DNA of 64,000 bases. Origin: Pyrobaculum neutrophilum V24Sta (lineage in GTDB: Archaea > Thermoproteota > Thermoprotei > Thermoproteales > Thermoproteaceae). Positions 1 through 64,000 of the stretch are shown in pieces. A program made the position numbers and the translations under genes. The stretch lies in contig NC_010525.1 in NCBI RefSeq assembly GCF_000019805.1, positions 62,001 through 126,000 of the forward strand. The letters are read 5' to 3'. Below the pieces are notes generated by a model, which saw only the letters and a list, made by a program, of their open reading frames with translations, searched no databases and had not been told where the DNA came from. Numbering within the stretch: position 1 is the first letter of the stretch; every line of letters starts with the position of its first letter.

Positions 1-650
1 CCGACAAGATCCCTCCGCACTACAGATCTCTCGTGAACATGCTGAAGAAGTACAGCATATCGAGGTTCCCCGCCGTGGTAGTAGACGGGGTGAAGGTCGG
101 CGAGGGCGACGTCTCCATAGAGGAGGTGCTTAGGGCCGTCCAGGACAGGGCAAGGGCAGAGTTCCCCGAGCTCTCCGCCCTGGAGCTCGTCCCGCCGAGG
201 CCCACCCCCGCCCCGGTTCAGCCCGTACCCGAGGTCCGACCGCTTGAGCCTCCTCCGGAGCCTCAGAAGCCGCCGGCCGAAGCGCCTAGGCCGGAGCCTG
301 TAAGGCCTCCAGAGCCGCCCAGATTTGCCCCTCCGGAACCGCCGAGGCCGCCGCCCGAAGTTCCCAGGGCAGAGCCTCCGCGGCCGCCGCTTGAGCTCCC
401 CAGGCCGGAGCCGCAGCGTCCCGTTGCGGCTGAGCCCGCGCCGTCGGCCCCGGCTGCCCTCCCCAGGCCCGCCGAGGCCTCAGTCCCCCGCCAGCTCACC
501 GCCGTGGTCAAGCTGGTTCTGGGTCGGCCGGACAGCTGCCTAGAGTGTGCCTATTTTGGCCAGCTGACGTCGCGTTGCTTCCTCTTCGGCTTCGCCGTGG
601 CTAACCCCGCCTCGCCGCCTTGTAAACAGTATGTTAGAGGTGGAGGTTAA
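1..650 (+). CDS. Glutaredoxin-like protein with proline-rich linker and Cys-rich tail (5' truncated)
   Basis: The reading frame is open from base 3, so the N-terminus lies outside the window. The visible start reads like the end of a thioredoxin or glutaredoxin fold: a YSISRFPAVVVDGVKVGEG stretch resembles the cis-proline strand and hairpin of such folds. It is followed by about 100 residues that are almost only Pro, Glu, Ala and Arg in a repeated PEPPRP pattern, and by a short tail with four cysteines (DSCLECAYFG, SRCFLF, PPCKQY) that could bind a metal or be redox active. The stop overlaps the start of the CYTH gene by 20 bases, which suggests co-transcription. Function is unknown; a redox role is inference from the fold. 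Confidence 0.6.
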   Translation, partial: DKIPPHYRSLVNMLKKYSISRFPAVVVDGVKVGEGDVSIEEVLRAVQDRARAEFPELSALELVPPRPTPAPVQPVPEVRPLEPPPEPQKPPAEAPRPEPVRPPEPPRFAPPEPPRPPPEVPRAEPPRPPLELPRPEPQRPVAAEPAPSAPAALPRPAEASVPRQLTAVVKLVLGRPDSCLECAYFGQLTSRCFLFGFAVANPASPPCKQYVRGGG

Positions 651-1161
651 ATACAGGGCGCACCTCGCCGCAGTTAAGAGCCGTCTGCCGTCGCTCGGCT
701 TTTCCCCCTCCGGCGCCCAGTCCGAGGAGGACGTCTACTTCCAGCACCCCTGCAGAAACTTCGCGGAGACTGACGAGGCCCTCCGTGTGAGGGTTGTGGG
801 GGGCAGGGTCGAGGTGACGTATAAGGGGCCGAGGTTGGGCCTCGGCGGTAAGACCAGGGCGGAGATCACGGCGGAGGCCGACTTGGGGGTTCTGGAGGTC
901 TTGGAGCGGCTTGGCTTCAAGCCGGTGGCTAGGATTAGGAAGAGGCGCGAGTACTACACGGGGAGGGGGCTGACCGTGTCCCTCGACTGGGTGGAGGGCC
1001 TGGGGGAGTTTGTCGAAATAGAGAAGGTGGTGGAGGGCGAGGGGGAGGTGGCGGCGGCCGTCGCCGAGATCAGGAGGCTTGCGGCTGAGCTGGGGGTGGG
1101 GGAGGAGGTGGGGGAGACATATCTGGAGCTTTTCTTGAAGGCTTATAAAGGAGGGGGCTAG
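631..1161 (+). CDS. CYTH domain protein (class IV adenylate cyclase / thiamine-triphosphatase-like)
   Basis: This 176-residue protein begins MLEVEVKYR, which is the ExExK signature of the CYTH triphosphate-tunnel enzymes. Further charged strands follow in the expected order: [34 protein letters not shown], and a C-terminal helix ending ETYLELFLK. These residues line a tunnel that binds triphosphate substrates with a divalent metal. Archaeal members are usually annotated as CyaB-like, but whether this one makes cAMP, splits thiamine triphosphate or hydrolyses polyphosphate cannot be read from sequence. It overlaps the gene before it by 20 bases and is 7 bases ahead of the DNA ligase gene, so the three may form one transcript. 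Confidence 0.85.
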
Positions 1162-1168
1162 ACTCTAC

Positions 1169-2923
1169 GTGCAGTTTGGGGAGCTGGTGAAAACCCTCGC
1201 CGCTGTGGAGTCCACCACCCAGAGGACCACCATGGTTAAGCTCCTCACCTCCCTCCTCAAGAGGGCGAGGCCGGACGAGGTGGACAAGATAGTCTACTTC
1301 GTGCTGGGGGATCTCAAGCCCCCGTGGGAGGGGGTGGAGCTGGGCGTGGCTGAGAAGCTCTGTCTCAGGGCTGTTTCTAAGGCGGCGGGTACGCCGCTGT
1401 CTGAGCTGGAGGCAGTCTACAAGCGGACTGGGGACGTGGGCGAGGCGGCCAGGAGAGCCCTCTCCGCGGCTAAGAGGCCGGGTCTCCTGGCGTTTGGCCA
1501 GCAGAAGCCTCTGGAGGTGTCGGAGGTGTACGACACCCTCCTAAAGGTGGCGAAGGCGGCGGGGGAGGGGGCGCAGGACATGAAGATATCGCTTCTGGCC
1601 TCCCTCTTCGCCAGAGCTACCCCCGAGGAGGCTAAGTACATCGCCAGGTTTGTGGTGGGGAAGCTCAGGCTCGGCGTCGCCGATATGACGTTGCTGGAGG
1701 CGCTCTCTGAGGCCTTCGGCGTGGGGAAGGAGGCCCTCGAGAGGGCGTACCACGTGTGGCCAGATATGGGCAAGCTGGCGCGCCACGTGGCCGAGGGCCG
1801 GCCCCTCGAGGAGGTCAAGATCACGCCGGGGGTCCCCGTACTCCCCATGCTTGCGCAGAGGCTCTCCAGCGCTTCCGAGATCTTGGCGAAGCTCGGCGGC
1901 GCGGCTGTCTGCGAATATAAATACGACGGCGAGAGGGCGCAGATTCACATCAGCGGCGGCTCGGTCAAGATCTTCAGCAGGAGGCTGGAGGACATCACCC
2001 ACGCCTATCCAGACGTGGTCAAGGCCGTGAAGGAGTCCGTGGCGGCGGGGGAGGCCATACTGGAGGGGGAGATAGTGGCGGTCGACCCAGATACGGGGGA
2101 TATGTTGCCGTTTCAGGAGCTGATGCATAGGAAGAGGAAGCACGAGGTGGCGGCGGCTGTGGAGAGCTACCCAGCGGTTTTAAACCTCTTCGACGTCCTC
2201 TACCTAGACGGCGAGGATCTCACGGGGGAGCCCCTCATCTACAGAAGGCTGAGGCTGTCGGAGGTTGTGCATGAGACGGAGAAGGTCTCGATAGCCAGGT
2301 GGAGGCTTTTCGACGACCCCGGCGAGGTAGACGTCTTCTTCCACGAGGCGGTCTCCCTAGGGATGGAGGGCTTGGTCTGTAAATCCCCCACGTCTATATA
2401 CGAGATGGGGGCCCGGGGGTGGAACTGGATTAAGTACAAGAGGGACTACAAAAGCGAGATGATTGACACCGTGGATCTGGTGGTGGTAGGCGCCTTCTAC
2501 GGCAGAGGCAAACGGGCGGGGCTCTACGGCGCCTTCCTCCTAGCCGCCTACGACCCCCAGACGGACATGTTCTACACAGTGTGTAAGGTGGGGAGCGGCT
2601 TCACCGACGCGGACCTCAAGAAGATGTATGAAGTGCTGCAGCCGTACAAGATCCCGCATAGACACCCGCGGGTGGTCTCGAAGATGACCCCCGACGTCTG
2701 GTTCACCCCCCAGGTGGTGATCGAGGTGATCGGGGCGGAGATCACCCTCTCGCCGCTTCACACCTGTTGCCTCGGCGCCGTGAGGCCGGGGGTGGGCCTC
2801 GCCATTAGGTTCCCCAGGTTCACCGGCCGGTACAGAACCGACAAATCGCCGGAGCAGGCCACCACGCCGGCAGAGATGGTGGAGCTCTACAAGAGGCAGA
2901 AGAAGGTGGCTCAGCCCGAGTAG
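1169..2923 (+). CDS. lig: ATP-dependent DNA ligase
   Basis: The 584-residue protein has the length and layout of archaeal replicative DNA ligase: an N-terminal helical DNA-binding domain (about residues 1-220), the adenylation domain with the nucleotidyl-lysine motif [10 protein letters not shown] near residue 251, and an OB domain at the C-terminus ending in the family's [21 protein letters not shown] region. It joins Okazaki fragments and repair nicks, with the lysine carrying AMP. Translation probably starts at the GTG eight bases after the CYTH stop. Its 3' end overlaps the convergent gene on the other strand by 13 bases. Confidence 0.97.
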
Positions 2924-3402
2924 ACCTTCTCCAGGGTCCACCTGAGGACCCTCAGTATCTCGCGCCTCCTGTCCTCGGTCCTGTAGTTGTAGATCTTGAT
3001 CGCCGTGGCCTCCGCCTCGCCGCCCTCCAGCTCGTATCTAAGCACCTCCTCCTGTTTAAGCGTTCCCTGCCTCGCCTCCCTTGCGTCTTCCTCCCTGTAC
3101 TTCTGGAGGAACTTGTCCAGGAAGAACCTCTTGAAGAGGCCGTCTAGCCGCACGGGCTCCCTAAATTTGACGTATAGGTAGTTCGGGTAGACCTCCGCCG
3201 TCGCGTACACCTCGCCGCCCTTCCCCCTAACCTCCTCCACGGCCTCCGGCTTGGCGACCTGGGCGGCTGTGGAGAAGGACCTCTCCCCTATGGCTTTATC
3301 TAGAAGCTCCAGGAGGGAGGTGTAGAGCTTGAGCTCCTCCTGAAGCTTGGCGATCTTCTCCTCCAGCATCTTCCTCACCTCCAGCATCTTCTGGACGTCC
3401 AC
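2911..3402 (-). CDS. Conserved hypothetical coiled-coil protein
   Basis: I do not recognise the family. The protein starts with a helical coiled-coil region ([21 protein letters not shown]) and continues with a mixed, strongly charged domain ending in [19 protein letters not shown]. The frame is open up to 3465, but the GTG at 3402 is chosen because a TATA-like AT box lies about 20 bases upstream in the divergent spacer, which fits a leaderless message of 163 residues. It is divergent from the PfkB kinase gene and convergent with the ligase gene. Confidence 0.7.
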
Positions 3403-3442
3403 GTCTGCCCCACTACATTTATATTTAAAGTTTTGAAGAGGC
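3403..3442. promoter_or_regulatory. Bidirectional promoter with one central AT box
   Basis: The 40-base spacer between two divergent GTG starts holds a single AT stretch, tttatatttaaa, centred near 3422. It reads as a TATA box on both strands and is about 20 bases from each start codon. The simplest reading is one shared box firing leaderless transcripts both ways. The same arrangement recurs at 17114, 18872 and 22423. Confidence 0.6.
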
Positions 3443-4360
3443 GTGGAGATCGCCTCGGTGGGCAACTTGAACTTCGACGTCTACCTACGCGTCTCCGAGC
3501 TGCCGGGGCCGGACGAAAACGCGGAGGTTCTCGACTTGTACACGGGGGGAGGGGGCTCGGCGGCTAACTTCGCCGTGGCGGCGGCTAGGCTGGGGCTGGC
3601 GCCTAGGTTCATAGGCGCGGTGGGCGAGGACCCCCTGGGGGAGATATCGTTGCGGGAGCTGAGGGAGGAGGGCGTTGACGTAACCTACGTCAAGAGGATA
3701 GCGGGGGTTAGGTCGGGGCTGGTGGTCGTCCTCGTCCACCCCGACGGGGTCAAGAGGATGCTGTCCTACAGAGGCGCCAACCTGGGGCTGGCCCCCGGCG
3801 ACCTCACGCCCGAGAAGTTCCGCGGCGTTAGACACATACACCTCGCCACGGGGAGGACCGAGCTGATACTAAAGGCTAAGGAGGTGGCGAGGGAGGTGGG
3901 CGCCTCCCTCTCGGTGGACGGAGGGACTGCGCTGGCAAAGAAAGGCCTTGACATAGTTAGACCGGCGGTGGAGGGCGTAGACGTCCTCTTCATGAACCAA
4001 GCGGAGGCGAGGCTCCTCGCCGGGTCGCACGACCACAGAACCGCGGTGGAGAAGCTGGCGAGGGAGTTGCGGGTGGGGGAGCTGGTGGTGACCCTAGGGG
4101 CGAGGGGGGCCGCCGCATACGGCGGGGGGAAGCTGTTACACGTCGACGCCTTTAGGGTAGACGCGGTGGACACCACGGGGGCGGGCGACTGCTTCGCCGC
4201 CGCCTACATAGCTATGCACCTCAGGGGGCGGGACCCCTACGAGAAGCTTCTGTTTGCCAACGCCGCGGCGGCGATAAAGGTGACTAGGCCCGGCGCGAGG
4301 TCCTCGCCCCGCTACGCCGAGGTGGAGGCTTTTCTGGCGTCGCTCGGCTACAAGATTTAA
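3443..4360 (+). CDS. PfkB-family carbohydrate/nucleoside kinase
   Basis: The 305-residue protein shows both PfkB signatures: an N-terminal glycine-rich GGGGSAANFAVAAARLG motif near residue 40 and the C-terminal DTTGAGDCFAAAYIAMH motif that holds the catalytic Asp and the anion hole. The fold matches ribokinase-type sugar or nucleoside kinases that transfer phosphate from ATP to a hydroxymethyl group. Substrate cannot be assigned; crenarchaeal relatives include nucleoside and 2-keto-sugar kinases. The GTG start sits about 21 bases after the shared AT box. Confidence 0.9.
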   Translation: MEIASVGNLNFDVYLRVSELPGPDENAEVLDLYTGGGGSAANFAVAAARLGLAPRFIGAVGEDPLGEISLRELREEGVDVTYVKRIAGVRSGLVVVLVHPDGVKRMLSYRGANLGLAPGDLTPEKFRGVRHIHLATGRTELILKAKEVAREVGASLSVDGGTALAKKGLDIVRPAVEGVDVLFMNQAEARLLAGSHDHRTAVEKLARELRVGELVVTLGARGAAAYGGGKLLHVDAFRVDAVDTTGAGDCFAAAYIAMHLRGRDPYEKLLFANAAAAIKVTRPGARSSPRYAEVEAFLASLGYKI

Positions 4361-4382
4361 ATATTGGGCCGTATGTCGAATA

Positions 4383-4718
4383 GTGGCGCAGAGAACACAG
4401 TGCCTAGGGCCTAGATGCGCCTTTGGCCCAAACGGCACGTCGCTCTTTAGATGCGGCAAGAAGGCCCTAAAGCCGACGATTAGGGGTAACAAGATCGTCT
4501 TCTGGTGCACCTGGCTAAACGACGAGTGTATCGGCGCCAAGTGCCAGTATGCCTACTGCGAGGCCAGGGCCATGACCCCGGAGGGCTTCTGCACGTACAA
4601 GGCCGCGGGCGGCGAGGAGCAGAAGAGGGATATCTTGGCCGAGGTCAAGAAGATGGAGCAGGAGGTGGAGAAGATCAGGGCACATCTAAAGCGGCAGGGC
4701 CTCGGCGACTACCTGTGA
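4383..4718 (+). CDS. Small cysteine-rich protein with C-terminal coiled coil
   Basis: The 111-residue protein carries eight cysteines in its first 75 residues (QCLGPRC, RCGKK, WCTW, ECIGAKC, YCEAR, FCTYK), a spacing that suggests one or two metal sites. The last 35 residues are a charged helix (RDILAEVKKMEQEVEKIRAHL). No known family is recognised. The GTG start lies 20 bases after the PfkB stop. Its stop codon overlaps the GTG of the following nucleotidyltransferase (gtga), so translation is probably coupled. Confidence 0.7.
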   Translation: MAQRTQCLGPRCAFGPNGTSLFRCGKKALKPTIRGNKIVFWCTWLNDECIGAKCQYAYCEARAMTPEGFCTYKAAGGEEQKRDILAEVKKMEQEVEKIRAHLKRQGLGDYL

Positions 4719-5392
4719 AAGCCGTAGTCCTAGCTGCCGGCCTCGGCACGAGGCTAAGGCCGCTTACTTTCCTAGTCCCCAAGGCCCTCGCCACGGTGGG
4801 GACGAAACCCCTCGTGGACTACGTAATCGAGTGGCTTAGGTTAAACGGGGTGAGGGAGATAGCTGTGGTGGGGTACTACATGCAGGACGTGCTGGAGAGG
4901 TACCTAGCCCAGTTTCACCCAGACGTGGTCTTCCTCAGGTCGAGGAAGCTCCTCGGCACTGCCGGCCAGCTGTACTACGCGAGGGATTGGGTAGATGGAG
5001 ACGCCGCCGTGGTGAACACAGACGTGTTAACCAACCTAGACTTGAGGGCCCCCGCCGAGCTCCACCGATCGAGGCAAGCGCTTCTAACAGTCGTGGGGCA
5101 GATACACAGGGTGTCTCTGAGGTTCGGCGTTTTGGAGGTGGAGGGCGGGATGCTGAGGAGCTGGAGGGAGAAGCCCACCTTGGAATACATAACGTCAACA
5201 GGTATTTACATAGTCTCCGAGGGGGTGGTGAAGAGGCTTGGGGAGGAGTACCTCGACATGGACGCCCTCGCCCGGTCTCTGATCCCCAGAGTCGCCGTCT
5301 ACGTGGCGAAGGAGGCCTTCTTCTACGACGTGGGCACCATCGAGGATCTGTCGAAGGCGCAGGAGGTTAAACTCGACGGTTTAAAGCCGTAA
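4715..5392 (+). CDS. Sugar-phosphate nucleotidyltransferase
   Basis: The protein starts MKAVVLAAGLGTRLRPLT, the nucleotide-binding loop of NTP transferases such as glucose-1-phosphate thymidylyltransferase and mannose-1-phosphate guanylyltransferase, with the catalytic K following in FLVPKALATVGTKPL. Such enzymes join a sugar 1-phosphate to an NTP to give a sugar nucleotide for glycan or glycolipid synthesis. At 225 residues it is a single-domain form without the left-handed helix extension. The frame is open well upstream, but the GTG overlapping the previous stop is the natural start because the catalytic domain begins there. Confidence 0.88.
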   Translation: MKAVVLAAGLGTRLRPLTFLVPKALATVGTKPLVDYVIEWLRLNGVREIAVVGYYMQDVLERYLAQFHPDVVFLRSRKLLGTAGQLYYARDWVDGDAAVVNTDVLTNLDLRAPAELHRSRQALLTVVGQIHRVSLRFGVLEVEGGMLRSWREKPTLEYITSTGIYIVSEGVVKRLGEEYLDMDALARSLIPRVAVYVAKEAFFYDVGTIEDLSKAQEVKLDGLKP

Positions 5393-5423
5393 CAAATATA
5401 TATTTTCACGTCACCCGTACGCG

Positions 5424-6143
5424 ATGAGCGTATGTCCAGCGTTGAGGCGTTCCGAGGGGGGGTTCGTATGTGGATACAGCAACAAGCCCATAGACCCCTT
5501 CAGTTGGTACTGCATAGGCAACTACGCCGAGTGCCCCATCTTTATCAGGTTTTCACGTGAGAGGCCGCCTGCTCCGAAGCCGGAGGAGGCGCCGAAGCCT
5601 CTGGCCGAGGTCCTCCCCCTTGCGCCCGAGAAGGCGGAGGCCGAGTTCGAGAAAGCCATCAAGCCTGTTATAGACAACGTGGTTCTGAAATACGACGACC
5701 TCGTGAAAAAGCTAGACGACATGTGGAAGGAGTACGAAAGCGGGGTTGTGGGAGCGCGGAGGCAGTGGGAGGTGGAGAAGATGTCGCTCCTCAGGGCCCA
5801 GGAGCTCCTCAGCCGAACCATTGGCGACTACGAAAAGATGCTCGCTGAGGTGGAGCTCAAGAGGGACTTCATGCCGCAGGACGCCTACGAAACCACTAGG
5901 AAGGACCTAGAGGCAAAGCTGGAGGCGCTGAGGAGCCTCCTCGAGGAGGTCCGCTCCAAATACGCCGCGTTGGAGGAGGGGCTGGGCGCCCACTTCAAGA
6001 GGGTGCTCTCCACCTCCACAAGCACGGAGGTCATCTCTCTAAAGCTGTCGCTGTCTAAACTCGACGAGCTTCTAAAGGAGGGCAAGATATCTCGCGACAC
6101 CTACGAAAAGCTTAAGAAAGAGCTGGAGGAGCTGTTGAAATGA
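5424..6143 (+). CDS. Cys-cluster plus coiled-coil protein with SHOCT-like motifs
   Basis: The first 40 residues hold four cysteines (SVCPAL, FVCGYS, WYCIGN, AECPIF) that could form a zinc site. A proline-rich linker comes next, then about 170 residues of charged coiled coil. The C-terminus, EGKISRDTYEKLKKELEELL, looks like a short SHOCT-type helical hairpin. An AT stretch (caaatatatattttcacg, about 5395-5411) precedes the ATG. The stop overlaps the ATG of the next gene, which has related coils, so the two proteins are probably made together and may pair. The biochemical role is unknown. Confidence 0.75.
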   Translation: MSVCPALRRSEGGFVCGYSNKPIDPFSWYCIGNYAECPIFIRFSRERPPAPKPEEAPKPLAEVLPLAPEKAEAEFEKAIKPVIDNVVLKYDDLVKKLDDMWKEYESGVVGARRQWEVEKMSLLRAQELLSRTIGDYEKMLAEVELKRDFMPQDAYETTRKDLEAKLEALRSLLEEVRSKYAALEEGLGAHFKRVLSTSTSTEVISLKLSLSKLDELLKEGKISRDTYEKLKKELEELLK

Positions 6144-6694
6144 GCCTCGACGTAGCGTATCTGGCCCTAGGCGAGCTGGAGAAGCTCCTTTCGCAGTACG
6201 ACGAGAGGCTAAAGGGCATCGAGGACACGTGGAAGGCCTTCGTAGACGCCTCCGCCAAGGCGAAGGCCAGCTGGGACGCGGACCTCCCCAAGATAAAGAT
6301 CAGGGTAGACCAGCTGAAAAACGTGGTGGAGAGCTTGAGAAAGGAGCTGGAGGTTCTGCTGGCCAAGAGGGAGCTCGGCCTCATCTCTGAGAAGGACTAC
6401 CTAGACCTAACCGCGGAGCTACAGAAGAAGATCGACGAGTACCAGGAGAAGCTAGCCGCCCTAACCCAGAAGATATCCGAGATCGAGAGCCGCATACTCT
6501 ACCTCTGGTCGAGGTCTCTCACCAGGGACTACCTGGCGAAGTTCGACCTGGTGGAGCTGGAGAAGAGGATCGAAGATGCAAAAGCCGCCGGTAGGATAGA
6601 CGACGAGACGTACGCGAGGGTTAAGCAGGAGATCGCCCTGATGAAACACACCTGGGAGCTCCTAAACCTCGTCGCGCCGCCCCCCAAGCTGTGA
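6140..6694 (+). CDS. Coiled-coil protein with SHOCT-like motifs
   Basis: This 184-residue, almost wholly helical protein overlaps the preceding gene by four bases (atga). It contains two copies of a motif of the type G-x-I-x-x-x-x-Y-x-x-x-x-x-E: LGLISEKDYLDLTAEL and AGRIDDETYARVKQEI. The partner upstream ends with a third copy, so the two proteins look like divergent paralogues or designed partners. There is no signal peptide or membrane segment. A scaffolding role is a guess; no family could be named. Confidence 0.72.
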   Translation: MSLDVAYLALGELEKLLSQYDERLKGIEDTWKAFVDASAKAKASWDADLPKIKIRVDQLKNVVESLRKELEVLLAKRELGLISEKDYLDLTAELQKKIDEYQEKLAALTQKISEIESRILYLWSRSLTRDYLAKFDLVELEKRIEDAKAAGRIDDETYARVKQEIALMKHTWELLNLVAPPPKL

Positions 6695-6696
6695 CC

Positions 6697-6712
6697 CCGC
6701 CCTAAAGGGCGG
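6697..6712. repeat. Short perfect hairpin after coiled-coil genes (terminator or IS605-end-like remnant)
   Basis: Right after the stop codon lies a 6-bp perfect inverted repeat, CCGCCC-taaa-GGGCGG. On the minus strand it reads CCGCCCTTTAGGGCGGGGTCA, which resembles the terminal hairpin of many archaeal IS200/IS605 TnpB elements. The rest of the spacer up to 6792 holds a second stem, GGCTAC/GTAGCC. No transposase lies nearby, so it could equally be a terminator. Confidence 0.35.
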
Positions 6713-6792
6713 TGGCTGTAGTAGCCTTGGCTACACGCGGTCTGTAGCCGCCATCGCGCCCGGCGGCATCAGTTAAAAACGGCCGCGTAGAG

Positions 6793-7860
6793 GTGGAGGT
6801 GTTTACGGTAGAGGTGCCGGAGGGCTATTCGGCGCTGGTGAGAGGCCCGGCTAAAGTCCGTTGCCGGGGGGCGTGCAGGGTCTTCGGCGGCTTCTTCCAA
6901 GGCTTCGAGGTGCCGCCCCACAAGCAGTACCCCGTAGAGGGCCCCGCCGTATTTGAGCTAGAGAGCGGCCTTCTTGCGTTGGCGAGAGGGTCAGCCATCC
7001 CGCGGGACTGGGATATGGAGCTGGAGGGGGTGGTGGCGCTTGTGGGCCCCCCGGACTCCGGGAAGAGCAGCCTCTCCACCTACCTGCTGAATACACACGT
7101 GGCGAGGGGGAGGAGCGTATGCGTCGTCGACGCCGACGTTGGACAATCCGACATAGGGCCGCCGGGCTTCGTGGCCTACAGCTACACGGCCGCCCCCGCC
7201 CCCCACATCTCCGAGCTGGAGCCCCACGACGCCTACTACGTCGGCTCCACAAACCTCCAGGGACTAGAGGAGCTGTTGGTCGCCGGAGTCGTATGGGCGG
7301 TGAAGAGGTGCCAAGCCCACTACCCCCATCTAACGGTGGTGAACACCCCCGGGTGGACGACGGGCAGAGGGATCCAGCTCCTACGCGCCGTCGTAGACGC
7401 GGTAGCCCCCGCCGTTGTAAACATAGGAGAGGCTCTGCTCCCGGGACGCCGCGTCTCGAAGCCAGCCCAGGTGCTCCCCAGGGGGCCTCAGGAGAGGAAG
7501 GAGCTGAGGAACCTCTCCTACAGGAGACACGTAAAAATCGTCGACAGGGTTGAGATAAGCCACGACATGCTCACCCTCTGCACGTGGGAGAGGGGGCTCA
7601 ACTGTCCCTGGGGGAGATACCTCCCGGCCGACGTGGCTGAGCCACAGAAGAGAGGCCGCGAATACGCCGTCCCTCCACACCACCTGAGACACCTCTTCGC
7701 CGGGCTCTACAGAGGAGGCCGCCTCGCCGGCTACGCCATAGTCGAAAAATTCGAGCCAAGGCCCACAGCCTACGTCACCGCAACGGACTTCGACGAGGTA
7801 CGCATAGGGAAAATACGCCTGGACCCCCACGCCCTAGAGGAGCTGGAGCCACTGCCCTAG
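6793..7860 (+). CDS. Clp1/Grc3-type polynucleotide 5'-kinase
   Basis: The 355-residue protein has a Walker A motif GPPDSGKSS (residues 85-92) followed by the VVDADVGQSDIGPPG motif typical of Clp1, Grc3 and Nol9 kinases, and VVNTPGW further on. These enzymes use ATP to phosphorylate the 5'-hydroxyl end of RNA or DNA. A beta-rich N-terminal part and a C-terminal extension flank the kinase core as in the family. The gene ends at the base next to the 3' end of a tRNA gene on the other strand, an intron-containing tRNA; Clp1 acts on tRNA exons in eukaryotes, but that link here may be chance. Confidence 0.88.
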   Translation: MEVFTVEVPEGYSALVRGPAKVRCRGACRVFGGFFQGFEVPPHKQYPVEGPAVFELESGLLALARGSAIPRDWDMELEGVVALVGPPDSGKSSLSTYLLNTHVARGRSVCVVDADVGQSDIGPPGFVAYSYTAAPAPHISELEPHDAYYVGSTNLQGLEELLVAGVVWAVKRCQAHYPHLTVVNTPGWTTGRGIQLLRAVVDAVAPAVVNIGEALLPGRRVSKPAQVLPRGPQERKELRNLSYRRHVKIVDRVEISHDMLTLCTWERGLNCPWGRYLPADVAEPQKRGREYAVPPHHLRHLFAGLYRGGRLAGYAIVEKFEPRPTAYVTATDFDEVRIGKIRLDPHALEELEPLP

Positions 7861-7955
7861 CGGGCCCGGTGGGATTTGAACCCACGACCTACGGCTCCGC
7901 AGGCTCGGCGGACCAGAGGTCCTCCGCCGCTCCATCCAGGCTGAGCTACGGGCCC
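7861..7955 (-). tRNA. tRNA-Arg(GCG) with a 20-nt intron in the anticodon stem
   Basis: The minus strand folds as a cloverleaf with acceptor GGGCCCG/CGGGCCC, D stem GCTC/GAGC, T arm GTGGG-TTCAAAT-CCCAC and discriminator G. A normal anticodon arm appears only when 20 bases (7904-7923) are removed: GCGGC-CTGCGGA-GCCGT, anticodon GCG. The intron therefore sits between positions 30 and 31 (29/30 is equally possible because of a shared G). It contains the mini-hairpin GGACC-TCT-GGTCC. The mature RNA is 75 nt and CCA is not encoded. A TATA box, TTCTTATAGCC, lies about 20-28 bases upstream. Confidence 0.9.
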
Positions 7956-8200
7956 CGCAACAAGTAGAGCTAGGCTATAAGAATTTTTCTACCGGCCTAG
8001 GCGGCTAGACGACGGCGCCCGCCAAGACCTACCTCCTGCCGCCCCCTACCACGGCCCGCAGACCCGCCGGCTCCACGCATAAGAGCCGCGCCTTTTAGAA
8101 CAGCGCGTCTTATCCGCTCCCCTGTCCACGGCCTAAAAACAGCTCAATAATTGGCGAGATGAGGGCCTTCAGATGGGCGCGGCCCTTGGGGAGAAGACGT

Positions 8201-8336
8201 TGGTGCCCCGGCCGGGATTTGAACCCGGGTCACGGGCTCGAAAGGCCCACATCCTTGTCCGGGGTGGAGGCCACCCGACCGGGCTAGACTACCGGGTGGG
8301 GTAGCCGGCTGGCTACGGCCCCCGTCTAGCCGGGGC
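8201..8336 (-). tRNA. tRNA-Glu(TTC) with two introns, one in the acceptor stem
   Basis: The anticodon arm TGGGC-CTTTCGA-GCCCG, T arm CCGGG-TTCAAAT-CCCGG and 3' acceptor CCGGGGC-A are plain. The matching 5' acceptor GCCCCGG is found only 38 bases upstream of the D arm, at 8330-8336. Removing 38 nt (about 8292-8329; the exact point is blurred by a CCCGG repeat at both ends) and 20 nt from the D loop (8257-8276, hairpin GGGTGG-CCT-CCACCC) gives a perfect 75-nt tRNA. CCA follows the discriminator and may be encoded (8201-8203). A TATA box GTATAAAT at 8358-8364 is correctly spaced for a 5' end at 8336 and not for one at 8298. Confidence 0.9.
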
Positions 8337-8359
8337 TGGTTTCTACATAGCTCTGGGAT

Positions 8360-8647
8360 TTATACTTTTCTACAGTGGAACCTCAGCGTCCCCTCTGTGA
8401 GAGCTCTGTAGATGAGGCATCTGCCCTCCTCCCCTGAACACCTCGCCGTACATGTGATGGTGTAGCCGTCGATTTCGCACTCCAGCTCGTAGGGCTCCCC
8501 CGTCTTGTCTATATACCGGATGCCAACCCCGTAGGCCAACGCGGCGAGTAGCAACTCTGCGGGGGTCAGCTGCGTGACGTCTATCTCCTTACCGTTTACC
8601 GTTACTTTCCCGCCTGCTACTCTGGCCTTATAGCTCCTCTTGTGCAT
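8360..8647 (-). CDS. OsmC-like protein
   Basis: The 95-residue product has the OsmC core TPAELLLAALAYG followed by a YELECEIDGYTITCTAR strand pair. It is shorter than classical OsmC/Ohr peroxidases (about 140 residues), and the first peroxidatic Cys expected in the AALA-C region is replaced by Tyr/Gly, so peroxidase activity is doubtful. The ATG at 8647 is used because further upstream the frame runs inside the ferredoxin-like gene, which it overlaps by 31 bases. Its TAA stop lies inside the TATA box of the tRNA-Glu gene. Confidence 0.7.
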   Translation of the reverse strand: MHKRSYKARVAGGKVTVNGKEIDVTQLTPAELLLAALAYGVGIRYIDKTGEPYELECEIDGYTITCTARCSGEEGRCLIYRALTEGTLRFHCRKV

Positions 8648-9516
8648 ACCAACGCGCATGCGCCGCATCCGGTGCAGGTCTGGAGTAGCTGGGGGACGCC
8701 CCCCGGGGTTGGGGCCACGGCCGGGCACCCCGTTTTTAGACAGTCGCCGCATCGGTCGCACAAGCTCGGGTCTACGACGTAGCGCCTCTGGTCTGGGCTG
8801 TAGCCGACCACGCGCCTTTCAAAGAGCTGGCAGGGGTCTCCGCCCTCGTCGAGAACTACGGCGTAGCCGCCCAACTTCGCCAACTCCTCCACCAGCCGAT
8901 CTCTGGCTTTTGCGATGGCTACCACGGGGCCTGCGCTGTAGCCGCCCGCCAGAACCCCCAGGGCTATGGCCGCGGCCTTGAGCGGAGGCAGATACACGTC
9001 GACGACCTCGGCGACCTCGGAGGGGCTGTGCCATGTTGGGATAACCATGTAGTCGGGGGAGCCGGCGCTCCGGGGCTGTAGCCTCACGTCGGAGATAACC
9101 ACGGGCGTGGCGTCTAGAGCCTTCAGCTTCTGGTAGAGACACGCCATAAGCGGGAGCAGGCGGTGGCCCACAGCCGGTTCCTCGCCGGCGCGAGCCCACC
9201 GCCACGGCCTTAGGTAGTGTTTATTGAAGGTGGAGACCCTCCTCCTCTCGGTCGCGGGAAGGGGGCCCTCGTACCCCACGGGGGTGGAGTAGGCCTCGGA
9301 GTAGTCCGCAGCCTCCTGGAGATCTTTGAAACACGGCAACTCGGGGGGACACGGCGTAATCAAGAGGGCGCCCCACACGCCGCCTACCGCCGCCTTCACC
9401 GCCTCTGGGCTGGGCCTCGCCACGGCCAACGCCCGCCGGAAGGTGATGGAGAGACCCAGCGCTATGGCCAGTTTTTCGTCTTCGCCGTAGTCCCCGTCTA
9501 CTATGTACTCAACCAT
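8617..9516 (-). CDS. Protein with C-terminal two-cluster ferredoxin domain
   Basis: The 299-residue protein ends with two cysteine motifs, CDRCGDCLKTGCPA and CTGCGACALVCTRGAI, which are typical of a 2[4Fe-4S] ferredoxin. They resemble the tail of indolepyruvate:ferredoxin oxidoreductase alpha subunits (IorA). The first 230 residues are not the TPP-binding part of IorA. They hold a beta-alpha domain with several VVxI strands that I cannot assign, so this may be an electron-transfer partner of a 2-oxoacid oxidoreductase. It overlaps the YkgJ-like gene upstream by 8 bases and the OsmC-like gene downstream by 31, giving a compact three-gene operon. Confidence 0.72.
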   Translation of the reverse strand: MVEYIVDGDYGEDEKLAIALGLSITFRRALAVARPSPEAVKAAVGGVWGALLITPCPPELPCFKDLQEAADYSEAYSTPVGYEGPLPATERRRVSTFNKHYLRPWRWARAGEEPAVGHRLLPLMACLYQKLKALDATPVVISDVRLQPRSAGSPDYMVIPTWHSPSEVAEVVDVYLPPLKAAAIALGVLAGGYSAGPVVAIAKARDRLVEELAKLGGYAVVLDEGGDPCQLFERRVVGYSPDQRRYVVDPSLCDRCGDCLKTGCPAVAPTPGGVPQLLQTCTGCGACALVCTRGAIRPE

Positions 9517-9913
9517 GGATCTTGAGCTTCACCACCAGCTTCTTGAGGGCGGCCTTCTCCGATGGGAAGTGGTCAAGAGGCTTCGGCCCGTTGATCTTCA
9601 CCCAGAGGCAGCGGTCCGAGAGGTATATCTCCCCCGTCTTGAGGTTCAGCACCAGCGGATATATCCGGCAGGAGAGAGGCTTCTTCTCGTGTATAGTGCA
9701 CTTCCCCCTGTAGAAGGGGCACCAACCCTCTATCACCCACCGGTGGAGCTTCACGCCGTTGTACTCGCCGTAGGGCACGAAGTTGAGTTTTACACCTATC
9801 TTCTCCGCCTCTCGCTGGAGGACTGGGATCTCCTCCTCCAGCACCACCGGCGCATCCTCGGGGCTGTCAAATCTGCAACAGTCGGAGGGGCAGCCGATTG
9901 GGCATGAAAACAT
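9509..9913 (-). CDS. YkgJ-family Cys-cluster (Fe/Zn-chelating) protein
   Basis: The 134-residue protein begins MFSCPIGCPSDCCRFD and continues with WCPFYRGKCTIHEKKPLSCRIYP, the conserved cysteine pattern of the YkgJ (zinc/iron-chelating) family. Members are thought to hold a metal or Fe-S cluster; the reaction is not established. It is the first gene of the operon leading into the ferredoxin-like and OsmC-like genes, and a TATA box (gatttaaac) lies about 26 bases before the ATG. A second family member occurs at 53394. Confidence 0.8.
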   Translation of the reverse strand: MFSCPIGCPSDCCRFDSPEDAPVVLEEEIPVLQREAEKIGVKLNFVPYGEYNGVKLHRWVIEGWCPFYRGKCTIHEKKPLSCRIYPLVLNLKTGEIYLSDRCLWVKINGPKPLDHFPSEKAALKKLVVKLKIHG

Positions 9914-10146
9914 GGCGCCTCCACAGCCCCCGTTTAAATCTCTACCGTCTTATATATATATCAAAAGTATTTTTGTCGTAAGTAGATATACTTTCTATTA
10001 TGAGCTCTAGTGTATTCGTAAAGGTGGCGGCGTCTGTCATCTCCCAAAGATATGTATTTGGTATCCCCTTCCCTCTTGGAATAGCTAAAGTTCAATTTAT
10101 AAATTTTCAAAATAACGTTTAAATATATGTCGCATAGGGGTAGCAC

Positions 10147-10194
10147 ATGAAGAAAGAGAAGAAGGAGGAGAAGAAAGAGGAGAAGAAGAAATAA
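10147..10194 (+). CDS. Leaderless 15-codon Lys/Glu mini-ORF
   Basis: An ATG placed about 24 bases after a clear TATA box (gtttaaatatatg) opens a frame of only 15 codons, MKKEKKEEKKEEKKK, ending in TAA. The spacing is exactly that of a leaderless archaeal message. The coding is A-rich while the genome is GC-rich. The L14e gene has its own TATA box, so this is a separate unit. It may be a real micro-peptide, the remnant of a Lys/Glu-rich ribosomal protein end, or a purine-rich non-coding transcript. Confidence 0.35.
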   Translation: MKKEKKEEKKEEKKK

Positions 10195-10241
10195 CGGCCC
10201 GCCGCGTTAAGATTTTTAAAACCCCCGTCTTTTTCCCTCCC

Positions 10242-10553
10242 ATGGTCAAGGTCATCGACGTCGGTAGAGTCGTGGTGAAGGTCCTGGGCAGGGAGGCGGG
10301 TAGAAAAGCTGTCGTTGTAGACATCGTAGATGAGAACTACGTAGTTATCACGGGGCCGAAGCAGCTTACCGGAGTTAGGCGGAGGAGAGTGAACGTTAAC
10401 CACATAGAGCCGACCGACAAGAAGGTGGAGGTCAAGAGGGGGGCGTCCGACGAGGAGGTGCTGAAAGCCGTCGAGGCGGCGGGGCTGGCAGACTACATGC
10501 GCGAGCGGGTTAAGCCGCAGATGTTTGGGATAACGGCGTCGGAGGTTAGGTGA
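10242..10553 (+). CDS. rpl14e: 50S ribosomal protein L14e
   Basis: The 103-residue protein has the KOW-like start [25 protein letters not shown] and the following strand [16 protein letters not shown] of archaeal/eukaryotic L14e, a large-subunit protein. The C-terminal half is an archaeal helical extension. A TATA box (gatttttaaaac) precedes the ATG by about 25 bases. The stop overlaps the GTG of cbf5 by four bases, the order commonly seen in archaea. Confidence 0.93.
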
Positions 10554-11545
10554 GGTGCGGAAGCAGAGAGGTTTTTGTAAAGATACAGGAGGCCACTAAC
10601 CCGGAGTGGGGCAAGCCGCCCTCTCGGCGCTCTGCGGAGGAGCACATCAAGTATTCCCTTGTCCTTCTGGACAAGCCCAGGGGGCCCAGTAGCCACGAGG
10701 TGGCGGCTTGGGTGAAGAAGATACTCGGCGTGGAGCGGGCCGGCCACGCGGGGACGCTCGACCCCAAGGTATCCGGCGTACTGCCGATCGCAGTGGCCGA
10801 GGGCACGAAGGTGCTTCTTGCGCTTTCTCGCTCAGATAAAGTCTACGTGGCTGTGGCGAAGTTCCACGGGGATGTAGACGAGGGGAAGCTCAGGGCTGTG
10901 TTGGGGGAGTTCCAGGGGATCATCTACCAGAGGCCTCCCCTCCGCTCCGCGGTGAAGAGGCAGCTGAGGACTAGACAGGTGTACTCCATCGAGCTTCTGG
11001 AGCTAGACGGGAGATACGCCGTGATTAAGATGCATGTCGAGGCCGGCACCTACGCGAGAAAGCTTATCCACGACATTGGGGAGGTGCTGGGCGTGGGGGC
11101 AAACATGAGGGAGCTCAGGAGGGTGGCCGTCTCTTGCTACACGGAGGAGGAGACCGTCACGCTACAGGACGTGGCGGACGCCTACTATATATGGAGGAAG
11201 TACGGCGACGACACCTACCTCAGGAGGGTTCTGCTACCTATTGAAGAAATCGCGAGGCACCTCCCCAAGATCTGGGTTAGAGACAGCGCGGTGGATGCCC
11301 TCTGCAACGGTGCCCCCCTTGCGGCCCCGGGTGTGGCCAAGTTCGAAGCGCCGTTTTCAAGAGGCGAGCTCGTGGCGTACTTCACCCTCAAAGGCGAGCT
11401 CATAGGGGTAGGCAGAGCTTTGGTAGACAGCGAGGAGGTGAAGAAGATGGAGAAGGGGCTGGTGGCTAGGACAGACAGAGTGGTGATGAAGAGGGGGACG
11501 TACCCGCCGCTGTGGAAGCGTCGTGGCGAGGGGGCTAAAGCTTAA
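10550..11545 (+). CDS. cbf5: Pseudouridine synthase Cbf5 (H/ACA RNP)
   Basis: The 331-residue protein carries the TruB/Cbf5 catalytic motif [17 protein letters not shown] near residue 64 (catalytic Asp in LDP), the [12 protein letters not shown] loop, and a C-terminal PUA domain ([19 protein letters not shown]). Cbf5 is the catalytic subunit of H/ACA ribonucleoproteins, working with Nop10, Gar1 and L7Ae on guide RNAs to make pseudouridine in rRNA; it can also make U55 in tRNA. The GTG start overlaps the L14e stop. The 3' end contains the TATA box of the DUF211 gene. Confidence 0.96.
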
Positions 11546-11568
11546 AAGGGGGAGGGTTTAGAGGTAAC

Positions 11569-11862
11569 GTGGGGGAACGTCCTCCAATACGCCGTATAGT
11601 GATAGACGCCGCTATACCTACTAAGGGGATAACGATAGTGGATGTGGCTAAGGAGCTCTACCGGGTCGAGGGGGTTAAGGCGGTGCGCGTGACCGTAGAC
11701 GACGTAGACGTCGACGTGCTCGGCCTCGCCATAGTCGTCGAGGGGGTCAACGTCGACTACGGAGAGCTGGAGAAGGCCTTGGAGAGGGTGGGGGGCGTGG
11801 TGCATTCGATAGACGAGGTGGTGGTTGGGGAGTATATACCGGAGGCGGGGGCGACGACGTGA
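11569..11862 (+). CDS. DUF211 family protein
   Basis: The 97-residue protein matches the archaeal DUF211 family in length and in motifs: IRRIVIDAAIPTKGITIVDVAKEL at the start, VRVTVDDVDVDVLGLAIVVEG in the middle, and GVVHSIDEVVVG near the end. It has a ferredoxin-like beta-alpha-beta fold with an acidic patch, and family members have been reported to bind metal ions; its role is not known. A TATA box (gcttaaaag) overlaps the cbf5 stop, 25 bases before the GTG. Its stop overlaps the GTG of the VIT1-like membrane protein gene, which hints at a shared metal-related job. Confidence 0.85.
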   Translation: MGERPPIRRIVIDAAIPTKGITIVDVAKELYRVEGVKAVRVTVDDVDVDVLGLAIVVEGVNVDYGELEKALERVGGVVHSIDEVVVGEYIPEAGATT

Positions 11863-12356
11863 GATACCTCGTCCTCGGCGCGATAGACGGCATCATCAGC
11901 GCGGGGACCCTCTCCGCCTCCCTAATACTAAGGGGGGGCGCGGTGAGCCTCGACTTCGCCCTATCGTTGGCGGTGGTGGTAGCCTCCATAAACTCGCTTA
12001 CGGTTTTCGTGGCGGAGTTCTCACACCAGCTTCGGGAGGTGAGGGAGGTGTCTTACAAGGTCTCCCTGAGGGAGGAGGCGCCTAGGTGGACGTTGCTCCA
12101 CAGACGCGCACTCTTCTCCACGTTTAGATCTGCGCTTTCGAACTTCGCCGCCTCGCTCCTTGGGGCGGTCTCCGTGCTGGTGCCGGCATCCTTCGCGCCG
12201 CACGCCACCTTTGTGGCGATCGCCGCGGCCGTGTTAGCCGCGAGCGCGGCGGTGGCGGGGGGCTCGCCGAGGGAGTTTCTGGAGTTCGCCGCCATGGCGG
12301 GGGCTGCCATTGGGGTAGGCCTCGCCGTGGGCTTGGCGTTCCCCGTGATCTCTTAG
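11859..12356 (+). CDS. VIT1/CCC1-like membrane protein
   Basis: The 165-residue protein starts RYLVLGAIDGIISAGTL, closely resembling the LGANDGIVSTASL signature of VIT1/CCC1 iron and manganese transporters. Further hydrophobic helices follow (VVVASINSLTVFVAEF, then several Ala/Val-rich segments), about five in total. It lacks a long cytoplasmic metal-binding domain. Metal transport out of the cytoplasm is plausible but inferred. It overlaps the DUF211 gene by four bases (gtga). Confidence 0.7.
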   Translation: MRYLVLGAIDGIISAGTLSASLILRGGAVSLDFALSLAVVVASINSLTVFVAEFSHQLREVREVSYKVSLREEAPRWTLLHRRALFSTFRSALSNFAASLLGAVSVLVPASFAPHATFVAIAAAVLAASAAVAGGSPREFLEFAAMAGAAIGVGLAVGLAFPVIS

Positions 12357-12382
12357 ATTTATATACACCGCAGGTATAGCAC

Positions 12383-12844
12383 GTGGCTACGTTACCTGTC
12401 GAATATCTGAGGACCACCAGGCTGTTTAGGGAGAGGGTGGGGGATGTGGAGATAATATCCTTCGAGGTGCCCGTCCACAAGTACTTCTCAAGGAACGAAA
12501 TCCCCTACCTAGCCACAGCCCTCGAGGCAGATCCGCGGAAGTTGGAGAACATGCTCTCCGACATGAGGTACGGGAGGGTGGCGGTGGAGAAGCTCTGGGC
12601 GTATAGGCTAGACGGCGATTTGATACGGGAGAGCAAGAAGGTCCTCCTGCCCGACCTTGCGGCAAATAGGGAGGTAGACGGCGAGGTGGACGAGCTTGAG
12701 GACGCCAAGATCTTAAAAATACACGTGGCCGGCGTGAGGGAGCTCGTGAGGATATTCGTCAGAAGGCAACAGGGCTATAGGGAGGTGGTCGTATACAGAA
12801 AGCCGCCTCATCCGGCGCTGATTAGGTACGTGGCGTTTCTCTAA
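12383..12844 (+). CDS. Conserved hypothetical protein
   Basis: No family is recognised for this 153-residue soluble protein. It has an N-terminal beta-rich stretch (VGDVEIISFEVPVHKYFSR), a charged helical middle (DPRKLENMLSDMRYGRVAVE), and a C-terminal part rich in Arg and Val (VRELVRIFVRRQQGY). A TATA box (gatttatatac, about 12356-12366) lies in front of the GTG, so it has its own promoter. It sits between the VIT1-like gene and a Gfo/Idh oxidoreductase on the same strand without overlap. Confidence 0.65.
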   Translation: MATLPVEYLRTTRLFRERVGDVEIISFEVPVHKYFSRNEIPYLATALEADPRKLENMLSDMRYGRVAVEKLWAYRLDGDLIRESKKVLLPDLAANREVDGEVDELEDAKILKIHVAGVRELVRIFVRRQQGYREVVVYRKPPHPALIRYVAFL

Positions 12845-12873
12845 AGATTTAAGGGCGTCTATACGGCCACCCG

Positions 12874-13812
12874 ATGAAGGTCGCGGTGGTCGGCATAGGG
12901 GGTTGGGGGAAGAACCACCTCCGCGTTGTGACGCAGCTGAAGGGGGAGGACCTAGTGGAGGTGGTATACGCCGTAGATATAGACGAGGCGCGGCTTAGGT
13001 GGGCCGAGAGGGTCTACGGGGCGCGGCCTGTGAAGGGCGTCGAGAAGGCGCAGGATCTAGACGTAGACGCGGCGATCATCGCAACGCCTACGTCTCTCCA
13101 CGCCGCACACGCGGCCGTCTTCCTATCCAGGGGAATCGCCACGCTTGTGGAGAAGCCCTTCGCCGCCTCGCTAAGGGAGGCGCACGAGTTGCTTGACGCC
13201 GCCGGCGGCACCCTCGTCACAACGGGCTACCTGCTGAGGTTCCACCAGGGGGTGAGACACGTGAGGAACAACCTGGGCAGGCTCGGCAGGTTCCTCACGG
13301 CGTATGGCAAGAGGACCTCCAGGTGGCCTGTGAGGCCGGGAGACGTGGGCGTGATAAAGGACTTGGCTATACACGACGTGGACCTCCTCACATATATCAC
13401 GGGGAGGCGGGCCGCCTCGGTCTACGCCCTGGGGGGCTCCACGAGGGGTCAGTACGAGGACCACGCCCAGATCTTCGCGAGGTACGACGGCGCCTCGGCG
13501 ATCTTTGAGGCCAACTGGCTAACGCCGTATAGGTTTAGGAAGCTGGAGCTCACGGGAGACCAGGGCATCTACGTGGTGGACTTCGCCACAGACGAGGTGT
13601 ATTTCTACGGCGAGGAGGGGGTCTACCGCCCCCGTATAGAGATGGCGGAGCCTCTGCTGGTGCAAGACAGGGAGTTTATAAAGGCGGCGGCGGGGAGGGG
13701 GGGCGAGGTTGTGGACAGAGAGGACATCCTCTACACCATGAGGTTCTGCGAGGCGGCGGTGGAGTCGATAAAGACGGGCCGCGTGGTGTACCTAGACGAG
13801 CTCCACACGTAA
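12874..13812 (+). CDS. Gfo/Idh/MocA family oxidoreductase
   Basis: The N-terminal Rossmann fold is plain (MKVAVVGIGGWGKNHLRVV), followed by the family's IIATPTSLHAAHA and VEKPFAAS motifs, where the Lys-Pro contacts NAD(P). The C-terminal half has the KDLAIHDVDLLTYI segment with the conserved His/Asp of the substrate site. These enzymes oxidise or reduce sugars and related compounds with NAD(P). At 312 residues it has the usual length. Substrate is unknown; sugar-nucleotide or inositol-type substrates are common in archaeal members. A TATA-like stretch (aagatttaagg) lies before the ATG. Confidence 0.9.
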   Translation: MKVAVVGIGGWGKNHLRVVTQLKGEDLVEVVYAVDIDEARLRWAERVYGARPVKGVEKAQDLDVDAAIIATPTSLHAAHAAVFLSRGIATLVEKPFAASLREAHELLDAAGGTLVTTGYLLRFHQGVRHVRNNLGRLGRFLTAYGKRTSRWPVRPGDVGVIKDLAIHDVDLLTYITGRRAASVYALGGSTRGQYEDHAQIFARYDGASAIFEANWLTPYRFRKLELTGDQGIYVVDFATDEVYFYGEEGVYRPRIEMAEPLLVQDREFIKAAAGRGGEVVDREDILYTMRFCEAAVESIKTGRVVYLDELHT

Positions 13813-13862
13813 ACTTCGCCATCCTAAACACTGAGGCTTTTTACAACGGGGGGCACACCTAT

Positions 13863-14402
13863 ATGAAGCCGGGAGAAGAGCTCACGTTGGGAGAGCTCGA
13901 GAAGCTGGATATGGGGCACGACTTCAAGCTGGCCTTGTCTAGAGCGGCCGAGGGGGGCAACGTATACCTCGTGGGCCCCCCCGGCAGTGGAAAAACCGCG
14001 ATGCTTAGGAAGCTCGGGCTCTACCTCTCGAGGCTGGGCCGGGGGGCTCTATACCTAAAGCTCGAGTGGGTGAAATACGGCTGGAGCCTCTCCGACTACG
14101 TCAAACACTACGGCGATAAAAGCCGCCAGCTCCTGGGAGGCGAGATCGGAGACGTCGTTCTCCTCGACGACGGGGAGCTCCTCTGGGGCTACGGCTCCGC
14201 CTACAGAAACATAGTGAGAGACGTCAGGGGGAGGCAGATAGTTGGGGCTTTTAGGGAATTCGACGTAGACGCCGCCACGTTGCTCTTCGGGGACGGCTTG
14301 ACCATCTACATACAGCGCCACCACGCGCCGCGGGAGGCGGCCTCAAAGGTGCCGCTTGGACTTGCCTTCTTGAACAAAACCGTGGAGATCACGGTAATAT
14401 AG
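13863..14402 (+). CDS. Small P-loop ATPase
   Basis: The 179-residue protein has Walker A GPPGSGKTAM near residue 39 and Walker B VVLLDDGELLWG near residue 97, then a sensor-like REFDVDAATLLFGDG. It resembles a stripped-down AAA ATPase lacking the C-terminal lid; archaeal genomes carry many such proteins of unknown use. It is preceded by a 50-base spacer and overlaps the convergent CPBP protease gene by 14 bases. Another single-domain ATPase occurs at 19452 and a larger one at 43821. Confidence 0.75.
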   Translation: MKPGEELTLGELEKLDMGHDFKLALSRAAEGGNVYLVGPPGSGKTAMLRKLGLYLSRLGRGALYLKLEWVKYGWSLSDYVKHYGDKSRQLLGGEIGDVVLLDDGELLWGYGSAYRNIVRDVRGRQIVGAFREFDVDAATLLFGDGLTIYIQRHHAPREAASKVPLGLAFLNKTVEITVI

Positions 14403-14970
14403 AAAGCAGAGCGAGGAGGTTGTTCAGCCCGTGGAGAACTATAGACGATAACGCCCCACCCTTTTTGAAGGAGTAGGTTAGGATGAGGCCCGACGCGAAA
14501 TACAGCGGCGTCAGCGCGGGGAGGCCGTGGACCAGGGCAAAGGCCAGGGAGTTCCCGACGTAGCCCACTAGGGCGCCTGCCCTCCTCTCCAGCTCGGTGT
14601 AGAGGATGACTCTAAAGAGCGTCTCCTCGACGACGGGAGCTAGGACGACGGCGGTGATGAAGAAGTACAGCAGCCAGCTCGGGCAGCCGGCAATGGCCTC
14701 CAGTAGCTCCCTGGTAAAGGCCTCGTACTCCCTCAGGATCGGGCTAAGCAAGGCCTCAAGCCCCCACAGAGCCGCGAACATGCCGAGCGAGACGAGGAAG
14801 TACCTCGGCCTCAGGGTTAGGTACCGCCTCGAGTAGTAGACCACCGGCGTCAGCGCTAGATAGGCCGCGGCCATGGGGATCGCCAAGCCGCAGCCGGGCG
14901 CCAGCAACGCGGCGGCGCCCATGGCTATAAACATAGCGGGGAGCGACAGCGCTAAGACGACGAGACGCAT
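14389..14970 (-). CDS. CPBP family intramembrane metalloprotease
   Basis: The 193-residue protein is mostly transmembrane helices and carries the three CPBP/Abi motifs: EETLFR (EExxxR), FALVHG (FxxxH) and HGLNN. Glutamates and histidines of these motifs form the intramembrane active site of CAAX-type proteases. The ATG at 14970 is preferred over an earlier in-frame ATG because a TATA box (gtttataagtgg on the minus strand) lies about 22-25 bases before it. The promoter lies across the start of the divergent gene at 14999. Its substrate is unknown. Confidence 0.85.
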   Translation of the reverse strand: MRLVVLALSLPAMFIAMGAAALLAPGCGLAIPMAAAYLALTPVVYYSRRYLTLRPRYFLVSLGMFAALWGLEALLSPILREYEAFTRELLEAIAGCPSWLLYFFITAVVLAPVVEETLFRVILYTELERRAGALVGYVGNSLAFALVHGLPALTPLYFASGLILTYSFKKGGALSSIVLHGLNNLLALLSILP

Positions 14971-14998
14971 AGATATATACATGTCTCCACTTATAAAC
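14971..14998. promoter_or_regulatory. Interlocked divergent promoters
   Basis: Only 28 bases separate two divergent start codons. The plus-strand box (atagatatatac, about 14970-14980) lies next to the minus-strand start, and the minus-strand box (gtttataag, about 14990-14998) lies next to the plus-strand start. Each TATA box is roughly 22-25 bases from its own start codon and sits in or beside the other gene's first bases, so the two initiation complexes should exclude each other. Confidence 0.5.
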
Positions 14999-15460
14999 GT
15001 GGAGATATACGCAGTAGCGGCTACGGCGGGGAGGAGGAGGCTCTTCATAGACCTAACCCATTGGGGTTTGGTGGAGAAGCGCCTCAGGCCCTTCCTCGTC
15101 AACTCCGGCTGGCCCCAGGGGCTGGCCTCTCCGCCTGTCGACATCGGCGTATATATTCGTGAGGTCGAGGAGGTGTACAGAGAGGCTCTGGAGGAGGCCG
15201 CGGCGGCCCACGCCGAGTTTATAAAATCCGCTAGGCTGTGGCCGCTGCGTTTTCTAATGCCGGTGCAGATAAAGGCGTCCGCGGCCCCTTGGGAGGTTAA
15301 GACCCACGTGGAGTCCGTCTTGGGTAGGAACCTCGCCCAGGTCAAGGCCGTAGGCTCCGGCCGCGCCCCGCTTGAGGTGAAAAACGGAGCTGTATACGTC
15401 GGCGGGGTGCCCTCCCTGGGCCACACCTACCTCAAGCTAGCCGGCGCTCTTCCGATATAG
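14999..15460 (+). CDS. Conserved hypothetical protein
   Basis: No family is recognised. The protein of 153 residues begins VEIYAVAATAGRRRLFIDL, has a central acidic helix (REVEEVYREALEEAAAAHAEF) and a C-terminal beta-rich part (LEVKNGAVYVGGVPSLGH). There are no cysteines and no membrane segments. The GTG at 14999 is chosen because it is about 25 bases from a TATA box; the frame is open further upstream but that part overlaps the CPBP gene. Its 3' end overlaps the convergent CinA-like gene by 29 bases. Confidence 0.65.
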   Translation: MEIYAVAATAGRRRLFIDLTHWGLVEKRLRPFLVNSGWPQGLASPPVDIGVYIREVEEVYREALEEAAAAHAEFIKSARLWPLRFLMPVQIKASAAPWEVKTHVESVLGRNLAQVKAVGSGRAPLEVKNGAVYVGGVPSLGHTYLKLAGALPI

Positions 15461-16247
15461 AGACGGCGCCTCCGAACCTGGCCTTCAGCAACTGGACGAG
15501 CCTCCCCACGGCGGCGTCCACAAGCCTGTCCGCCTCGCCTCTGTCGAACGCGCTGGCGTAGACGTGGATGTACAAGAGCGGGGCCTCCACCTCGCGGCCC
15601 CTTGGGTGAGATTTCACATATATCCTCGGGTCTAGCCGTAGCACCTCCCGAATAATAGGCGCAACGTCGGCCTCGGGCACGCCCCTAACCTCCAGCCCCC
15701 TCTCGGCGAAAAACACGGGAGGCCCCCGCGACTTGAGAAGAGGCTCTACGTACCCCTCGAAGATGGCCTCCATCTCCCTTGGGACACCTGGGAGGAGAAC
15801 CACCACCTTCCCACCCGCCTCGTATAGGACCCCGGGGGCCGTCCCCACTGGGTTTGGCAGCGGCCTCGCGCCGGGAGGCATCTGGGCCATCTTGACCCTC
15901 TCCGGCGTGAGGGGGTACCCCCGCGATCTGTACCTCTCCTCGACCATCCTCAAGGCCTCCTCGTTCACCGCAGGATCGACCCCCAGGGCTCTGCAGAAGG
16001 CTATGTTGGTTATGTCGTCTGGCGTCGGCCCGAGGCCGCCCGTCGAGACGACCACGTCTGCCCTAGCCAGGGCCTCTCTAAAGACCTCGGCTATGTCCTC
16101 CTCCACGTCTGGGACCGTCACGATGCGCCTCACGGCGTAGCCCAGGTAGGTGAGCCTGCCGGCTAGCCACGACGCGTTTGTGTTCACCACCCTCCCTATA
16201 AGTAGCTCGTTTCCCACGGTGACGATCCAAGCCGCGCCTTTATGCAT
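15432..16247 (-). CDS. CinA-like molybdopterin-binding-domain protein
   Basis: The first 170 residues follow the CinA/MoaB fold: WIVTVGNELLIGRVVNTNASW, STGGLGPTPDD and LPGVPREMEAIFE are all hallmark motifs. Bacterial CinA splits NMN pyrophosphate-type substrates or deamidates NMN; archaeal proteins with only this domain are often annotated as nicotinamide-nucleotide amidase-related, but the amidase domain is absent here. The remaining 100 residues form a beta-alpha C-terminal domain. It lies nine bases downstream of the EamA transporter gene on the same strand. Confidence 0.88.
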   Translation of the reverse strand: MHKGAAWIVTVGNELLIGRVVNTNASWLAGRLTYLGYAVRRIVTVPDVEEDIAEVFREALARADVVVSTGGLGPTPDDITNIAFCRALGVDPAVNEEALRMVEERYRSRGYPLTPERVKMAQMPPGARPLPNPVGTAPGVLYEAGGKVVVLLPGVPREMEAIFEGYVEPLLKSRGPPVFFAERGLEVRGVPEADVAPIIREVLRLDPRIYVKSHPRGREVEAPLLYIHVYASAFDRGEADRLVDAAVGRLVQLLKARFGGAVSISEERRLA

Positions 16248-16255
16248 GTAGAGGG

Positions 16256-17113
16256 CTAGCCCGAGATTTTTAGCTCTTCTCTAATCACCAGCGCCAGCCC
16301 CACGAGCGTGACGGCGACTCCGACGGCCTGCACCGGTACGCCGAACACGGCGGGACCCCCGGCGGGCACCTCCCCGAGCACGGCCGCTGCAAGCAACGCC
16401 GCGCCGACCGGCTCGCCGAGGGTTGCAACGGCGATTGTGACAGCGCGGTATCTCCCGAGCAGGTAGTTGAACACGGTGTGTCCCGCCATCATAGGCACCG
16501 AGGCTATGAGGAGAAACATGGCGAAGGTGTAGCCGCTGTAGTTCGTGAGATTGACCCCGAGGGCGAGCCCAACCGCAAGCGAGATAAGGGCCGCTACGCC
16601 GTAGGAAACAGCCGTATAGCCTAGGGTTCCAACGGCGGCTCTGACGAGGCGGCCTACGGCCAAGTAGCCGGCGAAGGAAAGAGCGCCGGCAAGAGCCAAC
16701 AGATTGCCCAGCAAGCCGCCCGGAGATAGGGTGATCAAAACGCTACCGGCTACAGCCACGGCGGCCCCCACCGCCGTACCCCTGCCCACCCTCTCCCCCA
16801 GCCTCCTAGACAGAGGGAGCATAAAGAGGGGGTGGACGTTGACGAGGGTTGTGCTAGCCGCCACGGTGGTCAAGAAGAGGGACGGTATCCAGCTCAAGAA
16901 ATGAGCCGCGAGGAAGACGCCCGAAAGCGCGGAATACGTCAAGGCCCTCCCCCGCGGGAGCTCCAGCCCCCGGACAAGCCCAAGCGTCAGCACAGCCGCG
17001 GTTGCGAAGGCAAGTCTCCAGAAGGTAATGGCGATGGGGTCGGCGGGGGTGAGCCTAATGAGCACAGAGGCGCTCGATATCGCCAAGACGCCCACAGGCA
17101 GAAGCCAGAGCAT
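16256..17113 (-). CDS. EamA/DMT-family transporter
   Basis: The 285-residue protein is built of about ten hydrophobic helices in two EamA repeats. Typical family stretches include PADPIAITFWRLAFA at the start of the first repeat and YRAVTIAVATLGEPVGAALLA in the second. Such proteins export or import metabolites such as amino acids or nucleotide derivatives. The substrate is not predictable. It shares a 37-base divergent spacer with the peroxiredoxin gene and probably shares a transcript with the CinA-like gene nine bases downstream. Confidence 0.88.
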   Translation of the reverse strand: MLWLLPVGVLAISSASVLIRLTPADPIAITFWRLAFATAAVLTLGLVRGLELPRGRALTYSALSGVFLAAHFLSWIPSLFLTTVAASTTLVNVHPLFMLPLSRRLGERVGRGTAVGAAVAVAGSVLITLSPGGLLGNLLALAGALSFAGYLAVGRLVRAAVGTLGYTAVSYGVAALISLAVGLALGVNLTNYSGYTFAMFLLIASVPMMAGHTVFNYLLGRYRAVTIAVATLGEPVGAALLAAAVLGEVPAGGPAVFGVPVQAVGVAVTLVGLALVIREELKISG

Positions 17114-17150
17114 ACACTAAAGTTGTTATATACAAAACGCGTCTTGTGGC
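17114..17150. promoter_or_regulatory. Bidirectional promoter, EamA/peroxiredoxin
   Basis: The 37-base spacer between two divergent ATG codons has one AT box (gttatatac, about 17124-17132) that reads as TATA in both directions. It lies about 15 bases from the minus start and 20-25 bases from the plus start. One box may serve both transporter and peroxiredoxin genes. Confidence 0.5.
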
Positions 17151-17561
17151 ATGGAGTTCCCGGATCTGGAGCTCACGGCGCACACGGGGGAGAGGGTGTC
17201 GCCTGCCAGAGCGCCCAAGGCCGTTGTCTACTTCTTCCCGAAGGCCTTCACCCAGGGATGCACGAGGGAGACCGTGCGGTTCAACGAGCTCTACCCGAGG
17301 TTCAGAGAGAGGGGGTACGAGGTGTATGGGGTTTCCACAGACGGGGTGGAAACCCTGAGGAGGTTCGCGGAGAGGTACAAGGTGCAGTTCAAGCTCCTCA
17401 GCGACGAGGGGGGGAGGCTCGCGTCGCAGCTGGGCATCCTTAGGCCTACGGGCACCGCCGAGCGGGTCACCTACATAGTAGTGGGCGGCAGGGTTGTCCA
17501 CGTGCTTAGGGGGCTTAAATCCGCCGACGAACACGCCGACCGCGCCCTAGAGCTGACATGA
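17151..17561 (+). CDS. Peroxiredoxin (BCP/PrxQ type)
   Basis: The 136-residue protein has the peroxiredoxin core: MEFPDLELTAHTGERV, then YFFPKAFTQGCTRETVRF with the peroxidatic Cys in the TxxxC context near residue 41, and YGVSTDGVETLRRFAE. It reduces hydrogen peroxide or organic peroxides. A second, resolving Cys is not evident, so a one-Cys mechanism with an outside thiol is likely. Its stop overlaps the ATG of a TusA-like gene (atga), and a DsrE-like gene follows on the other strand, linking it to thiol or persulfide chemistry. Confidence 0.9.
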   Translation: MEFPDLELTAHTGERVSPARAPKAVVYFFPKAFTQGCTRETVRFNELYPRFRERGYEVYGVSTDGVETLRRFAERYKVQFKLLSDEGGRLASQLGILRPTGTAERVTYIVVGGRVVHVLRGLKSADEHADRALELT

Positions 17562-17779
17562 GGAGGTACAGGGTGGAGGGCCCCTGCCCGGAGCTCGGCA
17601 TGGTCTTGGCGAAGATGACCGCGGAGCTGGCCCCGGGGGAGGAGGCGGTTGTGGAGAGCCGATGGCGCTACGTGGCTACAGATCTCGCAAAGTCTGCGGG
17701 GCTCGTGAGGATGTCGGTGGTGGACGTCAAAGAGGGGCCAGGAGGCGTTTTCGAGATACGCGTCAGAAAGTTAGGATGA
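17558..17779 (+). CDS. TusA/SirA-like small protein
   Basis: The 73-residue protein has the TusA layout: a starting strand ending in a Cys-Pro (VEGPCPELGMVLAKMTAEL), a helix, and VVESRWRYVATDLAKSAGLVRM where TusA proteins have the second helix. The classical CPxP motif is reduced to CPEL, but the Cys that carries persulfide sulfur in TusA proteins is kept. A role in sulfur relay is inferred from fold and from its overlap with the peroxiredoxin gene and nearness to a DsrE-like gene. Confidence 0.75.
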   Translation: MRRYRVEGPCPELGMVLAKMTAELAPGEEAVVESRWRYVATDLAKSAGLVRMSVVDVKEGPGGVFEIRVRKLG

Positions 17780-18152
17780 GGTCGGCCTCCCTCGCCAGCG
17801 CTAGGAAGGTGAGGGAGCCGGCCACCTCTACGCCCTCCAGCGGCTCTATGCCGAGCATCTTAACCACCGGCTCGTCTACGTAGACCTTGACGCCGGTGGA
17901 TAGGCACTCCCTAGCTAGATCCTCCAGCCTCCGGGCTCCCAGCCTCCTCAGCCTCCACCTTATGTACAAAGACGCCAACGGAGTCAGCCCCAGCAGCCTG
18001 GTCTTAGGCCTCCTGCTGAATAGGTAGGCGCCGAGGCCCGTGGCGAAAAGGTGCACCTCGTAGCCCAGGGACCTCGCCGAGAGGGCCACCACCAGCGCGT
18101 GGTAGGCGCGCGCCAGGTCGTTGTCTGACAGCATTATAACCGCCTTAGGCAT
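17763..18152 (-). CDS. DsrE/F-like protein
   Basis: The 129-residue protein begins PKAVIMLSDNDLARAYHALVVALSARSLGYEVHLFATGLGAYLF, the beta-alpha-beta start of DsrE-type sulfurtransfer proteins. A Cys near the middle (ARECLSTGVKVYVDE) corresponds in position to the active-site region of DsrE/TusD. It overlaps the convergent TusA-like gene by 17 bases. Pairing of DsrE and TusA in persulfide relay is established for bacteria and some archaea; here it is inferred from neighbourhood. Confidence 0.75.
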   Translation of the reverse strand: MPKAVIMLSDNDLARAYHALVVALSARSLGYEVHLFATGLGAYLFSRRPKTRLLGLTPLASLYIRWRLRRLGARRLEDLARECLSTGVKVYVDEPVVKMLGIEPLEGVEVAGSLTFLALAREADLILTF

Positions 18153-18202
18153 AAATACCCATGTGTCGAGGTATATAAGTGACGAGCCAATGCAGGCGGC
18201 GA

Positions 18203-18871
18203 CTAGATGACCGGTGACCTGCCGGCTGATTTAAAGGAGGGACACCTCTCCCCGATTGGGCAGACGCCGCATCTGGGGCTCCGCGCTCTACACACGTCCC
18301 GGCCAAACTGGATAAGCTTTAGGTGGAATTCTAGGTATCTGGCCGGGGGCAGTCTATCCATAAACCACCGGCTGATCTCGTCGTAGCTCCTCCCGATTCC
18401 CCACCGCCTGGCTATGCGGGTTATGTGGGTATCCACGGGGAAGGCGGGCAGGCCTATGTTGACCAACACCACGTCTGCCGTCTTCTTGCCGACGCCGGGC
18501 AGAGACATGAGGAACGCCCTGGCCCTCTCGGCGCCCATCTCCAACAGCCTCTGGGGGGTTATGCCGTGTTTTAGAAAGGCCTCCGCCAGAGCCTTTAGGG
18601 CCCTTGCCCTGATTCTGTACATACCCGCCGGCTTGATCAACGCCGCCAGCTCCTCCTCCGCGAGCTTCGCCACAGCCTCCGGCGTTATGGAGCCCAGCGC
18701 CCTCTTCAAGCTGTTGAAGGCCTTGAAGGCGTTTTTATCGGAGGTGTTTTGGCTCAGCACAACCGCCACAACCAGCTCGAAGAGGTTTCCGCCGCTTCGC
18801 CACACCACCGGCGCTATAAACTCCTCAACCCTCAGCTGTACATATCTGTCGACCACCTCTATGTAGTCCAC
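18203..18871 (-). CDS. nth: Endonuclease III family DNA glycosylase
   Basis: The 222-residue protein has the helix-hairpin-helix motif LPGVGKKTADVVLVN, whose Lys is the Nth nucleophile, and VDTHITR with the catalytic Asp. The C-terminus holds a four-Cys [4Fe-4S] pattern, CRARSPRCGVCPIGERC. The enzyme removes oxidised pyrimidines and cuts the abasic site. A related mismatch glycosylase family exists in Pyrobaculum, but the catalytic Lys argues for true endonuclease III. It is transcribed away from the gene at 18916 with a shared spacer. Confidence 0.9.
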   Translation of the reverse strand: MDYIEVVDRYVQLRVEEFIAPVVWRSGGNLFELVVAVVLSQNTSDKNAFKAFNSLKRALGSITPEAVAKLAEEELAALIKPAGMYRIRARALKALAEAFLKHGITPQRLLEMGAERARAFLMSLPGVGKKTADVVLVNIGLPAFPVDTHITRIARRWGIGRSYDEISRWFMDRLPPARYLEFHLKLIQFGRDVCRARSPRCGVCPIGERCPSFKSAGRSPVI

Positions 18872-18915
18872 GTATGCTAAACCCTGCCCTTATATAACCC
18901 TGCCGCCGCCCATCT
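18872..18915. promoter_or_regulatory. Bidirectional promoter, nth/hypothetical
   Basis: A 44-base divergent spacer carries a single AT box, cttatataac (about 18889-18898), roughly 20 bases from each start codon. It can serve as TATA box in either direction. Confidence 0.55.
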
Positions 18916-19407
18916 GTGGAAGAGCTGAGGTTCAGCCTACGCAAGTCCGACTTCGACAAATTCGCCGAGAGGCTGGGGGTTAGGCCCGAGGAGTTGCTCA
19001 ACGAGCTCAAGGCGGAGGTGGTGAAGGTGGGGCCCGGCTTCCGCTACGTGATCGACATGGAGGACTTCTTCTACTTCGTCGTCTCGAGGCTCTACGGACA
19101 GAGGAAGGCCGAGCGCCCAGGCGCGGCCCCGCCCGAGAAGTTCGAGGAGGTCCTCAACAAGGCGATAGACAGATTCGCCGGCGCTAGCGGATATGCGAAG
19201 CTGGTAGATGTGAGAAACGCAGTGGTGCAGGAGCTGGGCATCGGCGAGGAGGAGTTCGGGAGGAGGCTCGCGGAGCTTATCCAAGCCAAGAGGGGCCAGT
19301 ACGTCCTGCTGGAGGGCGGCGACTTGAAGGTCCAGATAGGGGCGAAGAAATACGGCTTCATAAAGAGGATCGAGAGGAGGTCGGTGGCGGAGGTCGTGTA
19401 CTACTAG
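18916..19407 (+). CDS. Conserved hypothetical protein with helix-turn-helix-like parts
   Basis: The 163-residue protein is not assigned to a family. Its first part (KSDFDKFAERLGVRPEELLNEL) could be a small helix-turn-helix, and the second half (KLVDVRNAVVQELGIGEEEFGRRLAELIQAKRGQYVLLEGG) looks like a winged helix, with the wing at QYVLLEGGDLKVQIG. A DNA-binding role is therefore possible but weak. The GTG start is about 20 bases from a TATA box. A 44-base spacer separates it from the ATPase gene at 19452. Confidence 0.6.
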   Translation: MEELRFSLRKSDFDKFAERLGVRPEELLNELKAEVVKVGPGFRYVIDMEDFFYFVVSRLYGQRKAERPGAAPPEKFEEVLNKAIDRFAGASGYAKLVDVRNAVVQELGIGEEEFGRRLAELIQAKRGQYVLLEGGDLKVQIGAKKYGFIKRIERRSVAEVVYY

Positions 19408-19451
19408 AGAGATACAGGCCCTTGGTTTATTAGCCACCGGCAGAGAAGAAC

Positions 19452-20228
19452 GTGGGTTGCGACATACCAAGGTGGCCCGTCGCCGGGGAGAGCTTCCAGT
19501 TGGGGGGAAGAACCTGGATTAGAGCAGCGGAGACCCTCGTGAAGCTGACGTCTGCCTTCCCCATGGCCGTCCTGCTGGGGAGGGCGGGGATGGGCAAGTC
19601 GCAGGTGGCCTACGAGGTCTGCAGGATGACCAACTGCATATACATAGATCTGACCGAGGTGGGGGAGAGGAACATGGCCAACATAGCGGCTATAGTGGCG
19701 TGGCGGATCCTCGCTAAATACGGCGGTAGAGACCCCAGAAACAGAGTCGCCGAGGCATACCGGAAGTTCGGCTACGAGGGTCTTCTCTCGCTGGCGAGGG
19801 GCGACCCCGCCTGGACGCTGAGGACCGCCCTCGAGCTGGCGGGGCCGCGGGTTGTGGTGGTCTTAGACGAGTTGCTCCCCTCGGCGGAGGACCCGAAGTT
19901 CTTCGACGTGGCGTATATACTACACAGGGTCAGGAACATGCATCTGCCCAACGCCTCCTTCCTAGTAACAATGCTGCCCGAGGTGTACGAGAAAATAGTC
20001 GAGAGGATCCCGCCGCTTGGGAACTTCTTCCTACACATAACCGTGCAGCTGCCGGACGTTATACCAGAGGACGAGGTGGAGGAGATAGTATCCGTCTACT
20101 GCCCGGAGAAGGCCGAGTTGGCCAGGAAGATCCTCGCCGAGAGGCCGGACGCCACGGTGAGGGAGCTCCTCCTGGCCTTGAACAACATGCCCTCTAGGAG
20201 ATACATCGAGCTCACCCCCACCGACTGA
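19452..20228 (+). CDS. P-loop ATPase (AAA-like)
   Basis: The 258-residue protein has Walker A GRAGMGKSQVAYEV near residue 43 and Walker B VVVVLDELLPS near residue 137, followed by a sensor-type ASFLVTMLPEVYEK. The remainder is a helical C-terminal domain. It looks like the many archaeal single ATPases of the STAND/AAA group. The job is unknown. The GTG start follows a TATA-like stretch (tggtttattagcc). Confidence 0.72.
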   Translation: MGCDIPRWPVAGESFQLGGRTWIRAAETLVKLTSAFPMAVLLGRAGMGKSQVAYEVCRMTNCIYIDLTEVGERNMANIAAIVAWRILAKYGGRDPRNRVAEAYRKFGYEGLLSLARGDPAWTLRTALELAGPRVVVVLDELLPSAEDPKFFDVAYILHRVRNMHLPNASFLVTMLPEVYEKIVERIPPLGNFFLHITVQLPDVIPEDEVEEIVSVYCPEKAELARKILAERPDATVRELLLALNNMPSRRYIELTPTD

Positions 20229-20241
20229 CAGCATAAATAGC

Positions 20242-20273
20242 AAGCCTTGCCCTCTAGGGCGGGGAGGGGGTCA
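20242..20273 (+). repeat. Solitary IS200/IS605-type terminal hairpin (TnpB element remnant?)
   Basis: The spacer after the ATPase gene contains AAGCCTTGCCCTCTAGGGC followed by GGGGAGGGGGTCA. This order (AAGCC, a GCCCT/AGGGC hairpin, a G-rich stretch, TCA) resembles the right-end/guide-RNA scaffold end of archaeal IS200/IS605 TnpB elements as I remember them. No tnpB gene is beside it, so it would be a solo remnant; it could also be a terminator for the ATPase gene. A run of TA repeats (20278-20291), the likely promoter of the next gene, follows. Confidence 0.4.
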
Positions 20274-20311
20274 TCTGTATATATATATATAGCGGGGAAG
20301 TATCACCCCCC

Positions 20312-21787
20312 ATGATTAGGTCTCAAACCGTCAAGGAGATCCTGGACCACTACAGGGTTATATGGGCGTTGGGGCACGCCCAAGCGCTGATGGGCTGGGA
20401 CTCGGAGACGTACATGCCGGAGGAGGGGGTCAAGGGGCGGGCCGCCGCCAGGGCCGAGATCGCGCAGCTTATTCAGAGGTTTATGCTTGATGAGAAGTTC
20501 GTCAAGCTCTTGGATAAGGCCGAGGAGGAGAGGGATCTCACAGACGTGGAGAGGGGCATCGTCCGGGTGCTCAAGAGAGATCTGAGGTTCTACACCAGGG
20601 TGCCCCCCGAGGTGGTGAAGGAGCTCGCTAAGGTCACCTCCGAGGCTTTTGTGGCGTGGAGGGGGGCCAAGGAGAAGGCCAGGTTCGACCTCTTCGCGCC
20701 TTATCTGGAGAAGATAGTTGAGCTCTCCAGGGTGGTCGCCGAGAAGCTCGGCTACGAGGAGCATCCCTACGACGCGCTCCTCGACCTATACGAGGAGGGG
20801 CTTACGTCGAGAGACGTGGAGTCGATATTCTCCACCCTGGAGCCCGGCATAAGGTCGCTCCTCAACAAGCTGGAGGCGAGGGGGTGGCCCAGAAGCCACC
20901 CGCTTGAGGAGGCTCCCTACGACAGGCCTGCCCTCGAGGCCGCCATTGCGGAGGTGCTTGACCTCCTCGGCTACCCCAGGGGGAGGTTCAGGGTGGACGT
21001 GTCGCCGCACCCCTTCACCATCGGCATCGCGACGCCGTACGACGTGAGGATCACGGTTAGATACAGGGGGGTCGACTTCAGAGAGCCGCTCTTCTCGGCG
21101 CTCCACGAATACGGCCATGCTCTGTATGAGCTAAACGTGGCGGAGGAGCTGGCCATGACGCCCGTCGGAACCGGCGTATCCCTCGGAGTGCACGAGAGCC
21201 AGTCGAGGTTCGTGGAGAACGTGGTGGGGAGGAGCCGGGAGTTTATACAGAGGATCTCCCCGATATTGAGGAGGCGTCTCCCCCTCCTCTCGAAGTACGG
21301 CGACGAGGATCTGTTCTACTACTTCAACCTGGTTAGGCCGAGCCTGATACGTACAGAGGCCGACGAGGTGACCTACAACCTACACATACTCCTGCGGTAT
21401 AGGCTGGAGCGCCTCATGATAACGGGCGAGGTGAAGGTGAGCCAGCTCCCCGAGCTTTGGAACAGCGAGATGGAGCGGTTGCTTGGGGTAAAGCCGCGTA
21501 ACGACGCGGAGGGGGTTCTGCAGGACGTCCACTGGTCCCACGGCTCGATAGGGTACTTCCCCACCTACACCCTGGGGAACGTCGTGGCGGCTATGATCTA
21601 CTACAAACACGGCAACGTACGCGGCCTCGTCTCAGAGGGCAACTTCGCCGCGGTTAAGGAGTACCTCCGGGAGAAGATACACAGGTGGGGTAGCGTCTAC
21701 CCGCCGAAGGAGCTGCTCAGGAGGAGCTTCGGCGAGGCGTACAACGCCGGCTACCTCGTGAAATACCTAGAGGAGAAGTACCGCTAG
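20312..21787 (+). CDS. Carboxypeptidase Taq (M32 metallopeptidase)
   Basis: The 491-residue protein has the M32 zinc motif HEYGHALYE, then the family signature GTGVSLGVHESQSRF and IRTEADEVTYNLH, which supply the third zinc ligand and substrate contacts. Length is normal for the family. It removes C-terminal amino acids with broad specificity. A strong TA-repeat TATA region (tatatatatatata) lies about 20-35 bases before the ATG. Its stop shares a CTAG tetranucleotide with the stop of the convergent Thg1-like gene. Confidence 0.95.
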   Translation: MIRSQTVKEILDHYRVIWALGHAQALMGWDSETYMPEEGVKGRAAARAEIAQLIQRFMLDEKFVKLLDKAEEERDLTDVERGIVRVLKRDLRFYTRVPPEVVKELAKVTSEAFVAWRGAKEKARFDLFAPYLEKIVELSRVVAEKLGYEEHPYDALLDLYEEGLTSRDVESIFSTLEPGIRSLLNKLEARGWPRSHPLEEAPYDRPALEAAIAEVLDLLGYPRGRFRVDVSPHPFTIGIATPYDVRITVRYRGVDFREPLFSALHEYGHALYELNVAEELAMTPVGTGVSLGVHESQSRFVENVVGRSREFIQRISPILRRRLPLLSKYGDEDLFYYFNLVRPSLIRTEADEVTYNLHILLRYRLERLMITGEVKVSQLPELWNSEMERLLGVKPRNDAEGVLQDVHWSHGSIGYFPTYTLGNVVAAMIYYKHGNVRGLVSEGNFAAVKEYLREKIHRWGSVYPPKELLRRSFGEAYNAGYLVKYLEEKYR

Positions 21788-22422
21788 CACATCTCGCAGA
21801 GCTGAGACACGGCGTTGCAGAGGTCCCCCGACCTCGCGTAGCCCCCCTCTTTATACATGAAGCTCCCCCACGCCAGCTCGAAGTCCTCTATCTTCACCGC
21901 GGCCAGAAGCTCCTCTATACGCGGCGTCTCTGCCCCCACAACCCCGGCGAGCCTAGCCGCCTTCACCACGTAGTTGTTGAGGCCCACCCTGGCGCGGAAG
22001 AGGACGTACCTCGCCGCGTCGCACCTATCGGCGAGTTTGACCACCCTCCCGTCGAAGTAGAGGGGACGCCCAAGCTTGGCCGTCACCCCGGCTGCGGCCT
22101 GGGCGGCTAGAACGCTCGCCAGCTTGAAGGTCCTGCCGCCGTACGGCACCGAGGTGAGAAACAGCAGGTTTATCTCGTCGCTTACCACGTGCACGAACTC
22201 GGCCCCATGCTGGGCTGCCAAGTCCCTCGCCACCTCGGCGATGGCCGTGTGCACAAGCCGGCTCCTAGGCGCTGGGAAATCCCTAAGCCTTTTGCCGAAG
22301 CCCACGCCGTCTAGCCTCACGGCCACCGGCGGCGAAGCCGGCTCGCATACGGCCTCCCGCTCTCTGTAGCGCATCTCCAGATGCCTGGGGTTCTCCATGA
22401 GCAACCTCTTGAGGGGGTCCAC
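21784..22422 (-). CDS. Thg1-like 3'-5' nucleotidyltransferase
   Basis: The 212-residue protein carries VRLDGVGFGKRLRDF (the RLDGrgF metal-binding motif of Thg1) and VVSDEINLLF (the SDE motif). Eukaryotic Thg1 adds G-1 to tRNA-His; archaeal Thg1-like proteins polymerise 3'-5' with a template and can repair tRNA 5' ends. Archaeal tRNA-His usually encodes G-1, so repair is the more likely role. The GTG start abuts a 41-base divergent spacer shared with the phosphopantetheine adenylyltransferase gene. Confidence 0.9.
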   Translation of the reverse strand: MDPLKRLLMENPRHLEMRYREREAVCEPASPPVAVRLDGVGFGKRLRDFPAPRSRLVHTAIAEVARDLAAQHGAEFVHVVSDEINLLFLTSVPYGGRTFKLASVLAAQAAAGVTAKLGRPLYFDGRVVKLADRCDAARYVLFRARVGLNNYVVKAARLAGVVGAETPRIEELLAAVKIEDFELAWGSFMYKEGGYARSGDLCNAVSQLCEMC

Positions 22423-22463
22423 GCCTCTAGTTAGGGATTTAAATAAGAGCGTTGTAGAGTCGG
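22423..22463. promoter_or_regulatory. Bidirectional promoter, thg1-like/coaD
   Basis: The 41-base spacer between divergent GTG starts has one AT box, gatttaaataag (about 22436-22447), some 15-25 bases from each start. It is symmetric enough to act as a TATA box for both genes. Confidence 0.55.
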
Positions 22464-22925
22464 GTGAGGCTTAAGTTCCGCACCGTCGTTTTGGGGGGGA
22501 CCTTCGACACGCTCCACTCGGGCCACGTCAAGCTCTTGGCCACAGCTACGTTAATCGGCGAGAGGATACTCATCGGGCTGACAAGCGACTCCTTCGCCTC
22601 CACCTACAAGCAGTACAAGGTGAGGCCGCTCTCGGTCAGGCTTGGAAACGTGAAAAACTTGATGAGCCTCATCGCGCCGGACAGAGAGGTGGTTTATACA
22701 GAGATCGACAACCCCTACGGACCCGCCGTCGAGCTGCCCTCCCTAGACGCCATAGTGGCGAGCATAGAGACGGCGCCGCGCGCACTGGAGATCAACGAGG
22801 AGAGAGCCAGAAGGGGGCTAAGGCCCATGGAGATCGTCGTGATCTCCACGGTGAGAGACGGCTTCGGCCACGTCCTCTCCTCCACCTACATCAGAAGGGC
22901 GCTGGAGAAGCTAGAGGCCAAGTAG
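22464..22925 (+). CDS. coaD: Archaeal phosphopantetheine adenylyltransferase
   Basis: The 153-residue protein starts with the nucleotidyltransferase motif VVLGGTFDTLHSGHVKLL and ends with the family's SSTYIRRALE, equivalent to the ISSTxIR motif. It makes dephospho-CoA from 4'-phosphopantetheine and ATP, the fourth step of CoA synthesis. The middle part (VYTEIDNPYGPAVE, then SIETAPRALEINEER) matches archaeal PPAT rather than other HIGH-motif enzymes. Its 3' end overlaps the convergent peptidase gene by 15 bases. Confidence 0.93.
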   Translation: MRLKFRTVVLGGTFDTLHSGHVKLLATATLIGERILIGLTSDSFASTYKQYKVRPLSVRLGNVKNLMSLIAPDREVVYTEIDNPYGPAVELPSLDAIVASIETAPRALEINEERARRGLRPMEIVVISTVRDGFGHVLSSTYIRRALEKLEAK

Positions 22926-24218
22926 CGCCCGGTAGGTCTCGAAGGCGCCGGCGCAGTCCCCAACACAGAGAGTGGGGCCCCCCAGCAGATCTATCCTGCT
23001 GTAGCTCCCCGCCTCGCCCCTCAAGAACCTGGGCACGTTGGCGTAGACGATCTCCGAATGTCTGAGGTCTCTGAAGAGGACGAGGTAGTTATACACGGCG
23101 GACCACGCGGCGTAGGGATCCGCCTCGGGGTTCGCCAAGCCGTATTCCTCAAGCCCCACCTGGGGAGCCCTGGGCTTCACCTTCACGGCACGCTTCGCCA
23201 ACTCGGCCACGTAGAGGACGTTTTCAACATCGACGTGGCTGTCGGCGGGGCTGTGGTATCTATCCCAGGCGTCTCTCAGCGACGAGATGGTCAAGGCGGG
23301 GAGCCCCCACCTCTCGTAGTGTACGCTGTCGAAATACGCCACGGGCCACTCCACGGGGCCAAGCGACTTAAGCTCCTCGTGGAGGTAGGGCATGGCGTAG
23401 ATGCGGGGGGTCCCAACCCCCACCACGTCCACGTTCACCAACAGGGTAGGCCTCCAGCGCCTCAGGTAGTTGAAAGACCCCCAGGCCCAGTAGAAGGACG
23501 GCACATGCGGCGCCACCCCCTCCTCCGCCGTGAAAAGCCCGAGGGCGATGGGGAACTCCCCCGCGGCTAGCTCGACGAACGCTAAAACAGCTGCCTCAAC
23601 CCCCGCGCAGTTGTCCGTAGCGCCTACAAGCCAGTGGTCCCAGTGGGCCGATATCATGGGGGTGTTCTCGAAGCTGTTAAAGGCGATCAAGCTGTAGCTG
23701 TACGTAACCCTAGACCTGGTCGCCACCTCCAGCCTCGCCCGCCTGCCCAAGTGCCGTTTGAGGTCTCCGAAGCTCGCCGCCGGTATAGGCGGCGGGGCGG
23801 CGTCGCTCTTGAACCCGGGCTCGCCGGTGACCACTATCCGACGCGGCCGCTCCCCCGTGAAGACGACGGCCGAGGCCCCCCGGCGCGCGGCCTCTAGAAC
23901 TATGTACTTTGCGTCGTCTAAATCCGCCGGGAGGTCGGCAACGGCTATGTTCCCCTCCACGTCGCCGTCTAAAGGCGCCAGCCTCCCCTCCACCGAGGTT
24001 GGGCGGGAGTAGGGCATCGCCAGGCCCACCTCCTCCTCGCCCCCCACCACGAGCCTCGTGCCGAGGTCCTCCCAGTGTAGGACCTCCACAGGCGATAGGT
24101 GGAACCAGAGGCTCGGCGAGTCGAGGAAGGCCATCAGCCACTGTAGAAACTCCCTCTCGGCGGGGGACCCCGCCACGAGATCCCTGTAGGAGGTGCATTT
24201 TGCGTACACCTCGGCCAC
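22911..24218 (-). CDS. M28 family metallopeptidase
   Basis: The 435-residue protein has M28 zinc-site motifs in order: ISAHWDHW (His, Asp), GATDNCAGVEA (bridging Asp), TAEEGV (catalytic Glu and Glu ligand), LVNVDVVG (Asp) and DSHVDVEN (His). An inserted region before the catalytic part looks like a PA-type domain. No signal peptide is seen, so a cytoplasmic aminopeptidase role is likely. A TATA box (gttttaaatcc on the minus strand) lies about 20-25 bases before the GTG. Confidence 0.88.
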   Translation of the reverse strand: MAEVYAKCTSYRDLVAGSPAEREFLQWLMAFLDSPSLWFHLSPVEVLHWEDLGTRLVVGGEEEVGLAMPYSRPTSVEGRLAPLDGDVEGNIAVADLPADLDDAKYIVLEAARRGASAVVFTGERPRRIVVTGEPGFKSDAAPPPIPAASFGDLKRHLGRRARLEVATRSRVTYSYSLIAFNSFENTPMISAHWDHWLVGATDNCAGVEAAVLAFVELAAGEFPIALGLFTAEEGVAPHVPSFYWAWGSFNYLRRWRPTLLVNVDVVGVGTPRIYAMPYLHEELKSLGPVEWPVAYFDSVHYERWGLPALTISSLRDAWDRYHSPADSHVDVENVLYVAELAKRAVKVKPRAPQVGLEEYGLANPEADPYAAWSAVYNYLVLFRDLRHSEIVYANVPRFLRGEAGSYSRIDLLGGPTLCVGDCAGAFETYRALLGL

Positions 24219-24246
24219 GTCAGGGAGGGGCTAAGGATTTAAAACC

Positions 24247-24304
24247 TGTTGTTGAGTAGTTCGGCGGATGGGCTGAAAGATGTTGAGTTGAACCCGGCCT
24301 GACG
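24247..24304 (+). ncRNA. C/D box sRNA candidate
   Basis: Boxes occur in the right order and spacing: C-like TTGTTGA (24249-24255), D' CTGA (24273-24276), C' ATGTTGA (24280-24286) and D CTGA (24299-24302). The D'-C' spacer is 3 nt, and the guides are 17 and 12 nt. The D guide GTTGAACCCGGC has ten bases complementary to the tRNA T-arm CCGGGTTCAA, which occurs in the tRNA-Glu of this window. The C box is not the consensus RTGATGA and no separate promoter is clear on this strand, so the call is moderate. Confidence 0.45.
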
Positions 24305-24320
24305 TGTGATGGCGCTCCGC

Positions 24321-24665
24321 CTACACCTCCTCTATCGAAAAGGCGCCCAGCTTCTCGAGAACTTGGTCCAGCTTGGCGTTGACCTCCCTTAGGAGACGAG
24401 CCGCCTCGTCGGACCTCCCCGACTCCATCCTCTCGAGGGCGGCCCTCAGCTCCTTCACCACGTCTATCAACGCGTCGAGCCTCTGGAAAGCCCGCATAAC
24501 GCCGTCGATCGACTCCCTCATCTCGTCAAGCCTCCTCATGTTTAGGTACGTGGCCAGTATCACCAACTCCTGTATATCCAGCTTCTTCTTCTTTTCAAAC
24601 TTGTTGAGCACCTCCACGGCAAGCGCCCTAACGAGCCCCTCCACCTTCTTAGTTGAGTCCTCCAC
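24321..24665 (-). CDS. Small coiled-coil protein
   Basis: The 114-residue protein is helical throughout. It has a basic patch (LNKFEKKKKLDIQELVILATYL) and two heptad-rich segments (MREVDEMRESIDGVMRAF-type and ARLLREVNAKLDQVLEKLG). No family is recognised; a dimeric adaptor is the most one can infer. A TATA box (tataaattttgg on the minus strand, about 24668-24677) lies close to the ATG, so the true start may be slightly further in. It is divergent from the C/D sRNA at 24701. Confidence 0.6.
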   Translation of the reverse strand: MEDSTKKVEGLVRALAVEVLNKFEKKKKLDIQELVILATYLNMRRLDEMRESIDGVMRAFQRLDALIDVVKELRAALERMESGRSDEAARLLREVNAKLDQVLEKLGAFSIEEV

Positions 24666-24700
24666 GCCAAAATTTATACACTCTATAAAAGACTATTGCT

Positions 24701-24756
24701 GAATGATGAAGGGATCGATGGTGTGACCACATGACGAGGGAAGAGACGATCTGACG
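24701..24756 (+). ncRNA. C/D box sRNA with own promoter
   Basis: A consensus C box ATGATGA (24703-24709) is followed by a 13-nt guide, a D'-like GTGA (24723-24726), a 4-nt spacer, a C' box ATGACGA (24731-24737), a 13-nt guide GGGAAGAGACGAT and a D box CTGA (24751-24754). This is the standard layout of archaeal methylation-guide RNAs bound by L7Ae, Nop5 and fibrillarin. A TATA box (ctctataaaag, 24681-24691) gives a start near 24700. The N+5 rule points to targets in sequences complementary to the two guides; I could not assign them. Confidence 0.72.
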
Positions 24757-24788
24757 TCGGCACCGCCGTGGTGGACCAACCGGCTGTC

Positions 24789-25598
24789 CTACCGGCGGGC
24801 GGGGCGCCTAGCCGATTTAAGCATCCTGTCCACCTCCCTAGCCGCCTCCGGGCTTTCCCAGCCGGCGTCAGCCCGTGGGGGCGGACCGCCTGTTATGCCG
24901 GACAAAAGCGCCTCCAGGGCCGCCCTCAGCACCCGTGGCGTCGAGGGGCACTCGATCGATATGTAGAACTCCCTCCCCGCCAGGGCCCTCCCGAGCTTGT
25001 GGTAGAACGTCTCCGAGGCGAAGAGGTAGCCGGTGGGGTCCTCCCTATGTATGTCGAAGCCCAGCTGTATTACCACGGGGCCGTCCCACTGCTCCAGCAC
25101 GTGGCGGGCGATCTTCCAGAAGCCGCCGTCTCCGACCCCCGGCGGCAGCGGGAAGGCCGTTGCCTCCCTCCGCCCTGCGAGCTGCCTCCTAGTTGGGCCC
25201 TCGGCCCCTCCGTACACCAGGTAGAGGGGGAAGCCGTGTTCCAGGTGGAGCTCCCACGTCCCCGTTGGGAAGTGTCTGTCTATGGAGATCACCGCCGCGC
25301 CGGACCTCTTCGCTATGTAGACCGCCGCGTTGAAGAGCTGGTTGCTCCTGGGCGCGTGGAGGCCAGCCATGGCGGTGCCCCCCACGTAGAAGACGGCGCG
25401 TCCCTTGGCCAAAGCCGCATTAGCCACCGCGGCTGCCGCCAGGACCTCCGCCTCGTGTTTCGCCACGGCCTTCACAAACATCTCGCTGTGGATCAAGCGC
25501 ACCTCGTCCCACGTCGCCACGCCCTCCACCGCCTCGGCGCCCAGCTCCCTCAAAACCCTTGCTACCCAGCGGCCGTCGTCTGCGTGGACGAGCAACAC
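24789..25598 (-). CDS. Histone-deacetylase-superfamily protein
   Basis: The 269-residue protein resembles HDAC/acetylpolyamine amidohydrolases: VISIDRHFPTG supplies the Asp-x-His zinc ligands near residue 107, and IQLGFDIHREDPTGYLFASETF matches the QxGFDxxxxDPxG segment with the second Asp ligand. The tail is basic. Such enzymes split acetyl-lysine or acetylated small amines. Members in archaea have been tied to chromatin protein or polyamine deacetylation. The GTG start lies only 18 bases from the divergent pheA start. Confidence 0.82.
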   Translation of the reverse strand: MLLVHADDGRWVARVLRELGAEAVEGVATWDEVRLIHSEMFVKAVAKHEAEVLAAAAVANAALAKGRAVFYVGGTAMAGLHAPRSNQLFNAAVYIAKRSGAAVISIDRHFPTGTWELHLEHGFPLYLVYGGAEGPTRRQLAGRREATAFPLPPGVGDGGFWKIARHVLEQWDGPVVIQLGFDIHREDPTGYLFASETFYHKLGRALAGREFYISIECPSTPRVLRAALEALLSGITGGPPPRADAGWESPEAAREVDRMLKSARRPARR

Positions 25599-25616
25599 AT
25601 TTATACCAGATGCTTC

Positions 25617-26549
25617 GTGTTTATTAATGCAGGGGTTTACAGACTGGAGGAGGAGCTCTACGCCCTCCTGAGAGAGAGGGCGAAGTACAACGTACCGCCG
25701 CTGATCGACGGCCCCCTCGCCCCCCTTATAGCCTCGGCCGTCTCAAGGGCGCACTCCCCCGCTGTGGCCTACCTCGGCCCCGAGCGGTCCTTCACCTGGG
25801 AAGCTGCGGCGTCGCTGTATCCACACGGGACGCATGTGGCGTATAAGACGATAACGGAGGTGTTTAAGGCCGTTGAGAAAGGCGCGGTGGACTACGGCGT
25901 GGTGCCCTTTATAAACAGCCTAGAGGGGCCGGTCGGAGAGACGGTGGACGCCCTGGCCACACACGACGTCAAGATACTGGCTATGGGGGAGATGAGGATA
26001 ACCCTCTGCCTCGCCAAGAGGGGCACCCCCCGCGTCGTCTACACCCACCCCCACGCCGCCGCACAGGCTAGGAAGATCATCTCGGCGCTAGGCGCCGAGG
26101 TGGTCTACACGGCCTCCACCTCCGAGGCCGTCAGAGAGCTGGAGCGGTGCCAAGACTGCGCGGTGATCGCCTCGCCTAAGGCGCTTGAGGGGTACGAGAA
26201 GACGTGTGGAGTCGAAGACGGGGAGAGCTACACAAGGTTCGCGGTGCTCTCCAGAGAGGGAGGCCCCGGCGGGTCCAGAGCGGCGCTGATTTTCGCCGTC
26301 CCAAACGTGGCGGGCGCCCTCTACAAGGCGCTCGGCCCCATAGCGAGACGCGGCATAAACATGACCCTCATATACTCGAGGCCCACCAAGCTCTCCCCCT
26401 GGGACTACTTCTTCCTCGTGGAGGTGGAGGCCGGGGCGGGGGTAGAGGAGGCGCTTGAGGAGATGAGGCTGTACACCACCGTGTTGAAGCTGGCGGGCCG
26501 CTACAACATAATCACGATAGCCCAGCCAGCTGCCGGGCCTGCTCGATGA
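25617..26549 (+). CDS. pheA: Prephenate dehydratase with ACT domain
   Basis: The protein has the dehydratase domain (VAYLGPERSFTWEAA, then VPFINSLEGPVGETVD and the catalytic YTRF motif) and a C-terminal ACT domain (NVAGALYKALGPIARRGINM with YSRP) for feedback by phenylalanine. It turns prephenate into phenylpyruvate. The frame is open far upstream, but that part overlaps the HDAC-like gene; the GTG at 25617 is the only reasonable start close to the TATA-like atttatacc and leaves 310 residues. Its end overlaps hel308 by 38 bases. Confidence 0.9.
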   Translation: MFINAGVYRLEEELYALLRERAKYNVPPLIDGPLAPLIASAVSRAHSPAVAYLGPERSFTWEAAASLYPHGTHVAYKTITEVFKAVEKGAVDYGVVPFINSLEGPVGETVDALATHDVKILAMGEMRITLCLAKRGTPRVVYTHPHAAAQARKIISALGAEVVYTASTSEAVRELERCQDCAVIASPKALEGYEKTCGVEDGESYTRFAVLSREGGPGGSRAALIFAVPNVAGALYKALGPIARRGINMTLIYSRPTKLSPWDYFFLVEVEAGAGVEEALEEMRLYTTVLKLAGRYNIITIAQPAAGPAR

Positions 26550-28701
26550 TGGACTCGGCCAGCCTCTCGCCGAAGCCGGGCAGAGAGGCTATCTCCCTGA
26601 CGGAGGCCTTGGCCAAGTCCTTAACCGTCCTGTAGCCGAAGTTGTAGAGAGCCCTAGCTCTAACTCTCCCCACGCCCCTCAGCGCAGTCACGAGCTCCAG
26701 CAACTCCTCCCTAACGCCGTAGATCACCCTCGCCGTCACCACCTCCAGCCCCCTCCTGTGCTCCTCCAAGCCCAGCATACCGGCTAGCTTAGCCGCCGCG
26801 TTCCCAAGCCACTCGAATAGGTCTATGTACACCCGCAGATCCCCCGGCGCCACCTCGAACCTGTTGAATATGGCGTCTTCGTCCTCCTCCTCGATCCACG
26901 CCGTCAGCACCGAGGCGGTCTTAACCACCTCCTCAAACTCCTCGTCCTCCTCCACGTCGAGCACGGAGAGGACCTCCTCGGCCACGCGCCTATCCGCCCT
27001 CCCCCTCCTCACCCTGGGGAAGTCGCGCGCCGTGAGCACGACGTAGAGATACGCCGACGTGTTGCCCCCCCTCAAGCTCTTTATAAGCTCGATGTATCTG
27101 GCGGCCGTCTCGGGGTCTAGATACAGCCTCGCCACCTGCCTCCCCAGCTCCGTCGCGTATACGCGCTCGCCGTCTCGCTCCAGGAACCCCCACTCCTCCA
27201 GCTCCTCCACGGCCGCCCCCACCCTGGACCGAAGTAGAGCCGACTTGACGGCGGTCCTCGCCTGGTGGTACCCCAGGGTGTTGGAGAAGAAGTCCACCAG
27301 CTCGTCTATAGACCGGGCGTAGCCGCCCCCCACCGCCCCCAAGACGTGCGCCCTGAGGTTGGGGCCGGCCAAGATGTGGGACCTCACCTCCTCCACCTGC
27401 CCCCTGACGTACCTCTCCATGAGGTAGCCCACCTCGTTTTTACTCCTCGCCACCAAGACGGCCTCCCCCACGGCGTCGAGGCCCGGCCTGCCGGCGCGGC
27501 CGGCCATCTGCTTATACTCGAGAACCGGGATCTCCTCCCTCCCCACCACGGGGTCAAAACGCTCGAAGTCCGCCACCACGACCCTCCTAGCCGGCAGGTT
27601 CACCCCCGCGGCCAGCGTCGTCGTGGACACCACCACCTTGACGACCCCCCTCCTGAAGCCCTCCTCCACCAGCCTCCTCACCTCCAGCTCCAAGCCGGCG
27701 TTGTGGAAAGCCACGCCCCGCGCCACAAGCTCCGCGAGCTCCCTCCCTATGATCTTGCTGGAGGAGGCCCTGGCGACCTCCCCGGCCAGCCTCGACGCCT
27801 CGGCCACGTCGATCAGCCTGGCGGGGTGGGCCGCGATGGCCTTAGCCACCGCCTTGGCGATCCTCACCGTGGAGGATCTGCTACTGGCGAACACAAGCGC
27901 CTGTCCCCCGCCCGCCACGGCGTCCACCGCCAGGGCAACCTCGGCGTCGCCCGCCGCCTCAACCCGCCTATATGTGCCGTCTGGGTAGTATATCCTCCCC
28001 CCGTGGTAGACCCCCTCCCTCAGCGGGACGGGCCTCCAGCTGGACGCCACAAGCCTAGCCCCCAGCCACTCCGCCACCTCGGCGGCGTTCCCCACGGTGG
28101 CGCTTAAGCCGATGAACTGCGCCCTGAGGCCCAGGTGTTTAAGCTTGGCGATGATAGACTCAAGCACCGGCCCCCTCCTCGGGTCGCCGAGGTAGTGGAT
28201 CTCGTCCACCACCACCGTTTTTACAGAGCTCAGCCACCCCGGCCTATGCCTCAGGAGGCTGTCCAGCTTCTCGTATGTCACAACCAACACGTCGTACTCG
28301 TGCAACCTCCTGTCCTCGGAGTCGAAGTCCCCCGTGGAGACGCCCACCTTAGCCAGACCGCCGTAGTGGGAGAAGTGCACCAGCTTCTCGTAGGCAAGCG
28401 CCTTCAGCGGGACGGCATACAGCGCCATCCCCCCCTCCAACGCCGCCTTCACAGACGCCACCTCGGCCAGGAGGGATTTGCCCGAGGCCGTGGCGGTGCA
28501 GAGGAGCACGCTCCTCCCGTCGAAGAGACCCGCCTTGACAGCCTCCACCTGAGGGGGGAAGAGCTCCCGGACCCCCCTCCCCCTCAGCACGGAGATCAAA
28601 CGCCCATCTAGGGGAAGCTCAGAAACCTCCACATGGGGCGCCGGGGCGGGGGTATTTTTCCTCTTCGGCTGTGAGAAAACCCCCGCCATGATTTTCGACA
28701 T
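26512..28701 (-). CDS. hel308: Hel308/Hjm superfamily 2 DNA helicase
   Basis: The 729-residue protein has helicase motifs I (TATASGKS), II (DEIHYL), III (LSATVGN) and VI (QMAGRAGRPG), then a winged helix, a ratchet domain and a C-terminal helix-hairpin-helix (IASLPGFGERLAESI), which is the Hel308 order. It acts 3'-5' at stalled forks and in recombination. The start may be the ATG at 28701 or the one at 28689. The gene lies just after mcm on the same strand, with a 70-base foldable spacer between them. Confidence 0.95.
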   Translation of the reverse strand: MSKIMAGVFSQPKRKNTPAPAPHVEVSELPLDGRLISVLRGRGVRELFPPQVEAVKAGLFDGRSVLLCTATASGKSLLAEVASVKAALEGGMALYAVPLKALAYEKLVHFSHYGGLAKVGVSTGDFDSEDRRLHEYDVLVVTYEKLDSLLRHRPGWLSSVKTVVVDEIHYLGDPRRGPVLESIIAKLKHLGLRAQFIGLSATVGNAAEVAEWLGARLVASSWRPVPLREGVYHGGRIYYPDGTYRRVEAAGDAEVALAVDAVAGGGQALVFASSRSSTVRIAKAVAKAIAAHPARLIDVAEASRLAGEVARASSSKIIGRELAELVARGVAFHNAGLELEVRRLVEEGFRRGVVKVVVSTTTLAAGVNLPARRVVVADFERFDPVVGREEIPVLEYKQMAGRAGRPGLDAVGEAVLVARSKNEVGYLMERYVRGQVEEVRSHILAGPNLRAHVLGAVGGGYARSIDELVDFFSNTLGYHQARTAVKSALLRSRVGAAVEELEEWGFLERDGERVYATELGRQVARLYLDPETAARYIELIKSLRGGNTSAYLYVVLTARDFPRVRRGRADRRVAEEVLSVLDVEEDEEFEEVVKTASVLTAWIEEEDEDAIFNRFEVAPGDLRVYIDLFEWLGNAAAKLAGMLGLEEHRRGLEVVTARVIYGVREELLELVTALRGVGRVRARALYNFGYRTVKDLAKASVREIASLPGFGERLAESIIEQARQLAGLS

Positions 28702-28702
28702 G

Positions 28703-28767
28703 CACGCCGGGGGCGGCCCCGTCCGCGGCCGGACGCCGGCGGAAGCCGGGCTGGGTCCCTTGGCGTG
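28703..28767. other. Four-helix foldable spacer between mcm and hel308
   Basis: The spacer closes with CACGCC (28703-28708) pairing GGCGTG (28762-28767). Inside are three perfect hairpins in a row: GGGG-cgg-CCCC, GTCCG-cggc-CGGAC and CCGGC-ggaa-GCCGG; on the plus strand the last loop is GGAA (a GNRA tetraloop). The result resembles a small multi-branched RNA. It could be a leader of hel308, part of the mcm 3' end, or an independent RNA on either strand. Confidence 0.45.
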
Positions 28768-28781
28768 GGGGGCCGAAAAAA

Positions 28782-30830
28782 CTATACGACGCGTTTTATG
28801 TAGCCTGGCCTCGGCGTGTAGGCCTCGCCGTTGCGGATGAGGAGATCCACCACCCTCTGCACCTCGGAGGCGGGGATCCCCAGCTTCTCCGCCTCGGCCT
28901 TGAGGAGGTCCACCTTCACCGGCCCCCTCTCGGCCTCCTCCAGCTTCTTCAGAAGCTCGACGACTTTTATGTAGGCCTCCCTCCTCGACGCGGGGACGCC
29001 CGTGATTATGGCGTCTATGTCTATGTTGCCAGATTCTACGTCGATGCCGACCGACTTGAGGAAGGCCAGATACAGCTTGATGGCCCTCTCCGCGTCTTCG
29101 CCGGTGGCGATGGGGGAGAGCCTCATCTTGGCCTCCGCGATGGTGAGACGTATGAGGGCCTCCAGCTGGCGGGCGGTGATGGCGATCGCCGTCCCGGGGC
29201 CCTGGTACCTGCGGCGCATCTCGAGGTAGAACCTCTTGATCCTCTCCTTGGCCTCCTCGCTGATGACGGGTCTTACATACCTCCTCGCGTACATTATATA
29301 CTTGCGCAGGAAGTCCGGCCTCAAGATGTCGCGGAAGGACTCCGGCGTTCTGCCCGAGTGGAGGTCGAGGATGTGCCCTGCGACAGAGGCGTCGAAGTCC
29401 TCCCTGGGCTCATCCCTAATCACGAAGATCAAGTCGAAGCGGCTCAGCAGAGACACGGGGAGGTCGATGTTCTCCGCCACGGTCCTGTTGGGGAGATACC
29501 GGCCGAAGGCCGGGTTCGCCGCGGCCAACACGGCAGCCCGCGCGTTTAGGGTGGCCACGATGCCGGCTTTGCTGATGGAGACGGTGTTCTGCTCCATAGC
29601 CTCGTGGAGCGCCACCCTGTCCTTGGCGTCCATCTTGTCGATCTCGTCTATGACGGCCACCCCCCTGTCGGCCAACACGAGGGCCCCCGCCTCTAGGTAG
29701 AACTCGCCCGTCAGCTTATCCCTTACGACAGCCGCCGTGAGGCCAGCCGCCGACGACCCCTTGCCCGTCGTGTAGACAGCCCTCGGCGCGATCTTAGCCA
29801 CGAACTTGAGCAGCTGCGACTTGGCGGTGCCGGGGTCGCCGATGAGCAGTATGTTGACGTCCCCCCTCACCCTAACCCCATCTGGGTAAACGATCTCGTT
29901 GCCGCCGAAGAGGAGGCAGGCGATGGCCTCCTTTATCTCCTCGTAGCCGTATATCGAGGGGGCGATGGAGCGGACGATGAGCTCCCTCACGTCGGCCCGG
30001 CGGGAGATCTCCAGAATCCGTTGCTCGTCCTCCTTCGTGATCTCCTCCACCAGCTCCTTGTTGGAGGTCTCCACGTGCACCCCCTGGACGTAGGACGTCA
30101 CTATGGGCGGCCTCCCCTTCCTAAGCTCGCTGAGGGCCAAGTCGACGACGCCGGTGAGAGACACGATGTCCCCCGGCTTCACAGTGTCGACGAGGTCGTC
30201 CAGGAGAACAACCTCCACGCTCCTCGGCATCTGGCCCGGCGGGAGGTCCTCCGGCCTCTCCTGCACGATGGCCTTCTGCCAGTCTATGTACTGGCTCAGC
30301 TCCGTCACGAGGGTAAAGCTCTTCGAGGCCCCGCAGCGGGGGCACTTGGCGGGGGGCTCCACATGCCTCTCCAGCTCCTGAAGAAGCTCTATCTCGTAGC
30401 CGCACTGCGTACACCGGTAGAGCGCTCTGTGGAGGAAGTGCTTAGGCGGAGTCTGCCTAGTCACGATCCCCTCGATGCGGATCAGGCGGCCGATGTACTC
30501 AGACCTAAGCTTCCTAAGCGGCACAGCCAGCGGCGAGCCCCTAACCCTGAAGTGGAACCGCCTCAGCGCCCTCGCCGTCTCCGGATCCTTCTCCTCCACA
30601 ACCTCCTGCACCACCTTATCAGCCTCAGGCAACACAAGCCGAGGCCTCTCGACGAAGAGATCCGCAAGAGACTTGTCAAACAGAAGAATGTCGTGGAAAT
30701 CCACCTCAAGAGACCTCTTCCGCTGAATAATCATGTTGATAACCTCATCCGACACCTTCTCACTAGACGTAACAAACTCCCTAATCCTATCCCTCACAAG
30801 ATCAAGCTCAACCTCAGCAGACACAGACAC
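28782..30830 (-). CDS. mcm: Replicative helicase MCM
   Basis: The protein (about 682 residues) has the MCM N-terminal domain with a zinc-binding CTQCG...CPRCG pair, an OB fold, and the AAA+ core with GDPGTAKSQ (Walker A), VAVIDEIDKM (Walker B) and LSRFDLIFV (arginine finger). It forms the hexamer that unwinds DNA at replication forks. The frame is open to 30881, but the extra residues look like a false signal peptide; the GTG at 30830 (or 30824) follows a TATA-like tttttattg by about 24 bases. A T-run (minus strand) follows the stop at once. Confidence 0.96.
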   Translation of the reverse strand: MSVSAEVELDLVRDRIREFVTSSEKVSDEVINMIIQRKRSLEVDFHDILLFDKSLADLFVERPRLVLPEADKVVQEVVEEKDPETARALRRFHFRVRGSPLAVPLRKLRSEYIGRLIRIEGIVTRQTPPKHFLHRALYRCTQCGYEIELLQELERHVEPPAKCPRCGASKSFTLVTELSQYIDWQKAIVQERPEDLPPGQMPRSVEVVLLDDLVDTVKPGDIVSLTGVVDLALSELRKGRPPIVTSYVQGVHVETSNKELVEEITKEDEQRILEISRRADVRELIVRSIAPSIYGYEEIKEAIACLLFGGNEIVYPDGVRVRGDVNILLIGDPGTAKSQLLKFVAKIAPRAVYTTGKGSSAAGLTAAVVRDKLTGEFYLEAGALVLADRGVAVIDEIDKMDAKDRVALHEAMEQNTVSISKAGIVATLNARAAVLAAANPAFGRYLPNRTVAENIDLPVSLLSRFDLIFVIRDEPREDFDASVAGHILDLHSGRTPESFRDILRPDFLRKYIMYARRYVRPVISEEAKERIKRFYLEMRRRYQGPGTAIAITARQLEALIRLTIAEAKMRLSPIATGEDAERAIKLYLAFLKSVGIDVESGNIDIDAIITGVPASRREAYIKVVELLKKLEEAERGPVKVDLLKAEAEKLGIPASEVQRVVDLLIRNGEAYTPRPGYIKRVV

Positions 30831-30884
30831 AAGACACCCCAACAATAAAAACCAAAACAGGTGATACAGCAGACCGCCCATCCC

Positions 30885-31015
30885 CAGGCGCTCTGCCCAT
30901 CGCCGACCCTAGCGGCACCCCCTCGCCCGCGCCCCCACCGGCATCCAGCGCGGGGCCACCGGACCGGGCGGCCCTCCTCCAGCCGGGGCCTGGGTCACCG
31001 CCCCCCACCGCCGTT
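30885..31015. other. GC-rich foldable intergenic region upstream of mcm
   Basis: This stretch has no credible gene on either strand. It contains nested complementary segments: an outer pair CCCAGGC/GCCTGGG (near 30889-30898 and 30983-30993) and an inner pair CCCGCGC/GCGCGGG. GC-rich islands with nested stems are the usual look of structured RNAs in hyperthermophiles. A weak TATA-like cataaac on the minus strand near 31015-31021 may precede it. I could not match it to SRP, H/ACA or other known RNA. From 31016 to 31165 I see only the promoter of the next gene (acataaacttttttacg). Confidence 0.35.
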
Positions 31016-31165
31016 TATGCGCACACGAGTACATAGCCCTCGGCCTACGCCAGATACGCAGAGCCTCTGCTAAGAAGAGGACGATTTTGAATACTGCGCC
31101 GTTGTGCTACATACCTACGCCGGGTGGATACATAAACTTTTTTACGTCTGGATATCCTCCCGCAT

Positions 31166-31483
31166 GTGATCGAGGACGTGGTTGGGGAGGAGATCTTGGC
31201 CGCCGCTGTTTTGCACAAAAGCGGCTTCGTCGTGAAGTACGTGGGCTTAGACAGGGAGGTCTGGACTAGGCTGTCGGCTGTGTTAAACAAGGCGAGGGAG
31301 CTGGCCTCCGCCCTCCAGGGGGACCTCCTGGGCATAGACCTAGTCATGGATAGATACAGGGCGGCGGTTAGGGCGGGGGGTAGCGTAGTCGCCGCCGTGT
31401 TGGCCAAGGCCGAGGTGGACCCCCAGTACCTAGACTACGTCGCCTTCCGGATCGTGGAGGAGTTCGAGGCGGAGCTCAAGTAG
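31166..31483 (+). CDS. Small helical protein
   Basis: The 105-residue protein has an amphipathic start (IEDVVGEEILAAAVLHKSGFVVKYVGLD), a long helix (RLSAVLNKARELASALQGDLLGIDL) and an acidic end. No family is certain, although its size and its position before Roadblock and V4R-type genes suggest a regulatory partner. A TATA box (cataaacttttttacg) lies about 30 bases before the GTG. The 3' end overlaps the convergent small gene at 31435 by 49 bases, the largest overlap in the window, so one of the two stops may be misjudged. Confidence 0.55.
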   Translation: MIEDVVGEEILAAAVLHKSGFVVKYVGLDREVWTRLSAVLNKARELASALQGDLLGIDLVMDRYRAAVRAGGSVVAAVLAKAEVDPQYLDYVAFRIVEEFEAELK

Positions 31484-31728
31484 GCCTCCAGGAGCTCCCC
31501 AGCCCTCAACAGAGCCACCCCCCTGGGCTCCCCGCCCACCTTCACCGCCACGGCGGCGCCGCCCCTAGCCCTCCCCACGTACTCCACCCCCTCGATGCGG
31601 ATGTAGAACTCCTCCACGGCCTCCAGATGCCTCTCCGCCGCCTTCAACATAGCGGCGATGAGCTCCGCGTGCCTCTCCTCAACGCCCTCAGCCTTCACGA
31701 CCCTCCCATCAACGATATATAGAGACAC
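31435..31728 (-). CDS. Small Roadblock-sized hypothetical protein
   Basis: The GTG at 31728 opens 97 residues starting SLYIVDGRVVKAEGVEERHAEL, then a helix (AAMLKAAERHLEAVEEF) and further strands (YIRIEGVEYVGRARGGAAVAVKVGG). This strand/helix/strand order would suit a small longin or Roadblock-like fold, though this is not proved. A TATA-like ttttaatttt on the minus strand lies about 25 bases before the start. The start codon abuts the possible upstream start of the divergent gene within the palindrome CACGTG. Confidence 0.5.
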   Translation of the reverse strand: MSLYIVDGRVVKAEGVEERHAELIAAMLKAAERHLEAVEEFYIRIEGVEYVGRARGGAAVAVKVGGEPRGVALLRAGELLEAYLSSASNSSTIRKAT

Positions 31729-31740
31729 GTGGAGAAGTAC

Positions 31741-32064
31741 GTGAAAATTAAAATGAAGTGCCCCGTCTGCGGCCGCCAGATCTACATAGAGGCGCCCCCG
31801 GTGGACGGGCTGAGGGAGTTTGTAGTCCTCCACGGGGACCACGCCGCGAAGATATACATCGACGAGCACCACTTCGTAAGAAGGGCCTGGCCCGCGCCGC
31901 TCCTCAAGGCCGAGGAAGAGGAGGCGCCTAGGCAGGCCTACGGAGTCTTCGTCGGAAGAGGCAGAGCCGTGGTGGTGGGCCCCGGCGGCGAGAAGCTGGC
32001 GGAGCTACCCACCGGCGAGCTAGGCGCCGCGGTGACGCTTGCAGAAAAACTGGAGATGAATTAA
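31741..32064 (+). CDS. Small protein with N-terminal CPxC motif
   Basis: The 107-residue protein starts VKIKMKCPVCGRQIYIEAP, a CPVC knuckle that would be half of a zinc ribbon. It continues with a beta-rich middle (FVVLHGDHAAKIYIDEHHFVRR) and a C-terminal strand pair (YGVFVGRGRAVVVGPGGEKL). The GTG at 31741 is favoured over the one at 31729 because a TATA box (acgatatatag) lies about 25 bases upstream. No second Cys pair exists, so a metal site would need a dimer or His ligands. Function is unknown. Confidence 0.6.
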   Translation: MKIKMKCPVCGRQIYIEAPPVDGLREFVVLHGDHAAKIYIDEHHFVRRAWPAPLLKAEEEEAPRQAYGVFVGRGRAVVVGPGGEKLAELPTGELGAAVTLAEKLEMN

Positions 32065-32114
32065 GTCAAGGAGGCGCAACCGCAACGTAGATAAGGGGGA
32101 GCGGACAGACGGCC

Positions 32115-32468
32115 ATGGAGTCGAAATATAGGGAGGAGCTCTCCCTATTTCTTTCCAGAACAGGGGGAGATGTGCTGGGCGCCGTCATGGCTAGACGCGA
32201 CGGCCTCCCAGTCGCCTCGGCCGCCCCCGGCATGGACCCCAAGGCCATCTCGGCGCTTGCGGCCCTGGCGCTGGGCACCCTGAGGAAAGTCGGCGACGAG
32301 CTCAAAATCGGCGGGGTGAGGCAGGTGGTGGCCTACTACGACAGCCGGGTGATAGTGATGTGGCCGGCTAGGGAGCTCTACATAATCGCCGTGGCCAACG
32401 CAGACGCCAACATAGGCCTAATCTTCCTAGAGCTGGAACGCCTCGCGAAGAGGCTGGCGGAGCTATGA
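32115..32468 (+). CDS. Roadblock/LC7-domain protein
   Basis: The 117-residue protein shows the Roadblock/LC7 pattern: a helix (SKYREELSLFLSRTGGD), strand VLGAVMARRDGLPVASAAPG, helix PKAISALAALALGTLRKVGDEL, then strands VRQVVAYYDSRVIVMW and LYIIAVANADANIGLIFLELERL. Roadblock proteins act as partners of small GTPases such as MglA in bacteria and archaea. No GTPase gene is in view. It overlaps the following V4R-like gene by four bases (atga). Confidence 0.82.
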   Translation: MESKYREELSLFLSRTGGDVLGAVMARRDGLPVASAAPGMDPKAISALAALALGTLRKVGDELKIGGVRQVVAYYDSRVIVMWPARELYIIAVANADANIGLIFLELERLAKRLAEL

Positions 32469-32926
32469 TGGACCTCCTCGGCGCCCTGGGCAAGCTCCTC
32501 AGAGGCGACCTCAAGCTCAAGCCGGAGGAGGGCGTCCTGGAATACAGAGGGCAGAGGCTTGTGGCGCTCCCAGCCTCGGCCATAGACGCCGCCGTCAAGG
32601 AGATGGAGAAGTACTTCGGAGAAGCCGCCGTCATCGTCATGGAGAGGATGGGGGCGGCCGTAGGCGCCGCCGTTAGAAACGCCCTAGGCTGGAAAACCGG
32701 AGAGGAAGCCCTCAGAGAGCTCCCACAGATGGCGCCCCTGGCGGGGCTGGGAAAAATCAGGGTCCAAGGCGACAGACTCGAGATGGAAAACATGCCAGAA
32801 GACGTAGACCCCGCGGTCCTGAGGTACATCGCGGGCTTCCTAGAGGGCCTCTGCATACACGTGGAAGAGATAGGGGGAGGAGGCCACAGAGCAGAGGCAA
32901 AAGTAGCCCCACGGCCGTGCCCCTGA
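32465..32926 (+). CDS. V4R-like domain protein
   Basis: The 153-residue protein has ASAIDAAVKEMEKYFGEAAVIVMERMGAA, the start of a V4R (4-vinyl reductase-type) small-molecule-sensing domain, and ends with YIAGFLEGLCIHVEEIGGG, the strand with a conserved Gly-Phe and Cys. The first 40 residues look like a linker or dimerising part. Such domains sense ligands and regulate partners, here presumably the co-translated Roadblock protein. The link to the pilin gene that follows is by position only. Confidence 0.7.
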   Translation: MMDLLGALGKLLRGDLKLKPEEGVLEYRGQRLVALPASAIDAAVKEMEKYFGEAAVIVMERMGAAVGAAVRNALGWKTGEEALRELPQMAPLAGLGKIRVQGDRLEMENMPEDVDPAVLRYIAGFLEGLCIHVEEIGGGGHRAEAKVAPRPCP

Positions 32927-32982
32927 CATTACAGCATACAACCCACACAGCAAAATATTTAAAGACGGGCGTACACACGCCT

Positions 32983-33414
32983 ATGCCAACGAAACTAAGA
33001 GGAATGACATCCCTGGAGATAGCGATAATAGTAGCGATAGTGCTGATAATAGCGGTAGCAGTAGGCTGGTACCTATACACCACATTCGTAGCCTCCACCA
33101 CAGGACAGCCAAGACTAAACGTAGTGTCAGCAGAGATATATGCAAGCAAGGGCACACTTAATCTTACACTTGTAAACCCAGGTCCCATCGACGTCCAGAT
33201 ATCGGCGGTGGAAGTAGGCGGTACAACAGGATCCAGCCCGCAGTGTACAGGCACTACACCTGATAGCTCTGGTAACATCGTGATAAAGGTAGGCCAGCAG
33301 GTTAAATGCGGATTTAAGATAACGATCACGGCGACGCCTGGCACCATGTTGCCTGGCCGCGTGATTCTGTCTGGCGGCCAGAGCTTCCCGTTCAACGCGA
33401 TCGTAAAGCCGTAA
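32983..33414 (+). CDS. Type IV pilin with class III signal peptide
   Basis: The protein begins MPTKLRG-MTSLEIAIIVAIVLIIA: a short basic leader ending in Gly, then Glu at mature position 5 and a 22-residue hydrophobic helix. This is the classical archaeal prepilin form cut by PibD after KLRG. The mature part is a Thr/Ser/Gly-rich beta domain (LNVVSAEIYASKG, TLNLTLVNPGPIDVQISAVEVGG) with two cysteines that could form a disulfide. A TATA box (aaatatttaaag) precedes the ATG by about 30 bases. It is likely the main subunit of a surface filament. Confidence 0.85.
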   Translation: MPTKLRGMTSLEIAIIVAIVLIIAVAVGWYLYTTFVASTTGQPRLNVVSAEIYASKGTLNLTLVNPGPIDVQISAVEVGGTTGSSPQCTGTTPDSSGNIVIKVGQQVKCGFKITITATPGTMLPGRVILSGGQSFPFNAIVKP

Positions 33415-33430
33415 GTTCCCCCTTTTTCCC

Positions 33431-33832
33431 ATGGATTCTCTTGGTTTTTTGGTTGTTTTAGTGGTTGTCCTTGTTATCGCTTTTGTTCTTGGGTTTTGGC
33501 TTCTCTCTAACTTTCTGGTGGCTAAGGAGGAGTTTTCGCGGGTGTATCCCATCGCGGCTTACGTAGATGCGGGGGGTGGCTTCCTTCTGTGTGTCTACAA
33601 CGCGGGTCCTCACGACTTCTATGGGAGGTGGCTGGTTTCTACGAAGTCTGGGAAGTCTGTGGAGGTCTCTCTCGCCGTGCCGGTTGGGAGGACTGTTGCC
33701 GTGAGGGGGTCTCTCGGCGAGTCGTTTACGCCGGGGACGTCGCCTGCTCTTATCCTCGTGACGGGCGGTGGGAGGGGGTACGTGGTTAATCCCATCGTCG
33801 TGCCGGACATAAGCTCGGTGAGTTGTGGATAG
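33431..33832 (+). CDS. Pilin-like membrane-anchored protein without leader
   Basis: The 133-residue protein begins MDSLGFLVVLVVVLVIAFVLGF, one hydrophobic helix with no basic leader, and continues with a beta-rich outside domain (YPIAAYVDAGGGFLLCVYNAGPHDFYG). It lies 16 bases after the pilin gene and, upstream in frame, stop codons and no start codons exclude a leader. Compared with pilins it has Gly in place of Glu5. The ending DISSVSCG plus an inner Cys may form a disulfide. A minor subunit or anchor role is inferred. Confidence 0.65.
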   Translation: MDSLGFLVVLVVVLVIAFVLGFWLLSNFLVAKEEFSRVYPIAAYVDAGGGFLLCVYNAGPHDFYGRWLVSTKSGKSVEVSLAVPVGRTVAVRGSLGESFTPGTSPALILVTGGGRGYVVNPIVVPDISSVSCG

Positions 33833-33876
33833 GGGGCTTCACCGTAATACATATATTTAAGGCCTATCGTGGGCCT

Positions 33877-36417
33877 ATGAGGTGGCTTGTTCCTCTTCTG
33901 CTGGCGGCTCTTGCCTTCGCCTACGTGGTCCCCTCGGAGGGTCTCGACGTCTACTGGTGGGCCGCGCCCGACAAGGTGGCCGGCGTCGGCATAGACGGGA
34001 GAACTCTGTGGCAGATCGACGCGGTTTCCCCCCTGGCGGCGACGGACCAGGTGGGGAGGTGTGTGGCGGTGGTCAACAGGCCGTATCTCTACGTGGTGAG
34101 GCAACAGCCTATGGAGCTTAGGGTTTCTATTCCGGCTACTGTCCAGCTTTCTCCTGACCTCGTCAGCACTTTGAGCCAGTACGGCATCTCCTTCCCAAGC
34201 ACTGTCAACGTGGTGCTTAACTTCACCATCCCCCTGCCGCCGCTTGTTTTGGCGAGCGTCTACAAGACGTCGGTTGCCTCGCTTCACACGCCCTATGGCT
34301 ACCCCCTGTGGGCCGTCTCGCTTGGGCCTAGGGTGAACGCCACCGCCGTGGCCACAAACTGCCGGGATGTGGCCGTGGGGACGATTTCGGGGGAGGTCTA
34401 CGTGCTTAGGGATGGGAAGGTGTACGCCGTGTATACATACGGCGAGCCGGTGACCGCGCTTGCCTACGGCCGGGACGTCTTGTACGTCGGCACCGCCGGG
34501 GGCAAGATCTACGCCGGGGGGAGCCTCGTCGGGTCGTGCTCCGGTTCTGTGTACTACCTCGCAATGAGGCCGGACGGGAGCCCCGTGGCGCTCTGCTTCT
34601 CCAAGGGGGCGGTCCCCACTGTCGAGTACTACCCCTACGGCGTTAGGCTGACCCCCTCCTCCTACGTGGACTACGGGATAGATACGCCGAAGGTGCCGGC
34701 GGCGCTGAGCCAAGACGGCTCTCTCTTCGTCGCGGCTACCCAGGGCTACGTGGTGGCGTTTAGCGGGGGGCGCGAGCTGTGGAGGGCGAAGGCCCCCTCT
34801 CTGCCCACTGCGGTGGCGGCCTCCAACAACGGGTCTATCGTCGTTGTGGGCACCCTAGGCGGCGACGTCTTGGTGTACTGGAACGGGAGGGAGGCGGCGA
34901 GGTTCCTCGGCTCGGCCCCCGTCACCTCCGTCGCCGTATCCGCCGACGGGAGGGCCCTGGCGGTGGAGCGGTGGAACACGGTCTCCGGCTTTAGGATCGC
35001 CTTCGCCGCGGTGCGCGTCTCGGCGCCTCCCGAGTGCCTCCCCGCCGAGGTGCAGGTGGCGGTGGGCGGCTCGGTGTATAGGTACCTGGTGTCCGGCTCC
35101 GGCGTGGTGCTCCTTCCTGTGGGCGACGTGACGGTGGCGCCCCAGTACAAGTACCTAGGCGACTTCAGGTGCCGCCCCTTCGGCAACGTGACGCTGGCGG
35201 TGAGGGGGGATCTGGAGAGCCCCATCGAGATAGGCTACGTCAAGGAGTATAGGGTGCACCTCTCCCCTCCGAACATAACGAGGGGCCCCGCCTGGGCCGC
35301 GGGGCCAGCCACCTTCTTCGCAGAGCCCAGCGTAAACGTGCCGGTCTATAACTCGCCGGTTTCCTCCGGCCGCCTCGTCCTAGTTGGCTGGGAGGTAGAT
35401 GGCAGGAGGATAGATCTGCCGACCCCCACCCTCTCCGTCAACGTGGAGGGGCCGACGACGGTCAAGGCCATATACAGGGTTGAGCTGCCCCAGGCCGTGC
35501 CTATAGACGAGCAGAGGCGCTACTGGCTGAAGACCGTGCTGGTCTTCGACGCCTTTGGGAACCCCGTGGCCTCCGGCGTAGCCCCCGAGGTGTCCATCTA
35601 CCCGGTGGTGGTGAGGGGGGTCTACGTCGAGCAGTACAGGGTGCGCACCTACTACCCCGCCACGGTCAACGGCTCCGACACGCTGTGGGCCGAGGCCGGG
35701 ACTAAGGCGGTGTTTTACGCCCCCGACGTGGAGTTTAGAAACGGGACGAGGCTGGCCTTCGTCAGGTGGAGGGAGGCCGAGTCGAGGGAGCGGACCCTTG
35801 CCGTCACTGTCGAGGGCCCAACGACGCTTACGCCCATATACGTCACTCAGTACAGGGTGTGGGTGAAGCCGCCGGCTCAGGTGGTGGAGCCACCGAACGC
35901 CACCTGGGCAGACCGCGGCTCTGTGATAAGGGTGGCGGCGCCTCCCGTGTTGAACCAGAGCGGCGACGTCAGAACTGTGGTTGGGCAGTGGCTGGTTAAC
36001 GGCCTTCCCAACGCCACGGGCGCCGTAGCGTCGTTTAGGGTGACGGCGCCGCTCAACATAACCTACGTAGCGAAGAGGCAGTACCTGGTAACCTTCGTCT
36101 CGGCCTACGGCACGCCGCCCCCGCCCATGTGGGTCGACGAGGGGTCCACGGCGTCTGCGGTGCCTACGCCGATGGACGTCTGGTCGCCCCCGCCGCTGCA
36201 CTGGAAGTTCGTCGGCTGGAGAGACAAGGCGACGGGCACCGTCTACAGCTACCCCCAGATGCCCTACGTCTACGGCCCCGCCACCTTCGAGGCCGTCTGG
36301 GCCCTAGACCCACTGCCTCTAGCCGCAATAGGCGGCGGGGCAGCCGCGGCGGCGTTCGCCGTGTGGTTCCTGAGGAGGCGGCGCCTGGCGAGGCTGATGG
36401 CCGAGGTGGCGGAGTAG
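33877..36417 (+). CDS. Large secreted beta-propeller/beta-repeat protein with C-terminal anchor
   Basis: The ATG at 33877 follows a TATA box (catatatttaagg) and opens a signal peptide (MRWLVPLLLAALAFAYVVPS). Roughly residues 30-370 look like a WD40- or PQQ-type propeller with repeats such as DGRTLWQID, GDVLVYWNGREAARF and TSVAVSADGRALAVE. After that come about four beta domains starting KEYRVHL, EQYRVRT, TQYRVWV and RQYLVTF, each with a trailing GW/RW segment. The end is a transmembrane helix and basic tail (AAAAFAVWFLRRRRLARL). Several N-x-S/T sites suggest glycosylation. It is probably a surface or S-layer-like adhesin of 846 residues. Confidence 0.72.
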   Translation: MRWLVPLLLAALAFAYVVPSEGLDVYWWAAPDKVAGVGIDGRTLWQIDAVSPLAATDQVGRCVAVVNRPYLYVVRQQPMELRVSIPATVQLSPDLVSTLSQYGISFPSTVNVVLNFTIPLPPLVLASVYKTSVASLHTPYGYPLWAVSLGPRVNATAVATNCRDVAVGTISGEVYVLRDGKVYAVYTYGEPVTALAYGRDVLYVGTAGGKIYAGGSLVGSCSGSVYYLAMRPDGSPVALCFSKGAVPTVEYYPYGVRLTPSSYVDYGIDTPKVPAALSQDGSLFVAATQGYVVAFSGGRELWRAKAPSLPTAVAASNNGSIVVVGTLGGDVLVYWNGREAARFLGSAPVTSVAVSADGRALAVERWNTVSGFRIAFAAVRVSAPPECLPAEVQVAVGGSVYRYLVSGSGVVLLPVGDVTVAPQYKYLGDFRCRPFGNVTLAVRGDLESPIEIGYVKEYRVHLSPPNITRGPAWAAGPATFFAEPSVNVPVYNSPVSSGRLVLVGWEVDGRRIDLPTPTLSVNVEGPTTVKAIYRVELPQAVPIDEQRRYWLKTVLVFDAFGNPVASGVAPEVSIYPVVVRGVYVEQYRVRTYYPATVNGSDTLWAEAGTKAVFYAPDVEFRNGTRLAFVRWREAESRERTLAVTVEGPTTLTPIYVTQYRVWVKPPAQVVEPPNATWADRGSVIRVAAPPVLNQSGDVRTVVGQWLVNGLPNATGAVASFRVTAPLNITYVAKRQYLVTFVSAYGTPPPPMWVDEGSTASAVPTPMDVWSPPPLHWKFVGWRDKATGTVYSYPQMPYVYGPATFEAVWALDPLPLAAIGGGAAAAAFAVWFLRRRRLARLMAEVAE

Positions 36418-36467
36418 AGACCGGCGGGGCCACCACAAAATATTTTTACTTCGACGTCTTTTCTAGC

Positions 36468-37790
36468 GTGAGAGGGCTTGAGTCGGTGGAGTTGGTAGTC
36501 ACCGTTGCCCTACTCCTTGCATTCGTAGGGGGTACCTACTACTTCTTCACGTGGGTCTCCGACTTCTCAAAACAGCAGCAGTTGCAGGCGGATCTGTCGG
36601 CGCAGGCGCAGAACGTCTTGGACAGGATTATATACTACAGGCCTTACAACCCCTTGAAGGAGCTCGGCGTGGGCCTCGACGGTAGGTACGTCGACGATAG
36701 ATACATAGCGCTGTATGCCCTAGCGGCGGGGGGCCGACCGCCCGGCCAGACCTGCACAATACAGAGCCAGGCGCTTGCCTCCGCCGTGGGGACAAGCCAG
36801 GCGACGCTGGTGGGGAGGGGGTGGCTCTACGTGGATCCCCAGCAGCTGTCTCTGGACTACGTCGACATCGTTAAAGACCTCTTCGGCTCAGTTGCGCCAG
36901 ATGGAGTGACGCCGCTATACAACAAGTACGACCTGTGGCTCACCATAACGCCGGTCGTCAACGCCACATGCTCCATAAACAACGACGGGACAGCCTCTCT
37001 CCAGCTCTTCACCACGTACGGTAGGAGACCGGTAGACGGCAAAGTCGTCTACACGATCCTATACGCGGCCCCCAGCGGGAGTTCAGGCGTGCTGTGTTCA
37101 AAGACGGGGGTCGGCTATACGCAGGGAGGCACGCTGGTGGTGAAGTGGCAGGACCAGCTCACCTGCGACCCCCAGGGCACGGTCGTGCCTGACACAAATA
37201 CGGGAACCCTCGTCGTTATCTTCGAGAAGATAGATAGGCCGGCTACCCTCTGCTACGCGGTGGCCGGTAAACAGCGCCCTCTGGCGTATGGCTTTGTCTT
37301 GCCGACAAGCTCCGGGCCTGTGCTGTACATCGCCCACGACGCCACAGTCTCGTGTGGAAGCGGCAATCTGCCGGCGCTTGGCGTGAGGTATGTGGATCTG
37401 TTCTGGGGCGGCTCTAGATACAGGGTGGCGTCTGACGTGACGCTTGACCCCGGCGTTGGGAGAGGCCGGGTCAAGGTGGACAGATGTTCGGCGTGTACGG
37501 GCTCTTCCCAGTGCGCGGCGTGTTACATAGACGGCATACCGCCAGCCGCCAAGCTGGCTGTGATATATGTGGAGAGGAACTCGCAGGGCCAGAGCGATCA
37601 GACGCCCCTTGTTGACCTCATAGTGGTGCCGGTGGCTCCGTATCCCCCCCTGATGAGGGTAGACGTGAGGACGTGGCTGAGGTGGGGGTTCGTGAACACT
37701 CCGCAGGTGTACTCGGCCGTGGCCACGAGGGTGGTGGACAGCCCAACGTCTACGTACAACTTCACCCTCGTGCTGTATAGGTGGCCATGA
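36468..37790 (+). CDS. Pilin-like N-terminus with large extracellular domain
   Basis: The protein starts VRGLESVELVVTVALLLAFVG, with Glu at position 5 and a hydrophobic helix right after the start codon, as in a mature pilin. The frame is open upstream but has no start codon near, and a TATA box (aaaatattttta) lies about 25 bases before the GTG, so no leader peptide is encoded. The 400-residue outer part has paired cysteines (CSACTGSSQCAACYID) and beta-rich segments. It is the first gene of a tight five-gene run to 42732. Confidence 0.7.
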   Translation: MRGLESVELVVTVALLLAFVGGTYYFFTWVSDFSKQQQLQADLSAQAQNVLDRIIYYRPYNPLKELGVGLDGRYVDDRYIALYALAAGGRPPGQTCTIQSQALASAVGTSQATLVGRGWLYVDPQQLSLDYVDIVKDLFGSVAPDGVTPLYNKYDLWLTITPVVNATCSINNDGTASLQLFTTYGRRPVDGKVVYTILYAAPSGSSGVLCSKTGVGYTQGGTLVVKWQDQLTCDPQGTVVPDTNTGTLVVIFEKIDRPATLCYAVAGKQRPLAYGFVLPTSSGPVLYIAHDATVSCGSGNLPALGVRYVDLFWGGSRYRVASDVTLDPGVGRGRVKVDRCSACTGSSQCAACYIDGIPPAAKLAVIYVERNSQGQSDQTPLVDLIVVPVAPYPPLMRVDVRTWLRWGFVNTPQVYSAVATRVVDSPTSTYNFTLVLYRWP

Positions 37791-38233
37791 GGTGGGTTCT
37801 TGAGCTTTTCGTGGTGGTGGTTCTCCTGGGCGCGGTGACCTACTTCTTCGCCGCCGCGTTGCCTCAGGGCCCCTCTGCGGTTCAGAGCAACCGGGAGTCC
37901 ATGGAGCAGCTGTTTACAAACCTCGCGAGGCTCATGCTGGACCCGCAGTTCTTGAGCTCGCTGGAGGGGGCCATATGCAATGATGCCAACGCGCTGAGGT
38001 ACGTCTCAACGGCGCTGGATCTATCGCTGGGGCCTCAGTACGTATACAACATGACCGTGTTGCCCGGCAAGCTACTGCCGCCGTGTCTAGCCTGCGCCTC
38101 GCCTCAGTCCAGGCTTCTCTCTCTGGCCCGCCCCTACGGCTACAGCGGTCCCTCGGTGTACAACGCCACGTTCTACGTGCTTCTCCCAAGCGGGGCAGAC
38201 GTGAGGATCGTGTTGGCCGTGGGGAGGCCATGA
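37787..38233 (+). CDS. Pilin-like small surface protein
   Basis: The 148-residue protein begins MRWVLELFVVVVLLGAVTYFF, a leaderless hydrophobic helix with Glu at position 6, followed by an outside domain with CLACAS and N-x-T sites (YNMTV, YNATF). The ATG overlaps the stop of the previous gene (atga), and its own stop overlaps the next ATG, showing translational coupling. Size and form suit a minor pilin. A GTG six bases upstream is also possible. Confidence 0.68.
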   Translation: MRWVLELFVVVVLLGAVTYFFAAALPQGPSAVQSNRESMEQLFTNLARLMLDPQFLSSLEGAICNDANALRYVSTALDLSLGPQYVYNMTVLPGKLLPPCLACASPQSRLLSLARPYGYSGPSVYNATFYVLLPSGADVRIVLAVGRP

Positions 38234-41200
38234 GAGGCCAGGCGCTGGTTCTGGTTGGTCTTATTCTCGTCGCGGCTTTGGCCGTGGCCATGATGGCGTT
38301 TTACGCGTTGCAGAGCTCCGCCTCCCTGGCGCCTTCCAAGCCGTCCTACGGCTATATATCGAGGTCTTGGCCCGACCTAGTGAAGCTGGCCGGCGGCTAT
38401 CTGACCTATGTGGCGTCCCAGAGCGTCTTCGCCTTGGCTAGGGGCTCCCTAGACGTGGGCTTATACGGGAGGCCGTACGACGGTAGGTGGCTTCAGTACA
38501 ACGAAACGGCTCGGCGGGCTCGGCTGGGCTTGTTGACCATGTCCGCGGCCCTCGCCTCTTTGCAGGTGAACGCCACGGGCGGTCTCTGGTACTACATACG
38601 GGGCTTCAACGGGTCGCTGGGGCCCTACCCGCTCGCCGCCACCTACAGCAACTGGAACCTCGATGTGGTGAGAACGGGCGTTGCGATACCTTGTGGCTCG
38701 GACACGCTGTACATCCGGCTGGTTCCGCTGAACGCCAAGGCGGCGCGGTTCGTTGTCCAGTCGCAGGTGGACGTAGGCGTGCCCTACGTCTTGACGTATC
38801 TGGGACACACCAGCGACATAGTGACTGTGGGCGCCGGCTATAACGAGATCCTCTCGGACATGTTGCGCATGGGGAACCCAAACGGCAAGCTGGCCCTATA
38901 CGCCTTCGACTCCTCCGTCCTAGGGCCGAACCTCTGTTACAAGACCGACGACCAGATAGCCCAGGTCGTCCGAAGCGGCATAAAGCCGTTGCCGTGGTAC
39001 GCCGAGGTGTTCACGTGCCCCTTCTGCATGTTGCACTTCCAGGTTCCGCCCGGTTTTCTGCAGAAGGGGAGGACCTCGGAGGTTCTGATCACATATACGA
39101 CGAGCGGCTCCATATCGGCGCCGCAGTTTAAGGTGGTTATTTCCAGGCGGGCCGGCTACAGCGAAATCCCGATATATGTAAACGCGTACACCACAAGCGA
39201 CCCGCGCGCCGTCTTTCCGGCCTACTTCGGCGCACGAGACATCGCTACGTGGCAAAGTGCCGTTGTGGCCACAGACGGGGACTGCTATCCGGCGCCTCAA
39301 GGCGGCGTCGTGGACTACGGCGTGGCTGTGACGACGAACTATCTGCCCCCCGGCACAACGATTAGCCGGAGCGTAAGGATATACGCCACCTACGCGCCTA
39401 ACACCCAGAGGTACGGCTTCAACGTGTTTACATCATACAGCTGGCCCTACTCCGACGTCGGCTACAAGGTCGAGGCGCTGGTTCTGCCCGAGGACGTCAG
39501 CTATATCAGGCCGGCTAGGCTGGACATCTACGCGTCTGACCCCAGCTCCACACACCCGATATGTGCCTCGATGTATGCCGTTCAAGTGGTCAACCCAGTG
39601 CTTGTGTGGTCGTGGTGGAACATCGGCGGTGGGTATGTGTGGAACGGGAGAACTTGGGACGTGGGGTATGTGGTCTACAGCGGACGCCAGTGGTACCTCA
39701 TGTCCTTTGCCCTATCTCCCTCCGGCATCGCACAGTGGGCTGTGTACCACTACAACTCGACGGGTAGGCCTATGCGGTTGCTGGGGGTCACCACGAGATC
39801 TGGCGTCACGTGGCTACAGAACTTCTACATAGTGCTGGGGAGCGCCATAGTGGATAACCCGGGGAGCACGTCGTCCTACTGGACCGAGGCGGCGTACTAC
39901 GCCTACGTTAGAGTCCGCCCTTGGGTGTATCCGGAGCCCACGGTCTCGCTCTCGGGGTTGGACACGCCGCCTCTCGTGCAGCCGCAGCGCAACGACATAG
40001 TTGCCCTAAACAGGAGCGAGGTTAGGCTTAGGCTTGACTCGACCCTAGACATGGCGGGGGCGTTCGTGCGCAGGATGAACGCCACCTTGTGGGTCAACGC
40101 CTCGGCGGCTGTTCAGAAAAGCGGCGGCGTCACCTTGACCCACGAGCGGACTTTGTGGTACCTCGTAAACGTGAGCCACAGCGAGCCCAGAGCTGCGCTC
40201 TCGTCGCAGTTCTACCTGTACTACGTGTTGGGAAACGCCGTGAGGAACTACACAATCCAAAACGTCGCTCTGTACGACTACGGCGATAGGTGGGCTAGGT
40301 TCAACGTGACTTTTACGGTGCCCCGCCGCGCCCCCTACGCCGTCTTGATCTCCGTGGCCGGGTCGGTGGTGGCGAAGTTGGCTGTTAGCAACGCGGCGCC
40401 CCGTGTCTACTACCTCAACATCCCGAACAACGACGGCACATACACATACTACGTGATGAACTACGGCAACCTCACGGCCGTCTTCTACCTCCCCTGGGGC
40501 ACCGTGACCTCCTTTGACGACAGCTGGAACCCACAGGCGCTGGGCTACTCGGGCTACTTTGGGGCGCTGTACGACGTGACAAACGGCAGAGACAGGTGGC
40601 AGGTCCTAGCGATACCGCCAGGGGGACTCGTGAAATTCAAGACGTCTAGCAGTGTCGACCTCAAGGCCGCATCCCCAAGCTGGCAACAGCCATACGTCCA
40701 AGACTTGTATCCACAGTTGCTTCGTTGGTGTGAGCTGGAGAAGATATATAAGATATATAGGTTTTTGGTCCCAACCAACATAACAACCAGCTACTACATA
40801 TTCACAATCGACGGATATCTGCCGCGGAGCCTCAGCGGCATCTACATATTTGGTCCATTCACGCCCGGCTGGGTCTCTGTACCCTACTACATAGAGAGGG
40901 ATCCTCGGGGCAACAAACTGCCGAGGATTTGGGTTAGGGTAGACGCGCCTCCTGGGAAGCTTGACTACAGCGGCATGTTGGCCGTGCTTTGTAGCCAGGG
41001 ACCAGGCGAGAGTAGCAAAGATGTAGTGTTTGGAACCGGCTACTGGGGGACCGGCACGTCCTACGCCGATATAAGCCAGCTGGCCAACCTTCTGACTTTC
41101 CCCGATGGCTATACGGTAGATATTAAGCCGCTTGTGCAGTCGAGCATAGTGGGTAGCTGGGGCTTAAGCAACTCGACGTATCTTCCGAGCGTGTGGCCTT

Positions 41201-41532
41201 GTAGCGCAGATCAGACGCATGTGGCTATTTACTACGTCGGGGGGTCGCCGCCGTATTGGTGGCATTTCGACGGGTTCTGTTTCGACAGGCATATCTGGGA
41301 GAAGCAGGGCTACACGCCCTACCTTGCGAGCATTTCCATTTCTAGGCAGTTCGTGCTGTATAGGATGTGGGATATGTCGTTTAGCTACGACGGCATGTGG
41401 CGCCGGTCGTACCCCAACAAGCCTGTTAATTCAAACAGTCCCTACGTGGCGTACAGCTATGTGGTTAGCGATTTTGGGTTTGAGTGGCGTATTCGGCCTT
41501 TTGCGTGGCCCGAGCCCTATGTGAGGGAGTAG
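38230..41532 (+). CDS. Giant (1100-residue) surface protein with TadE/G-like N-terminus
   Basis: The protein begins MRGQALVLVGLILVAALAVAM, recalling the RGQA start of TadE/TadG-type pilus proteins, and is then a single long extracellular chain. It is very rich in Tyr, Trp, Ser and Thr with many N-x-S/T sites (for example NATGG, NETAR, NGSLG) and few cysteines, typical of heat-stable glycosylated surface proteins. No C-terminal anchor is seen, so the N-terminal helix must hold it. The earlier in-frame bases overlap the previous gene, so the coupled ATG at 38230 is chosen. It may be a tip adhesin or sheath protein. Confidence 0.7.
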   Translation: MRGQALVLVGLILVAALAVAMMAFYALQSSASLAPSKPSYGYISRSWPDLVKLAGGYLTYVASQSVFALARGSLDVGLYGRPYDGRWLQYNETARRARLGLLTMSAALASLQVNATGGLWYYIRGFNGSLGPYPLAATYSNWNLDVVRTGVAIPCGSDTLYIRLVPLNAKAARFVVQSQVDVGVPYVLTYLGHTSDIVTVGAGYNEILSDMLRMGNPNGKLALYAFDSSVLGPNLCYKTDDQIAQVVRSGIKPLPWYAEVFTCPFCMLHFQVPPGFLQKGRTSEVLITYTTSGSISAPQFKVVISRRAGYSEIPIYVNAYTTSDPRAVFPAYFGARDIATWQSAVVATDGDCYPAPQGGVVDYGVAVTTNYLPPGTTISRSVRIYATYAPNTQRYGFNVFTSYSWPYSDVGYKVEALVLPEDVSYIRPARLDIYASDPSSTHPICASMYAVQVVNPVLVWSWWNIGGGYVWNGRTWDVGYVVYSGRQWYLMSFALSPSGIAQWAVYHYNSTGRPMRLLGVTTRSGVTWLQNFYIVLGSAIVDNPGSTSSYWTEAAYYAYVRVRPWVYPEPTVSLSGLDTPPLVQPQRNDIVALNRSEVRLRLDSTLDMAGAFVRRMNATLWVNASAAVQKSGGVTLTHERTLWYLVNVSHSEPRAALSSQFYLYYVLGNAVRNYTIQNVALYDYGDRWARFNVTFTVPRRAPYAVLISVAGSVVAKLAVSNAAPRVYYLNIPNNDGTYTYYVMNYGNLTAVFYLPWGTVTSFDDSWNPQALGYSGYFGALYDVTNGRDRWQVLAIPPGGLVKFKTSSSVDLKAASPSWQQPYVQDLYPQLLRWCELEKIYKIYRFLVPTNITTSYYIFTIDGYLPRSLSGIYIFGPFTPGWVSVPYYIERDPRGNKLPRIWVRVDAPPGKLDYSGMLAVLCSQGPGESSKDVVFGTGYWGTGTSYADISQLANLLTFPDGYTVDIKPLVQSSIVGSWGLSNSTYLPSVWPCSADQTHVAIYYVGGSPPYWWHFDGFCFDRHIWEKQGYTPYLASISISRQFVLYRMWDMSFSYDGMWRRSYPNKPVNSNSPYVAYSYVVSDFGFEWRIRPFAWPEPYVRE

Positions 41533-41533
41533 T

Positions 41534-42202
41534 ATGCAGTCGCTGGAGCTTCTGGTTCTGGTTTCCTTCTCGCTTCTTATCGTGTTTGCGGCTGTGCCCT
41601 ACATTTGGCAGCTTGCGTCGGCTACAATGGCGCAGTGGGAGGCGCGTCAGTTCGTCACGTTTATGTCGACTTTAGCCGACTCGATGGAGTCTGATTTCGG
41701 CATGGCGGGCGTCGTCAGGAGCTACTACATGCCTAGTTTGGTGTTTGGGGCTTTTTCGGTGAGGAGCTACCCGATGTATCTCGTGTGTCAATCCACGGGG
41801 GCCGGCGTCACCTTCAACTCCCTATATATCTGGTACAACTCCAGCTATATACTGGGCGGCGCGAAGCCGGTTAGGGGGGAGAGGAGCGTGGCGCCGGCGC
41901 CTCTCGGCCAACCCCTGGTCGCCGTCAACGCCACGGGCATGGGCTACGTGTTGTTTACGGGGCCCGTCTACGTGCCGGGCCAGTCCACGGTGCTGTACGT
42001 GGTGAACGCCACCGTGTCTCCCCTCAGCGGCTACGCCATAACGTACAGGGTGGTCGGCGTTTCAGACGGCTACAGCAACGACAGGCTGAGGATCGACTGC
42101 CCCGGCGGCGTGTTTAAGGTGGGTCTCGTGGGCGGCCCGTCGTATCTGTACAACCTCGGCACGACTGTGGTTGTCGTATCTACCCAGGTGGCCGTGTCAT
42201 GA
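41534..42202 (+). CDS. Pilin-like surface protein starting MQSLE
   Basis: The protein begins MQSLELLVLVSFSLLIVFAAV, with Glu5 and a hydrophobic helix at once after Met. In frame upstream there are only three sense codons before a stop, and none is a start, so a leader peptide is impossible in this frame. The outside domain of about 190 residues has N-x-T/S sites (YNSSY, VNATG) and two Cys. It begins one base after the stop of the giant protein and overlaps the next gene by four bases. Confidence 0.7.
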   Translation: MQSLELLVLVSFSLLIVFAAVPYIWQLASATMAQWEARQFVTFMSTLADSMESDFGMAGVVRSYYMPSLVFGAFSVRSYPMYLVCQSTGAGVTFNSLYIWYNSSYILGGAKPVRGERSVAPAPLGQPLVAVNATGMGYVLFTGPVYVPGQSTVLYVVNATVSPLSGYAITYRVVGVSDGYSNDRLRIDCPGGVFKVGLVGGPSYLYNLGTTVVVVSTQVAVS

Positions 42203-42732
42203 GGTCTCTCGAGGCCGTGGTGTTGTTTGGATTTGTCATGGCCGCTTCGGTATTTCTCGCTTTTTACGTCGATATGTTGGCGCAGGCCGCGCTGGATAGG
42301 GAGGTGAGGACGTTGGCCGCCTCGACCGAGGGGTTGCTGGTTGGGCAGTTTAGAGATGTCTTGACAGCGGCGTCGTTTTACTACATTAGAAACTTCACAT
42401 ATATGCTGTACGTCCCCACGCAGTTCCCCACGCTGGATGCGTACAACTATACGTCGTTGGTCTACGTCGGGAGAGACGGACTCCTATATATCAACACCAC
42501 GTTTACCGGATACAGAGGAAACGGCGTAAGCAACGCCTTTGTCTCTGCGGCCGTCGGCAACGTCACGAGCGCCGCCTTGACGGGAGGCGTACGCATATAC
42601 CTCCAAGGCTCCCTCGGCACTGCGCCGCCTCAGTGCTCTACGCCGTATGGCGTCAACTTAACCATGGTGGGGTGCTCGGCGCTTCTCGCGGGTGGGAGGC
42701 AGTACTACACCCTCTGGGTCATAAAGAGGTGA
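42199..42732 (+). CDS. Pilin-like surface protein starting MRSLE
   Basis: The 177-residue protein begins MRSLEAVVLFGFVMAASVFLAF, again Glu5 plus helix directly from the initiator Met. Upstream in-frame codons contain no start codon for many residues. The outer domain has several glycosylation-type sites (RNFTYM, YNYTS, NTTFTG, GNVTS). Its ATG overlaps the previous stop. It closes the operon and its end overlaps the convergent gene at 42719 by 14 bases. Confidence 0.7.
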   Translation: MRSLEAVVLFGFVMAASVFLAFYVDMLAQAALDREVRTLAASTEGLLVGQFRDVLTAASFYYIRNFTYMLYVPTQFPTLDAYNYTSLVYVGRDGLLYINTTFTGYRGNGVSNAFVSAAVGNVTSAALTGGVRIYLQGSLGTAPPQCSTPYGVNLTMVGCSALLAGGRQYYTLWVIKR

Positions 42733-43018
42733 CGCCGGCTGCAAAGAGCATGTCCCTCAGCTCCTCCTGGGTTGGCGGCCTTCTGTAGGTGGCGGCGTGG
42801 CTGATGATCAAGGCCTTGAGGATCTCCCACTGTTGTGGATCCGCGCTGTATCTCCCGTAGCTCGTCTCCACGTGCCCGCCGGCGTATCTGGCGTAGAAGT
42901 TCCCCATCCTCAGCTCGTTTGGCCCAGACCTGAGGCCGGCCCTCTCGGCGTTTTTCAGCGCCTCCGGGGTGGCGTCTTCCCCGAATCTGGCCTTGTCCGC
43001 TGGGTTTATGTACGCCAC
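42719..43018 (-). CDS. Conserved hypothetical protein
   Basis: The 99-residue protein starts with GTG (VAYINPADKARFGEDATPEALKNAE). It has a charged N-terminal part, a Tyr/Gly-rich middle (NFYARYAGGHVETSYGRYSADP) and a C-terminal helical segment (PPTQEELRDMLFAAGV) of possible helix-turn-helix type. No family is recognised. Its 3' end overlaps the last gene of the surface operon by 14 bases, and it lies 20 bases after the methyltransferase gene on the same strand, so those two may be co-transcribed. Confidence 0.6.
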   Translation of the reverse strand: MAYINPADKARFGEDATPEALKNAERAGLRSGPNELRMGNFYARYAGGHVETSYGRYSADPQQWEILKALIISHAATYRRPPTQEELRDMLFAAGVTSL

Positions 43019-43038
43019 GGCGCCTCTCCGTTTCGTAG

Positions 43039-43593
43039 TTAAAAGAGTATGTAGTAGTTGGTCCGGCGCCCCCTCCTCGCCACGCCTGCCGAGAGCGGGG
43101 CGGCGGGGGCCATGGCTATTAGGTCCCCCAGCTCGTACCTGTAGTATATGCGGGTGGCTCTGCCTCCCCAGGGCACTTCGTACACTCCCGGCGCCACCTC
43201 TCGGCCTCTGGCGGGGGCCCAGGTCGTCGCCACCACGAGGCGGGCGGCCCTCTTAGCCTCTTCAAGAACCCTCCGGGCGGCCTCGGGGGGCATGTGGTGC
43301 ACCACAGCCACTAGGTAGGCGGCGTCGAAGGCGCCGCCTCTGAAGGGGAGCATGGTGGCTTCGCACTCCACGAAGTCTCCGCCTGGGCTGAGCCCCCTGT
43401 CGAGGTCGCAGTGCACCACGTAGGGGTGCTCGTGTTCTAGGTACCTCGGCTGCGCGCCGGTGCCCGACCCCACGTCCAACGCCTTTGGCCCAACCGCGGC
43501 GAAGTCGGCCACCGGAAGAGGCCTAGCCCTCGTCGCGCCGTACTCCCGGCCTATGGCGAGGTAGGCCTCCCTAGCCCGCCTAGCCCACTCCAT
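43039..43593 (-). CDS. SAM-dependent methyltransferase (Trm9-like)
   Basis: The 184-residue protein has motif I DVGSGTGAQPRYLE, then the acidic motif II strand VVHCDLDRG, a CEATMLPFRGGAFDAAYLVAVVHHM stretch typical of class I small-molecule and tRNA methyltransferases, and a C-terminal RATRIYYRYELGDL. The pattern resembles Trm9, which methylates the carboxymethyl group that the Elp3 pathway adds to tRNA wobble uridine. The elp3 gene lies 2 kb away. Substrate identity is inferred. The ATG at 43593 fits better than the in-frame start further upstream. Confidence 0.8.
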   Translation of the reverse strand: MEWARRAREAYLAIGREYGATRARPLPVADFAAVGPKALDVGSGTGAQPRYLEHEHPYVVHCDLDRGLSPGGDFVECEATMLPFRGGAFDAAYLVAVVHHMPPEAARRVLEEAKRAARLVVATTWAPARGREVAPGVYEVPWGGRATRIYYRYELGDLIAMAPAAPLSAGVARRGRRTNYYILF

Positions 43594-43672
43594 ACGTAGC
43601 AAGCCACACGAGGAGGATGATAGAGTCTGCCGCACTCCTGACCTCTCCAAGATCTTCGTCGTAGTAAAGCAC
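43580..43672 (-). CDS. Leaderless 30-codon ORF overlapping the methyltransferase start
   Basis: A GTG lies about 25 bases after a TATA-like tttaaac on the minus strand and opens 30 codons (VLYYDEDLGEVRSAAD, then IILLVWLATYGVG). Its TAG stop lies inside the first codons of the methyltransferase gene, so a terminating ribosome could restart there. The peptide has an acidic start and a hydrophobic end. It could be a small protein, a leader ORF, or chance. Upstream, 43673-43820 holds this promoter and otherwise no feature I can name. Confidence 0.35.
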   Translation of the reverse strand: MLYYDEDLGEVRSAADSIILLVWLATYGVG

Positions 43673-43820
43673 ATATAGATCTATGTTGATGTTTAAAAGC
43701 TAAGTTCGCTCCTCCGGCGGCGCCACCTCTCGGCGGGGGCGCCCGTGCTCTGGCAGATACAGTAGGCAATCTCCGAAGCGGCCCCGTGGACCTTGTGTTG
43801 ACGGCGGGAGGCTGACGATG

Positions 43821-44810
43821 TTAAAGCGCTCTGGCCACCGCGTCTTTTAGCGCCGGCCAGTGCCAGGCGTAGCGTTCGCCGACGCCGAGCGCGGGATCCC
43901 TCGGCGGCTTCCCGCCGGCGATGGTCTCCCTTGTCTTCAACAGGGCGTTGTGCCTATACAGTAGCTTCTCTAGGCGTAGTAGCTTCCCGCCGTCTGCTCT
44001 GTCGACGGCGTGGTGGAGGAAGTCGGGGTCTTTAACCACCTCGGCAAGGAGGTCGCGTACTTTATACCTCGCCGCCTCGTAGACCAGGGGGTAGACGTCG
44101 CCGGCCAACCTATCTACGTACCTCTCCACGTCCCAGCCCACTCTCTTCAAGTCGCCTGCGCATCTTGGGTTTCCTCCGCATGTCCGCCAGAGCGTCTCGA
44201 AATCTATAGGCGGGTTGAGGGCGTTGTAGAGCTCTCTAAACTCCTCCCGCGCCAGATTCCAAACCATATACGGATCGGCGTAGCGCTTTGGAGCGATTTC
44301 TCTCACCGCCGTGTATTCCGACGTTATGAGGACGACGTTGAGCGTTATGTTTCTGAGTTCTTCGTCCCTCAGGGAGGGGTGTTCCATTAGGTCCATGTAG
44401 TATTTGACCCAGCCGACTGGGTCGTCTCTGTAGGCTCGGTGGAATTCGTCTACGATGAGGAGTATGTCTTTGGAGGTCTTTTCTACGAAGTATAGGGCGA
44501 TGTCCACCGCGGTTCTGGCTAGGAGCTCGCCTACTTCGCCGGCCGCCGCCTTTGCGAATTTTGAAAGCGCCTCCTTCAGCCACTGCACCGCGTTTGTGAA
44601 GAGGGCGTTTTCAGCCCTCTTAGCCCTCGCGTTTATGTAGAGAACCACCACGCCGCCGAAGAGCTCCTCCGCCTTCTCCGCGACCTTCTGCGCCAGCGTT
44701 GTCTTGCCGCAGCCGAGAGGGCCGTAGAGGAGGAAGGGGTAGGTGTGCTGCACCCCCATAACCTCCCTAAACCACCCAAGCTCCCGGACACGGCCGACGA
44801 AGATATCCAC
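43821..44810 (-). CDS. Archaeal ATPase (STAND/AAA, PF01637-like)
   Basis: The 329-residue protein begins DIFVGRVRELGWFREVM, has Walker A YGPLGCGKTTLAQKV near residue 29 and Walker B ILLIVDEFHRAYRD near residue 117, then the family's ITSEYTAVREIA and GGNPRCAGDLK segments. Archaeal ATPases of this type are abundant and often tied to mobile elements or defence, yet most have no known target. The C-terminal 130 residues are a helical domain. It lies next to a PaREP1 gene and the insertion in elp3. Confidence 0.82.
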   Translation of the reverse strand: MDIFVGRVRELGWFREVMGVQHTYPFLLYGPLGCGKTTLAQKVAEKAEELFGGVVVLYINARAKRAENALFTNAVQWLKEALSKFAKAAAGEVGELLARTAVDIALYFVEKTSKDILLIVDEFHRAYRDDPVGWVKYYMDLMEHPSLRDEELRNITLNVVLITSEYTAVREIAPKRYADPYMVWNLAREEFRELYNALNPPIDFETLWRTCGGNPRCAGDLKRVGWDVERYVDRLAGDVYPLVYEAARYKVRDLLAEVVKDPDFLHHAVDRADGGKLLRLEKLLYRHNALLKTRETIAGGKPPRDPALGVGERYAWHWPALKDAVARAL

Positions 44811-44899
44811 GCCTCTCCCCTGTGGCTTGTTTTATATAGGTTTTGTGTAGTGTTTTATCTTTGTCAAGTGTGGCGCGGGGGTGTCGCGTTGTGGTGGGT

Positions 44900-45421
44900 C
44901 TACGGATCTCCCGGCGGCGGTTGCTGGATCTTTTTGGCCCACTCCTTGGTCTTCTGGGCGAGGTGTCGTATGTCTTTTTCGACGTCGCGTAGGTCTGTGT
45001 AGCGGCTTGCGACCCCCTCTGGGTCTAGCCCGTTGTATTGGAACTCGTGGAGGTTTATCGCTAAGTCTGTAAGATATACCATCTCCACGCCGTATATGTC
45101 TGCTAAGATAGAGGCGACCTCTCTAGCCCCCGTCGTCGGCATATATGCGATGATTATATCAGACTTTTGCCTGGCCTCTCCTGTTTTATCTTTCACAACG
45201 CCCCCGAATCTGCTGGCGATTGCCTCTCTGTTTTGCGCCGCGGCGGCCGCCAGAAGCGCCTTCCAGGCCTGCCACGCCTTGCCTGCGGCGTTTCTCACAA
45301 GGCCCTGCTCTAGAAACCTAAGGGCGAGCTCCGCCTCTAACACGGCCTCTTCTGTTCTCAACTCGGCGTATTGTTTAACATCGCGCCAAGGCTTTGGAAG
45401 CGGCCAGGCGTCGAATGTCAC
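44900..45421 (-). CDS. PaREP1-family (HEPN-like) protein
   Basis: The 173-residue protein matches the PaREP1 family expanded in Pyrobaculum: AVLEAELALRFLEQGLVRNAAGKAWQAWKALLAA is the helical core, and REAIASRF follows. PaREP1 proteins belong to the HEPN superfamily, many of which are RNases or toxin-antitoxin parts. The conserved Rx4-6H HEPN motif is not plain here, so activity is uncertain. A TATA box (cataaatacc on the minus strand) lies about 25 bases before the ATG. Confidence 0.75.
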   Translation of the reverse strand: MTFDAWPLPKPWRDVKQYAELRTEEAVLEAELALRFLEQGLVRNAAGKAWQAWKALLAAAAAQNREAIASRFGGVVKDKTGEARQKSDIIIAYMPTTGAREVASILADIYGVEMVYLTDLAINLHEFQYNGLDPEGVASRYTDLRDVEKDIRHLAQKTKEWAKKIQQPPPGDP

Positions 45422-45524
45422 GAGATAGTTTGCAGTTAGGTATTTATGTCTGGTTGGAGCCGTTTCGCAGACGGCGGCGCCGGGCTTGGCCGCGTTGGTT
45501 TTTTAATGGTTTGTCATTTGTCTT

Positions 45525-46127
45525 GTGGAGAAGCCTCTGCGGTTTATTAGGATGGCCAGCGGGGTGCATGTGGTCGCCGTGATGACGCACCCCTTTCCCT
45601 GCCCGGGGAGGTGTAGCTTTTGCCCCTCTGCGGCTGGGGTCCCCAAGTCGTATATGCCGGATAGTCCGGTGGTTTTGAGGGCTGGGCGTAGCGGTTTTGA
45701 CCCCTACCGGCAGGTGGCGGGGCGGGTGAAGGTGTATCTCGACAACGGCCACATGCCCTCTAAGGTGGAGGTGGTGGTCATGGGCGGGACCTTCTCTGCT
45801 CTGCCTAGGCGGTACAGGGAGTGGTTCATCGGCAACGTGTTTAAGGCTCTCAACGACTACCCCAGCTGGGCGGCTGGGGCCGACCCCTCGCCTGACCTCG
45901 AGCTTGAGCAGCGGCGTAACGAGGGGGCGCGGATCCGGCTGGTGGCTTTGACTGTGGAGACGCGCCCCGACTACGTCGACGTGGAGGAGGTGGACTTCCT
46001 CCTTAGGCTTGGGGTGACGCGGGTGGAGCTGGGGGTTCAGTCCATCTACGACGACGTGTTGGCCCGGGTCGATAGAGGACACGGCGTCGCCGAGGTGGTG
46101 AGAGCCACGGCTCTTCTGAAGGACTCG
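45525..46127 (+). pseudogene. elp3: elp3, N-terminal half (radical SAM part), interrupted
   Basis: The first 201 codons are typical archaeal Elp3: MASGVHVVAVMTHPFPCPGRCSFCP with the Cx3Cx2C iron-sulfur motif, VVVMGGTFSALPRRY, then VELGVQSIYDDVL and GHGVAEVVRATALLKDS. Elp3 makes the cm5U34 wobble modification of tRNA. The next conserved residues, GYKVCYHLMPG, are found only at 48757, after 2.6 kb of TnpB-bearing DNA. The frame runs on into the insert for another 46 codons to 46268. A TATA box (gttttttaatgg) lies before the GTG. It could still yield a truncated protein. Confidence 0.88.
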
Positions 46128-46840
46128 GCGTATCGCGAGAGGGCCTCCTCCAACCGCTTTATGTCGGCGCTTATCCTCTCCAGCTTCTGGCTCAACCTCC
46201 GCACCTCCCTGGGGAGCTTCCGCGTCTCCACGGCCCTCCCGCCGGCCACGAGGCCGACCTTTACATAGTGGCCGACGTTGTTCACGACCACAAGCGCTCT
46301 GGGGTCCACCCGCTGGACTTCGCGGACGAGCACGAGCCCTAGAGACCTCCGTAGGTCGGCCCCTCTCCGTCCCTCTCCACGCCGAGGGACGCGAACTTGA
46401 GCTCGCCCCTCTCCAGCTGTCTCTTTATCCACCTCGCCCTGCTTCTCTTTAACAATCGTGAAGGGCGACAAGCCCGGCCAACGTATCTCCACGGTTCCGC
46501 CCTCTAGATCAACGACGACTGGGCCTTTCTCCCCCACGCCGAGCGGAAGCGCTTTGAAAGACGGCGCGTAGCGCAGAAACAGCCCGCAGCCGGCGAGACC
46601 GCCGAGCCCGCACTTGGCGAGAACCTCCTCGGCCATCTTGAGAGCCGGCTCCCGCCTGTCCAGCGTGAGGAGCCTGCCCAACTCCGGCGCGAGCCCGACC
46701 CTCCCCTTCCCCATTGACTCCTTCGACAGCTTCCTTGCGAATTCCTCCGCCGCAAGGCGCATACGCGCCGCGAGGTCGAGGACGTCCGGCCGCTCCTCAA
46801 CGAGACGCCATGGTATCTCCAACTTCAGCGTTCTGTAGAC
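46128..46840 (-). pseudogene. Degenerate, truncated tnpB copy
   Basis: The minus strand encodes a relative of the intact TnpB: YRTLKLEIPWRLVEERPDVLDL matches YRTLRVEIPWRLVEKRPDVLDL. It lacks a start codon at the matching place. It has two frameshifts: a stretch near 46330-46445 matches the intact protein (RWIKRQLERGE, SLGVE, PTYGGL) only in another frame. The first RuvC Asp is replaced (VVVNNVGHYVKVG against VVVDVNRLDHGVVVG). The homology stops at the elp3 junction, so the C-terminal half with the zinc finger is gone. Confidence 0.8.
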
Positions 46841-47033
46841 TTGGCCCGTGGATGCATGTAGTGTGGGGGAGAATAGGTGTTGAGACCCCGTCGTGGGCGG
46901 GAAGGGCATCGGTCTTGGGGAAAGCTACCGTTGGGATGTAGAAGCCGTGATCAGCATCCGCCAGGCTACGTTGGCGGTGTATGCCACATCTTCACACCTC
47001 CCTCTCCACATGCACAAAAAGCCAGGAACATTC

Positions 47034-47100
47034 TTTCAACTATTTCGGCTCACCTGCTTAACAGCGGCGCCGTCAGGCAGATGAGCCGAGGGAGTTGAAA
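47034..47100. repeat. Long imperfect inverted repeat inside the insertion
   Basis: The segment pairs TTTCAACT (47034-47041) with AGTTGAAA (47093-47100), CGGCTCA (47046-47052) with TGAGCCG (47082-47088), and CTGC with GCAG, around a loop of about 20 nt. This gives a long hairpin upstream of the intact tnpB. It could be a subterminal hairpin of the element's left end, which IS200/IS605 transposases recognise, or a small RNA. No CRISPR-like repetition exists. Confidence 0.6.
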
Positions 47101-47340
47101 TTGTGAAGAGGCTGCGTTGGAGGTGTGGGCGGGTTGAAAAACGGGTTTATGGCGGTTATCGCCGTCGGTACGGCGGTTGGCATCTCGAAGGCGTGGGGCT
47201 ACGTATAACGCCGGCGAGACAAGACGGCCCCGCGGCGGAGACCGCCGGCGCCTGCTACGTACGCGGTTGTAAAACTTTTGGCCTGCCCCCGTCTATCCTC
47301 CATAACTAGTGGAGAATTCAGCCCCACCACGTATACGCAC

Positions 47341-48594
47341 ATGTACGCATACAGAACGCTGAGGGTGGAAATCCCCTGGCGGTTGGTCGAAAAGCGGCCA
47401 GACGTTCTGGATCTAGTGACGCGCATGTATCTGGCCGTGGAAGAATACGCCAGGAGACTGTTGAAGGAGATTGCGGGACAAGAGGAGCCGAAACTGACGG
47501 CGGAGGAGCTGGACAGACTCCTCACTCCCGAGAGGCGGGAGCTGGCGCGCCGGATTATCGAAGAGGTGTTTCCCAAGTATGGTCTCAAGAAGTACTTCGT
47601 AAAACAAGCTAAGATGTTCTGGCGCGACGCGGCATTTTGGCGGACAGTCCCACTTGACGCCCAGCTTAGAGTTGAAAACGAGAAAGACGTTAGCAGGTCA
47701 GTCTTCGTCGACTTAAAGAGCGGCGTCCTCAAAGTGCGGAAGTTAGGCATACCGCCTTTCGCCGTCAAGCTGAAGAAGAGCAACGTCGCCTGGATTAGGC
47801 GGAGGTTGGAGGAGGGTGCCAGACTCAAGTTGGCGTTTCTCGGCGTTGAAAAGAGAGGTGGTGAGAAGGAACCGACCTATGGAAGACTCTACGTTGCCCT
47901 TGTCTTCGCCCGCGAAGCGGCGCCTGTGGAGCCCAGGGCTATTGTCGTTGTCGACGTGAACCGACTTGACCACGGCGTCGTGGTGGGGCTCGTTGTGGAC
48001 GGCAAGGTTGTCAAGCGGAAGAGACTCCCCGACGAGGGTGCGGTAAGGGGGCTGAGGAAGCTCCACGAGGAGATAAGCCGTCTCGACGAGCGGGCCGCGA
48101 GGGAGGCGGACCCCGTCAGAAGGAGACGTCTCGAAGACAGAGCCCGCCACCTCGCATCAAAGCGGTATAGGAAGATAAGAGGCGTCGTTAAAGACGTCGT
48201 AAGCGAGATAATTAAGCTGGCGAGGGAGCATCAAGCCGCCGTCGTGGTAGACACGATAGAGGACGAGAGCTACCGGGAGCTCAAGGAGGGCAACGGGAGC
48301 GGCGAAAAGAAGCACCTCCTAGACGGGCTTGGACAGCTTAGGAGGAGGTTACAGGCGCTTACGGAATGGTACGGCCTGCCGTATTTGGAGGAACGGTTGT
48401 ATTCAACAGTGTGTCCCCGTTGTGGAGCAAAGATGGAGGAGAGAAAGCGCGTAATGCGTTGTCCCTCCTGCGGCTTCTCAGACCACAGAGACAACGTGCC
48501 GTTGCTCTGGGCAAAAAGGAGGTACTGGGAGATCCTCCAGAAACAACCCGTTTTTTCCTCCACACTGGCGACCATCACACTTTTAAGCTTGTAA
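47341..48594 (+). CDS. tnpB: TnpB family RNA-guided nuclease (IS605 OrfB)
   Basis: The 417-residue protein begins YAYRTLRVEIPWRLVEKRPDVL. Its RuvC-like parts are VVVDVNRLDHGVVVGL (first Asp), VVVDTIEDESYRELKEG (probable Glu) and DHRDNVPLLW (last Asp). A zinc finger, CPRCGAKMEE...RCPSCGF, lies in the usual place. TnpB proteins are RNA-guided endonucleases that promote retention of IS200/IS605 elements; they do not carry out transposition. The ATG at 47341 aligns with the conserved start. The C-terminal tail differs from common TnpB ends, so activity is not assured. Confidence 0.85.
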   Translation: MYAYRTLRVEIPWRLVEKRPDVLDLVTRMYLAVEEYARRLLKEIAGQEEPKLTAEELDRLLTPERRELARRIIEEVFPKYGLKKYFVKQAKMFWRDAAFWRTVPLDAQLRVENEKDVSRSVFVDLKSGVLKVRKLGIPPFAVKLKKSNVAWIRRRLEEGARLKLAFLGVEKRGGEKEPTYGRLYVALVFAREAAPVEPRAIVVVDVNRLDHGVVVGLVVDGKVVKRKRLPDEGAVRGLRKLHEEISRLDERAAREADPVRRRRLEDRARHLASKRYRKIRGVVKDVVSEIIKLAREHQAAVVVDTIEDESYRELKEGNGSGEKKHLLDGLGQLRRRLQALTEWYGLPYLEERLYSTVCPRCGAKMEERKRVMRCPSCGFSDHRDNVPLLWAKRRYWEILQKQPVFSSTLATITLLSL

Positions 48595-48599
48595 CTGTT

Positions 48600-48756
48600 T
48601 CACATTCATGAGCCACGTCCCCGGCCCTGGGGCCCGGCGACTAGGGGGACACCGCCAGTCCCTAATGACCCGGGCCCTCTCGCCCGCGGCCGCCCTCTAG
48701 GCGTCTCCGCGGGCGGGCCCCGCGCCCTCCCGGGGAGGCCGGGAGCCGCAAAGGGG
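48600..48756 (+). ncRNA. Candidate TnpB guide RNA (omega/reRNA) scaffold at element right end
   Basis: The bases after the tnpB stop are strongly foldable: AGGGGGAC/GTCCCT near 48640-48665, CGCCCGCGG/CCGCGGGCG (9 bp) near 48685-48717, and CCTCC-cgg-GGAGG near 48726-48739. In known elements the guide RNA starts in the end of tnpB and runs to the right end of the element, with the guide taken from flanking DNA. Here the flank is elp3. The call rests on position and structure only; a match to known scaffolds was not tested. Confidence 0.45.
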
Positions 48757-49563
48757 GGCTATAAGGTGTGCTACCACCTAATGCCGGGGCTCCCCGGTAG
48801 CGACCCGGACCGCGACCTGGAGATGTTTAGGGAGGTTTTTTCAAACCCGGACTTCATGCCCGACTGCGTCAAGATATATCCCACGTACGTCGTCCCCGGG
48901 ACCAGGCTGTATGAGGAGTGGAGGCGGGGCGTCTATAGGAGCTACGGCGAGGATACGTGGCTGGATCTCCTGGCGAAAATCTACGCCTCCGTGCCGAGGT
49001 GGGCCAGGGTTATGAGGCTGGGGAGGGATATACCTCTGCACCACGTCGTCGACGGCCCGAGGTGGGGGAACATGAGGCAGGTGGTGCTTAGGCGGATGGA
49101 GCGGCTGGGCCTTAGTTGCTCCGAGATAAGGTGTAGGGAGGTGGGCGTGAAGCTGGCGAATGGGGTCTACGTGGAGCCTGGGCCGGTGGAGATAAGGAGG
49201 CACATCTACGAGGCCTCCCGGGGGGTGGAGGTCTTCCTAGAGGCCGTGGGGCCGGACGACACGCTGTATGGGATACTTAGGCTGAGAATGCCGCATAGGC
49301 CGCATAGGGGGGAGCTGGCTGGGCGGACTGCCCTGGTGAGGGAGCTACACGTCTACGGCCCGGAGGTGCCTGTGGGAGAGGAGGGCCTCTGGTGGCAACA
49401 CACGGGGCTGGGGAGAGCCCTCCTGGAGGAGGCCGAGGAGACCGCCGCGCGGGAGTTTTCCGCGGCGAGGATCGCCGTGATCAGCGGCGTGGGGGCCAGG
49501 CCCTACTTCGGGAAGCTCGGCTACGGGAGGTGCGGCCCCTACATGTGTAAAGAGCTTAGGTAG
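48757..49563 (+). pseudogene. elp3: elp3, C-terminal half (GNAT part), separated
   Basis: The frame resumes with GYKVCYHLMPGLPGSDPDRDLEMF, the segment that follows the N-terminal half in intact Elp3, and ends with the acetyltransferase domain (GRALLEEAEETAAREF, then VGARPYFGKLGYGRCGPYMCKEL). A GTG at 48766 has a G-run (48753-48758) seven bases upstream that could act as a ribosome binding site. Separate translation as a split protein is therefore conceivable. The radical SAM barrel would need the two parts to assemble; otherwise the gene is dead. Confidence 0.85.
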
Positions 49564-49604
49564 CTCCCGCGGCCTTTTGACGTTTATTAATCCATAACGC
49601 GCCT

Positions 49605-50723
49605 ATGTCGATGGATTTGTCTACTGCGAGGTCGCGGGGCCTTGAGTTGGCCGGCAAACTGCCCTGGCAGGAGGTGGCGGATTCGCCCACCATTAGGTAC
49701 TACACCGACTGGTCCAGGTTCGAGGGGTTTAAGCCGTCTGCCGGGACGAGGCCGCGGCCCGCCTCCCCGGCCCCCTGCGAGGTTGTGGTGTCGGGGGGCT
49801 ACCTCGCGGGGCGGGGGCCCTGCGGCGGGGTGGAGGTGGATGCGGCTGGCGAGGTCTTTAGGAGGCTTGACATCGGCAGTAGGATCCTGGCGCTTCACGC
49901 CTCTGCCCTTTCCGAGGCCGTGCGGGTGAGGGTGGCGGGGAGGGTGGAGCCGTTGGTGGTTAAGCTCGTGGCGGATTCCCCGGGGAGCCACGTGGCGAGC
50001 CACGTCATCCTGGAGGTGGAGGAGTCGGCGTCTGGGTCGGTGGTGGTCTACGTCGAGGGCAACGTGGGGACCATGCACACGGCCGTGGTGGAGGGGGAGG
50101 TCAGGGGGGCCGTCGAGTACGTCCTCGTGTCGAGGGGGGGCGGGCCTCAGTACGTCCACTCGGCGCTTGCGGTGGGGTCGCAGGTCTACGCGAGGCCTCT
50201 GGTGCTCGGGGGCGTCATGAACGCCGTGAGGGAGGAGTACGTGGTGGCGGCTGGGGCCTCGGCCGAGGTTGTAGGTATGGAGCTGGGCTACGGCGAGAGC
50301 AGGATAGACCACGTGGTTTCCGTCGTAAACGACGCGCCGAAGGGGAGGGGCTTCGCCAGGCTCTACGCCGTTGCGGCAGACAGATCGTTCGTGGCGCAGC
50401 GCGCCGTTGGGAGGATCACGCCTAGGGGGGCCGGAAGCGAGAGCGCGGTGGAGGGGGTGGTGTATATAGCTGGGGAGGGCGCCGTGGCCAACTCCCAGCC
50501 GGTTATCCTGGTGGAGACCGGCGACGTGGAGGGGGCTAGGCACTCCGCCGCAGACGCCGCGTTGGACGAGGAGAAGGAGTTCTTCCTCAGATCGCGCGGG
50601 GTGAGGAGGGAGCACATCCCGAGGCTCATCATGGCGAGCTTGGTCGACCAGTACCTGTCTTCTCTGTCTGAGGGGGCGAGGGGCTTCGCGGAGGCCGTCG
50701 TGAGGTCGGCCGGGCTCCTCTAG
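49605..50723 (+). CDS. SufB/SufD-like Fe-S assembly protein
   Basis: The 372-residue protein has the beta-helix core of SufB/SufD: repeated short strands such as VASHVILEVEESASGSVVVYVEGN, and the C-terminal family end ESAVEGVVYIAGEGAVANSQP, EGARHSAADAALDEEKEFFLRSRGV and AEAVV. SufBCD builds Fe-S clusters. Neither sufC nor a second beta-helix partner lies next to it. A TATA box (cgtttattaatcc) precedes the ATG by about 25 bases. Its stop shares a CTAG with the convergent tiaS gene. Confidence 0.85.
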   Translation: MSMDLSTARSRGLELAGKLPWQEVADSPTIRYYTDWSRFEGFKPSAGTRPRPASPAPCEVVVSGGYLAGRGPCGGVEVDAAGEVFRRLDIGSRILALHASALSEAVRVRVAGRVEPLVVKLVADSPGSHVASHVILEVEESASGSVVVYVEGNVGTMHTAVVEGEVRGAVEYVLVSRGGGPQYVHSALAVGSQVYARPLVLGGVMNAVREEYVVAAGASAEVVGMELGYGESRIDHVVSVVNDAPKGRGFARLYAVAADRSFVAQRAVGRITPRGAGSESAVEGVVYIAGEGAVANSQPVILVETGDVEGARHSAADAALDEEKEFFLRSRGVRREHIPRLIMASLVDQYLSSLSEGARGFAEAVVRSAGLL

Positions 50724-51967
50724 CCGATCCACTCGGCGGAGCTGGGGCTGAAGAAGTTGGGTATTGTGGGATCCACGTCGGGCGGCTTGAGGAGGTGGCG
50801 CCACTCGCCGGGTCGGGGGAGGAGAGCCCTCCGCGGAGCTGTGTCGTAGAGCCAGCGGATCGGGGCGCTGTGGAAGACGGCGCCGCACCGTCTGCACCTC
50901 CAGCCTCTGCCTCTCCCCAGGCTCTCTAGCGATCCCCCGCAGTAGGTGCAGCGGCTCCTTGCCGGGATGTACCTGCCCAGCACGTAGGCCCTCTCCACGT
51001 ATAGGTAGAGGCCTCCCCTCCTGGGCTTCAGCCCTCCGTAGAGAACCACGTCGCACCGGAGGCACCTCTCCAGCTCCGAGGCGAGCCGCCCCAAGTGTCT
51101 GTAGGCCACGAAGCGGAGGCCGCTGTCTAGCCTCCCCACTAGGTGCCGCCCGGCTACCCTCCGCGCCTCCACCACCAGCCCCCTGGCTCTGTAGAAGGAG
51201 TAGGGGAGGGGGTCGCCGTAGAAGACCCCGAGCTCTATGTGGGCGTCCGTGGCTTGGTTTGTCCTATATATGACCCAGCCGGCGGGTCTGTAGCCCCACG
51301 CCTCGAGGAGAGATAGGGCGTATCTGAGGTGTTGTGGGGTGAGCCCCCTAATGCCGTAGTAGACCGGGTCAGGCCCCCTGGGCTCTATCAGCACCCGCCG
51401 CCTGTCTACGTTGTGGAAGGTGTAGGGATACGTCAGAGCTTCCAGAAGCCTCACGAGGTCGGGCGGGATGGCCTCCCTGTCGCCCCGCCTATAGGCGATG
51501 AGCTCGAAGGTGGACTTGGGGAAGTAGGCGCCGACGGCGGCCACCGCCCCGATCTTCCCCCGTCCGCCCCATGTGAGGACCCCCGCCCTTTCCGCCGCGC
51601 TTATGCTCACTACCTGCGTCAGCGCCATGCGGTACAGCGTTTTGGCCCTCTCGGGCACGCCGCCGGCGGCCATGGCCACACCTGGGTCCGTCTTCCCCTC
51701 CCGCCTTGAGTGGGCCGCCACCGTCTCCACCGCAAGCCTCCAGAGCTCCTCCACGTCGCCCTCCGGTATCTCCAGATCCAGCGCCACGGCGGCGTTGCCC
51801 CTCGTCTTAAAGGGCACGTTTGGGTTAAGCCTCACGAGACGCGGGAAGTCTCTGAAGGCGCCTGCCCCCCACCGCCTCAGCACCTCCTTCGCCAACAGGT
51901 AGCCGACGTACGTCGTGCATCCCCCCCTGTGGCTGTCCGTGTCGTCGATTCCGACGACGACCCTCAT
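50720..51967 (-). CDS. tiaS: tRNA(Ile2) 2-agmatinylcytidine synthetase TiaS
   Basis: The 415-residue protein starts MRVVVGIDDTDSHRGGCTTYV, and has PNVPFKTRGNAAVAL, both TiaS signatures, followed by an OB-fold part and a C-terminal zinc ribbon (CTYCGGS...CRRCGAVF). TiaS attaches agmatine to C34 of tRNA-Ile2 so that it reads AUA. Length is normal. Its start overlaps the stop of the metal-receptor gene by four bases, so they form an operon. Confidence 0.94.
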   Translation of the reverse strand: MRVVVGIDDTDSHRGGCTTYVGYLLAKEVLRRWGAGAFRDFPRLVRLNPNVPFKTRGNAAVALDLEIPEGDVEELWRLAVETVAAHSRREGKTDPGVAMAAGGVPERAKTLYRMALTQVVSISAAERAGVLTWGGRGKIGAVAAVGAYFPKSTFELIAYRRGDREAIPPDLVRLLEALTYPYTFHNVDRRRVLIEPRGPDPVYYGIRGLTPQHLRYALSLLEAWGYRPAGWVIYRTNQATDAHIELGVFYGDPLPYSFYRARGLVVEARRVAGRHLVGRLDSGLRFVAYRHLGRLASELERCLRCDVVLYGGLKPRRGGLYLYVERAYVLGRYIPARSRCTYCGGSLESLGRGRGWRCRRCGAVFHSAPIRWLYDTAPRRALLPRPGEWRHLLKPPDVDPTIPNFFSPSSAEWIG

Positions 51968-52773
51968 CTATACGGGGCGTACCACCCGCCCCTCAGCGTG
52001 GGTCGCACAGCGCTTGAGGTGCCGCCGACCCACCTAGCCCCCCTAGCTACGGCCTCTGCGACGAGGCGGAGGTCCAGGGGGAGGGAGGGGCCGTAGTGGG
52101 CCAGGGTGTCGTTGGGGGTGACCACGTGGGGCTTGCCGCCTAGGAACTGCGTCTCCTTCTCGTAGTAGTTCTTCCCCCTGGCCTCGTAGACGACGAAGTG
52201 GGCCCGGCTGAGCGCCTCCTGGGGCGGCGACTCGCTGTGTTTAAACACGCAGGGGAACCCCCTCACGTACCTCAGCCCCACCCGCGTCAGCGCGTCTGCG
52301 ACGTAGGAGTTGGAGCACGCCAGGTCGTAGACGCCGAGGTTTATGACCGCCACCACCTCGTCGTAGAGGGGGGCGCCCCTCAGCAGATCGCGGTATATGC
52401 CGGCTATTCTATCCCCCTCCTCGTCTCTGTCGAAAACCCTGGCGAAGAACCTGAAGACCGCCACGGCGTGGTCTACGCTGGTCGGCGTAGGGACGGCGAC
52501 AACGGCCTTCGACGCGTTGGCCACGGCGTCGAGGAGGTGCCTCTGCACTGGGTAGTACAATATGGCGAGATCCGGCCGTAACTTGGAGAGAGCCTCCCGG
52601 TCGACATCGACGAAGGTGCCGACGATGGGCACAGACATGAGCTCCGCAGGCCTGTAGGAAAAGGCGTCCCGGCCCGCCAGCTCCACGCCGAGGAGAGCCA
52701 GAAACTCGTTGACCGAGGGGTTAAGGCTCACCACCCGCCGCGGCACCCCGTCTAAAACGCCAACCGTTATCAC
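51964..52773 (-). CDS. Helical-backbone metal receptor (BtuF/FepB-like), no signal peptide
   Basis: The 269-residue protein resembles periplasmic binding proteins for cobalamin or siderophore (RRVVSLNPSVNEFLALLGVE, GTFVDVDREALSKLRPDLAIL, then a long backbone helix). It has no signal peptide or lipobox, which is odd for an uptake receptor; archaeal cytoplasmic relatives exist with unknown roles. It overlaps tiaS by four bases. A TATA-like ttaatatgg lies on the minus strand near 52791-52799. Confidence 0.78.
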   Translation of the reverse strand: MITVGVLDGVPRRVVSLNPSVNEFLALLGVELAGRDAFSYRPAELMSVPIVGTFVDVDREALSKLRPDLAILYYPVQRHLLDAVANASKAVVAVPTPTSVDHAVAVFRFFARVFDRDEEGDRIAGIYRDLLRGAPLYDEVVAVINLGVYDLACSNSYVADALTRVGLRYVRGFPCVFKHSESPPQEALSRAHFVVYEARGKNYYEKETQFLGGKPHVVTPNDTLAHYGPSLPLDLRLVAEAVARGARWVGGTSSAVRPTLRGGWYAPYR

Positions 52774-52809
52774 AGGCGGATCCGGCCCCCCATATTAAAC
52801 CTTTGTGTA

Positions 52810-53021
52810 GGGGGGCGCCGCATACCCCCGCTTCTGTCGGGGTATCGATCTAGCCCCCTACCCGGGCCTCGCCGCGGCCTCACAGGCCCTGCTTGGGGGC
52901 CGCAGCGCCGGCTGGTTTTTACCCCCGCCTTGCGGCGGCCCGCCGGCGCCCTCCGCGGGCGGTGCGGGAGGTTCCAGAGGGGCCCCGTCTCCGGGAGCCC
53001 CCCCGTCCCCTCGGCGCCCCC
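52810..53021 (-). ncRNA. rnpB: RNase P RNA, minimal (type T) form
   Basis: The minus strand starts and ends with a P1 helix, GGGGGCGCC (53021-53013) pairing GGCGCCCCC. Near the 3' end is TAGATCGATACCCCGACAGAA, then GCGGGGGTATG, which matches the universal RNase P regions IV and V (AGAUxxAU and ACAGAAxxxGG). CTGGAACCTCCCGC near the 5' third matches region I. The RNA is only about 212 nt, so the specificity domain is reduced, as described for Pyrobaculum and relatives. A TATA box (ggcttatattc, about 53038-53048) lies 20-27 bases upstream. Confidence 0.88.
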
Positions 53022-53048
53022 GTATCAACTACGGCGGAGAATATAAGC

Positions 53049-53330
53049 CTATCCCTTCCAGAGACCCAGCGCGAGCCCCAGGAGGAAGGCCAGCGAGGAG
53101 TAGGGGACGGCGTCTTTCACCTTCGTGGCGTAGTAGACGGCGTCTTTGGCGGCGTAGCCCAACTGCTGTAGAATAGCCGTGACCTGTTGCGGCGAGATGT
53201 AGCCCAACGCCGCTAGGGCGACGAAGAGCGCCAGTAGGGCCACCGCGGCTGATAGTAGCCTCTTGGCTAAAACGCCGACTAGGAACCCCACTATGAAGGG
53301 CCCCAGCAACGCCAGCACTTCCCCGAGCAC
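53049..53330 (-). CDS. Small membrane protein
   Basis: The 93-residue protein has three hydrophobic segments: ALLGPFIVGFLVGVLAKRLLSAAVALLALFVALAALGYI near the start and SLAFLLGLALGLWKG at the end, with an amphipathic middle (QVTAILQQLGYAAKDAVYYATKVKDAV). The order resembles FUN14-type proteins, but the match is weak. Function is unknown. The RNase P RNA promoter lies just past its stop codon. Its start is 63 bases from the divergent YkgJ-like gene. Confidence 0.65.
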   Translation of the reverse strand: MLGEVLALLGPFIVGFLVGVLAKRLLSAAVALLALFVALAALGYISPQQVTAILQQLGYAAKDAVYYATKVKDAVPYSSLAFLLGLALGLWKG

Positions 53331-53393
53331 GTATACACAGCCCTACCGGTTTTTAAAGGTTAAGGCTTATAAAGCTCATACGGCGGGCCCCCC

Positions 53394-54026
53394 GTGGTTT
53401 TCCGTTGCGAGCCGGGCTGCGCCTTGTGTTGTAAGGCTAGCCCAGTGACGGTCCTGCCGCATGAGGTCTACATACTCCAGCGGCTAGCCGCCGAGCTTGG
53501 GGCCGCCGCGGTTTTTACGCCGGCCTATAAGGTGGCTGATGTAAAATCGGGGCTGAGGGTGGCCTTGAGCTACCTCATGCACCTAGACGAGGAGGGGAAG
53601 TGCCCGTTTCTCGAGGGGACGAGGTGCCTCGTCCACGACAGATACAAGCCGCTTACCTGTAGATCTTTCCCATATCTGCCCAAGGTGATAAAGTACGACA
53701 TCGACCCCGCCGCCAGGGAGGTGCGGATAGACGTGAGGTTCGTCATGTCTACGCTCTGTCCCGTGGTTAGGCGCGACCTAAGCCCCGCCGACGTTGCCAA
53801 GATGTCGAGCATAGGCCTGGCGGTGAAGTACGCCCCCAAGGAGACCGAGGTGGCCGTGAAGACGCTGGAGAAGAGGTACTTCTACGCCAGAGTACTCTCC
53901 GAGCTGTGGAAGAGGGGGCTCGTGGAGCTCGACGAGGAGGGGAAGTACCCCTTCTTCCCCGTGGTTAACGGCTTCGCCTTCATCAGGAGGTTCTACCCGG
54001 AGCTGACCCTGGAGAAGCTCCTCTAG
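53394..54026 (+). CDS. YkgJ-family Cys-cluster protein
   Basis: The 210-residue protein begins VFRCEPGCALCCKASP and continues with KCPFLEGTRCLVHDRYKPLTCRSFP, the full YkgJ pattern, with one more Cys in MSTLCPVV. It is a longer member than the one at 9509, with an added helical C-terminal half. A metal or Fe-S site is likely. A TATA-like ggcttataaagc lies about 25 bases before the GTG. Its stop shares a CTAG with the convergent oxidoreductase gene. Confidence 0.8.
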   Translation: MVFRCEPGCALCCKASPVTVLPHEVYILQRLAAELGAAAVFTPAYKVADVKSGLRVALSYLMHLDEEGKCPFLEGTRCLVHDRYKPLTCRSFPYLPKVIKYDIDPAAREVRIDVRFVMSTLCPVVRRDLSPADVAKMSSIGLAVKYAPKETEVAVKTLEKRYFYARVLSELWKRGLVELDEEGKYPFFPVVNGFAFIRRFYPELTLEKLL

Positions 54027-54946
54027 AGTAGCCTATCTGCGACTAGTTTCTCGAAATCTACCACCGTCCTCCCCCCGGACTCCACCCTCTGAAGCGCGGG
54101 GGGGTTGGCTCGGTATGTGGGGTCATACGTCGCCTCGTACCTCTCCTCGAAGGTTGGGACAAGCTCGTTTTTGTAAAACACGCCAAGGGGTATCTTGTCG
54201 ACCTCCACTATCTTGTCCAGCGCCCTCCTGATCTTTTCGCCGGCTTCCTCCTCCCGTCTAACCACGGGGTCCCAGCTCGGATCCTCGTCGAGCTTGTATA
54301 TCCTTTCCTCATACCAGTCCCTAGTCATCACGTTGTTGTACGTCACGCAGGGGCTTAGGATCTGGAGGAACGCGGACCCCCTGTGTTTAATCGCCTCAGC
54401 GATGAGCCGGGAGGTGTGTCTTACGTCGAAGGCGTACCCCCTCGCCACGAAGGTGAAGCCGGAGGCTATGGCCAACAGCAGCGGGTTGACGCCGCTTTGG
54501 GGGTTGGCCTTGGGCACAGCCTTGAGTTTAACCCCCGCCGCAAGGGTCGGGCCCGCCTGCCCCCTTGTGAGGCCATACACCGAGTTGTCCATGAGGATGA
54601 CGGCCATATCGACGTTCCTCCTCCCGAGGTGGAGCAGGTGGTTTCCCCCGATGGCCACCAGATCGCCGTCTCCCCCCACGACGATGACCTCGAGGGCTGG
54701 GTTCGCCAGCTTTATCCCCAGCGCGTAGGGGATGGCCCTCCCGTGTATCGTGTGGACGCTGGTGGCGCGGACGTAGTGGGGTAGGCGGGAGGAGCACCCT
54801 ATGCCAGAGACCAACACCACCCGGGCCGGGTCGAGGTCGAGCTCCGCGAAGGCGTTGTAAACGGCTTGGAGCACGCCGAAGTGGCCACAGCCGGGGCACC
54901 ACTCGGGGGCTCTAGGCCATCTGTAGTCGGCAGGGGTCCTCGTCAT
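54023..54946 (-). CDS. 2-oxoacid:ferredoxin oxidoreductase, beta subunit
   Basis: The 307-residue protein begins with WCPGCGHFGVLQAVYNA and has the TPP/magnesium motif GDGDLVAIGGNH, followed by DMAVILMDNSVYGLTRGQ. It also keeps cysteines for the Fe-S cluster (CPGC, GIGCSS, SPCVTYN). With the alpha subunit it splits 2-oxoacids to acyl-CoA, CO2 and reduced ferredoxin. Its start overlaps the alpha stop by four bases. Subunit order alpha-beta fits the crenarchaeal two-subunit type. Confidence 0.94.
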   Translation of the reverse strand: MTRTPADYRWPRAPEWCPGCGHFGVLQAVYNAFAELDLDPARVVLVSGIGCSSRLPHYVRATSVHTIHGRAIPYALGIKLANPALEVIVVGGDGDLVAIGGNHLLHLGRRNVDMAVILMDNSVYGLTRGQAGPTLAAGVKLKAVPKANPQSGVNPLLLAIASGFTFVARGYAFDVRHTSRLIAEAIKHRGSAFLQILSPCVTYNNVMTRDWYEERIYKLDEDPSWDPVVRREEEAGEKIRRALDKIVEVDKIPLGVFYKNELVPTFEERYEATYDPTYRANPPALQRVESGGRTVVDFEKLVADRLL

Positions 54947-56820
54947 AGGTCAGACTCGATCACGACCCTCCGCCTCCCCTCCTTGAACCTCTTGTAGGCC
55001 TCCACCACGTCATCGGCCGTCACAGGCCTGCCGTTGAACTTCACCGCCACAGCCGCCGGCTCCAAGCCGGTGAACATCCTCGTCACCAGGGCGAGTTGCG
55101 CCATGTAGTTGTTCTCTATAAACAGGGCGCTTCTCCCCTCTAGAAACCTCCTCACGACGTCGCGGGGGTAGGGGTACAGCATTTTCACGTATAGAAACCC
55201 CACGTCTTTGAGCTCCCTCAACGCGGTGAGGACAGCCGGCTTCACGGATCCCCACCCCACCACCACATCTCTGGCATCTTCCGGGCCGAAGTAGACGGCC
55301 CTCTCCTCGGGCGGTATCTCCTCCTCGATAAGCGCCATCTTGGCCATCCTCCTTTCGTACATCTTCGCCACAGCTTCGGCGTCTTCTTCGGGATCGCCCG
55401 CGGCGTCGTGCTCCAGGCTGCTCAGGTGGAACACGGCGTTGGAGATGCCGGGCAGTAGCCGAGGCGGCACCGTCTTGTCCAGCGGGTAGGCCTCGGCCTC
55501 GCTCGGCGCCGTGTAGACGGCGGGAGGCGGCCTTTCTATCTTAACCGCGTCGGGGTTGGGCAGAGGCATCACGGCGAAGGTGTTAGACAGGTTTTTGTCG
55601 AGGAGGTGCACTACGGGCACCCTGTAGCGCTCCGCCCAGTTCGCCGCCCTAATGCTGTCTAGAAACGCCTCCTCCAGATCCCCGCTGGAGTACACGATCT
55701 TTGGATACTCCCCGTGCCCCGTGAAGAGGGCGTAGAGCAGATCCTGCTGACCCTGCCTCGTGGCTTGCCCCGTGCTAGGCCCAGCCCTCATCCACACCAC
55801 CACCACGACCCCCACCTCCATCATCCCCGCCATAGACACGGCCTCGGCCATCAAGCTGAAGCCGGGGCCCGAGGTCACAGTCGCCGCCCTAGCGCCGGCA
55901 ATGGCGCCGCCGGTTGCGACGGCGACGGCGGCGAGCTCGTCCTCTGTCTGCAACACCACGGCTCCAGCCCGCCCATCCGCCACTGGGAAGGGGATAGACC
56001 TCTCGAAGGTCATGGCGTCGTCGGTGGCGGGGGTGATGGGGTAGTAGGCCAGCAGCCTCACGCCGGCCACTATCTTCCCGTAGCTCGCGGCCTCGTTGCC
56101 GTTCCAGAAGATCCTCCTCTCCGGCGGTCTCCTCGGGGCTAACGTAGCGATGCGTCTATCCACAAGCCGCATGGCCTCCTGGGCAATCCGCTTGTTCTGC
56201 TCCACGACGTCCGGCTTCTTGCCCAAGGCGTAGCCGACGCCTCTGGCGACATATTCGGCGTCGAGGCCCAGGAGGGCCGCGCCGAGGGCTACGACGAAGG
56301 TGTTTAGAAACCTCGAGAGCAGAACAGGCGAAGTCACGCCTATCTTTCCCCCGATTTCTCTCAGCGCTTTGCCGTAAGGGACGCCCACCGTCTCCACGCC
56401 GTTTTCCCTTAGGTACTTGACGAAGCCGCCTACCGTCGGCTCGAAGCCGCGGTCTTTTGCAAATCTCGCCAGCCTCTCCGCCTGCGGCCTAGCCATCATT
56501 ATGTAGCTCCCCGGATCCCTCTCCTCCTCCTCCGTGTTGTAGACGAGGACGGCCCCCCTCTCTAGGTGGAAGACGTGTTCCAACACCGCCTGGCCGTCGA
56601 GGGCGAGGGCAAGCGCTACGCGGTTGCCGGGGGCGGGGGCGGGCCACCGGTCCGATATCGTCCCAACGACGTAGCTGTGGCGGCCCCCCGCTATGTTGCT
56701 CCAGAACTCCCTCCTGGCGTATACGTAGTAGCCCGCGGACCCCACGCCATATATGAAAATGAGGGAGGCGGTCTCGACGCCCCTCCCCTGAGGCCCCCCA
56801 ATGAGAAAACTCAGCTCCAT
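54943..56820 (-). CDS. 2-oxoacid:ferredoxin oxidoreductase, fused gamma-alpha subunit
   Basis: The 625-residue chain joins a gamma domain (SFLIGGPQGRGVETASLIF) to the pyrimidine-binding alpha domain with YYPITPATDD near residue 255 and SGPGFSLMAEAVSMAGM. This fused form is usual in crenarchaea such as Sulfolobus. Substrate range may include pyruvate and 2-oxoglutarate. An AT-rich promoter (aaaaatatatatag on the minus strand) precedes the ATG. The gap 56821-56927 is AT-rich with no other feature I trust. Confidence 0.94.
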   Translation of the reverse strand: MELSFLIGGPQGRGVETASLIFIYGVGSAGYYVYARREFWSNIAGGRHSYVVGTISDRWPAPAPGNRVALALALDGQAVLEHVFHLERGAVLVYNTEEEERDPGSYIMMARPQAERLARFAKDRGFEPTVGGFVKYLRENGVETVGVPYGKALREIGGKIGVTSPVLLSRFLNTFVVALGAALLGLDAEYVARGVGYALGKKPDVVEQNKRIAQEAMRLVDRRIATLAPRRPPERRIFWNGNEAASYGKIVAGVRLLAYYPITPATDDAMTFERSIPFPVADGRAGAVVLQTEDELAAVAVATGGAIAGARAATVTSGPGFSLMAEAVSMAGMMEVGVVVVVWMRAGPSTGQATRQGQQDLLYALFTGHGEYPKIVYSSGDLEEAFLDSIRAANWAERYRVPVVHLLDKNLSNTFAVMPLPNPDAVKIERPPPAVYTAPSEAEAYPLDKTVPPRLLPGISNAVFHLSSLEHDAAGDPEEDAEAVAKMYERRMAKMALIEEEIPPEERAVYFGPEDARDVVVGWGSVKPAVLTALRELKDVGFLYVKMLYPYPRDVVRRFLEGRSALFIENNYMAQLALVTRMFTGLEPAAVAVKFNGRPVTADDVVEAYKRFKEGRRRVVIESDL

Positions 56821-56927
56821 ATATCTCTATACCCGACATGGTCTATATATATTTTTCCTTTTACAACTATAGAAATGATGATGTGATAACTTTATGTGAT
56901 TTTAACTTCTGTATTAGATAGACCTAG

Positions 56928-57524
56928 CTAGTGGGTAAACAGGTTTGCTATTTGGTTTCTTATGCCCGTTATGATCATCTCGGTGGCGACAGACGCGATG
57001 ACAAGGGACATAAATCTGCCCAACAGCCTCAGCGGAGTCGCGCCGAGGTACCTCACGGCTCTGATGCCGAGGAGCAAGGTGGCCGCGACGGCGGTGGAGG
57101 CTGACGCGGCCACCGCCAGAGCCCAGAGGGGGCCGTAGGTCGACGATATTATGATCAAGGCGGTGATGGTGCCGGGGCCCACTATAAGGGGAGTTGCCAG
57201 GGGGACCACGGCTTGCTCCTCCGCAATCTCCACCTTTCCCACGTAGGAGCCCGACATGAGGGTCATTATCGATATCGCCATCAGCATGATGCCCCCCGCG
57301 ATCCTAAAGCTGTCGAGGCTTACGCCGAACGCGGCGAGTATGGCCCCGCCGCTTAAGGCGAAGAGGGATGTGAGTATGTAGACGGCGAATACGACCACGG
57401 TGGTGACCTTTTTCACGAACTGGGGGCGTTCAGACGCCAGCGGCCCGACGATGGCGAGTTTGCCTATTGGGTTCATTATTGCGTAAAGTTGCCCCACAAG
57501 CGCAAAAAACTCGGTGATTGACAT
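56928..57524 (-). CDS. MarC family membrane protein
   Basis: The 198-residue protein has six hydrophobic helices and the MarC/SNATE pattern: LYAIMNPIGKLAIVGPL in helix one, RIAGGIMLMAISIMTL and VPLATPLIVGPGTITALI (PLAxPLxxGPGTI). MarC proteins are of unknown function; a Thermococcus relative was linked to neutral amino acid transport. It begins 54 bases downstream of the FBP aldolase/phosphatase gene on the same strand. Confidence 0.9.
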   Translation of the reverse strand: MSITEFFALVGQLYAIMNPIGKLAIVGPLASERPQFVKKVTTVVVFAVYILTSLFALSGGAILAAFGVSLDSFRIAGGIMLMAISIMTLMSGSYVGKVEIAEEQAVVPLATPLIVGPGTITALIIISSTYGPLWALAVAASASTAVAATLLLGIRAVRYLGATPLRLLGRFMSLVIASVATEMIITGIRNQIANLFTH

Positions 57525-57578
57525 GAGGCGTCAGCCCTGGAAAACTCTTCACTCCTCCGACCTCACGCGCCACATCAC

Positions 57579-58778
57579 CTAGTCGTGTTGAGACTCCTCG
57601 ACCTTGGCGCCTTTTACCACAGCCTCTATGTATTTCTTGCGGTCTTTTTCGTACTGGTCCGCCGGATACGGCTTGACCTTGGCCAGTATCTTGGGTAGGG
57701 CGGTGTACTCCATCTCTTCCGGAGGTAGCCTGTGCGGCTGGAAGGGACCCATGCGGCGTATGTAGTCGGCTATCTGGGCGGCCGTCTGCCTCACGTAGTC
57801 GAAGGCCGGGTCGTCGAAGAGGTCTACGCCGCCTTCGAGGTAGCCCTCGTGTAGCTGGAAGCCTAGGGCTCCCACCTTGGGAGGGCCGTCGAATCTGGTC
57901 ATCTTTGGCCCAATGGCGATCCTCCTCTCCGGATCCACCGATATAAACCGGGCCGGCATCAGAGGCCCGGCGTGGCTGCCGCGCATCCACCCGTGTACTA
58001 GGTGTGGATGGGCGAAGGCCTCAAGCACCTCGCCGACGGCGGGGAGGCCCGACTGGGCTCTCACGAGGAGCACGGGGTCGTCTTTGCCGACGTACCGCCC
58101 GGCGATTAGGGAGAGCCTCTCCACGCTGTTGGCGGCGGCCGGCGCGCCGTCGGCCCTCCTGAACACCTTCCTAATTATGTATCTGCCGGTGGTGCCGATT
58201 AGGCCAAGCAGGGAGTAGGCGTCCTCGGGGGTCTTGAGGAGGTAGACCTTGTGCTCCACCACGTCGAGGACTTCGAAGATGAAGCCCTCGTGCATCGAGG
58301 GGTCGATGACGAGGCCGGCCGTGGTGAAGGGGTCTGCGAACATCTTGTAGAGCGGCAGGTTGAAGGCCCCGGGCTCCGTCTTGTCGGCCGCGAAGGCAAT
58401 GATGGGCTCGCTGGGCCTCTCCTCGAACTCCATCTCGGCCACCTGGGGCCCCATCCCCCTGATGTTGCCGGAGAAGGCGTCTTTCAGCAGGTCCTGCCCA
58501 GCGCCGTACAGCTTGAACCTCTTGGCGATCTGGTCGGTCACCTCTTTAAAGGTCTCCCAGGCGAGGCCGTGGATGTCCTTGTTGTCCTCGCCCTTCGTAT
58601 GCGTCATCAACAGCGAGATGTCGTCGCCTACGTTGTAGACGAAGTAGTCAATTATCACCCCCCTCTTCTGTGCCTCCTTAAGCTTCGCCGCGGCGTACTC
58701 CAGCATTTTTGGGTGGACGTGGGCGTGGCCGGGGAACCCGCCGACGTCTGCCTTGATTATGGAAACCGTAACCCGCAT
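57579..58778 (-). CDS. fbp: Fructose-1,6-bisphosphate aldolase/phosphatase
   Basis: The 399-residue protein is the archaeal bifunctional enzyme: TVSIIKADVGGFPGHAHVHP, GDDISLLMTH, YGAGQDLLKDAFSGNIRGMGP and HEGYLEGGVDLFDDPAFD are family hallmarks holding the metal and Schiff-base sites. It condenses triose phosphates to FBP and removes one phosphate, driving gluconeogenesis one way. Length is typical. A TATA-like ctataatatttttaaag lies on the minus strand near 58801-58817. Confidence 0.97.
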   Translation of the reverse strand: MRVTVSIIKADVGGFPGHAHVHPKMLEYAAAKLKEAQKRGVIIDYFVYNVGDDISLLMTHTKGEDNKDIHGLAWETFKEVTDQIAKRFKLYGAGQDLLKDAFSGNIRGMGPQVAEMEFEERPSEPIIAFAADKTEPGAFNLPLYKMFADPFTTAGLVIDPSMHEGFIFEVLDVVEHKVYLLKTPEDAYSLLGLIGTTGRYIIRKVFRRADGAPAAANSVERLSLIAGRYVGKDDPVLLVRAQSGLPAVGEVLEAFAHPHLVHGWMRGSHAGPLMPARFISVDPERRIAIGPKMTRFDGPPKVGALGFQLHEGYLEGGVDLFDDPAFDYVRQTAAQIADYIRRMGPFQPHRLPPEEMEYTALPKILAKVKPYPADQYEKDRKKYIEAVVKGAKVEESQHD

Positions 58779-58878
58779 GGGGGATAGGTTGAGGACGCTT
58801 TAAAAATATTATAGATAGGCGTTGGAAAGGTTTATATAGGCGGTCTTGTATGGCTGTGATGTTCAAGGGGCGAACACT

Positions 58879-59937
58879 ATGTCGTACCTCGTCCTCGAAG
58901 ACGGCTCGGTATTTGTAGGTAGGCAGATAGGCGCTGAGAAGACCGCTGTTGGGGAGGTCGTATTCACCACCGCAGTGGTGGGGTATCCCCAGGTTTTGAC
59001 GGACCCGAGCTACCGGGGGCAGATAGTCGCCTTCACGATGCCGCTAATCGGGAACTACGGCGTTTCCGAGGATCAGCTTGAGTCGGACGGCGTAAAGGCT
59101 GAGGGGGTCGTGGTTTTTGAGGCCACGGCGCCGAGCCACTACAAATCCGTGATGTCTCTAGACGAGTGGCTTAAGGCTGAGGGGGTCCCAGGCATAGCGC
59201 GGGTGGACACGAGGGCGCTGGCGATTAAGCTCAGGGAATACGGCGTTATGATGGGGGCGCTGGGGCCCGAGGAGCCCGAGGAGCTTCTAAGGCGGCTTAG
59301 GTCCTCTCCCCGCTACGACGAGGTGAACTACGTCGATCTAGTGTCGGTGAAAGAGCCGCGGGAGCTGGGGGATGGGAAGTTGTGCATCGGAGTGGTGGAC
59401 TGCGGCATAAAGAGGTCGATAGTGTCGGAGTTCCTAAAGAGGGGGGTTAGGATCAAGCTTGTCCCATGCCGCGCCCCCGAGCTGGCCTTCGACTGCGACG
59501 GCCTCTTCTTGAGCAACGGGCCGGGCAACCCCAAGCTGTTGGGCTCCCTCGCGGAGAAGGTGAGGGAGTACGCCGAGTACAAAAAGCCTCTCACCGGCAT
59601 ATGCCTGGGCCACCAGGTGATCGCCCTTGCCATGGGCGCCGGCGTGTACAAGCTCAAGTTTGGACATAGGGCTAGCAACAAGCCCGTGCGGGACCTCCGC
59701 TTCACGGGGAAGACCTACATCACAGTCCACAACCACGGCTACGCCGTGGATCCAAAAGACAGCGGGCTTAAGGTCTGGGCTGTTCAGCCAGACGACGGCA
59801 CCGTGGAGGGCCTATACCACGAGTCCCTCCCCATCTTGACGACGCAGTTCCACCCCGAGGCCTCCCCCGGGCCGCAGGACACGAGGTGGATCTTCGACAT
59901 GTTCGTCAAGCTCATCCAGCGCCATGCCGGACGTTAG
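58879..59937 (+). CDS. carA: Carbamoyl-phosphate synthase, small (glutaminase) subunit
   Basis: The 352-residue protein has the CarA N-terminal domain (LVLEDGSVFVGRQIG, GYPQVLTDPSYRGQIV) and a class I glutaminase with nucleophile GICLGHQVIALA, plus the His-Glu of FHPEASPGP. It hands ammonia to CarB. The ATG at 58879 follows a G-rich stretch (aagggg) and a TATA box (gtttatatagg) about 50 bases upstream, so a short leader exists, unlike most genes here. It overlaps carB by 14 bases. Confidence 0.96.
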   Translation: MSYLVLEDGSVFVGRQIGAEKTAVGEVVFTTAVVGYPQVLTDPSYRGQIVAFTMPLIGNYGVSEDQLESDGVKAEGVVVFEATAPSHYKSVMSLDEWLKAEGVPGIARVDTRALAIKLREYGVMMGALGPEEPEELLRRLRSSPRYDEVNYVDLVSVKEPRELGDGKLCIGVVDCGIKRSIVSEFLKRGVRIKLVPCRAPELAFDCDGLFLSNGPGNPKLLGSLAEKVREYAEYKKPLTGICLGHQVIALAMGAGVYKLKFGHRASNKPVRDLRFTGKTYITVHNHGYAVDPKDSGLKVWAVQPDDGTVEGLYHESLPILTTQFHPEASPGPQDTRWIFDMFVKLIQRHAGR

Positions 59938-62900
59938 AAAGATCTTGGTGGTAGGGTCGGGCGCCATCAAGGTGGCGGAGGCGGCTGAGTTCGACTACTC
60001 GGGCTCGCAGGCCTTAAAGGCGTTTAGGGAGGAGGGGATAGAGACGGTGCTCGTCAACCCCAACATAGCCACTATACAGACGTCGAAGCTTCTGGCGGAT
60101 AAGGTCTACTTCGTGCCTATACAGAGGCAGTTCCTGGCGGAGGTCATAGAGAGGGAGAGGCCTGACGCAATAGCGTGCGGCTTCGGCGGACAGACGGCGC
60201 TGTCGGCCTGCGTAGATCTACACGACTCCGGCGTCTTGGATAAATACGGCGTTAAGGTCGTGGGGACGCCGGTGCGGGGGATAAAGAGGGCTCTCTCGAG
60301 GGATCTGTTTCAAAAGGCCATGAGGGAGGTCGGCATACCGATCCCGCCCAGTAGCCCCGCGAGGTCGCCCGAGGAGGCGCTGAAGGTCGCGCGGGAGATA
60401 GGCTACCCGGTGGTCGTGAGGGTGAGCTTCAACCTAGGCGGCGCGGGCGCCTTCGTCGCCAGGAGCGAGGAGGACCTAAGGGCCAGGGTGTACAAGGCCT
60501 TCGCCCAGTCCGCAATTGGGGAAGTCCTTGTGGAGAAGTACCTGGAGGGGTGGAAGGAGGTGGAGTTCGAGGTGGTGCGCGACGCCTACGACAACGTCGC
60601 AGCTGTGGTCTGTATGGAGAACATAGACCCAATGGGCGTACACACGGGGGACTCCATAGTGGTGGCCCCCTGCCTCACCTTGACAGATGAGGAGTACCAG
60701 ACTGCCAGGAACATCTCCATCGGCGTGGCGCGCGCCATCGAGCTAGTGGGCGAGGGCAACGTCCAGGTGGCGGTCAACTACGCCGGGCCTGAGCAGTACG
60801 CCATAGAGACAAACCCACGTATGTCCCGCTCCAGCGCCCTCGCCTCCAAGGCCTCGGGCTACCCCCTGGCCTTCATCGCGGCTAAGTTGGCCTTGGGCTA
60901 CCGCCTAGACGAGGTTTTGAACCAGGTGACGAGGCGGACAGTGGCGGCGTTTGAGCCCGCGCTTGACTACATAGTGGTTAAACACCCGAGGTGGGAGAAC
61001 GACAGATTCGGCGTATCCGAGGGCCTGGGGCCGGAGATGATGTCTATCGGCGAGGCCATGGCGGTGGGGAGGACGCTGGAGGAGGCTTGGCAGAAGGCGG
61101 TTAGGATGATCGACATAGGCGAGCCCGGCCTAGTTGGCGGGCCCATGTTTAGGGAACTTACGCTTGAGGAGGCGAGGCGGTGTCTAGAGGGGTACAGGCC
61201 CTACTGGCCGATATGCGCTGCCAAGGCCATGTACCTAGGCCTCTCTATAGACGAGGTGTACAGCTATGTGAAGGTGGATAGGTTCTTCCTAAGGGCTATA
61301 CAGCGCGTCGTAGAGGCCTACAAGGCGCTTGAGCAAGGCCGGTACGACCTGGAGGAGCTGAAGGTCTTGGGCTTCTCAGACGGCCAGATAGCAAGAGCGC
61401 TGGGGGTCGAAGAGGAGGAGGTGAGGCGGGCGAGGAGGCGGCCGGTGGTGAAGAGGATAGATACGCTAGCCGGCGAGTGGCCGGCCGAGACGAACTACCT
61501 CTACCTCACCTACGGCGGCGTGTACGACGACGACGTGCCGCGGGTGGACTACCTAGTGGTGGGCGCCGGAGTCTTTAGAATAGGCGTGAGCGTGGAGTTC
61601 GACTGGTCCACGGTGAACCTGGCGCAGGAGCTGAGAAACAGGGGGTTTAAGGTGGCTATCCTGAACTACAACCCCGAGACGGTGTCGACGGACTGGGACA
61701 TAGTGGATAAGCTCTACTTCGACGAGATCTCCAGCGAGAGGATACTGGACATAGTGGAGAAGGAGGGCGGCGGCGTCGCGGTTGTCCTCTACGCGGGAGG
61801 CCAGATAGGCCAGAGGCTTTATAAGCGTCTTGAGGCGGCGGGGGTGAAGATCGGGGGGACCCGCGCCGCCTCTATAGACGCGGCGGAGGACAGGAGCAAG
61901 TTTTCGGAGCTTCTGGAAAAGCTCGGCATAAAACAGCCGCCGTGGTTCGCCGCTAGATCCCCAGAGGAGGCGGCTAAGCTCGCCGAGGCGCTGGGCTACC
62001 CCGTGTTGGTGAGGCCCAGCTACGTCCTAGGCGGCACCTATATGGCCGTGGCTTACGACAGGGAGGAGCTCCTGAGCTTCCTCACAAAGGCGGCTAGGGT
62101 GAGCGGGGAGTACCCGGCGGTTGTGTCCAAGTTCATGCCGCGCGGCGTTGAGGCGGAGGTAGACGCCGTGTCTGACGGAGTTCGGCTCGTCGCCACACCA
62201 ATCGAGCACGTGGAGCCGCCTGGCGTTCATTCCGGCGACTCCACCATGGTGCTCCCGCCGAGGAGGCTGGAGGAGGGGGCCGTCAAGAAGATGGTTGAGG
62301 CTACTCAGAGGATCGCCGCCGAGCTCGGGGTCAAGGGCCCTCTCAACGTCCAGTTCATAGTCTACGATGACGTGTACGTAATAGAGGCGAACCTCAGGGT
62401 AAGCCGCTCCATGCCCTTCGTGAGCAAGGCCACGGGGGTGAACTACATGTCTCTGACGGCCGACGTGTTGGTGAACGGCCGCCTAGCCGTAGACGAGGAG
62501 GTCGTGGTGCTTAAGCCGACGAAGTGGTGGGTGAAGTCTCCGCAGTTCTCTTGGTCTAGGCTGAGGGGGTCGTACCCGCGGCTGGGGCCTGTGATGTACA
62601 GCACTGGGGAGGTGGCCTCAAACGGGGCCACATACGAGGAGGCTCTGCTGAAGAGCTGGCTGTCCGCAGCGCCGAATAGGATACCGGAGAGATCCGCACT
62701 GATATATACATATGATAAACACGGCGCGGAGGCCCTTGGGCAAGCGGCTTCTCTGCTGGCCGGCAGGCTGGAGGTACACACCCCCGAGTCGCTGGGGGAG
62801 AAGGCCGTGGAAATGTTAAAGTGGAAGAAGATAGACATAGTTATGACGTCTGGCGTAACGCCGGAGAGGGATTTCCACATCAGGAGAACCGCGGCCGACA

Positions 62901-63001
62901 CCAACACGCCGTTGGTGCTTGACGCGTCGCTGGCGCTGGAGTTAGCCAAGGCGTTTACGTGGTACTACAAAAACGGGAAGCTCGAGGTAGCGCCGTGGTA
63001 G
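59924..63001 (+). CDS. carB: Carbamoyl-phosphate synthase, large subunit
   Basis: The 1025-residue protein shows both ATP-grasp halves: the first begins RKILVVGSGAIKVAEAAEFDYSG and the second VDYLVVGAGVFRIGVSVEFDW, each followed by the expected grasp motifs (VVVRVSFNLGGAGAF, VLVRPSYVLGGTYM). A C-terminal MGS-like domain (KIDIVMTSGVTPERD) would bind effectors. It makes carbamoyl phosphate for arginine and pyrimidines. It overlaps carA upstream and the LysX/ArgX gene downstream. Confidence 0.97.
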   Translation: MPDVRKILVVGSGAIKVAEAAEFDYSGSQALKAFREEGIETVLVNPNIATIQTSKLLADKVYFVPIQRQFLAEVIERERPDAIACGFGGQTALSACVDLHDSGVLDKYGVKVVGTPVRGIKRALSRDLFQKAMREVGIPIPPSSPARSPEEALKVAREIGYPVVVRVSFNLGGAGAFVARSEEDLRARVYKAFAQSAIGEVLVEKYLEGWKEVEFEVVRDAYDNVAAVVCMENIDPMGVHTGDSIVVAPCLTLTDEEYQTARNISIGVARAIELVGEGNVQVAVNYAGPEQYAIETNPRMSRSSALASKASGYPLAFIAAKLALGYRLDEVLNQVTRRTVAAFEPALDYIVVKHPRWENDRFGVSEGLGPEMMSIGEAMAVGRTLEEAWQKAVRMIDIGEPGLVGGPMFRELTLEEARRCLEGYRPYWPICAAKAMYLGLSIDEVYSYVKVDRFFLRAIQRVVEAYKALEQGRYDLEELKVLGFSDGQIARALGVEEEEVRRARRRPVVKRIDTLAGEWPAETNYLYLTYGGVYDDDVPRVDYLVVGAGVFRIGVSVEFDWSTVNLAQELRNRGFKVAILNYNPETVSTDWDIVDKLYFDEISSERILDIVEKEGGGVAVVLYAGGQIGQRLYKRLEAAGVKIGGTRAASIDAAEDRSKFSELLEKLGIKQPPWFAARSPEEAAKLAEALGYPVLVRPSYVLGGTYMAVAYDREELLSFLTKAARVSGEYPAVVSKFMPRGVEAEVDAVSDGVRLVATPIEHVEPPGVHSGDSTMVLPPRRLEEGAVKKMVEATQRIAAELGVKGPLNVQFIVYDDVYVIEANLRVSRSMPFVSKATGVNYMSLTADVLVNGRLAVDEEVVVLKPTKWWVKSPQFSWSRLRGSYPRLGPVMYSTGEVASNGATYEEALLKSWLSAAPNRIPERSALIYTYDKHGAEALGQAASLLAGRLEVHTPESLGEKAVEMLKWKKIDIVMTSGVTPERDFHIRRTAADTNTPLVLDASLALELAKAFTWYYKNGKLEVAPW

Positions 63002-63792
63002 CGCTCGCCTACGACGTTGTACGAGAGGAGGAGAAGATGTTGCTTAAAGCCGCCGAGAGAGCCGGCGTACAGCTGAGGCTTGTGAAAGTGGGCGAGGCGG
63101 TGGACATAGAGGGTTGGGAGCCCGACGTCTACCTCATCCGCACCCTCAGCCACAACAGGGGGATCGTCTTCGCGGCTGCCGTGGAGGGCAACGGCGGGGT
63201 GTCTGTGAACTCCTCGACCGCTATCGCCGTGAGCTGGAACAAGGCCGTGTCTCTGGCGAGGCTAAGGGGGGCCGGCCTGCCTGTCCCCAAGACCACGGTC
63301 CTCTTCGGCGAAGCCGACGTCGAGATAAAGGGGAGGTCCATAGTGAAGGCGGTGAGCGGTAGCTGGGGGAGGAAGGTGGCGCTGGTGTCGACGAGGGAGG
63401 AGCTCAGCCTCCTGCTTAAGTCGGCTGAAGGCGACGTGTTGATGTTGCAGGAGATGGTGGGGACAGGCGAGGACATCAGAGTTTTCGTGGTGGGGGGCAG
63501 GGCGGTGGCGGCCATGAGGAGGATCCCCCCCGAGGGGGACTGGAGGAGCAACGCCGCCAGGGGGGGCAAAACCCTCCCGCAGAGGGTAGACGGCGAGTTG
63601 GAGGAGCTGGCCGTGAAGGCGGCTGAGGCCGTGGGCGCCCTCTACGCCGGCGTAGATATCCTAATTGGGGAGAGGCTATACGTCAACGAGGTAAACGGAA
63701 TACCCGAGTTCAAGGCGTTGACCAGAACCACCGGGGTGGACGTGGCAAGCCACATAATACAGATGCTTCTCGAGGTCAAGAAAAGAGGGTGA
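62995..63792 (+). CDS. LysX/ArgX-type ATP-grasp ligase (RimK family)
   Basis: The protein of 265 residues begins VVALAYDVVREEEKMLLKAAE, then GSWGRKVALV, DIRVFVVGGRAVAAM, RSNAARGGKTL and LYVNEVNGIPEFK, closely following LysX/ArgX of the LysW-carrier pathway. Such enzymes link LysW to aminoadipate (lysine) or glutamate (arginine). The carAB genes before it favour a tie to arginine, but LysW and other pathway genes are not in view. The GTG at 62995 lies inside the carB stop region, which shows coupling. Confidence 0.85.
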   Translation: MVALAYDVVREEEKMLLKAAERAGVQLRLVKVGEAVDIEGWEPDVYLIRTLSHNRGIVFAAAVEGNGGVSVNSSTAIAVSWNKAVSLARLRGAGLPVPKTTVLFGEADVEIKGRSIVKAVSGSWGRKVALVSTREELSLLLKSAEGDVLMLQEMVGTGEDIRVFVVGGRAVAAMRRIPPEGDWRSNAARGGKTLPQRVDGELEELAVKAAEAVGALYAGVDILIGERLYVNEVNGIPEFKALTRTTGVDVASHIIQMLLEVKKRG

Positions 63793-64000
63793 AGAGCTTG
63801 TCTTCTACGTGCGGCTCCCTGTACAGCCTGTCGCCTATCTTCACGAGGTAGCCCCGGCGCTCGGTCACCCTGCCGATCTGCGAGAAGGACACGCCGAGTT
63901 TTCTAAGGCGCTCCTCGGCCTCCCCTAGGCGGTCGGGCGGGACGGTGGCCAGCAAGACGCCGGAGCTGAGGGTCTCCAGCGGATCTACGCCGAAGGCCGA
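63776..64000 (-). CDS. AIR-synthase-related protein (C-terminal end, truncated)
   Basis: The minus strand codes for 74 residues to a TGA at 63776-63778 and is open to the window edge. The segment DPLETLSSGVLLATVPPDRLGEAEERL resembles the C-terminal domain of AIR synthase, HypE and ThiL relatives (DPLxxISSGxLLxxV). What remains, GRVTERRGYLVKIGDRLYR, is a beta hairpin and tail. Which member it is cannot be told. It overlaps the LysX/ArgX gene by 17 bases at the 3' ends. Confidence 0.7.
   Translation of the reverse strand, partial: SAFGVDPLETLSSGVLLATVPPDRLGEAEERLRKLGVSFSQIGRVTERRGYLVKIGDRLYREPHVEDKLFTLFS

Follow-up and report, generated by a model that had tools for sequence, protein, structure and literature searches.

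Can a pilin begin, at its own start codon, with the residue that a prepilin peptidase would otherwise expose? Subunits of type IV filaments are described as "always synthesized as precursors" (PMC5389465), and the class III leader that marks them is hydrophilic, 6 to 26 amino acids long, ends in Gly, and is cut off by the prepilin peptidase (PMC4471445). The question is raised in Pyrobaculum neutrophilum V24Sta by an operon in a window of 64,000 nucleotides (the whole stretch of DNA analyzed, C1:62001-126000 of a single-contig genome of 1,769,823 bp), where an initial annotation had pointed to pilin-like proteins whose first residues resemble those of a cleaved pilin; all of the N termini that it cited are present in the window sequence. 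Our comparison set comprised 19 Thermoproteaceae genomes from 3 genera, 11 of them Pyrobaculum, and the relatives met included Pyrobaculum sp. WP30, P. oguniense, and Thermoproteus. Orthologue registers were aligned with MAFFT, N-terminal helices were compared by hhalign, and AlphaFold models were compared with the PDB by Foldseek.

The operon and its pilus system

The features concerned are as follows, with proteins named by the first coordinate of their genes and a slash marking the end of a leader throughout.

32983..33414, + strand: major pilin (PilA family), with the 7-residue leader MPTKLRG and the mature start MTSLEIAIIV...
33431..33832, + strand: leaderless PilA paralogue, MDSLGFLVVL..., starting at mature +1
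33883..36417, + strand: 844-aa beta-propeller/repeat surface protein with weak Pfam propeller matches and one C-terminal transmembrane helix (hydropathy, 811-829)
36437..36448, + strand: probable TATA element of the five-gene operon, AAATATTTTTAC, ~25 nt before the GTG of 36468
36468..37790, + strand: minor pilin, 440 aa, with an ultrashort class III leader (VRG) followed by LESVELVV, in which Glu is residue 5 of the cleaved protein
37787..38233, + strand: small N-anchored subunit, 148 aa, with an invariant MRWxxEL start and Glu6 (from the alignment and the type II loci)
38230..41532, + strand: 1,100-aa subunit with the 3-residue leader MRG, then QALVLV (from orthologue starts)
41534..42202, + strand: leaderless minor pilin, MQSLELLVLV..., 222 aa
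42199..42732, + strand: leaderless minor pilin, MRSLEAVVLF..., 177 aa

The last five genes overlap by a few bases (ATGA) or abut (TAG-T-ATG), in agreement with the single overlapping operon that had been proposed, and this five-gene operon is conserved across the Thermoproteaceae. A similar A/T-rich box is found at an equal distance in relatives, and the position of the TATA element suggests that the operon transcript is probably leaderless. None of the five proteins matched a Pfam family. The protein at 33883 is a probable S-layer-like partner. Just 5' of the major pilin gene, window positions 32115-32926 encode a Roadblock/LC7-domain protein and a XylR_N-like protein.

The remaining machinery of a type IV pilus is encoded elsewhere in the same chromosome.

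C1:19322-20806: T2SSE-family secretion ATPase (locus L094), apart from the operon
C1:17789-19318: 8-TM TadC-like protein, preceding the ATPase gene
C1:600878-601438: divergent A24-like prepilin peptidase with REID and GSGYADS motifs, found with a lineage profile (L054, L100)

In Thermoproteus (L034, also L036 and L037) the operon is followed immediately by the gene of an orthologous ATPase, 75% identical, and in L034 the 8-TM TadC-like gene adjoins that of the ATPase. Because both genes adjoin the operon in Thermoproteus, we assign the operon to a type IV pilus system. Searches of the genome with PF01478 and PF06847 gave no prepilin peptidase match. Loss of PibD was considered as a cause of leaderlessness and was rejected once the lineage profile had recovered an intact, divergent PibD. 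The prepilin peptidase of the Thermoproteaceae falls below the cut-offs of both Pfam models and carries GSGYADS in place of GxGD.

The known members of bacterial minor pilin sets, such as FimU-PilVWXE with PilY1 and the pseudopilins GspH-K, are cleaved prepilins. The arrangement here resembles the FimU-PilVWXE and PilY1 operons in combining several minor pilins with one very large partner, an analogy of organization and not of sequence that points to a likely tip or priming role. The large partner would be 38230, a candidate tip protein or adhesin. Its relatives have longer leaders in some cases, and in the type II operons (L023, L024, L025, and L026) its counterpart has only ~405 to 436 aa, with the MRG/Q start and the gene order unchanged. 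Leaders of 3 residues, as in 36468 and 38230, are cut by the PibD of Sulfolobus (PMC4187195).

The portion of Makarova et al. (2016, PMC4858521) drawn on here attributes to the clade 4G system of Pyrobaculum and Thermoproteus diverged forms of both ATPase and TadC, a pair of large proteins of which one carries a C-terminal membrane helix and the other a signal peptide, and several predicted minor pilins that are small and contain cysteine. The operon and its machinery fit this clade 4G pilus system by gene content rather than by arCOG, with the ATPase and TadC-like platform linked to the pilin genes in Thermoproteus L034. In all likelihood the operon supplies the minor pilins and the tip of the pilus described there. 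We found no mention of leaderless members or of 3-residue leaders in the same portion of that paper.

Start positions of the pilin-like proteins

The mature N terminus of PilA is experimentally anchored because the solved P. arsenaticum pilin chain (6w8u) begins MTSLEIAIIV and the cleavage site of Par_PilA is Gly7/Met8 (PMC7347861). The major pilin 32983 is homologous to this protein (phmmer E value of 1.9e-19) with query residue 8 falling on chain residue 1, and the MTSLE start after a KLRG leader that had been read from the sequence is thereby borne out. The mature MTSLE has the same register as the leaderless proteins; Par_PilA, however, has a 7-residue leader, whereas the paralogues considered here have none.

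The cleanest leaderless case is 33431, which was absent from the earlier list. Eight codons, with zero start codons among them, separate it from the in-frame stop upstream. It aligns with the mature major pilin over its full length (BLASTP E value of 2e-6), residue 1 on mature residue 1, and with its own relatives at E values down to 7e-13, so that on full-length homology it is a predicted pilin. A hydrophobic helix is present; position 5 is Gly, with Glu5 in the orthologues of two genomes (G006 and G009). A PDB sequence search with 33431 returned spurious matches only.

Within the operon, 41534 cannot have a leader, as initially noted, since only 3 codons, none of them a start, lie between the in-frame stop and its ATG. 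For 42199 the claim of a leaderless start with Glu5 also stands: the frame runs 27 codons back to a stop, with ATG, GTG, and TTG all absent. Met1 through Glu5 of both proteins match the register of the mature major pilin. The N-terminal helix of 41534, and that part only, aligns with the PilA profile (hhalign E value of 3.2e-6), residue 1 on residue 1; 42199 matches the same profile weakly (8e-4) and in register, and the two proteins match each other (1.7e-6). AlphaFold predicts for 41534 (mean pLDDT of 88.8) and 42199 (88.4) a single N-terminal helix, spanning residues 2-53 (52 residues) and 2-58 (57 residues), respectively, followed by a beta domain, which in these models is the layout of a pilin. 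Foldseek searches of the PDB with both models found no significant solved pilin, the top matches being unrelated.

Two further proteins had been placed in the same class on account of an early Glu. We rejected 36468 as a case of Glu5 at the start: leaders of its orthologues end at the Gly of its VRG, and it therefore has a different register, with a real 3-residue leader and the mature start LESVE. The leader is VRG and no longer, because the stretch that separates the upstream gene from the GTG has no start codon and a TATA-like box lies ~25 nt upstream. The Gly of VRG also closes the leaders of its relatives, as in MSVKG/MESID (5 residues), ...VAVRKLRG/VAVGE (13), and MRG/LESLD (3). As for 37787, its start is MRW(V, I, or L)xE with Glu6 in every relative examined; no pilin-type leader occurs in any of these, and hhalign gave no support for a relationship to 36468. 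Removal of Met, which would restore Glu5 (M/RWVLE), is not expected before Arg. The initial proposal of pre-trimmed pilins that skip the peptidase is accordingly upheld at the level of sequence for 41534 and 42199, for which it is well supported, and best of all for 33431; it falls for 36468 and is unsupported for 37787.

The initial annotation had counted homologues with a leader in the same frame as evidence against itself. Such homologues were found, but their leaders always end just before the position of the leaderless start; the outcome favors the proposal, and we therefore conclude that this lineage has lost the leader. A homologue of 41534 is present in 11 of 11 genomes of the genus and 17 of 19 of the family; all 11 from Pyrobaculum start M(Q or T)SLE at the same position, five Thermoproteus orthologues read (M)RG/LEALE, and that of the third genus reads VRG/LESLE. 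Leaders are longer, e.g., MRITLKPVHTYWRRG/QSDVLS, in more distant relatives from a different family of the order. A homologue of 41534 also lies on a contig labeled Candidatus Calditenuaceae (L093), possibly a mis-binned Pyrobaculum contig. Two Pyrobaculum groups have 42199 without a leader (MRSLE or MNALQ), with MRG/SISTS or VRG/AVSLA in other Pyrobaculum and MRG/ISAIE in Thermoproteus. The Pyrobaculum start codons of 41534 and 42199 sit exactly on +1 of the Thermoproteus relatives with 3-residue leaders. Most Pyrobaculum orthologues of 36468 bear a leader (VRG/, MRG/, MSVKG/, or ..VAVRKLRG/), and those without one start MQSIE (Thermoproteus) or MEAVE (a single Pyrobaculum, G002).

Independently, MAFFT aligns the leaderless Met with the residue that follows MRG in all three families (41534, 42199, and 36468). 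The leader was lost in opposite lineages, from 36468 in Thermoproteus and from 41534 in Pyrobaculum, both times at +1. Off-register starts do occur, by 2 in one orthologue of 36468 (G007, MA/WEVVE) and by 1 in one of 42199 (G005, M/SASLT), and two orthologues of 41534 (G003 and G009) have an alternative GTG at -2. The rule of starting on +1 is strong, yet not absolute, and its recurrence across genomes is more than chance. The same holds for the PilA family, in which 14 of the 42 members surveyed (19 genomes, all 3 genera) are leaderless with the start codon on +1, for example MSSLE, MDSLG, MLSLG, MNSLA, MSSID, and GTG-VEAIE. Some genes of this family have a 3-residue leader forced by a nearby stop, e.g., ^EDMKG/LTSIE.

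Competing readings and their consequences

The reading that we favor, and hold as a whole with moderate confidence, is that the five genes of 36468-42732 would supply a Thermoproteales type IV pilus, powered by the ATPase and TadC-like platform, with its minor pilins, one very large subunit among them. Three N-terminal formats would stand side by side: a normal short leader in the major pilin 32983, 3-residue leaders cut by PibD in 36468 and 38230, and translation straight from the mature +1 residue in 41534, 42199, and 33431. For the last three we infer N-in insertion into the membrane as signal anchors that stay uncleaved; their ready-made mature N terminus would let them be extracted into the pilus, or into its base or tip, without the peptidase. 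That they belong to a filament or sheath together with the 1,100-residue protein, as initially suggested, is a reasonable guess. That the genes have stayed in pilus operons, and that leaders were repeatedly lost at one and the same residue, speaks for the +1 N terminus as the feature that matters. A wider claim is more tentative, to our minds hardly less plausible than its opposite: that Thermoproteaceae filaments are built partly from "born-mature" pilins that never meet the prepilin peptidase, arising by repeated register-exact loss, with processing dispensable given the right N terminus. We regard the leaderless proteins as subunits derived from pilins that probably function as pilins do, and stop short of counting them as confirmed members of the class, because the leader in its definition is lacking in 33431, 41534, and 42199 (as in 37787); the hydrophobic N-terminal helix, homology to a proven pilin, and a prepilin peptidase in the genome are all present.

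Several points count against the favored reading. Foldseek matched neither model significantly to a solved pilin. Met at +1 also occurs in leader-bearing major pilins, being ancestral in Pyrobaculum PilA, and a truncated duplicate would therefore give the register without selection. The leaderless forms have no basic leader, which is what ordinarily fixes the N-in orientation. Methionine aminopeptidase should remove Met from relatives with a small second residue (MTSLE and MSSLE) and so shift the register by one. The Met at +1 and the missing basic leader also speak for the foremost alternative, in which the leaderless proteins are former pilins that have given up polymerization and remain as plain membrane anchors, serving as assembly factors, membrane sensors, or S-layer tethers, their register inherited from the ancestral Met rather than selected. 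The change of Glu5 to Gly, Gln, or Ala in several leaderless members fits this account, as do C-terminal domains that match no solved pilin by Foldseek. We nevertheless consider it rather unlikely, since the register also holds in families where +1 of the leader-bearing relatives is Leu, Ile, Ser, or Ala, leaders were lost at +1 from different families in Thermoproteus and Pyrobaculum, and the genes still share operons with leader-bearing pilins, joined in Thermoproteus by the ATPase.

Cryptic leaders, supplied by a non-canonical upstream start or a frameshift, would make these proteins ordinary prepilins. Leaderless orthologues of Par_PilA have been put down to such mis-annotation (PMC7347861), and some upstream frames, that of 42199 included, are open for tens of codons. 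This explanation seems very improbable to us: stops lie 0 to 4 codons upstream in many members (41534; MLALE in G007; MNSLA in G014; MSSID in G017 and G018; VEAIE in G011), none of which has Lys- or Arg-Gly before +1, and in-frame stops rule out mis-annotation for the paralogues discussed here. Still harder to credit, and already largely contradicted, is a chance likeness of membrane-anchored surface proteins unrelated to pilins, for although the five operon proteins lack a Pfam family and a fold match, their orthologues bear class III leaders (long ..RRG/Q leaders among them, from genomes of a different family in the order), the PilA profile matches 41534 in register, and ATPase and TadC-like genes are adjacent.

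The pilus system itself has already been described; what is new here is the repeated, register-exact loss of the leader, and no report of leaderless pilins turned up in the collection of papers searched. Under the favored reading, natural subunits beginning at the cleavage position would pull apart two roles that knockouts usually confound, the cleavage event and the right N terminus, and leaders of 0, 3, 5, or 13 residues on the same genes in related species amount to a ready-made natural experiment. Leaderless pilins would escape any genome search, such as FlaFind, in which a class III leader is required.

Exchange of the operon between close relatives

Compared with one genome of the set (G004), the DNA of the window is ~94% identical up to position 36484 and cannot be aligned through the operon; identity resumes, at 90%, with the operon's final base, 42732. 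The unalignable interior spans window positions 36485-42731 against positions 10564-14917 of the type II locus L024, with flanking DNA ~94% and 90% identical and breakpoints at the operon ends. Gene order in G004 is unchanged, the proteins are diverged, and the large subunit has at most 436 aa. The whole five-gene operon has been replaced as one cassette between closely related sister species. The version in the window is closer to that of Pyrobaculum sp. WP30, with 69% DNA identity.

Follow-up and report, generated by a model that had tools for sequence, protein, structure and literature searches.

Among the described mobile elements nearest to the insertion considered here are those of the IS200/IS605 group and its tnpB-only (IS1341-type) members, which have tnpB followed by a structured RNA end and occur in many copies without tnpA. 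One account describes IS200/IS605 elements as making no target duplication (PMC4227781), and another says the same of IS607 (PMC6188088), a group that can carry tnpB. IStrons, in which TnpB elements are combined with introns (PMC4227781), unite a group I intron with IS605 or IS607 parts. The gene concerned here is elp3, and for archaeal Elp3, cm5U34 activity has been reported in Methanocaldococcus infernus (as cited in PMC6313347).

In Pyrobaculum neutrophilum V24Sta, elp3 is split by a TnpB-bearing insert, a claim of the first-pass annotation that is borne out by a whole-genome search and by comparison with uninterrupted relatives. When the joined protein was searched against the 1.77 Mb genome, it matched two adjoining places, one with residues 1-204 and one with residues 201-469, and all remaining matches were radical-SAM proteins of 29% identity; the genome has one elp3, the interrupted one, and the second full copy that had been named as a possible refutation was not found in it. 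Compared with the uninterrupted elp3 of the nearest relative (G004) and seven other genomes, elp3 identity extends on the left to 46133 (..GACTCGGCGTAT) and starts again on the right at 48760 (TATAAGGTG), with TAT flanking the insert on either side (Table 1). The break had been recognized correctly, with boundaries at 46127 and 48757 that these comparisons displace. Removal of the net insertion of 2,629 bp restores the frame exactly, to the 469 codons first proposed plus a stop, and the corrected join reads ..KDSAYKVCYH.., as in relatives, rather than ..KDSGYKV.. as formerly given. The joined frame resembles archaeal Elp3 in having a radical SAM domain (PF04055) in its 5' part and radical SAM C-terminal and acetyltransferase domains (PF16199 and PF13673) in its 3' part, and it is 93% identical to the Elp3 of the nearest relative over residues 1-469, but the P. 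neutrophilum gene is broken at codon 203 and so is not a continuous reading frame. Uninterrupted elp3 genes are present in 13 of the 18 other Thermoproteaceae genomes, and the nearest relative has an empty site at the position of the insert.

Table 1. Features of the interrupted elp3 locus (positions in the window, the whole 64,000-nt stretch of DNA analysed)
Feature	Coordinates	Strand	Description and basis
5' part of elp3	45525..46133	+	codons 1-203, GTG start, radical SAM domain; PF04055, codon alignment
left TAT copy	46131..46133	.	3 bp, common to both junctions; comparison with uninterrupted elp3
inserted element	46134..48759	.	2,626 bp between TAT copies
tnpB 'B', divergent remnant cut off at left junction	46134..46837	-	tblastn, 40% identical to tnpB A; ORF 46046-46909 minus strand
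region between divergent tnpB genes	46838..47340	.	imperfect palindrome around 47033-47100; recurs between divergent tnpB pairs in G004
tnpB 'A', intact	47341..48594	+	417 codons; PF07282; TnpB structure matches weak; 18-copy alignment
omegaRNA-like structured right end	48595..48759	+	fixed terminus AAAGGGGGGC; 16-copy alignment, model matches
putative omegaRNA guide (elp3 sequence next to right end)	48760..48780	+	position relative to fixed end; length assumed; guide role by analogy with known TnpB
right TAT copy	48760..48762	.	comparison with uninterrupted elp3
3' part of elp3	48763..49563	+	codons 204-469 and stop, possible GTG start 48766; PF16199, PF13673, codon alignment

The product of tnpB A has a TnpB/Cas12f-like C-terminal domain (PF07282, E 1.4e-8) and similarity to a designed RNA-guided nuclease (E 4e-6) and, weakly, to solved TnpB (8bf8/8h1j, E 0.023). 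The catalytic acidic residues of RuvC are D, E and D. The first and third of these positions are kept in all 18 aligned tnpB copies, and at the second the aligned residue is the D of VVVDT(M/I)ED or a close variant, with another acidic residue shortly after; when translated, 18 of 19 copies are open over at least 412 codons. A recombinase gene was not found among the ORFs and domain matches of the insert. In the right end, 14 of 27 pairs show double-sided changes across the 16-copy alignment, 94.5% of cells are paired, and 0 of 500 shuffles scored as high. The minimum free energy of the elp3-insert RNA end alone is ordinary (z -1.54), so that support for the structure comes from covariation and not from folding energy. 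By these sequence comparisons the right end appears to be an omegaRNA, a conserved structured RNA that ends where the element ends. The earlier reading had missed this RNA end, as well as the second, truncated tnpB, the many-copy family with its unusual insertion signature and the recombinant nature of elp3.

The elp3 gene is also recombinant, judged from its pattern of identity. A ~20-kb block that is about 95% identical to the nearest relative, against ~70% in the surrounding background, takes in the first ~305 codons of elp3, and the far 3' part of the gene split off much earlier than the rest. Three readings of the split had been offered: a recent disruption, a functioning split protein, or a variable state. 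Recent disruption fits best, because the insert lies within the ~95% block, the relative is empty there, and neither half of elp3 has a stop or frameshift. Had the insertion come before the block, exchange across the site with an uninterrupted donor would have removed it, and it should therefore be recent relative to the block.

We consider it probable that a TnpB-bearing element inserted at codon 203 of the sole elp3, and that this part of the gene was exchanged, beforehand or in the same event, with a close relative of the G004 lineage. The insert would have arrived in a single piece, its right end fixed (at the omegaRNA 3' end) and its left end cut short within the second, divergent tnpB. 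The downstream elp3 sequence would serve as its guide and, by analogy with other TnpB elements, TnpB could cut uninterrupted elp3 alleles and thereby keep the insertion in the population. With the radical SAM barrel broken, and the 3' half having no start of its own except a GTG beside the G-run of the element, Elp3 would be inactive. The gene is dispensable in the genus, as it is missing from one genome (G006) that is 99% complete. The most likely history is a fairly recent insertion that disabled Elp3.

Perhaps Elp3 instead works as two polypeptides that assemble into one barrel, the 5' part running on to 46268 with a 44-residue tail and the 3' part beginning at GTG 48766. Both halves are open, and the GTG with a G-run upstream (48753-48758) exists as first annotated; the G-run, however, forms the element's conserved terminus (AAGGGGGGC), which recurs at many other insertions, and it is therefore neither an evolved ribosome-binding site nor an adaptation. 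On a reading of the sequence rather than a computation, the break would separate a helix of the barrel from a strand. In codons 1-203, 2 missense and 10 silent changes are placed on this branch, which, together with the lack of stops and frameshifts, suggests that constraint was kept up during most of the period after the exchange, although so few missense changes would also fit a working split gene. The C-half leans the other way, with 15 missense and 21 silent changes on this branch versus 7 and 40 on the G004 branch (Fisher p 0.011), as do codons 401-469, a region chosen afterwards (10 and 5 versus 1 and 10, p 0.005), though the much older divergence of the far 3' part weakens this test. 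The functioning split protein gained no positive evidence, and we regard it as unlikely.

The exact restoration of the frame could also mean that the element leaves precisely in some cells, from TAT to TAT, and is put back when TnpB cuts the empty site. Its guide would match the empty allele of the same species, and a TnpB gene drive has been described in plasmids (PMC11870625). Against this, Y1 transposase is absent from 19 of 19 Thermoproteaceae genomes, the left end is a truncated gene fragment, the 3-bp repeats are short for recombination, and the species is represented by a single genome, all of which leads us to consider such a variable state very unlikely. Removal of the insert from RNA, as an IStron-like group I intron or as a bulge-helix-bulge intron, would likewise leave an exact frame, and IStrons provide the precedent. 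A bulge-helix-bulge motif has a 4-bp central helix between two 3-nt bulges; in the four splice registers considered this helix forms 1, 1, 1 and 2 of its 4 pairs, and no intron family reached the Rfam gathering threshold in the whole window. Intron splicing is therefore unsupported, and we give it almost no credence. Nor does an assembly artefact seem at all plausible: misjoins are common at repeats, but the assembly is a single complete contig, no repeat ends at the left junction, and the two junctions come together at a single point of a single gene.

The right end occurs in 11 copies in P. neutrophilum, 76 in the nearest relative and 18 in a third genome, the other 16 of the 19 genomes being without this RNA family. 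Most copies in the nearest relative (50 of 76, in a 1.8 Mb genome) are without tnpB. Other copies share the right end and have unrelated left ends, at lengths of 90-2,600 bp, the smallest being a 90-bp piece of the RNA end. Of 71 other copies, 12 show target duplications of 7-12 bp, clustering at 9-10 bp, and for six of these the empty site was compared; elp3 has at most the 3-bp TAT. This shortfall could reflect later rearrangement of the left part, in which an element first inserted with a 9-10 bp duplication and then lost the end of tnpB B, along with what remained of the left duplication, by a deletion through TAT, a sequel compatible with the insertion favored above. TAT is present in tnpB B at the junction and would permit such a microhomology deletion. 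The nearest relative, however, has further divergent tnpB pairs of which one member is cut off at the left end. In three of its copies (L062, L065 and L072) the left end falls within that member and the duplication is intact, so that truncation at insertion suffices; we find a later deletion possible but rather doubtful.

Among these copies, L062 is counted on its empty site only, as its repeat score is ordinary (15/31 null). Candidate repeats at L068 (9 bp, 0/31 null, inside tnpB) and L075 (8 bp at position 77, 2/31 null) were dropped, and those at L071 (9 bp, 5/31 null) and L074 (11 bp with one mismatch, 19/31 null) were not counted. The empty sites of L070, L073, L055, L057 and L058 are too diverged for a duplication to be read; that of L073 resembles a small loss rather than a duplication. 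In three copies a motif, TTTATGTC, lies close to the left end, but it forms part of the coding sequence of tnpB B there, and the other left ends are without it. Inspection by eye revealed no convincing target or TAM motif left of the insertions, and 13 insertion sites compared with 72 guides of other copies gave no match of at least 10 bases. The RNA-end pattern found one match in genome contigs, a bacterial one taken as chance in a set from which near relatives may be absent, and zero in viral contigs. We recognized no description of this family in the openly accessible literature on TnpB, IS1341 and omegaRNA, on Pyrobaculum and Thermoproteus insertion sequences, and on archaeal Elp3; for T. 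tenax, one genome account lists five transposase ORFs or fragments (PMC3189178).

Copies of this family have spread without a recognizable transposase of the usual kinds. The Y1 search that was negative in all 19 genomes was positive in 5 of 14 control genomes, and serine recombinase matches, found in 17 of the 19 and mostly once, include 14 of the 16 genomes without this RNA family. Compared with IS200/IS605, the family differs in its missing Y1 transposase, its unconserved left ends, with none shared beside a fixed target motif, and the duplications seen against empty sites. The elp3 site has GG nearby, as would suit IS607, but copies of the family show duplications and the insert has no serine recombinase gene. 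As in IStrons, a TnpB element lies in a protein gene whose frame is restored on its removal, but no intron ribozyme was found in the insert at the Rfam gathering threshold. Retroposons of the LINE/SINE type share the fixed 3' end, variable 5' truncation, short target duplications and many RNA-only copies; they differ in that reverse transcriptase of the PF00078 family was found in 0 of the 19 genomes and in that the duplications here cluster at 9-10 bp. It is tempting to speculate, tentatively and as less than an even prospect, that the TnpB-only elements of Thermoproteaceae spread without TnpA in a retroposon-like manner, in which copies would have the 3' limit of the omegaRNA scaffold as one end and a random truncation as the other, and would insert into staggered breaks with duplications of 7-12 bp as the result, elp3 being one such target. 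For instance, perhaps TnpB makes a staggered cut that then captures the omegaRNA end or a DNA copy of it.

The disruption of elp3 is by itself modest news, and the main interest lies in the retroposon-like insertion signature of a TnpB-only family. The insertion marks of this family are not described for IS605 or IS607, and the movement of TnpB-only elements thereby becomes directly testable. If both halves of elp3 work, the locus would encode a naturally split radical SAM enzyme. If elp3 is dead, P. neutrophilum would offer a natural experiment on hyperthermophilic life lacking the wobble modification that depends on Elp3.

The first-pass annotation had proposed that elp3 is split by a TnpB-bearing insert, and this is confirmed with corrected boundaries (see table), the joined parts giving, as claimed, 469 codons. 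A second elp3, named at the time as evidence that would speak against the split, was looked for, and the gene is present once in the genome, a single contig of 1,769,823 bases. The net insert between the two parts is 2,629 bp, and its site is uninterrupted in G004, the nearest relative (..GACTCGGCGTATAAGGTG..), and in the seven further genomes compared. Among the 18 other family genomes, elp3 is in one piece in 13 and was not found in G006 (99% complete), G007 (93%), G018 (91%), G008 (74%), and G017 (80%), and can therefore be absent in the family. Since G006, G007, and G018 are all more than 90% complete, some branches of the family have lost the gene or never had it.

Synteny between the window and G004 is a mosaic, with ~70% identity over most of the compared part and ~95% identity in much of a block at ~28.8-49.07 kb and again near 59-62.5 kb. 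Such blocks (28800-49070 and ~59000-62500) in a ~70% background point to large-scale exchange between two Pyrobaculum lineages. The protein of tiaS, which adjoins elp3, is 75% identical to that of G004. The right edge of the ~95% block falls within elp3, ~310 bp right of the insert; elp3 is therefore a recombinant gene. Because the insert would not have survived a later exchange with an uninterrupted allele, we infer that the insertion postdates the exchange or came together with it.

Codons 1-203 hold 2 missense and 10 silent changes on the window branch and 1 and 7 on the G004 branch, excluding changes that could be placed on neither (0 missense and 6 silent here; 4 and 10 in codons 204-469). 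Random changes in this 5' region are expected to be 73% missense and 3% stops, and the gene has thus been under constraint for most of the time since the exchange. Codons 204-469 carry 15 missense and 21 silent changes on the window branch versus 7 and 40 on the G004 branch (p 0.011), an excess concentrated in codons 401-469 (10 and 5 versus 1 and 10; p 0.005, region picked post hoc). Because divergence of the far 3' part is older and its changes cannot be assigned to a branch with certainty, we read these counts as no more than a hint that constraint has relaxed.

A bulge-helix-bulge intron was rejected, its motif being unable to form at the junctions, and no Rfam intron family was found in the window at gathering thresholds. 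Separate translation of the C-half had also been suggested, and a GTG at 48766 is indeed preceded by a G-run, but that run is the element's own and a feature of its whole family; a functioning split Elp3 is possible but unsupported. Of the readings originally offered, recent disruption is the likeliest: the insertion appears fairly recent, and the organism has probably lost Elp3 by it.

Features of the window, and target repeats of element copies (L numbers) in the compared genomes
Feature	Window position	Repeat	Remark
elp3 5' part	45525-46133		
elp3 3' part	48763-49563		
TAT at both junctions	46131-46133 and 48760-48762		
tnpB A	47341-48594		intact
Right end	48595-48759		GC-rich
tRNA-Arg	7860-7955		96 bases across
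Rfam tRNA match	8204-8265 (-)		32.9 bits
RNase P RNA type T, truncated	52812-53020 (-)		RF02357, 202 bits
L050		7-8 bp	empty site
L062		9 bp	empty site; right-hand repeat begins six bases past right end
L063		9 bp	empty site
L065		10 bp	empty site; right-hand repeat begins two bases past right end
L059		9 bp, two differences	empty site
L176 (G004)		9 bp	empty site; also found in null-comparison search
L056		10 bp	null comparisons
L072		10 bp	null comparisons; weakest, 2/31 nulls
L081		9 bp	null comparisons
L165		10 bp	null comparisons
L169		10 bp	null comparisons
L184		12 bp	null comparisons

Within the insert, tnpB B lies on the opposite strand to tnpB A, is 40% identical to it, and is cut off at the left junction. 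Copies of tnpB are well kept, 18 of 19 translated being open over at least 412 codons (the exception is L063). All 18 aligned copies retain the D of VDVNRLD and the D of RD; where the second acidic residue usually stands, they have the D of VVVDT(M/I)E or of a motif close to it. The right end is alignable over ~165 bases in 16 copies, with two-sided changes at 14 of 27 predicted pairs; 94.5% of cells pair, a value that 0 of 500 shuffles reach, and shifting the pairing by 1-3 columns gives 45.6-59.9%. Such a pattern is to be expected of an omegaRNA scaffold whose end coincides with the right boundary; both the name and the putative role are given by analogy. Other RNA features in the window are a truncated RNase P RNA and, near a tRNA-Arg, an Rfam tRNA match absent from the ARAGORN output.

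A right-end model built from copies in these genomes (at most 150 candidates scored per genome, 19 family genomes) matches 11 times in the window's genome, 76 times in G004, and 18 times in G015, with no match among the candidates scored in the remaining 16. Close TnpB relatives (at least 65% over most of the length) are confined to the same three of 45 genomes searched, and elsewhere in the order matches spanning most of the length reach at most 46%. Among the 42 tnpB matches listed for G004, a 3' end lies at most 120 bp upstream of 26 of the 76 right ends and of none of the other 50. These 50 in G004 (1.83 Mb; its copies include loci L154-L193) make up a large collection of solitary, guide-RNA-like copies, each with a different flank. 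At 56811-56955 the window lacks the divergent tnpB pair that syntenic flanks enclose in G004 (1067628-1071191).

Copies whose empty site can be read in another genome have their right end at AAGGGG(G/A)(G)C and a short target repeat at the opposite end. Repeats judged without an empty site lie at the right end or at most one base off and have 0 or 1 null match each, except L072. Duplications total 12 of 71 copies other than the elp3 insert; the remaining 59 show none owing to age or divergence, or because none was ever made. L176, a 228-bp RNA-end copy, sits on the stop codon of the G004 homologue of window gene 49605-50723; its duplication is TGTTTTAGC, and the window has an empty site at ~50710. 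L056 (1018-1127, in the window's genome) is a 90-bp insertion consisting solely of the RNA end's 3' part, with a perfect duplication. Element lengths span 90 bp (just the terminal portion of the RNA end) to 2.6 kb, and inspection revealed no feature shared among left ends. Three copies with a left end supported by a duplication (L062, L065, and L072) have that end inside a truncated divergent tnpB, as in the elp3 insert, and truncation therefore appears to occur at insertion; the L072 pair is reversed, its full tnpB occupying the side truncated in the window.

Neither Y1 transposase nor reverse transcriptase family PF00078 had a match in any of the 19 family genomes (the same searches were positive in 5 and 3 of 14 controls, respectively), and a serine recombinase, found in 17 of the 19, once in most, does not track the element. 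Among these kinds, the family is without a transposase expected for TnpB elements. IS200/IS605 elements are reported to leave no target duplication (PMC4227781) and IS607 none either (PMC6188088), unlike the 12 of 71 copies here. The TnpB of ISDra2 is reported to make a staggered cut with 5' overhangs, at a distance of 15-21 bp from its motif (PMC8612924). Taken together, we keep as a possibility, albeit an unlikely one, that TnpB itself makes the break where RNA-ended copies are captured; the plain alternative is an ordinary transposase working in trans on one end of the element. The part of this analysis that deserves attention is the element family itself, with its fixed right end, truncated left, short target duplications, and many RNA-only copies.
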